A stretch of DNA of 21,091 nt from a virus. Shown here one piece after another: positions 1 to 21,091 of this stretch (position 1 is the first letter of the stretch; each line of letters begins with the position of its first letter). A program made the translations under genes and the position numbers. The stretch covers positions 1 through 21,091 of IMG/VR virus record IMGVR_UViG_3300041409_000417. One strand, 5' to 3'. The notes under the pieces were generated by a model. That model saw only the letters and a program-made list of their open reading frames with translations. It was not told the origin of the DNA and did no database searches.

Positions 1-743
1 CCAAGTACCCCATCGTCGTCCTCGTGAACCGCAACACCGCCTCCGCGGCTGAGATCGTCTCCGGCGCGCTTCAAGATCATGATCGTGCGTTGATTGTTGG
101 AGAGACCACCTTCGGCAAGGGCCTCGTGCAGACCGTCTTCCCGATCTCCGAGAACACCGGCCTCGCGCTCACGACCTTCCACTACTACACGCCGTCGGGC
201 CGCCTCATCCAGCGCAACTACAACAACGTTTCGCTGTACGACTACTACTACGTCCGCGACAGCGCCACCGCTCCCAAAGACAACGCCAACCGCGAGGTCA
301 AGCTCACCGACTCCGGCCGCACCGTCTACGGCGGCGGCGGCATCACCCCCGACGAGAAGATCGACAGCATCAAGTCCAACCACCTGCAGGACAACCTGCT
401 CCGCCAGTACGCGTTCTTCAACTTCTCCAAGCACTACCTCGCCACCCACACGGTCGAGAAGAGCTTCACGGTTGACGACGCGATCCTGCAGCAGTTCAAG
501 GACTTCCTGAAGTCGCAGAAGATCGAGGCCACGGACGCGGACATCGCAACCAACATCGACTGGATCAAGGCCAGCATCAAGAGCGAGCTCTTCACGTCGC
601 AGTTCGGCCAGAATGAAGGCCTCCGCATCCGCGCCGAGTGGGACCCGCAGATCAACAAGGCCCTAACCTTCATGCCCGAAGCCCAGGCCCTCGAAGACCA
701 CACTCTGCCTTCGCAACAGAAGACCCAGACCGCCAGCAAATAA
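1..743 (+). CDS. C-terminal processing peptidase (S41 family), 3' part
   Basis: The gene enters from the left edge in the frame that starts at base 3, so only its C-terminal part (about 247 residues) is present. S41 peptidases such as CtpA/Prc are periplasmic serine proteases that trim protein C-termini using a Ser/Lys dyad. Both dyad residues are visible: Ser in NTASAAEI (codon at 42-44) and Lys in TFGKGLVQ, exactly 25 residues later, as in E. coli Prc. The fragment continues through the sheet region (FHYYTPSGRLIQ) and GGGGITPD, which is typical of the family. The C-terminal extension is helical and charged and ends in a Gln/Thr-rich tail. The N-terminal PDZ domain and any signal peptide lie outside the window. 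It is a host chromosomal gene and ends at a strong terminator. Family is near certain; the subfamily name is not resolved. Confidence 0.93.
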   Translation, partial: KYPIVVLVNRNTASAAEIVSGALQDHDRALIVGETTFGKGLVQTVFPISENTGLALTTFHYYTPSGRLIQRNYNNVSLYDYYYVRDSATAPKDNANREVKLTDSGRTVYGGGGITPDEKIDSIKSNHLQDNLLRQYAFFNFSKHYLATHTVEKSFTVDDAILQQFKDFLKSQKIEATDADIATNIDWIKASIKSELFTSQFGQNEGLRIRAEWDPQINKALTFMPEAQALEDHTLPSQQKTQTASK

Positions 744-766
744 TCTCGATCCACAACAAAAACAAA

Positions 767-800
767 GGCCGCGCCAACCAGGCGCGGCCCTCGTCTTTTC
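767..800. terminator. bidirectional intrinsic terminator
   Basis: A perfect 9-bp GC-rich stem (GGCCGCGCC, loop AACCA, GGCGCGGCC) lies 23 bases after the peptidase stop. On the plus strand it is followed by a T-rich run (tcgtcttttc). On the minus strand the same hairpin is followed by TTTGTTTTTGTTG. It can therefore end both the peptidase transcript and the opposing tRNA transcript. Confidence 0.85.
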
Positions 801-822
801 TAATCCCTAATCCCTAATCCCT
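801..822. repeat. three tandem copies of TAATCCC
   Basis: Three exact head-to-tail copies of the heptamer TAATCCC sit between the terminator and the 3' end of the tRNA. This is a short simple repeat with no evident coding or regulatory role. It is on the chromosomal side and is probably not part of the phage. Confidence 0.8.
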
Positions 823-829
823 GTTTTTT

Positions 830-904
830 TGGAGCGGGAGACCGGGATCGAACCGGCGACATTCAGCTTGGGAAGCTGACGTTCTGCCACTGAACTACTC
901 CCGC
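830..904 (-). tRNA. tRNA-Gly (anticodon CCC)
   Basis: Read on the minus strand, the acceptor arms GCGGGAG and CTCCCGC pair over 7 bp, followed by discriminator T and an encoded CCA (830-832). The anticodon stem TCAGC/GCTGA closes the loop TTCCCAA, giving anticodon CCC (glycine codon GGG). The T arm GCCGG-TTCGATC-CCGGT is standard, and the D arm contains AGTTCAGTGGCAGAAC. All arms are intact, so the gene should be functional. Its 5' end faces the prophage and its 3' end faces the chromosome. This is the reverse of the usual polarity when a phage inserts at a tRNA 3' end. Confidence 0.97.
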
Positions 905-911
905 CCATTGT

Positions 912-917
912 TTTATA
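912..917 (-). promoter_or_regulatory. putative -10 element of the tRNA-Gly promoter
   Basis: On the minus strand TATAAA lies 7 bases upstream of the tRNA 5' end, the right distance for a -10 box. No good -35 match is seen 17 bases further upstream, where the GC content is higher. The TTACTATCC repeats at 941-963 lie just beyond it, so integrase binding there could affect tRNA transcription. Confidence 0.45.
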
Positions 918-940
918 CAACTTAGGCTACTACTTCCGCC

Positions 941-1040
941 TTACTATCCATATTACTATCCATCTTGCTATAGTCGACGTCAGCCGAGCGGCCCTCGAAA
1001 GCCTCTGCACGGACATCGACGGATAGGAAACGGATAGTAA
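941..1040. repeat. TTACTATCC direct and inverted repeats, possible integrase arm-type sites
   Basis: TTACTATCCAT occurs twice in direct orientation at 941-951 and 953-963, starting 12 bases apart. The inverted form GGATAGTAA is at 1032-1040, directly before the integrase ATG (1043), with a partial copy GGATAGG at 1021-1027. A degenerate copy TTGCTAT is near 965-971. Repeated short sites flanking a phage int gene next to the attachment site are typical of the arm-type sites bound by tyrosine integrases. The copy adjoining the start codon could also let the integrase repress its own translation or transcription. Confidence 0.55.
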
Positions 1041-1042
1041 GC

Positions 1043-2341
1043 ATGGCGACGAAAGTGAACCTAAAGAAGTATCTCCCGCTGAACGGAAAATGGCAATTCG
1101 CACCGGTTGTAAAGGTCAATGGACGGCCCGATCCGAAGAGGGTCTTGATCGGCGGCAAGGCCGTCGGCGGGACCACCGGGACGTTCTACTTGGAGTGGCG
1201 CGAAAGTGGAAAGCGCATCCAGAAGCCGGTCGGGTCCAGCCCCCGGGAAGCTCTTGACGCCTGGCGTGACAAGGTTGCACGGCTTGTCGAGGGTGACGAC
1301 ATCCCGGAGGAGTCGTCCCTCGCCCCGAGTGTCAGCAAGGGGTCTGGCTCCATCGAGACCGCATTCGCGACCTTCCTGACTCAGGTAGAGGCCACCAAGT
1401 CGCCGGGCACCCTGGACGCGTACAGGGCAGACCTCGACTGGTGTGCGCAGAGCCTTAAGGCGCTGGATCTACAGACGGTGCGGGGAGTGACCCACGCCCG
1501 GGTCATGGATATGTTGAGCCTTGGCCGAAAGCAGGGGCTCGCTCAGTCCAGCATCAACCGGCGTGTCATGGTGTGCTTGATGGCCCTCCGGAAGGCGGGC
1601 TCATCGGTCAGAATGGGACCACGTGAGTGGCCATCGGTAGCCGAGACCGAGATCGATATTTATCAGCGGGACGAGATCGAGACCTTCCTGAAGGCCTGTG
1701 ATCTTCGCGAGGGTCTCATCTTCAGGACGTTTCTCCTCACCGGCTTCCGGGCCCGGGAGGTCGCCACACTGACCTGGGACTCGATCGATTGGAACCGGAA
1801 CACGTTGTCAGTCAAGGCGCGCCCGGCGTACAAGTTCGTGCCGAAGTCGTATGAGGCCCGGGAGGTGCCCGTCCCGGCTGCATTCATCGAGCAACTGCGC
1901 GTGTGCAGGAAGCAAGTGAAAGGGGACCTCGTGTTCCCTACCCCACCCCACCCGAAGCGGAGCAGCTACGGAGGCGACAAGCCCGACGCTCACCACCTTG
2001 AACTCTGCAAGGCGGTCGCTCTTCGGGCTGGCCTGAATTGCGGCAACTGCTCGGTCACCTCGACGACCACGGTGCGACAGAAAACGGGTTCGCAGCTTCC
2101 GAAGAAGTACAGGACGCGCACCAAGCGGTGCTCGGTAGACGCGTCCTGTACCCGGTGGTATCTGCACAAGTGGCGGCATACCTTCGCCACCAACCTGCTC
2201 CAGTCCAACGTGGACATCCGAAGCCTTCAGACGCTGCTCGGTCACCAGAATCTGGCCACGACCGAGAAGTACGTGAAGGCCCTTCGAATCGATGACCTCA
2301 GCAGCAGGATCGAGGCATCCCTCCTGACCCGGTACGTCTAG
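1043..2341 (+). CDS. int: tyrosine site-specific recombinase (phage integrase) with four-cysteine insertion
   Basis: A 432-residue tyrosine recombinase that inserts and excises the prophage DNA. The N-terminal 75 residues form a beta-rich arm-binding-like segment. Residues ~100-195 are the core-binding domain (SAM-like helices). The catalytic domain starts near residue 205, with Arg236 in TGFRAREV, a candidate Lys268 before YEAREVPVP, His375/Arg378 in LHKWRHTF, His401 in LGHQ, and nucleophile Tyr410 in TTEKYVKA. The full catalytic set is present, so activity is expected. Between residues 333 and 369 an insertion carries CGNC and a second Cys pair (C363, C369). It looks like a small zinc-binding knob placed directly before box II. 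ATG 1043 has only a weak ribosome site and lies against an inverted GGATAGTAA repeat. The stop overlaps that of the converging HTH gene. Confidence 0.96.
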
Positions 2342-2604
2342 GCTGCGGTGGCCAGCCTGGCCGCCGCAGCGCTCTCCGGCGACTTCTTTCGGAAGTGCAT
2401 CGAGAGCGCTGCGGGGTCAAACTTGCGGACCCCGCCGATGATGAGTGATGGCAGCTGCTTGCGCTGCGCCATGCGGTACGCAGTACTCTTCGAGATCTGG
2501 AGCACGGCTGCCACGTCGTCGATCGTGAGCAGACCGCGATGCGCCTCGATGGCTGCGATGAGGCTCCAAGCCCCAGGTGAGGTGTTCTGGCCGGGCGCGC
2601 TCAT
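2338..2604 (-). CDS. excisionase-like helix-turn-helix protein
   Basis: An 88-residue small DNA-binding protein. Residues ~25-75 form a MerR/excisionase-type HTH (HTH_17-like), with [20 protein letters not shown] as the helix-turn-helix and a following wing containing [11 protein letters not shown]. Phage proteins of this type often bend attachment-site DNA and direct the integrase toward excision, or act as small repressors. It converges on the integrase, and the two TAG stops overlap within CTAG at 2338-2341. Its ATG overlaps the stop of the upstream gene (ATGA at 2601-2604), so it is probably translated by coupling from that gene. The HTH assignment is strong; the excisionase role is inferred from size and position next to int. 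Confidence 0.85.
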
Positions 2605-3188
2605 GCCGCCACCGCCAGTTCCTGGTCAATCCCGCGATAGCAGAGGACCTGCACCAGCGATTCCGGGTCGGGACTCACCAGCGTGCGGATCAGCCACGCC
2701 GTTTCCTCTTCGGACGCCTCGTAAGCGGGCCAAATGTAAGCCAAGGTTTGCGCGATGCTGCTGGTCAGAATCTCCTCGCGGCGCTGCTTGAGCCATGAAA
2801 CGAACTTGTCGATCGGGATGAGCTTATTGAGTTCCGCAATCTCGTAATGCCGATCGAAACACGCCTGCATCATGTCCTCATCAGACAGAATCAGGCTCGA
2901 CGAAACCCGCCTGCGATCGTTGTCGTCGACATGGTCCTTACGCATGACGCGTTCTGCGCCCCAACTATCCGCGATGTAGGAGCGGACGGTGAAGAAGTAT
3001 TCTGACGCGTACCAGAACTGCGTCGCGAGAGTGCCGTTGTGGCCGAGACCGAAGTAGAGGTAGTCGGTGGCAGCTTGCGAAATCACCTTCAGGTAGAGCA
3101 GCTTATAGGGGCTGTCGGTACCGGAGGCGAATGCGGTGAAGTCGATCCGATCGAGACGATCAAAGCCGCCAAACGGGCGGGCACACAT
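2601..3188 (-). CDS. hypothetical protein, first gene of the minus-strand operon
   Basis: The product (195 residues) is not recognised. The chosen ATG at 3186-3188 has a good ribosome site (AGAAGGG) 5 bases upstream. The same frame stays open to an ATG at 3371, but those 61 extra residues are Ser/Arg-rich and look untranslated. The protein is soluble and rich in aromatics (TDYLYFGLGHNG, QFWYASEYFFTVRSY) in the first half, then charged and helical (DKFVSWLKQRREEIL). It has no cysteine cluster, HTH or membrane segment. Its stop overlaps the start of the HTH gene by ATGA, so the two form an operon and may cooperate. In position it could be an immunity or accessory gene, but no function can be assigned. 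Confidence 0.72.
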   Translation of the reverse strand: MCARPFGGFDRLDRIDFTAFASGTDSPYKLLYLKVISQAATDYLYFGLGHNGTLATQFWYASEYFFTVRSYIADSWGAERVMRKDHVDDNDRRRVSSSLILSDEDMMQACFDRHYEIAELNKLIPIDKFVSWLKQRREEILTSSIAQTLAYIWPAYEASEEETAWLIRTLVSPDPESLVQVLCYRGIDQELAVAA

Positions 3189-3510
3189 GCCGCCCTTCTT
3201 GGCGGGTGCGGCAACTTGGGATGTAGAGGATGAATTGCGGGCGCGGTCGCTGGCGACAAGGCGCTGTGGGACTATATGCACGAGTGCACTCCAATGGTTT
3301 GAGAGCTGGAGATGATCGCGGGACCGAAGTCTCACCGCTGAAGTGCCCACTCGATCGGTGGAAAGCACCACACTCGGATACTAAGCGTCCGTTGCGCTGT
3401 ATGGCCATTAGATGAAATTAGCCTGTCGAAGATTCAATATCTCATCGTCGCTGTTGCACGAAAGACTTGTTCATAGACAGCGCGTTCGATGTCTACAGAG
3501 GCTCTGACAG

Positions 3511-3542
3511 GGCACCAGGCGCTTCGGGCGCTGGGGTGCCCA
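3511..3542. other. strong stem-loop with UUCG-type loop
   Basis: GGGCACC pairs with GGTGCCC over 7 bp. After an A/GG internal mismatch, GGCGC pairs with GCGCT (one G-T) around TTCGG. No T-run follows on either strand, so it does not look like an intrinsic terminator. It could belong to a structured RNA, an attenuator or a REP-like element. Confidence 0.55.
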
Positions 3543-3903
3543 TCCCACACTGAAGGCCGGTTACGGGGCACTGCTTGGCCCACACGGCCCCCGCCCCGTT
3601 CCACGCTAGGTTCCGTTCGATCAAGTGACCGTCCGCGCCCCAAGCGTCGGCGGCACCCACGGTCACATCAGTTAAGGCCTTTTGTCGTTGCACTCGTCGT
3701 TCGCGCGCGACCGGCAGAACGTTCACTCAGTTCACGGAGTCCAAGCCGGTACTTGGGAGCGCTGCTTTACACGAAGGGAGTAGTTAGCATTTAGCCTCGC
3801 ACAATCGATAATCGCACGGTATTTACGGACCGATCCGGTTTTCGACAGGCGCGCTCCGATACTAGCAAGCCGTGAAGAGCAAGTACCGCTTCTCCAGATC
3901 AAG

Positions 3904-3920
3904 TAGGCCCGAAGGGCTTA
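3904..3920 (+). other. small hairpin in the leader of the 3961 gene
   Basis: TAGGCCC-GAA-GGGCTTA forms a 7-bp stem (one G-T pair) with a three-base loop, 40 bases before the ATG at 3961. It is followed by TGTCTTTGG, only weakly T-rich. It may be an attenuator or a leader structure. Confidence 0.4.
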
Positions 3921-3960
3921 TGTCTTTGGCTCAGCGCACCCGAGAGGCTAACTTCAGAAC

Positions 3961-4587
3961 ATGCCCGAAACAACTGTAAACAAAGTGAAGCGCAGGCCCG
4001 GACGGCCAACACCGGACCTGCCCATCGGCCAGCGCTTCGGTCGACTCACCATCATTGGACGCTCCCCAAGCCCGCGTCCAGAATGCCGCCACGTGCGCCT
4101 GGCTGCTCGATGCGACTGTGGCCGCACCACGGTGGCGCGCCGTGCCGACATCGTGCGCGGGTTCACCAAGAGCTGCACCTGTGGCGAGCGTGACTCGTTC
4201 AAGCGGAATTGGGACACGCGGGCAGAACACCTTCCGGAGTCGAAGCTCCGGAGCATTGCCGTGGCGTCCATCGCCCGCCCTTTTCAGGCCGCCTCGATCG
4301 CATTGAGGCATCGGGTTTCGCTTCCTTTGGTCGGCGCGGCCTTCAGAGTTCACACCCGGCGCTTAGTCGAGAAGTTCCGACAACAGTTCACTCGATCCAA
4401 GTACAACCCATCTCAGAGGAGCACCCGTCTCTCGACTCCAGAGTTCCGTTGGCTGACGAAGTGGTTCAGAAAGACGGAGCCGCGTACCACCGAACCACTC
4501 GTTATCTCGATGGCCGATCTCGAACCTGAGCAGCAAACCTACTTCTCATCCTGGTCGACGTTCTCGTTCCGCACGATGTTGTCTTAA
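3961..4587 (+). CDS. zinc-ribbon phage protein with AT-hook-like N-terminus
   Basis: A 208-residue protein resembling the widespread phage family with the pattern GxRFGRLTVI ... CxCG ... G.tKSCGC. Here it reads GQRFGRLTIIG (residues 23-33), CDCG (51-54) and TKSCTCG (69-75). The four cysteines (51, 53, 72, 74) probably hold one zinc. The N-terminus is basic and contains RRPGRPT (11-17), an AT-hook-like core that could grip the minor groove. The remaining ~130 residues are basic and unrecognised. Such proteins are often seen near HNH nucleases in phage early regions, and the function is unproven. It is the first gene of the rightward cassette, so it may be among the first made after infection. 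Nucleic-acid binding is inferred. Confidence 0.75.
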   Translation: MPETTVNKVKRRPGRPTPDLPIGQRFGRLTIIGRSPSPRPECRHVRLAARCDCGRTTVARRADIVRGFTKSCTCGERDSFKRNWDTRAEHLPESKLRSIAVASIARPFQAASIALRHRVSLPLVGAAFRVHTRRLVEKFRQQFTRSKYNPSQRSTRLSTPEFRWLTKWFRKTEPRTTEPLVISMADLEPEQQTYFSSWSTFSFRTMLS

Positions 4588-4698
4588 CCAATTTCTCCGC
4601 ACGACAGGATTCCCGCTACCTGCGGTCGAGTCCTTCCCACCAAATAGACGGCCATCAGCGCCGCACACCAGAGGCAATCCGCCTCGATAGGAACCATC

Positions 4699-5085
4699 AT
4701 GCCTTCAATCGCAATCATCCCGCCCCCACTCGCCTCCGACGCGCTCACAATCGTCTCCAATGCTGCCGATCCGACGCGTATGCGAACCCTACTTGCCCGT
4801 ACCGTGCTGGAATCATCCACAGGCTGCCGCATTTGGACCGGTGGTCGTGCAACTCAGGGTCGATACGGGATCGTCTGGGACGGGACACGCCCCATACTCG
4901 CCCATCGTGCTGCCTATGAGGCTTCGTTCGGTCAGCTTCCGGCTGGGAGTCTCCGGCATGAGAGCAATTCGAGCGAGGTTCACCACTCCTGTGCGAACCG
5001 GTTGTGCATCAATCCTGCTCATCTCGAACTCGTGACGCGTTCACAACATGCAGCGGCTCATCGCGAACTGCGGATGGCTGCCTAA
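4699..5085 (+). CDS. HNH endonuclease, free-standing homing type
   Basis: The protein has 128 residues. The nuclease fold begins with GCRIWTGG and GRYGIVW (residues ~42-60) and AHRAAYEASFG (68-78). It ends in the zinc/HNH motif VHHSCANRLCINPAHLELVT (residues 94-113). His95/His96, Asn105 and His108 are the likely active-site and metal ligands, and Cys98/Cys103 fit the usual zinc-finger positions. This matches the HNH_3-like phage homing endonucleases that nick or cut DNA and spread themselves or neighbouring DNA. A short insertion (RHESNSSE) precedes the HNH motif where many relatives have LVVDH. The start is fixed by AGGAA 8 bases upstream of ATG. The stop overlaps the start of the next small gene (TAATG). 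The fold is confident; the cleavage site is unknown. Confidence 0.88.
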   Translation: MPSIAIIPPPLASDALTIVSNAADPTRMRTLLARTVLESSTGCRIWTGGRATQGRYGIVWDGTRPILAHRAAYEASFGQLPAGSLRHESNSSEVHHSCANRLCINPAHLELVTRSQHAAAHRELRMAA

Positions 5086-5201
5086 TGGCTGAACTGCTCG
5101 TAATCGGTTCCGCGTTGACCGGAGTTGCACTCATAACGGCGGCAATCCGGCACACTCAAATCGCCAGACTCCAACGCAAGATCGCTGCACTCTCGAAGTA
5201 G
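5085..5201 (+). CDS. 38-residue single-pass membrane protein
   Basis: The ATG shares its A with the TAA stop of the HNH gene (TAATG), a typical arrangement for translational reinitiation. The peptide has a hydrophobic stretch at residues 3-20 (ELLVIGSALTGVALITAA) followed by a basic amphipathic tail (RHTQIARLQRKIAALSK). This gives one membrane span with a positively charged inner side. The family is not recognised. Small phage membrane proteins of this shape can be holin-like, superinfection-exclusion or host-takeover factors. It is too short to be certain that it is expressed, but the overlap and the coherent membrane topology favour a real gene. Confidence 0.5.
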   Translation: MAELLVIGSALTGVALITAAIRHTQIARLQRKIAALSK

Positions 5202-5303
5202 TTCCGCCCCCGCCAAGATTATCCCCGCCACAACCCAGACCGGTGCCAGCCGACCCCATCGGCGGCCCGGTCCCCGCCTTCCACCTCTTCCAAGGAATCC
5301 ATC

Positions 5304-5567
5304 ATGCCTCAGTTCTCCTCCGTCCGCCCCGCGTCTGATTCAGATGAAGTCGACATCGAGCGCGTTCCGCGTCACGTTGCCGCAACCGCTCTCCGTCCAG
5401 CCCGGTCCTTGAGGCCGGGTGTCTCGATGATGGAAGCCGCCGCCGCAGGCCAACTTGAAGCGTGCGCAATCCGTGATGGATGGAGGTTCTCGTATCCCGT
5501 TCGCATCCTGAGCCGCGCAGAACAGGACCGCTTCGAGCGCGAAATCCCGGTGGTGTTCATTGGCTAG
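5304..5567 (+). CDS. hypothetical 87-residue early protein
   Basis: The product is not recognised. The start is well supported by AAGGAA 6 bases upstream of the ATG. The leader (GGAAtCCATCATGCCT) is nearly the same as that of the HNH gene at 4699. The protein is soluble, with an Asp/Glu-rich N-terminal part (DSDEVDIERV), a central Arg/Ala-rich stretch and a C-terminal segment FSYPVRILSRAEQDRFEREI. No cysteine pairs or membrane spans are seen. Its last 8 bases overlap the TTG start of the sigma-like gene, so the two are probably translated together, and the protein may act with or on that factor. Confidence 0.7.
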   Translation: MPQFSSVRPASDSDEVDIERVPRHVAATALRPARSLRPGVSMMEAAAAGQLEACAIRDGWRFSYPVRILSRAEQDRFEREIPVVFIG

Positions 5568-6057
5568 CTCCGACCTTGATCTCGCTTACAACGTGTGGTG
5601 GACGTCGCCTCGGTCCAATTCTGACCCGACCGAACTCATGAATGCTGTCCGGAAAGAAGCTCTCGCTATGTGCCGGTCATCGCAGGACGGGGAGGACGTA
5701 GCACAGGAAGCCATGTTGGTGGTGTCCAATGGGCTGCACTCATTCCATCGGGCGACGCCGACAGCCTTCTCTCATTGGGTGCGGTCAATCATTCGACGCA
5801 AGCGGCTGGAACTCTACCGCACGTCCTCTCATCACACCCGGGAATTCGATGAGGGCACGACGAACTTACCGTCGGAGGGCGTTGAAGTAGTCTTCATGGA
5901 CACCAGTTTGCTACCTCCGTCCATACAGTCTGTCGCTTCTGGCATCCTGGCCGGCTACAGTCTGACGGAGATTGCGGGGCAGTTGGGAATCACCTCAGCA
6001 GCTCTCAGAAACCGGCTTGCCAGATTCCGCGCATCTGCGTTACGGAACGCCGCCTGA
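5560..6057 (+). CDS. sigma-70-like (ECF-type) transcription factor
   Basis: This 165-residue protein has the two-domain plan of ECF sigma factors. Residues ~26-90 resemble region 2, with GEDVAQEAMLVVSNGLHSF matching the DDAEDLVQETFL-type helix and SHWVRSIIRRKRLELYR matching the segment that binds core polymerase and the -10. Residues ~118-160 resemble region 4, with an HTH (AGYSLTEIAGQLGITSAALR). It should direct RNA polymerase to phage promoters, most simply those of the late operon downstream; that role is inferred. The start is TTG at 5560, inside the end of the previous gene. No anti-sigma gene is obvious beside it unless the 87-residue protein serves as one. The linker between domains is short, and the protein could instead be an ArpU-like late activator. 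Confidence 0.8.
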   Translation: MASSDLDLAYNVWWTSPRSNSDPTELMNAVRKEALAMCRSSQDGEDVAQEAMLVVSNGLHSFHRATPTAFSHWVRSIIRRKRLELYRTSSHHTREFDEGTTNLPSEGVEVVFMDTSLLPPSIQSVASGILAGYSLTEIAGQLGITSAALRNRLARFRASALRNAA

Positions 6058-6058
6058 G

Positions 6059-6211
6059 TTGCATCATCTAGTAGAGTCCCTTCACCACTCCAACTTCCGG
6101 CAGGACAGAGCCGAGCGCATCGCGCGCAGTCTAATGCTGTCCACTTCCCCACTCGACCTCCGCGACACTCACCTGTGGGTGTTTGCGTGCAGGTTCCTTC
6201 CTTCGAAATAG
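6059..6211 (+). CDS. possible small protein, 50 residues
   Basis: This open frame starts at TTG one base after the sigma-like gene's stop (TGAGTTG) and ends at TAG 6209-6211. The peptide begins HHLVESLHHSNFRQDRAERI and ends in an aromatic, cysteine-containing tail (DTHLWVFACRFLPSK). The family is not recognised, and there is only a poor GGAA 13 bases upstream. TTG starts are used by two other genes here (5560 and 8075), which makes it possible. It fills an otherwise empty 200-base gap. It may equally be an untranslated leader of the next gene. Confidence 0.22.
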   Translation: MHHLVESLHHSNFRQDRAERIARSLMLSTSPLDLRDTHLWVFACRFLPSK

Positions 6212-6263
6212 AGGCGGGTGGGTAAGACATCGGCTCCGACCCAAGGTAGCCATGAGGTAGCGT

Positions 6264-6989
6264 ATGTCGGAACCCCTTCAAGCAGTAGCAGGTCAGGTCG
6301 CGGACAATACCAAGTCGTTCTTTCACTCAGACGTGTTCCACAACCACATCCGAAGCTGGACGTTCGTTGTGCTGGCCATCTTCCTCATGAGTTTCCTGTG
6401 GGTTCACGAGTCGAACAGCAACACTGCTTCCAATGCCACCGCCGCCGCGGTCCTAAAGCAGGGCCAGGAAACGCAGGCCGCTCTCACCAAGCAGATCGAC
6501 AGTGTGAAGTCAGATACTGCTTCCAAGGTCGCCGTCATCCAGGCACAGGCTGATTCGACGAGGACAGTAGCGCAGGCCATCGCCGCGCTGCGAACCGCTT
6601 CCGGGTCCGGTCAAGGCGTATCCCTCCAGCCCATCATCGTCGAGCCAGCGCAATCTGCAACAGCATCATCAGCAGCCCTCTCCCCGACAACCACCGGCAC
6701 TCAGACAGCATCCGGCGACACACCGGTCGCAACCATCACCGGAAACGACCTGAAGACCCTGGCCGATAACGCTTTCGCCTGTGACCAGAACGCCATCAAG
6801 CTGGACGGTTGCCGTCAGGAGCTCAACTTTGAGACAGCGAAGGTCAGCGAGTCCACTAAGGAAGTCGCGGCGCTCAAAAGCATCAAGCAGCCCTCAGCGT
6901 GGAAGCGAACGCTTACAGTAACGAAGCACGTAGCAGTCGGCATCCTCATCGGTACTGCAATCGGCGCCTCACTCATCGCAGGCAAGTAG
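6264..6989 (+). CDS. membrane protein with a span at each end and coiled-coil middle
   Basis: This 241-residue protein has a membrane segment at residues 32-47 (WTFVVLAIFLMSFLWV) and another at 223-239 (VAVGILIGTAIGASLIA). Between them lie an Ala/Gln/Thr-rich coiled coil (60-110), a Ser/Thr/Pro-rich linker (112-155) and a second helical part (160-207) with two cysteines (173, 183). GAGGTAG 6 bases before ATG supports the start. The C-terminal part resembles small phage proteins of the form Cys...Cys, helix, WKRTLTxTKHxAxG, transmembrane; I recall these from phage genomes as uncharacterised. The topology recalls spanin or lysis proteins, but no lysis genes flank it. It lies between the sigma-like gene and the HNH/packaging block. 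Function is open: envelope, injection or lysis roles are all possible. Confidence 0.72.
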   Translation: MSEPLQAVAGQVADNTKSFFHSDVFHNHIRSWTFVVLAIFLMSFLWVHESNSNTASNATAAAVLKQGQETQAALTKQIDSVKSDTASKVAVIQAQADSTRTVAQAIAALRTASGSGQGVSLQPIIVEPAQSATASSAALSPTTTGTQTASGDTPVATITGNDLKTLADNAFACDQNAIKLDGCRQELNFETAKVSESTKEVAALKSIKQPSAWKRTLTVTKHVAVGILIGTAIGASLIAGK

Positions 6990-6993
6990 CTAC

Positions 6994-7350
6994 ATGCCAT
7001 CCAGAGCACAACGCCCATGTCGACGTACCGGCTGCCCGGCTCTCGTCAAGAGCGGCTTATGTGAATCCCACAAACAAGATGCACGAACTTATGACCGGTG
7101 GCGCGGCTCAGCAGCGTCGCGCGGCTATGACGGTGCCTGGTCTCGCTTACGTCTAGTTGCGTTGGAGCGTGACAACTTCCTGTGCCAACGCTGCTTGGCT
7201 GGAGACATTGTCACCCCGGCCCAAGATGTCGATCACATCCATCCAATCAGCCAACGACCGGACCTACGCTTGGTGCTCACGAACCTTCAATCACTGTGCA
7301 GGGCGTGCCATAGCGCAAAGACCGTCAGCGAACAGGCTAGTCGGGCGTGA
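6994..7350 (+). CDS. phage packaging-type HNH endonuclease (HK97 gp74-like)
   Basis: A 118-residue HNH protein. The N-terminus has its own small zinc finger, CRRTGCPALVKSGLCESH (Cys9, Cys14, Cys23, His26). The nuclease core is YDGAWSRLRLVALERDNFLC (residues 45-64), then the Cys64/Cys67 pair, Asp80-His81 in VDHIHP, Asn98 in LTNLQSLC, and Cys102/Cys105-His106. In many tailed phages such an HNH protein is encoded next to the terminase and works with TerL in DNA cleavage during packaging. Here it starts 4 bases after the membrane-protein stop, behind GGCAAG. It is separated from the terminase genes by a minus-strand gene and a methyltransferase gene, which looks like a later insertion into the packaging cassette. 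Confidence 0.92.
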   Translation: MPSRAQRPCRRTGCPALVKSGLCESHKQDARTYDRWRGSAASRGYDGAWSRLRLVALERDNFLCQRCLAGDIVTPAQDVDHIHPISQRPDLRLVLTNLQSLCRACHSAKTVSEQASRA

Positions 7351-7385
7351 CCCTGATTACGTCGTAGTTGCGACGCAGCGCATGG

Positions 7386-7934
7386 CTAGAACTTGTGGCC
7401 GTTCTGATACCAATGAACCGCCAGAGTTCCGATACTCAGAACAAGGGTTAGAAGAGCGGCACGATATGTCCACCGAAACCGCTTCTCACCACGGCGCACG
7501 TGAACCCACGCTTCGTCAAGCACGCATTCAGTTCTTACCATCAGGACTTTGACAGCTTCCTCCACGTCGCTGAACGGTCTCGCGGCGTGAGATGACAGTG
7601 CAGCCAAGCGCTCCATCGCATCAATGAGTTCAGTGGAGCGTGCTTTCCTGGAATCCAGCCTCAGCTTAATTCGATATGTGAGATTGTTTGCTTCCGCAAC
7701 GAGATCATCGGTCGCTCCAGTCTTCACGTCAAAAGTTATCCGGTCTTGCAACCGATACTTGATGTTGGCGTGGAATAAAGCGACCGAGACAGAGCAAAGC
7801 TTAGCAACGTCCTCTCTGAGCGCATCGATCCACTGCTGCCTGAACTCTGACACTTTCGAGTCCTTGCCTACGGCCAGACTGATCGTCGCGACACTCGCAC
7901 CGATGATCGAAGTCAGCATTGCTCCGCTATCCAT
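7386..7934 (-). CDS. minus-strand two-span membrane protein, moron candidate
   Basis: This 182-residue protein is encoded against the direction of all neighbouring late genes. It has a hydrophobic N-terminal segment (residues ~6-22, MLTSIIGASVATISLAV), then KVSEFRQQWIDALREDVAKL, a signature I recall from bacterial membrane proteins of unknown function. A charged helical cytoplasmic region (50-155) and a C-terminal span (~160-175, AALLTLVLSIGTLAVHW) follow. AGGGG 5 bases before ATG supports the start. A putative private promoter with an overlapping palindrome lies upstream. A lone reverse-oriented gene with its own promoter inside a late operon is the classic form of a moron expressed from the prophage. 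Such genes often give superinfection exclusion or defence, but no activity can be read directly from this sequence. Confidence 0.78.
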   Translation of the reverse strand: MDSGAMLTSIIGASVATISLAVGKDSKVSEFRQQWIDALREDVAKLCSVSVALFHANIKYRLQDRITFDVKTGATDDLVAEANNLTYRIKLRLDSRKARSTELIDAMERLAALSSHAARPFSDVEEAVKVLMVRTECVLDEAWVHVRRGEKRFRWTYRAALLTLVLSIGTLAVHWYQNGHKF

Positions 7935-7949
7935 AATCCCCTCACCTGC

Positions 7950-7979
7950 ATAGTACCCGACCGGGTAGGGGGGTCTAAA
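7950..7979 (-). promoter_or_regulatory. putative promoter and operator of the minus-strand gene
   Basis: On the minus strand TTTAGA (7974-7979) and TACTAT (7950-7955) are 18 bases apart, each matching the sigma-70 consensus at 4 of 6 positions. The palindrome TACCCG-GT-CGGGTA (7954-7967) covers the spacer and touches the -10, as an operator would. The predicted leader is short, about 9 bases, which weakens the call. Confidence 0.38.
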
Positions 7980-8074
7980 TCCTTCCGAGTCAGCGACCTC
8001 GGAGACCGCTCCCTGGGCACATTTTCACCGCCGCGAAATGAAGGGTGGGGGTATAGACCCTCAAGGACGACCAT

Positions 8075-9265
8075 TTGCTACTCTCAGACCTCATCCCCGA
8101 TGCCCGCAACGCAAACAAGGGCACCCAACGTGGCCACAAGCTAGTTGCAGAATCGCTTAAACGCTATGGGGCGGGCAGGTCTATTCTCATTGACCGCGAT
8201 GGCCGCGTCATTGCAGGCAACAAGACTGCTGCAAATGCCTCATCGCTTGCTTCAGATGACGTAATTGTTGTTCAGAGTGACGGAAGCAGGTTAGTCGCCG
8301 TACAACGCACCGACCTGTCGCTGGATGACCCGGAGGCGAAGGCCCTCGCCATCGCCGACAACCGGGTCGCCGAACTCGGCCTTGAGTGGGACGCTGCTGT
8401 GCTTGGCGAGATGGCGGGTGAGCTAGACCTCAAGCCCTTCTTCACCGAAGCTGAATTCCACAGCATCGTTCCCCGCACTATCGCAGAAGAAGAGGATGTT
8501 CCGGAACCACCAGCGGAGCCGATCACCAAGCCCGGCGACCTGTACGTGCTCGGTGACCATCGCCTCCTGTGTGGGGACGCCACCATCGTCACAGACGTCG
8601 AGCGGCTCATGGATGGCGAAATGGCTGACTTGAATTGGACCGACCCACCTTACAACGTGGCTTATACCGGCAAAACGGACGAAGCATTGAATATCCTGAA
8701 CGACTCCATGGGAGCGGAGGCCTTCCGACAGTTTCTCCATGATGCCTTCTCGAACGCTCTCATGGTTACGAAGCCTGGCCGCCCTGTTTATGTTGCGCAC
8801 GCCGACATGGAAGGCCACAACTTCCGCCTCGCGTTCATGTCGGCGGGATGGTCTCTTCGGTCCTGCCTGATTTGGGCGAAGAATTCCCTGGTGTTAGGGC
8901 GCGGAGACTACCACTGGCAGCATGAGCCGATCCTTTACGGCTGGGCTCCAGGTGAGGCTCACGTTTGGTACGGCGACCGGACCCAGACGACAGTATTGGA
9001 ATTCGACCGGCCCACACGAAGCACTTCCCACCCAACGATGAAACCGGTTGGGCTCGTCGAATACTGCATCGGTAACAGCAGCCTGCAAGGTGACCGCGTC
9101 CTCGACCTCTTTGGTGGATCGGGAACCACGCTCCTAGCGTGTGAAAACACCGGGCGCAAGGCGTACACGATGGAACTCGACCCGCGATATTGCGACGTGA
9201 TCGTCGCTCGCTGGAAAGCCGTCACCGGAAAGAAAGCTACTCTCCATGCCCGGTCGGAAACCTAA
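8075..9265 (+). CDS. ParB-like domain fused to DNA (adenine-N6/cytosine-N4) methyltransferase
   Basis: A 396-residue fusion. Residues ~1-105 resemble the ParB/sulfiredoxin N-terminal domain (SLKRYGAGRSILIDRDGRVI, then GNKTAANA as the GHR-like box, and IADNRVAELGLEW). Residues ~150-396 form a beta-class amino-methyltransferase: catalytic DPPY at 190-193 precedes HPTMKP (319-324) and the S-adenosylmethionine loop FGGSGTT (346-352). It should methylate specific DNA sites, probably to protect phage DNA from host restriction or to mark DNA for packaging. No restriction gene accompanies it, so it is an orphan. The start is TTG with AAGGA 8 bases upstream. Its end overlaps the terminase small subunit gene by 20 bases, linking its expression to packaging. 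Target sequence cannot be predicted. Confidence 0.93.
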   Translation: MLLSDLIPDARNANKGTQRGHKLVAESLKRYGAGRSILIDRDGRVIAGNKTAANASSLASDDVIVVQSDGSRLVAVQRTDLSLDDPEAKALAIADNRVAELGLEWDAAVLGEMAGELDLKPFFTEAEFHSIVPRTIAEEEDVPEPPAEPITKPGDLYVLGDHRLLCGDATIVTDVERLMDGEMADLNWTDPPYNVAYTGKTDEALNILNDSMGAEAFRQFLHDAFSNALMVTKPGRPVYVAHADMEGHNFRLAFMSAGWSLRSCLIWAKNSLVLGRGDYHWQHEPILYGWAPGEAHVWYGDRTQTTVLEFDRPTRSTSHPTMKPVGLVEYCIGNSSLQGDRVLDLFGGSGTTLLACENTGRKAYTMELDPRYCDVIVARWKAVTGKKATLHARSET

Positions 9266-9758
9266 GCCCACAGCTATCAAGCTGCTTGATGGCAACCCGG
9301 GCCACCGCCCCATCAACAAATCTGAGCCCCAATTCTCCGGCACTCCGACTTGCCCGAAGCATCTGGACAAGGTTGCGAGAGCCGAGTGGCGACGCGTTGA
9401 AAGCGAACTCGCTGCAAGCGGTCTGCTGACCACTGTAGACCGTGCTGCACTGGCAGCCTACTGCTCCGCATGGAGTCGTTGGGTGAACGCAGAAGAGAGC
9501 ATTCAGAAGTTCGGTGCGGTCATCAAGTCGCCGAAGTCTGGGTTCCCTATCCAGAATCCTTACGTCGGCATCGCAAACACGGCCATGGATCAGATGCGGA
9601 AGTTCCTGGTCGAGTTCGGCATGACGCCATCGTCGCGTTCTCGCGTCCACGCGGCAGATGCGCCGACCAGCGCAGATCCATTCCAGGACTTTATGGCGTC
9701 GCTCGGCGCGAGTGACATCACGAATGACGAAGAAACCCTACAGCCAGAGAGCGCATGA
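9246..9758 (+). CDS. terminase small subunit (P27 family)
   Basis: A 170-residue protein that recognises phage DNA and recruits the large terminase. P27-type features are clear: the basic N-terminus GRKPKPTAIKLLDGNPGHRP, then CPKHLDKVARAEWRRV (residues ~36-51), ELAASGLLTTVDRAALAAYC (54-73), and the central helix with WSRWVNAEESI. The C-terminal part (MRKFLVEFGMTPSSRSRV, 116-133) is the usual multimerisation and DNA-contact segment. ATG 9246 lies inside the end of the methyltransferase gene; its stop lies inside the start of the large subunit gene. The length is normal for the family. Direct contact with the HNH protein from 6994 is expected only by analogy with other phages. Confidence 0.93.
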   Translation: MPGRKPKPTAIKLLDGNPGHRPINKSEPQFSGTPTCPKHLDKVARAEWRRVESELAASGLLTTVDRAALAAYCSAWSRWVNAEESIQKFGAVIKSPKSGFPIQNPYVGIANTAMDQMRKFLVEFGMTPSSRSRVHAADAPTSADPFQDFMASLGASDITNDEETLQPESA

Positions 9759-11397
9759 CTACTGCCGCAGGGTAGTTTCACGCGAGGTTATCGCTTCCAA
9801 GTGGATTCGACTCGCTGCCAAGCGTCACCTTGATGACCTGGAACGAAGCGACAACCGCTGGTACTACGACGCTATAAAGGGCGACCGAGTTTGCGCTTTC
9901 ATTGAGCAGCATCCTCACGAAAAGGGACCGAAGCAAGGCCAGCCCTTCTTGCTCGAAGACTGGCAGGTGTGGATTGTCTGCTCGATCTTCGCTTGGGTAG
10001 ACCACTCAGGTACTCGCAAGCACCGCGAAGCTTTCCTGCTCATCCCGCGCGGCCAAGGCAAGTCGCCTCTCGCCGCTCTCCTCGCCCTCTGGATGACCTT
10101 CTTCGACGGCGAAAAGGGTGCAGAAACACTGACCGCCGCCACAACAGAGAAACAGGCCCGAGAGGTGTTTGGGCCTGCGTTGCATTTCGTCCGCGAAGTA
10201 CCCGCGTATGCTCGGCTGGGAATCACAGCGGCTGCGAAGTCGATATTCCAAACGAGAACTAGCGCAAAGTTCAACGCGGTCATCGGCAAGGCTAAGTATG
10301 GCTCCGCCCCTTACTGCTGCATCATGGATGAGGCTCACCAACTCCTTGACAGTCAGCAATATGACAACTTCCGCACAGGACTAGCCAAGAGACGCAACTC
10401 CCTTCTGCTCACGGTCACCACCGCCGGTGTTGCAGCAGCCGAGAACCCGGCCTATATCCTTCAGACGGACTGCGAGAAAGTCCTACAAGGGGTAGTCGAA
10501 AACGACCGCATCTTTGCGGCCATCTACACCGCCGACCTCGATGTGGACTGGACCTCGCTCGAAGCGCTCCAAATGGCGTGCCCGAACCTTGGGGTGAGCG
10601 TCGACGCTGAGTCTCTGGCTCTGGATCAAGCTGAAGCTGTTCGCAAACCGGCTCGCCAGAACGGCTTTCGAGCGATGCACCTCAATCAGTGGATGACCGC
10701 CACCGCAGCCTGGATGAATATGTCGTCCTGGGGCAAGTGCTATGACCCGGACCTCACAGAAGACAGCGTCAAGCACCTACCTTGCTGGATCGGCTCCGAC
10801 CTCGCATCCAAGCTGGACCTCAGCGCCGTCGTCCGCCTCTATCGAGACGATAGTCAGGGCGACCGGCCACATTACTATGCTTTGACCCGGACCTATCTCC
10901 CCGAAGAACGCGTCAACGCGCCTGAACTGACGCACTACTTTGGATGGTCGAAGCAAGGCTACCTGACGTCAACGCCCGGCTCCTCCATCGATTACGCCAC
11001 GCTTGAGGCCGACGCACTATCCGACATTGCAGGCAACCAGGTTCGGGAGCTCGCTTTCGACCCCCGGTACGCCGATCAATGGTCCTTGAGGCTCTCCGAG
11101 CTATCAGACGTGACCCGCGTTGAAGTACCGCCATCACCCGCGGTACTGTCACCGGCCATGAAAGAAGTCGAATCTGCTGTCGCTGACGGTCGCTTCCATC
11201 ACGACGCACACCCTGTATTGACCTGGTGTATGTCCAACGTTCTCACCCGCGAGTCAGCCGCCGGGAATTACTCGATGCCGACCAAGCAACGGCCCGAGAG
11301 CAAGATCGACGCGGCTATTGCGTTGTTCATCGCAATGGCGCGGGCACGGTTATCCGAGCCCGAACCATCCTCTAACTTCGCTTTCCTTATGGTCTAA
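9724..11397 (+). CDS. terminase large subunit (HK97-like)
   Basis: A 557-residue packaging motor and nuclease. Walker A is PRGQGKS (residues 108-114), Walker B is CCIMDEAH (about 198-205), and the coupling motif is LLLTVTTAG (227-235). The RNase-H-like nuclease has acidic residues Asp359 (WIGSDLASK), Asp446 (LAFDPRYA) and Asp529 (SKIDAAIALFIAM), so both ATPase and nuclease sites look intact. The frame is open from an ATG at 9658, but that start would bury 101 bases in the small subunit gene. ATG 9724 gives the usual N-terminus, with YSQRAHDYCRRVV followed by IRLAAKRHLDDLER, so it was chosen; no strong ribosome site marks it. The stop touches the portal start (TAAATG). Confidence 0.95.
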   Translation: MTKKPYSQRAHDYCRRVVSREVIASKWIRLAAKRHLDDLERSDNRWYYDAIKGDRVCAFIEQHPHEKGPKQGQPFLLEDWQVWIVCSIFAWVDHSGTRKHREAFLLIPRGQGKSPLAALLALWMTFFDGEKGAETLTAATTEKQAREVFGPALHFVREVPAYARLGITAAAKSIFQTRTSAKFNAVIGKAKYGSAPYCCIMDEAHQLLDSQQYDNFRTGLAKRRNSLLLTVTTAGVAAAENPAYILQTDCEKVLQGVVENDRIFAAIYTADLDVDWTSLEALQMACPNLGVSVDAESLALDQAEAVRKPARQNGFRAMHLNQWMTATAAWMNMSSWGKCYDPDLTEDSVKHLPCWIGSDLASKLDLSAVVRLYRDDSQGDRPHYYALTRTYLPEERVNAPELTHYFGWSKQGYLTSTPGSSIDYATLEADALSDIAGNQVRELAFDPRYADQWSLRLSELSDVTRVEVPPSPAVLSPAMKEVESAVADGRFHHDAHPVLTWCMSNVLTRESAAGNYSMPTKQRPESKIDAAIALFIAMARARLSEPEPSSNFAFLMV

Positions 11398-12675
11398 ATG
11401 CCCGTTTTCGCAGACAAAATGACGACGCTCGGCTTGAGTGACGGGACACCTGTCGAGACACGCTGGAATCTCAACAGCCCATCGACGCCCCTCACCGCAA
11501 TCGCCGCCTGGAACGACATCGGCGGGGGCTCCACAAGCTCCGGTGAGATCGTCACAGAGCAGAACGCGATGTGTATCAGCACGGTTTTCACATGCGTGAC
11601 CATCCTCGCGGAGTCCGTCGCCTCGCTGCCTTGCCGCCTTATGCGATCCACGGCCAACGGGGACTCCCCGGCCACCGATCACAATCTATGGGCTCTACTT
11701 GCTGAGTCGCCGAATCCAGAGATGACGGCGTTCACATTCTGGTCCTCTATCGTCGGAGCGTCCGCGCTGTGCGGCAACTCATACGCACAGATCATCCGCG
11801 ACCTGTCCGGCACACCGGAATCCATCTGGCCACTCAACCCTCTCAAGACTGAGCCGGTCCGTAACGCAACGGGCCAGCTCGCTTTCAAAACAACGGACGG
11901 CATGACGGACGGCGCGTATCGAATCATCCCCGCCGCCGATGTGCTGCACTTTCCCCTGTTCTCGCTGGATGGCATCAAGGGTATCTCCCCCGTATCCGCA
12001 GCCCGCGAATCATTCGCCATGGCGAAAGCGATGGAACGGTATGGCGCGCGGTGGTTCGCCAATGGTGCAACGCCACCGTCACTGCTCATCAATAAGTCGA
12101 CGGGGAAGCCCGATGCGAAGGCGCAGAAAGAGTTCGTAGAGGCGTGGCAAGCCGCACACAGCGGAACCAATCAGCACAAGCAGGGAATCCTCTGGGGCGA
12201 TTGGGACGTGAAGACGATCGGGCTCTCGCCTGAGGACTCGCAGTTCCTGGTCGCCCGCAATTTTCAGCGCAGCGACATCGCTGCCATGTTCAAGCTTCCG
12301 CCGCACATGGTCGGTTCCCTTGAGAAGCTCAGCAACTCCAATTACTCCGGCCAGCAGTTGGGCTTCGTCACGGACACGCTGCGTCCCATACTGGTCCGCA
12401 TTGAATCCGAACTCAAGCGCAAGCTGCTCAAGTCGTCCCGATTCTTCGTCGAGTTCGACACGAGCGAACGCCAACGCGGTGACTTTCAGGCGATGGCTCA
12501 GAGCATTGCCCTGGCACGGCAGTGGGGTGTCCTCGATGCTGACGAATGTCGCGCCATGCTTGGCTATGCGCCACGCGGAGGCGCTGCTACCGCGCTAATC
12601 ACGCAGGTCAACATGACCAACTTAGAATCTCTCGCGAAAGCTACGCCACCACCCACGGAAGTCCCCACGACATGA
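11398..12675 (+). CDS. portal protein (HK97 family)
   Basis: The portal (425 residues) forms the twelve-fold ring at one capsid corner through which TerL drives DNA and to which the tail connector binds. Family hallmarks include SVASLPCRLMR near residue 80, WSSIVGASALCGNSYAQII (115-133), VLHFPLFSLDGIKGISPV (~181-198), the wing segment PPSLLINKSTG (~226-236), LSPEDSQFLVARNFQRSDIA (~276-295), LPPHMVGSLEK (300-310) and the stem helix SGQQLGFVTDTLRPIL. The length is typical. It starts immediately after the terminase stop without a visible ribosome site, so translation is probably coupled. It ends in a Thr/Pro-rich tail that overlaps the protease start by ATGA. Confidence 0.95.
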   Translation: MPVFADKMTTLGLSDGTPVETRWNLNSPSTPLTAIAAWNDIGGGSTSSGEIVTEQNAMCISTVFTCVTILAESVASLPCRLMRSTANGDSPATDHNLWALLAESPNPEMTAFTFWSSIVGASALCGNSYAQIIRDLSGTPESIWPLNPLKTEPVRNATGQLAFKTTDGMTDGAYRIIPAADVLHFPLFSLDGIKGISPVSAARESFAMAKAMERYGARWFANGATPPSLLINKSTGKPDAKAQKEFVEAWQAAHSGTNQHKQGILWGDWDVKTIGLSPEDSQFLVARNFQRSDIAAMFKLPPHMVGSLEKLSNSNYSGQQLGFVTDTLRPILVRIESELKRKLLKSSRFFVEFDTSERQRGDFQAMAQSIALARQWGVLDADECRAMLGYAPRGGAATALITQVNMTNLESLAKATPPPTEVPTT

Positions 12676-13316
12676 AGATTGAACGCCGCAACATAACTCA
12701 GGAGTTCCGCGTCAGCGACCCGGCGGACGCGTCGCCGACCATCGCAGGCTTCGCCGCTGTGTTCGACTCCGCCGCAAGCAACGGCCTTTGGATCGAGTCC
12801 CTCGATCCTCACTGCTTTGACAACGTGCTCGCGTCCAACCCCGATGTTCGCGCCTTGTGGAATCACAATCCCGACCACGTCCTTGGCCGGTCGACATCGG
12901 GCACGCTGGCACTGAGCATCGATGCACGAGGTCTGGCATACACAGTTAGCCCGCCCGACACGCAAATGGCTCGCGACCTAATGACCTCGATGCGTCGCAA
13001 AGATGTCACCGGCTCATCGTTCGGCTTCATAGTGAAGCGCGATCAATGGACCGATAATCCCGACGGCACGATCGAACGGCGCATCCTCGAAATCGATGAG
13101 TTACTCGACGTCAGCCCGGTGACCTATCCGTTCTATGACGCGGCAAGCTCCTCAGTGCGCTCGCTGCCCGACTCACTACCCGCTGAGTTCCGTTCGCGCT
13201 TCGAACAGCGCGACATCGATGCGACCACATTCCCGCCCAAGCAAGACCCGACGGCCGTCGATGATGCCTGGCGAGTAAAAACCGACCTCCTGCTCCGACT
13301 CGCCGACGCTCAGTAA
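12672..13316 (+). CDS. prohead maturation protease (HK97 family)
   Basis: A 214-residue serine protease that removes the scaffolding delta domain of the capsid protein and itself during maturation. The family core is present: IAGFAAVFDS (24-33), ALWNHNPDHVLGRS (61-74) with catalytic His65, MRRKDVTGSSFGF (107-119) with the catalytic Ser at 115 or 116, and IDELLDVSPVTYPFYDAAS (141-159). The start at 12672 is fixed by the ATGA overlap with the portal stop; an open frame further upstream within the portal gene is incidental. The C-terminal 40 residues (FRSRFEQRDIDA and onward) are probably the scaffold-binding tail. It is followed by an 80-base gap with a hairpin before the capsid gene. Confidence 0.93.
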   Translation: MKIERRNITQEFRVSDPADASPTIAGFAAVFDSAASNGLWIESLDPHCFDNVLASNPDVRALWNHNPDHVLGRSTSGTLALSIDARGLAYTVSPPDTQMARDLMTSMRRKDVTGSSFGFIVKRDQWTDNPDGTIERRILEIDELLDVSPVTYPFYDAASSSVRSLPDSLPAEFRSRFEQRDIDATTFPPKQDPTAVDDAWRVKTDLLLRLADAQ

Positions 13317-13359
13317 CGACTCCCCCAACTTCCACCGCTCCATAAACACCGTGCCCTCT

Positions 13360-13384
13360 GGGTGCGGCAACCCCCGTTGCACCC
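13360..13384 (+). other. hairpin just before the capsid ribosome site
   Basis: GGGTG and CAAC pair with GTTG and CACCC around a CCCC loop, giving 9 bp with a 3-base bulge (CGG). It ends directly before the AAGGAA that serves the capsid ATG at 13397. It may be an mRNA processing or stability element, or a weak stop for readthrough from the protease gene. Confidence 0.4.
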
Positions 13385-13396
13385 CAAGGAAACTTC

Positions 13397-14569
13397 ATGA
13401 ACTATCGCGACACCGTAACAAAGCGCAACAAGCTCCTCCTGGATGCCCGCACCGCGATGCAGGCCGAGACCGTCGATGCCGAGACCCGCACCCGCGTCGA
13501 TCAGATGCTCACCGAGGCCAACGCCCTGAAGGCAGACATCGAGCGTATGGAAGCATCCGCCGAATCCGAGGAGCGTGCGCTCCCCACCAACACTCCTCCC
13601 CGTGGCTCGATCGAGACCACCGGCGCGAAGGATGATCGTTCGACCGAGGAGCGCAATCGCGCTGGCAACATCGCACTGCGCAACATGCTTCGCGGTCAGG
13701 CCTTCGAGCAGCGGGATCTCACCGTCGCCGCTAACGGTGGCGTGATGATCCCCGTCGCTGCCGTCGATCCCATCCAGGCCAAGAAGTCCGCTGGCTCCAT
13801 CATGGACATCGTCCGTCGCCTCCGCACCTCGACCGGCGAGGATGTGCGTCAGCCGCTCTGGGACGACACCAGCAATGGTTTCGTGCTCGACAGCTCGGCG
13901 CTGGCGACCACCGACCCCTCTGTCACCGGCGTGACGCTCAAGGTCGATGGCCTGCGCTCCAACCCCATCCTGCTCGACAACAAGCTCGTGCAGGACGTGA
14001 GCTACGACCTGCTCTCGGATGTGTACGCGGCCATCAAGCTGCGCTACACGCGCTCCGTATCGCAGTTCATCGTGCAGGGCAACGCAAGCAACTTCACGGC
14101 GCTCTCGGCTCCGTCCGCTCTGGTGACCGGCACGATCGGCGTGGTCAAGTATGCGGACCTCGTGGCTCTGCTGTCTGCCCTCGACCCGGCTTACACCTTC
14201 AACGCGGTGTGGTCCTTCTCCAACGCAACGCTGGGCGCAATCCTCAACGTCGTCGATGGCTCTGGCCGTCCGATCTTCCTCCCGTTCAACGACGGTGGAA
14301 CCTCCGGCTTCGTCGGCACGCTGTTCGGCTACCCCGTAAAGATCGACCAGTACGCACCGACGGTTGCGACCGCCAATCTGCCTATCCGCTTTGGTGACCA
14401 CAGCGCGGCCTACACGCTGCGTGAGGTGGACCCGGGCATCGTGATTAAGACGACCGACCAGCGCTACATCGAGCTTAACCGCCTCGGTGTTGTGGCGTTC
14501 GCTCGCGCGGGTGGTGCGCCGACCGTTGTGGCCGCCGCTCCCTCACTCGTCTCGCTCACCGTCAAGTAG
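13397..14569 (+). CDS. major capsid protein (HK97 fold)
   Basis: The protein has 390 residues. The first ~105 residues form a charged coiled-coil delta domain (scaffold), with KRNKLLLDARTAMQA and LTEANALKADIERMEAS, expected to be cut by the neighbouring protease. The HK97 fold follows, with AANGGVMIPVAAVDPI (112-127), a P-domain segment VRRLRTSTGEDVRQPLW, E-loop and spine regions, the conserved YDLLSDVYAAIKLRYTRSVS (~210-229), FNAVWSFSNATLGAI (273-287), GYPVKIDQYAP (~314-324) and IRFGDHSAAYTLREVDPGI. AAGGAAA 6 bases upstream gives a strong ribosome site. Codons look more GC-rich at third positions than in the early cassette, fitting high expression. It is preceded and followed by hairpins. 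Confidence 0.95.
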   Translation: MNYRDTVTKRNKLLLDARTAMQAETVDAETRTRVDQMLTEANALKADIERMEASAESEERALPTNTPPRGSIETTGAKDDRSTEERNRAGNIALRNMLRGQAFEQRDLTVAANGGVMIPVAAVDPIQAKKSAGSIMDIVRRLRTSTGEDVRQPLWDDTSNGFVLDSSALATTDPSVTGVTLKVDGLRSNPILLDNKLVQDVSYDLLSDVYAAIKLRYTRSVSQFIVQGNASNFTALSAPSALVTGTIGVVKYADLVALLSALDPAYTFNAVWSFSNATLGAILNVVDGSGRPIFLPFNDGGTSGFVGTLFGYPVKIDQYAPTVATANLPIRFGDHSAAYTLREVDPGIVIKTTDQRYIELNRLGVVAFARAGGAPTVVAAAPSLVSLTVK

Positions 14570-14583
14570 TCCTGCAGCATGGG

Positions 14584-14612
14584 GCGAGGCACCCTCACTC
14601 GGGGTGCCTCGC
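14584..14612 (+). terminator. post-capsid stem-loop, partial terminator or mRNA stabiliser
   Basis: A perfect 11-bp inverted repeat (GCGAGGCACCC and GGGTGCCTCGC) with a 7-base loop starts 15 bases after the capsid stop. No T-run follows (tgcatgcctc), so full intrinsic termination is doubtful. It probably lowers readthrough or protects the capsid mRNA 3' end, giving more capsid than tail mRNA. Confidence 0.6.
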
Positions 14613-14638
14613 TGCATGCCTCAACATCCCGAGCATCC

Positions 14639-15295
14639 ATGCCTCTCAGCTATCGCGAAACGTCGTCCCCGGCTGTCGAGCCCGTCAGCCTCGCACGCGC
14701 AAAGCTACATCTGCGCGTGGACTTCGACGATGACGATAGCTTGATTGCCTCCTACATCGCAGCCGCCCGCCAATACTCCGAACGCGTGATGCAGCGCAGC
14801 ATCTACGAGCGGACCATGCTCCTGACCCTCGACTACTTCCCGCTCGCGTCGGAGTGCGTCAACGGTGCCGACCAACTTGCGTATGTGAGCAGCTACATCC
14901 GCTCGCTCTCCATCATCGTGCCCAAGCCCGGGCTAGTCTCCGTCGAGTCGATCACGTACCTCGACAACACCAATGCTCCCGTGACGCTCCCCCCGTCCTC
15001 CTACGTCATCGACACTGTGAGCGAGCCAGGCCGCATCATGCCCGCTCCGGGCACATTCTGGCCCTATCAGAACCAATACCTCCCTGGGCAGGTACGGGTC
15101 ACCTACACGTCAGGCACCTACGGCGATGGCGTTGAGGTCGACACATGCCCCGCCACAATTAAGATGGCGATCCTCCTGCTCGTCGGGCACTGGTATGCGC
15201 ATCGTGAGGCTGTCACAGACAAGTCCATGACCAATCTTCCGCTCGCTGTGGACTCCCTCCTCGCGGGCGAAACGATCGAGAGTGTCTATGCCTAG
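14639..15295 (+). CDS. head-tail connector protein (HK97 gp6-like)
   Basis: A 218-residue protein of the phage connector family that sits beneath the portal and forms the first ring of the neck. The N-terminal pattern VSLARAKLHLRVDFDDDDSL (20-39) followed by ASYIAAARQYSERVMQRSIY (41-60) is diagnostic. Then come the variable beta insertion (VESITYLDNTNAPVTLPPSS), QVRVTYTSGTY (~156-166), and the terminal helix PATIKMAILLLVGHWYAHRE with LAVDSLLAGE. The start at 14639 lies after the post-capsid hairpin; an alternative in-frame ATG at 14579 would place the hairpin within the coding region and is less likely. No strong ribosome site is seen. The stop overlaps the next start. Confidence 0.9.
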   Translation: MPLSYRETSSPAVEPVSLARAKLHLRVDFDDDDSLIASYIAAARQYSERVMQRSIYERTMLLTLDYFPLASECVNGADQLAYVSSYIRSLSIIVPKPGLVSVESITYLDNTNAPVTLPPSSYVIDTVSEPGRIMPAPGTFWPYQNQYLPGQVRVTYTSGTYGDGVEVDTCPATIKMAILLLVGHWYAHREAVTDKSMTNLPLAVDSLLAGETIESVYA

Positions 15296-15626
15296 TGGAC
15301 TCGCCGCCGGTGAACTCAACCGCCGCATCTCGATCGAAGCTCCGTCCACCGCAACCGACTCCTACGGACAGCCTGCGCAGACCTGGATGACCCTGCTCAG
15401 CACTTGGGCATGTATCCGCGCAATCACCTCCAGAGAGGTCTACGCGCTCGGAGCTGGCTTCACCTCGCAGGTCTCCCACAAGATCGTCCTCCGCTTCACG
15501 CCTACGACCATCACCACCGCGATGCGCGTCGCCTACCGTGATCGCACCTTCGTCATCCAGGCCATCTCCGACCCCGATGAGGATCGCCGCGAGCTCAACC
15601 TGATCGTCCTGGAGCTGTCCAAATGA
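15288..15626 (+). CDS. head closure protein / head-tail adaptor
   Basis: A 112-residue protein of the phage head-tail joining family (SPP1 gp16 / HK97 gp7-like position), which closes the DNA channel after packaging. Family features are GELNRRISIE near the start (residues 7-16), DSYGQPAQTWMTLLSTWACI (24-43), SREVYALGAGFTSQVSHKIV, and the strand pair MRVAYRDRTFVIQAIS followed by DEDRRELNLIVLEL. The ATG at 15288 overlaps the connector stop. A GTG at 15282 in the same frame is an alternative that adds two residues. The gene ends with an ATGA overlap to the next gene, keeping the tight neck operon. Confidence 0.9.
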   Translation: MPSGLAAGELNRRISIEAPSTATDSYGQPAQTWMTLLSTWACIRAITSREVYALGAGFTSQVSHKIVLRFTPTTITTAMRVAYRDRTFVIQAISDPDEDRRELNLIVLELSK

Positions 15627-16015
15627 TCGAGTCCGGACTCCACGCGCTCATCACCGCCGACTCCCGTTTCGCAAAGCTTGCCTCGGACCGCCTCTATCCT
15701 CTATTGCTCCCCGAGGCCGCCGCGCTCCCCTCGGCAACGTACCAGCTCATCTCCTCTGTGCCGGAGTACACCAACGACGGCCCCACGCGAATGGTCAAGG
15801 CGCGTGTGCAGATCGATGTCTGGTCAGACTCATACGCGACCTGCAAGACGCTGACCGACGCGCTCCGCGTGCTCCTCGACGGCTTCACCGGCACACTGCC
15901 AAACGGCGTCGCTGTCTCCAACATCATCCGAGACAACTCCAGCGATTACATCGAGCCCGTCTCACGGCTCTATCGAGTGCAGACCGATTGGCTCGTGATC
16001 TACGACGAGCAGTAA
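15623..16015 (+). CDS. tail completion/terminator protein (DUF3168 type)
   Basis: A 130-residue protein that matches the DUF3168 family, placed at the tail end of the neck, where it caps the tail tube and joins it to the head. It shows IESGLHALITADSRFAKLAS at the N-terminus, YPLLLPEAAALPSATYQLIS (25-44), ARVQIDVWSDSYATCKTLTD (60-79) and ALRVLLDGFTG, then RLYRVQTDWLVIYDEQ at the end. The conserved QIDVWS strand and the following helix are the signature. ATG overlaps the previous stop (ATGA). The following 86-base gap before the tail tube gene holds a pyrimidine-rich stretch and a new ribosome site, so the tail tube gene is translated independently. Confidence 0.9.
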   Translation: MIESGLHALITADSRFAKLASDRLYPLLLPEAAALPSATYQLISSVPEYTNDGPTRMVKARVQIDVWSDSYATCKTLTDALRVLLDGFTGTLPNGVAVSNIIRDNSSDYIEPVSRLYRVQTDWLVIYDEQ

Positions 16016-16101
16016 CCCCCCGCTCCATCCTCCGCAATCCTCCGCACCACCCCAACCGCGCCCCCAGCGCGGCGATCCCACCTGCTCCACAAGGACCTCA
16101 C

Positions 16102-16542
16102 ATGGCAACAAAGTTCATCCTCGGCAAAGGCTCTACCTTCTCCATCTCCACGGATGGCACCCTTTTCACGCCCGTAAAGCAGTTGAAGACTGTCCAGTTC
16201 TCCGGCGGCAAGTCCGACCTCGAAGACGTCAGCAACATGGACAGTCCTGGTGCGTTCCGCGAGTTTGCGCCCACGCTGCTCGACGCAGGTCAGGCAGCCG
16301 TCAACGGTGTCTTCAACCCCGGCGACCCGGGCCAACTCGCATTCAACGCGGCGTTCGTAGCGCAGACGCTTGTCCATTGCAAGCTTCAGTTCGCGCCCGC
16401 CGCAGGCGACAGCACCGGCTTCCTCCGGACCTTCGCTGGCTACGTCACGGAGAACAACTTGGACGCGCAGTTCGACAAGAGCTCGACCTTAGCCGCCACC
16501 GTCAAGATCACCGGCCCCATCACCGACACCCCAGGCAGCTAA
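16102..16542 (+). CDS. major tail tube protein
   Basis: A 146-residue protein expected to form the stacked hexameric rings of the non-contractile tail. Features typical of small siphovirus tube proteins are the N-terminal KFILGKGSTFSISTDG, then KQLKTVQFSGGKSDLEDVSN (27-46), with a conserved DLEDVSNMDSPG turn, the loop REFAPTLLDAGQAAVNGVFN, and the final strands FAGYVTENNLDAQFDKSSTL and AATVKITG. The start is fixed by AAGGA 7 bases before ATG 16102. A longer frame from 15988 overlaps the previous gene and is rejected. It lies directly before the tail assembly chaperone, the usual order. Confidence 0.9.
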   Translation: MATKFILGKGSTFSISTDGTLFTPVKQLKTVQFSGGKSDLEDVSNMDSPGAFREFAPTLLDAGQAAVNGVFNPGDPGQLAFNAAFVAQTLVHCKLQFAPAAGDSTGFLRTFAGYVTENNLDAQFDKSSTLAATVKITGPITDTPGS

Positions 16543-16555
16543 GGACTAACCGCAC

Positions 16556-16930
16556 ATGGAAGCCACAGTAGCGGGGCAGCCCGGGCTCGACCCGACGCTG
16601 CCCAACGTTTCACTCATCCTCGGCGGAGTTGAACGACATCTCGTGTTCGACTTCAACGCGATCGTGCTCGCCGAGAAACACACAGGCGTCAATCTCCTGA
16701 AGGCGATCGTCGCCGAAGTCGATGCGACCAACCTCCGCGCTCTGCTCTGGTCGGCGCTCGTAAGAGAGAACCCAAAGCTCACGCTGGATGAGGTCGGCAC
16801 CTGGATCTCGATGCGCAATGCAGGGGTCATCCGACAGGCGCTCGTCACCGCATGGTTTGGCTCCATTGAAGAGCCGACAGAAGGCGATGGAACACAGGGG
16901 GAAGCACAGGCTCAGACGACAACGGTCTGA
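16556..16930 (+). CDS. tail assembly chaperone, short form (gpG-like)
   Basis: This 124-residue protein occupies the place of lambda gpG, a chaperone that coats the tape measure before tube assembly. The fold shows a small beta N-terminal part (VSLILGGVERHLVFDFNAIV) and helices (EKHTGVNLLKAIVAEV, LRALLWSALVREN, LTLDEVGTWISM), as seen in this family, including the short acidic/Gln-rich tail EEPTEGDGTQGEAQAQTTTV. The ribosome site AAGGA overlaps the tail-tube stop. The reading frame ends at TGA 16928-16930, but a -1 frame is open from 16870 to 17283 and encodes the T-like extension. Confidence 0.85.
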   Translation: MEATVAGQPGLDPTLPNVSLILGGVERHLVFDFNAIVLAEKHTGVNLLKAIVAEVDATNLRALLWSALVRENPKLTLDEVGTWISMRNAGVIRQALVTAWFGSIEEPTEGDGTQGEAQAQTTTV

Positions 16931-17283
16931 GCCTTTCCCATTTCTGGTCGCGTGCTCGCTATGACCTGCGCCTATCCGACGCAGAGTTTTATGCGCTCAC
17001 GCCGCGCCAGTTTTCGCTGCTGGCCGCGCGGTACGCGCAAGAACTCCAGCATCGCGAGATGTGCGCTGCATTCACGACAGCAGCAGTCATCAACCACTCC
17101 ATAAATCCGCCCGAGAAGGCAGTGACGCCGCTGGACTTCATGCCGAATCACCGGGCACACGAACGCGAACCCGAGTTGACCGACGACGAAATCGAGGAGC
17201 GCAGCGATTACCAAGTGCGCGTCCTGAACATGGCAGCAAAGCTCAAAGCGCAACAGAGGCCCAACGCACCCGATGGACAATGA
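16556..17283 (+). CDS. tail assembly chaperone, long form by probable -1 frameshift (gpGT-like)
   Basis: In the -1 frame relative to the short form, translation is open from 16870 through 17283 and carries LSLSHFWSRARYDLRLSDAE, then FYALTPRQFSLLAARYAQEL and TAAVINHSINPP. This looks like the T domain of a GT chaperone and has no good start of its own; the only in-frame ATG is at 17059, inside the conserved part. A G-rich run GGGGGAA (16897-16903) lies where a slip from GGG to GGG joins the frames (...GTQG|GSTGSDD...), giving about 242 residues. The heptamer is not the exact lambda site. The long form would bind tape measure and tube protein together. Frame arrangement is seen directly; the exact slip point is inferred. 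Confidence 0.75.
16897..16903 (+). promoter_or_regulatory. candidate slippery site GGGGGAA for -1 frameshift
   Basis: In the zero frame the codons are CAG GGG GAA. The P-site glycine tRNA can slip back one base onto another GGG without mismatch; the A-site pairing would be imperfect. It is the only plausible slip site in the 60-base window where both frames are open (16870-16930). Confidence 0.55.
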
Positions 17284-17725
17284 ATTTGCCAACCTCATCG
17301 CCAAGATGGACGGCGTGAAGGGCGAGCAGCTCAAGAAGGCGCAACGCAAAGCCCTCAGAGCAGTCGGCGATATCGTCAAGACGGCCATCGTCGAGCATGC
17401 GCCTGAGAGAGTTTCGGATACGCCGTCGGGGACGGCCCTGGCTCCCGGTGCGCTCAAAGCCGACATTCGCGCCCGCGTACACATTGCCGCCGACGAGAAG
17501 ATGGCCACCGACACATCGCGCGTGACGATCGGACCCGGCAAAGCCACCGCGCATGTTGCCCGTTGGGTCGAAAACGGACACGCCAACTCGAAGGCGGTGA
17601 AGGGTGCGAAGAACACCCCTGCCCATCCCTTCATCCGCCCCGCCGCAGATGCGGTAAAGCAAACAACGATCGACGAGTACGAAGCGATCATGACCGCAGA
17701 AATACAGAAGGTAATGAATGCCTAG
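17273..17725 (+). CDS. HK97 gp10-like protein (head-tail joining family)
   Basis: A 150-residue member of the HK97 gp10 family. It shows the family pattern with KKAQRKALRAVGDIVKTAIV (residues 21-40), EHAPER, SGTALAPGALKADIRARVHI (51-70), then VARWVENGHAN (94-105) and AHPFIRPAADAV (116-127). Members act at the head-tail joint or as tail terminators and are usually encoded between the head-closure and DUF3168 genes. Here the gene lies after the tail chaperone and before the tape measure, an unusual position that may reflect rearrangement or a distinct role. Its start overlaps the chaperone long form by 11 bases, and its stop overlaps the tape measure start, so it is part of the same translated block. 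Confidence 0.85.
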   Translation: MDNEFANLIAKMDGVKGEQLKKAQRKALRAVGDIVKTAIVEHAPERVSDTPSGTALAPGALKADIRARVHIAADEKMATDTSRVTIGPGKATAHVARWVENGHANSKAVKGAKNTPAHPFIRPAADAVKQTTIDEYEAIMTAEIQKVMNA

Positions 17726-20402
17726 TTCGGTAAATGTGGTGTTCAACGCCGACACCGGTCAGTACGTCGCGAACGTCGACAAGGGTTCCGCCGCTGTAGT
17801 CCGCTCCGCCGAGGCCGTCGCCAAAGCAAAGAACGAAATCACCGCGTCCTTCAAGATGCAGATCGAGGCCGCGAAGCAAGTCGGCGCGTCGCATCAGGAG
17901 CTCGAAGCGATCCAACGCCGCGCGGCCACGATGATGGCCAACGTATCCGAGGGAAACGCGACGCGCGTCGTCAACGCTCTCGATCGCATCGCGACGAAGA
18001 GCAAGCGGGTCGCAGCCGAGCTCGGCAACCTTAAGATCGCAGCGCCTCTCCCCGGCGGCTCTGGTCATCAAGTCTCCGACCGCATGGCCGCGAGTGCCAC
18101 TGTGCGCGGCCTGGAGACCGGCAACCCAGGTATTCGCTCCGTCGAGAATTTCATCACCACCATTCCCGGTGCTGCTGCCGCGATGCAGTCTCTGTTCCCG
18201 ATCATCGGCGCTGCGGGTCTCGCTGGCCTTCTCGTTGACATGGGAATCGCGGGATACGAGGCGTTCGAGAAGGTGCGTAAAGCAGCGGAGGTCACGCGCG
18301 ACTCCTTCGGCGCCCTCCACGACAAGTCGATGGTCTTCATCGATGACAAGGAAATTGAAAACCAGAAGATTCAGGACCAGATAAACAAGATTTCCGGGAA
18401 GCCGAACAACGGAATTGCTGTCGCTTTGCTGGAAGCAAAGAAAATGGCCGACCAGTTCCTGGTGTCGCTCCAGGCCGATCGCAAGGAAATTGAAGGCATC
18501 TTCAAGGAGCACGACACCGGCACGTTCGGTGCGGCTCTGTCATTCTTCGGCATCGGGACACATAGCACCAAGACCCAAGAGAAAGAGATTGGTGAGGATT
18601 ACGCGAAACTCCTGCGTGCCACACGTGCCGCGAAGGAACAGTACACGAATGACCTCAAAGCTGCGCCCGATGATGCCGCGCGTGAAGGCGTTACCCAGGC
18701 CTACAACGCGAAGACGACTCAGCTCATCGACTCGCAGATTGCAACCTACAAGAAAGAAATCAAGCGGCTCAAAGACAACACCTTTGGCATCAATGGGATC
18801 AGCAATGACCCGTCAGGTCAGATTGCTAACCTCGAAGGCGTCATCGACGTGCTTGCGAATCGTAAGTCCGCAACGCTGATTGACGAGAGCATCTACAGCG
18901 GGAACAAGAAGCTCGGTGGTCTGAAGCAGAACAAAGAAGATGACGAGGCCGCGCGTAAGGCTGCTGAGAAGCAGCGCGAACAGTGGGACATCGAACATGA
19001 TCTCTGGGAGCAGGCCGCGCAGCGGTCTACAGCCGATGAAGTTGCGTTCTGGACGGGCAAGGTCAACGCTGTTGGCGTCGGTTCGCTGAACTACAAGACC
19101 GCGCTCGACACGCAGACCGAGGCCATCCGCACCCAGCGCACAAAGGACGCCGAGGCCGCGAAGCAATCGGCTGCCAAGGCTCTGAAGGACCAGCGCGAGG
19201 CATGGGATGTCGACCACGACGCATGGACACAGGCCGGTCATCGCACCGCCGCTGACGAGGCTGATTACTGGGGCATTCGCACCCTCGAAGCAGAAACTGG
19301 CTCCGAGAATTATAAGGCCGCATACGACAAGATGACCGCAGCGCTCCTGGCCGCACAACGTGCCGAGGAGGAGGCTTCCCGGACTCGCAACAAAGCGATC
19401 GAGCAGCAGAACACCCAGCGTGCCGCCCTGGCTCAGGCCTCGCTCGCGATCCAGGAGCAGACCGGCCAGATTTCGCGTCACGATGCTGCGCTGCAATTGG
19501 CGAGCATCCACGCCGAACTCTACCGGCAGCAATTGGCCGCGCTCCAGAACGAACTGCGCAACCAGAAGGCCATCGATCCCAACTCTGCGGCGTCAATCAA
19601 CGCGCAGGGCGCGATCGACAAGGCCGCTGCGGACCGCAAGGTGCAGGTCATGCAGGACGCGGCGAACGCCGCCGCGACTACATGGCAGGGTGCGCTCAAG
19701 AACGCCAACGCCGTCTGGGTGCAGGACGCGCAGGACTCCGCAAAGCAGGTCACTCAGTTGTTCGAGCAGGCGATCAATGGTCTGAACGATAACCTCGCGA
19801 ACCTCATGGTTGGAGACAAGAGCAACTTCGCGGGCATGTTCAAAGGCATCGGCAAGACGCTTGCGAATGACTCGCTCAAGCGGCTAGAAGCGCCTGTGCT
19901 CGGCGCTCTCGGCATGGGTAAGGCCGATGGCTCCACGAATAATCCGTTCTACGTCAAGATCGTGAACGGCATCGGTGGCAACGCTGGCGCTGGCTGGCTG
20001 TCAGGCTTGCTCGGCGGCGGCTCTGGTGACGATTCGGGTGATAGCTCGTCCGGCGGCAAGTCTTCGGGCGGCGGGTTCCTCAGCACCGTAGGTAGTTTCA
20101 TCGGCTCGATGTTCGGCGGTCACTTCGCTCTTGGTGGAAACGTTCAGGCCGGTGTGCCGATCGATGTCGGCGAGATGGGACGCGAGACCTTTGTTCCGCA
20201 GACCAACGGCACCATCGTTCCGCATAACAAGCTCGGCGGCAGTGTGGCTTACTACACGGTCAACGTCGCCAACGGCGTCACGCCAGAGCAGATGCGGATG
20301 CACATGAACGATGCGCTCCGTGAGTTCCACCCCGTCGTCATCGGCGATTCGATCAAGGCCAACCGCGCATACCAACAGCGCAACCCCTCCTCCGCACGAT
20401 AG
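17718..20402 (+). CDS. tail tape measure protein
   Basis: An 894-residue protein that sets tail length and is ejected ahead of the DNA. The N-terminal part (1-110) is helical and charged. Residues ~152-178 are hydrophobic (SLFPIIGAAGLAGLLVDMGI), as is usual for a membrane-inserting segment. The middle is an extended coiled coil with two ~50-residue imperfect repeats starting near residues 420 and 493 (REQWDIEHDLWEQA and REAWDVDHDAWTQA). A Gly/Ser-rich linker lies at ~757-805. The C-terminus carries the lambda-type ending ALGGNVQAGVPIDVGEMGRE with FVPQTNGTIVPHN. At about 1.5 angstrom per residue the tail would be near 130 nm, a family rule of thumb. It overlaps the previous gene and is followed by a hairpin. 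Confidence 0.95.
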   Translation: MPSSVNVVFNADTGQYVANVDKGSAAVVRSAEAVAKAKNEITASFKMQIEAAKQVGASHQELEAIQRRAATMMANVSEGNATRVVNALDRIATKSKRVAAELGNLKIAAPLPGGSGHQVSDRMAASATVRGLETGNPGIRSVENFITTIPGAAAAMQSLFPIIGAAGLAGLLVDMGIAGYEAFEKVRKAAEVTRDSFGALHDKSMVFIDDKEIENQKIQDQINKISGKPNNGIAVALLEAKKMADQFLVSLQADRKEIEGIFKEHDTGTFGAALSFFGIGTHSTKTQEKEIGEDYAKLLRATRAAKEQYTNDLKAAPDDAAREGVTQAYNAKTTQLIDSQIATYKKEIKRLKDNTFGINGISNDPSGQIANLEGVIDVLANRKSATLIDESIYSGNKKLGGLKQNKEDDEAARKAAEKQREQWDIEHDLWEQAAQRSTADEVAFWTGKVNAVGVGSLNYKTALDTQTEAIRTQRTKDAEAAKQSAAKALKDQREAWDVDHDAWTQAGHRTAADEADYWGIRTLEAETGSENYKAAYDKMTAALLAAQRAEEEASRTRNKAIEQQNTQRAALAQASLAIQEQTGQISRHDAALQLASIHAELYRQQLAALQNELRNQKAIDPNSAASINAQGAIDKAAADRKVQVMQDAANAAATTWQGALKNANAVWVQDAQDSAKQVTQLFEQAINGLNDNLANLMVGDKSNFAGMFKGIGKTLANDSLKRLEAPVLGALGMGKADGSTNNPFYVKIVNGIGGNAGAGWLSGLLGGGSGDDSGDSSSGGKSSGGGFLSTVGSFIGSMFGGHFALGGNVQAGVPIDVGEMGRETFVPQTNGTIVPHNKLGGSVAYYTVNVANGVTPEQMRMHMNDALREFHPVVIGDSIKANRAYQQRNPSSAR

Positions 20403-20422
20403 CTCACACTTCAACCCAATCA

Positions 20423-20446
20423 AAGCCCCTGCTCACGCGGGGGCTT
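20423..20446 (+). terminator. stem-loop after the tape measure gene
   Basis: AAGCCCCTGC and GCGGGGGCTT form a 10-bp stem (one G-T pair) around TCAC, 20 bases after the tape measure stop. The following bases (cggattt) contain only a short T-run, so it is a weak terminator or processing site. It separates the tape measure from the tail-fibre gene, which has its own AAGG ribosome site. Confidence 0.6.
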
Positions 20447-20467
20447 CGGATTTAAGGCTCCCCACTC

Positions 20468-21091
20468 ATGGCTAGAGGCTTCACCACTGTCACAGGCTCC
20501 CACCTGACTGACGCGACCGGCACGGTCATCGCGCACGCGACCATCTACTTCCGTCCCGTCGACAACCAAGGCCGCACGATCTCTTTCCGCGTTGGCGGGA
20601 CCGGCAACGGGCAGGTGTTGGCAGAAGCCGTTTCAGCCACCGTCGCCGATGGCGCATTCACCATAGTCCTCGCCGACACGACTGAGACCTCCCCGGTCAA
20701 CGTCGGCTACTCCGTGATGGTTATCGACAACCTGACGGGGAACAGCGTGCTCGGCTCCGGCTATGAATGCGTGCAGCCCAGTGGGGATACATGGAACTTC
20801 GACACGTATGTTCCGAACTCCGTGCCCCAGGCCGTGATGCAGGTCGGCGCTCCCGGTCCTCCGCTGCTGCCTCGCGGTGCATATGCCTCCGGCTCGAACT
20901 ACGCAGAAGGAGATGTGGTCACCGAAAACGGTTCCAGCTACATCTCCCTTATCGATACGAACATTGGGCACGACCCCGCGACCTCGCCGTCGCAATGGAT
21001 GCTGCTGGCGGCACAGGGCCCAGCAGGAACGAACGGCACGAATGGAGCCAACGGCAGCAACGGCACGAACGGAACCCTCGATGCCAGCGGT
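20468..21091 (+). CDS. tail-fibre-like protein, 5' part, with collagen-like triplets
   Basis: The gene runs off the right edge after 208 codons. ATG 20468 is preceded by AAGG 10 bases upstream. Residues ~10-115 look like a beta-sandwich (TGTVIAHATIYFRPVDNQGR and the strand YSVMVIDNLTGNSVLGSG). Residues ~136-181 resemble a small carbohydrate-binding module of the chitin-binding CBM5/12 type (RGAYASGSNYAEGDVV, SSYISL, SPSQWMLL). From residue 184 Gly-X-Y triplets begin (GPAGTNGTNGANGSNGTNGT), a collagen-like trimer stalk common in phage fibres. It probably mediates host recognition at the tail tip. The receptor-binding end is outside the window. The fold suggestions come from patterns seen by eye; the fibre role is likely. 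Confidence 0.8.
   Translation, partial: MARGFTTVTGSHLTDATGTVIAHATIYFRPVDNQGRTISFRVGGTGNGQVLAEAVSATVADGAFTIVLADTTETSPVNVGYSVMVIDNLTGNSVLGSGYECVQPSGDTWNFDTYVPNSVPQAVMQVGAPGPPLLPRGAYASGSNYAEGDVVTENGSSYISLIDTNIGHDPATSPSQWMLLAAQGPAGTNGTNGANGSNGTNGTLDASG

Follow-up and report, generated by a model that had tools for sequence, protein, structure and literature searches.

A probable accessory gene for a predicted inner-membrane protein beside the putative cos site of an HK97-like phage

Accessory-gene slots (morons) are already known, and the bor gene of phage lambda is such a moron. Among the described systems closest to the locus discussed here, gp15 of phage HK97 is a superinfection exclusion protein which blocks DNA injection (as cited in PMC10883804), and SieA of phage P22 is an inner-membrane prophage protein of 162-164 aa with a conserved motif on the cytoplasmic side and three predicted transmembrane (TM) helices (PMC10883804). 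In addition, HK97 has its HNH gene directly upstream of the terminase and cos (PMC10448857), and the HNH protein, gp74, stimulates cleavage at cos (PMC11331095). The gene treated in this article resembles HK97 gp15 and lambda bor in that it is optional among conserved phage genes and has a membrane or envelope product, and gp15 acts from the lysogen against DNA entry, as is proposed for the present protein. It belongs, however, to another family, has no recognisable promoter or terminator and flanks a putative cos, and its function is a proposal. With SieA the protein shares small size, a predicted place in the inner membrane, a prophage origin and conserved sequence on the (here predicted) cytoplasmic side, but it has two TM segments instead of three, and no profile for a known exclusion family matches it.

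The window, that is, the whole stretch of DNA that was analysed, comprises 21,091 nt (positions 1-21,091 of the virus record IMGVR_UViG_3300041409_000417). Its left end carries a fragment of a host S41 peptidase gene, a tRNA-Gly gene and an integrase ORF, and these are followed by sigma-like, HNH, methyltransferase, terminase, portal, protease, capsid and tail genes in this order. The tRNA-Gly (CCC) gene (830-904, minus strand) stands directly before the integrase gene and is the likely prophage attachment site. The closest relatives of the phage are found in Terriglobia genomes (portal 77% in G557), which suggests an acidobacterial host. The window phage is probably an HK97-like temperate phage of Acidobacteriota. 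The sigma-factor-like protein (5560-6057, plus strand, phrog_1740), encoded upstream of the HNH gene and kept in the relatives, may drive late transcription. A 241-aa protein (6264-6989, plus strand) has a hydrophobic segment at each terminus and weakly matches Rz-like spanins (E 0.05).

The reverse-strand gene itself (7386-7934, minus strand) encodes 182 aa from an ATG start, and a Shine-Dalgarno-like sequence (AGGTGA; AGGTGAGGGG at 7937-7946 on the same strand) can be read ahead of the ATG, in line with the ribosome site named in the original prediction; the range up to 7979 considered there is the ORF plus its upstream region. The slot in which the gene lies is bordered by the HNH endonuclease gene (6994-7350, plus strand, phrog_144, E 4.9e-39) on one side and by a gene for a ParB-like plus DNA methyltransferase protein (8075-9265, plus strand, phrog_498, E 1.6e-132) on the other, and the latter is followed by the small terminase gene terS (9246-9758, plus strand, phrog_83, E 4.7e-53) and the large terminase gene terL (9658-11397, plus strand, phrog_9, E 2.8e-138). 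This agrees with the predicted placement. That the minus-strand ORF is a real gene is borne out by its relatives, which were found by tblastn in 4 and then in 62 viral loci, the latter in one IMG/VR scan, and by 15 residues that are invariant in 48 aligned sequences (K24, K27, S29, E30, F31, R32, Q33, W35, I36, R40, L139, W143, V146, G149 and E150). Homologues also occur in Acidobacteriota genomes (3 carriers among 297), in Pseudomonadota genomes, including 15 of 5426 complete Escherichia coli genomes, and in large replicons. The E. coli homologue is WP_021557039.1 (L070:12001-12546).

The window protein falls above cut-off into no Pfam, NCBIfam, PHROG or PADLOC family (0 matches among the PADLOC profiles), and a PDB sequence search yields no family. 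The only Pfam match is LacI (E 0.12), with no exclusion family such as SieB or Imm, and known superinfection-exclusion profiles matched none of 8 relatives of the protein. Neither the window protein nor the E. coli homologue has a match in the phage-record collection, and a literature search for the family found no mention. Two identities were considered and rejected. The SLATT and DUF4231 profiles, which describe two-TM effectors, have no match in the window protein, whose TM helices are about 130 residues apart and not adjacent; among the 8 relatives DUF4231 appears in one at E 0.29 and SLATT_5 in one at E 0.0012. The LeoBC model is matched by 22 of 48 members, yet at 16.8 bits or less and only at positions 480-583 of 601, that is, at the C-terminal hydrophobic end. 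The family is widespread and, by these searches, previously undescribed, so that it is regarded here as new.

The original prediction took the gene for a moron, and the comparison with relatives found by TerL and portal bears this out. Their common order is sigma-HNH-methyltransferase-terS-terL-portal-protease-capsid, and in most of them the gap between HNH and methyltransferase is 110-210 nt with no gene. The slot is empty in 9 independent relatives (L071, L075, L081, L086, L089, L102, L119, L122 and L126) and is occupied in others by unrelated reverse-strand genes: a HIRAN protein in L074 (3775-4371, minus strand) and a Rap1a protein in L125 (5267-5908, minus strand), both above the Pfam cut-off, a 3-TM ORF in L101, a 76-aa ORF behind a strong ribosome site in L104, and a 108-aa ORF together with a plus-strand 137-aa one-TM ORF in L078. 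The coding status of the L101 and L104 ORFs is judged from the ORF and sequence features by themselves, and the L101 protein has no relative but itself in viral contigs. The HIRAN-domain protein of L074 stands alone as reverse cargo. A Rap1a-family gene is also present in the same phage slot of L130 (3526-4167, minus strand); the family is named for immunity proteins, and its occurrence as phage cargo is unusual.

Both a missing gene and another gene in its place are therefore seen at this site, and a conserved core gene in the same place did not appear among the relatives. A homologue in the same slot and orientation is carried by L162 (43% identity, portal 77%), which has no methyltransferase gene, and L012, whose TerL is only 26% identical, has one in the same orientation between methyltransferase and capsid, at the HNH-to-head junction (38% identity). 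The window gene and these two homologues form one clade (support 100/99), which indicates that this gene lineage is tied to its position, though it is lost or replaced in close relatives. The GC content of the gene is 0.53 against 0.58-0.64 for its neighbours, a modest difference. The empty or replaced slot and the clade at one junction together give good support to moron status, and the gene is very probably accessory cargo in a variable slot.

Upstream of the gene the original prediction had placed a promoter covered by a palindrome. The palindrome TACCCG-GT-CGGGTA (7954-7967) is exact and occurs once in the window, but a consensus scan finds no promoter at it. The best hexamer pair, TTTAGA-18-TACTAT, agrees with 8 of 12 positions of a consensus that may not fit this host, and this is background level, as 8/12 or better is reached by 17% of the 100-nt pieces taken from the window at random. 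Of such random pieces, 7% contain a perfect 6+6 repeat with a loop of 2 nt or less. Upstream of the homologues, inverted repeats whose loop may be as long as 8 nt are only somewhat commoner than expected, with 14 of 56 against a background of 16%. Of the two same-site relatives, L162 has an unrelated palindrome and L012 has none. Moreover, the right arm lies in box 1 of a DNA module which is kept in relatives without the gene, so the palindrome is not evidence of an operator for the gene. It was therefore rejected as a conserved operator, such repeats being not clearly above chance and the element not being common to L162 and L012. No terminator-like site was found 3' of the gene, nor any promoter above background. 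Thus, of what had been seen, the gene, its position and the palindrome sequence stand and the promoter does not; of its interpretation, the moron and the membrane design stand, whereas the promoter and palindrome fall away as evidence.

The module just mentioned (about 95 bp, 7961-8060) is found between the HNH gene or the cargo and the start of the methyltransferase gene or terS. In the window its parts are box 1, GGGTAGGGGGG, then GAGACC, then TTTTCAC..CGCGAAATGAAGGGTGGGGGTAT, and across the relatives it reads GGGATAGGGGG, then GAGACC, then TTTTCAC-CGCGAAATGAA-GTGGGGGTAT. It also occurs at L162:15540-15650, where the box is about 100 nt from the gene, and in L071, L126, L074 and others. The window, L162, L074 and L078 have their cargo between the HNH gene and the module; in L101, L104 and L125 it is found past the module. 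Since its place between HNH and terminase recalls that of cos in HK97, the module is a candidate cos or packaging site of this phage group. As in the HNH-terminase-cos region of HK97, the HNH gene is near the terminase and the candidate cos; unlike in HK97, they are separated by a methyltransferase gene and by cargo on the reverse strand that varies, and cos is here putative. A cargo slot which flanks the putative cos is a new arrangement.

Away from this phage group the homologues are found as cargo-like single genes with changing neighbours, in unrelated phages at unrelated sites. In L030 and L058 a tight row consists of genes for a CI repressor, an FRG protein, a membrane protein, the homologue and an integrase; the row of L030 (5639-9608) has gaps of 11-25 nt and looks like a lysogenic operon. 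Genes that come after the repressor gene of a temperate phage are often expressed in lysogens. The E. coli homologue, on the other hand, follows ren and so belongs to the nin region, within the lytic operon. Reverse orientation was rejected as a family-wide trait, because among 38 loci scored against supported neighbours 16 are opposite, 17 the same and 5 mixed. This split and the E. coli nin copy together mean that lysogen-only expression is not a rule of the family. No partner gene recurs among the neighbourhoods, which points to a stand-alone function.

The membrane-cytoplasm-membrane design which had been proposed for the protein is supported by a confident structure prediction and by its charge distribution. 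Hydropathy gives two hydrophobic segments, at about residues 5-23 (TM1) and 155-173 (TM2), and the AlphaFold model built with the family alignment (mean pLDDT 91.4) has helices at 2-62, 65-92, 98-115 and 121-179, the two long ones running from the membrane into a four-helix bundle. The Lys/Arg count, 7.9 for the side with the bundle, is 1.4 for that with the termini; 54 of 54 sequences show a bias of this sign, by which the bundle is predicted to be cytosolic. The protein would accordingly sit in the inner membrane, with its bundle hanging inward and neither terminus in the cytoplasm. Conservation is high near the membrane, with 3.61 bits at residues 24-42, 2.37 at 81-95 and 3.03 at 138-154, and only 1.1-1.5 bits in the distal stretches of the bundle. 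The membrane-proximal motifs are KxxKxSEFRQxWIxxLR, RLxLRLN and EWxRVKxGE, and that the three stretches lie at one height is deduced from helix lengths, not from coordinates. Foldseek against the PDB and viral models gave nothing at E below 1e-3.

The likeliest role, put forward tentatively and at slightly less than an even chance, is in superinfection exclusion or defence, exerted in the lysogen from its inner membrane; it is proposed because the protein is a prophage-borne inner-membrane protein whose slot is common to other accessory genes. The protein would be made at a low level in the lysogen and, from the inner membrane, would stop an infecting phage as its DNA enters or just afterwards. 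It may work through the conserved layer at the junction of bundle and membrane, and the variable part of the bundle farthest from the membrane may set what is recognised. Belief and doubt are about evenly balanced for the whole proposal of a cos-flanking cargo gene with low lysogen expression and exclusion at the inner membrane, in which the gene, the family, its patchy presence and the variability of the slot come from sequence, topology and fold come from a model, and we infer lysogen expression, exclusion and cos. A more specific version is possible and decidedly more doubtful, namely a stand-alone exclusion family (TM-cytosolic four-helix bundle-TM) in an acidobacterial slot on either side of cos, where unrelated reverse-strand protective genes (HIRAN, Rap1a, 3-TM and this family) would replace one another at the chromosome ends in the virion.

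Other readings have to be weighed against exclusion. The nearest folds are the two-TM sensor bundles of QseE, NarQ, PcaY (PcaY_PP) and Tar (Z 11-12.7, identity 4-13%), which are likewise arranged as TM, helix bundle and TM around two long continuous helices, and a moron product might alter host physiology (membrane stress, envelope or signalling) through a membrane-coupled bundle serving as an inside-out sensor. Two observations are in line with it: conservation sits next to the membrane, the place at which a signal would be passed on, and some homologues, such as that of L010, are carried by bacterial chromosomes or by large replicons with no obvious prophage core around them. However, Z values up to about 13 are background for helical bundles in such comparisons, the charge bias places the bundle in the cytosol and not in the periplasm as in those sensors, there is no output domain, and most relatives are found in viral records, so this is unlikely. 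An abortive-infection or toxin-like effector, in which the bundle would sense a phage product and the membrane helices would open or disrupt the inner membrane, accords with the two-TM architecture, the stand-alone gene, accessory neighbours such as FRG in some prophages and the weak, below-threshold similarity to LeoBC TM segments and SLATT models. The LeoBC similarity, though, is confined to low scores over the C-terminal hydrophobic part, the two TM helices are apart, where those of SLATT/DUF4231 are adjacent, and no partner gene recurs, which leaves such an effector rather improbable.

It is very unlikely that the gene is a lytic-cycle auxiliary (with a part in packaging, in lysis or in regulation, such as that of an anti-sigma factor for the phage's own sigma factor) and is on the other strand by chance. 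Most close relatives lack or replace it although their packaging genes are all there, and the family is also found in unrelated phages at unrelated sites. What speaks for this reading is that the gene is placed within the packaging block and next to a conserved stretch of DNA, that the E. coli homologue belongs to a lytic operon and that a sigma-like protein is among the products of the window phage. Soil is rich in Acidobacteriota, yet hardly any work has been done on their phages. A slot at a fixed position, in which reverse-strand cargo is swapped beside the probable packaging site, is a handle for finding more such genes, and the family, with its frequency among complete E. coli genomes, is common enough for the proposed exclusion to be tested in laboratory strains.
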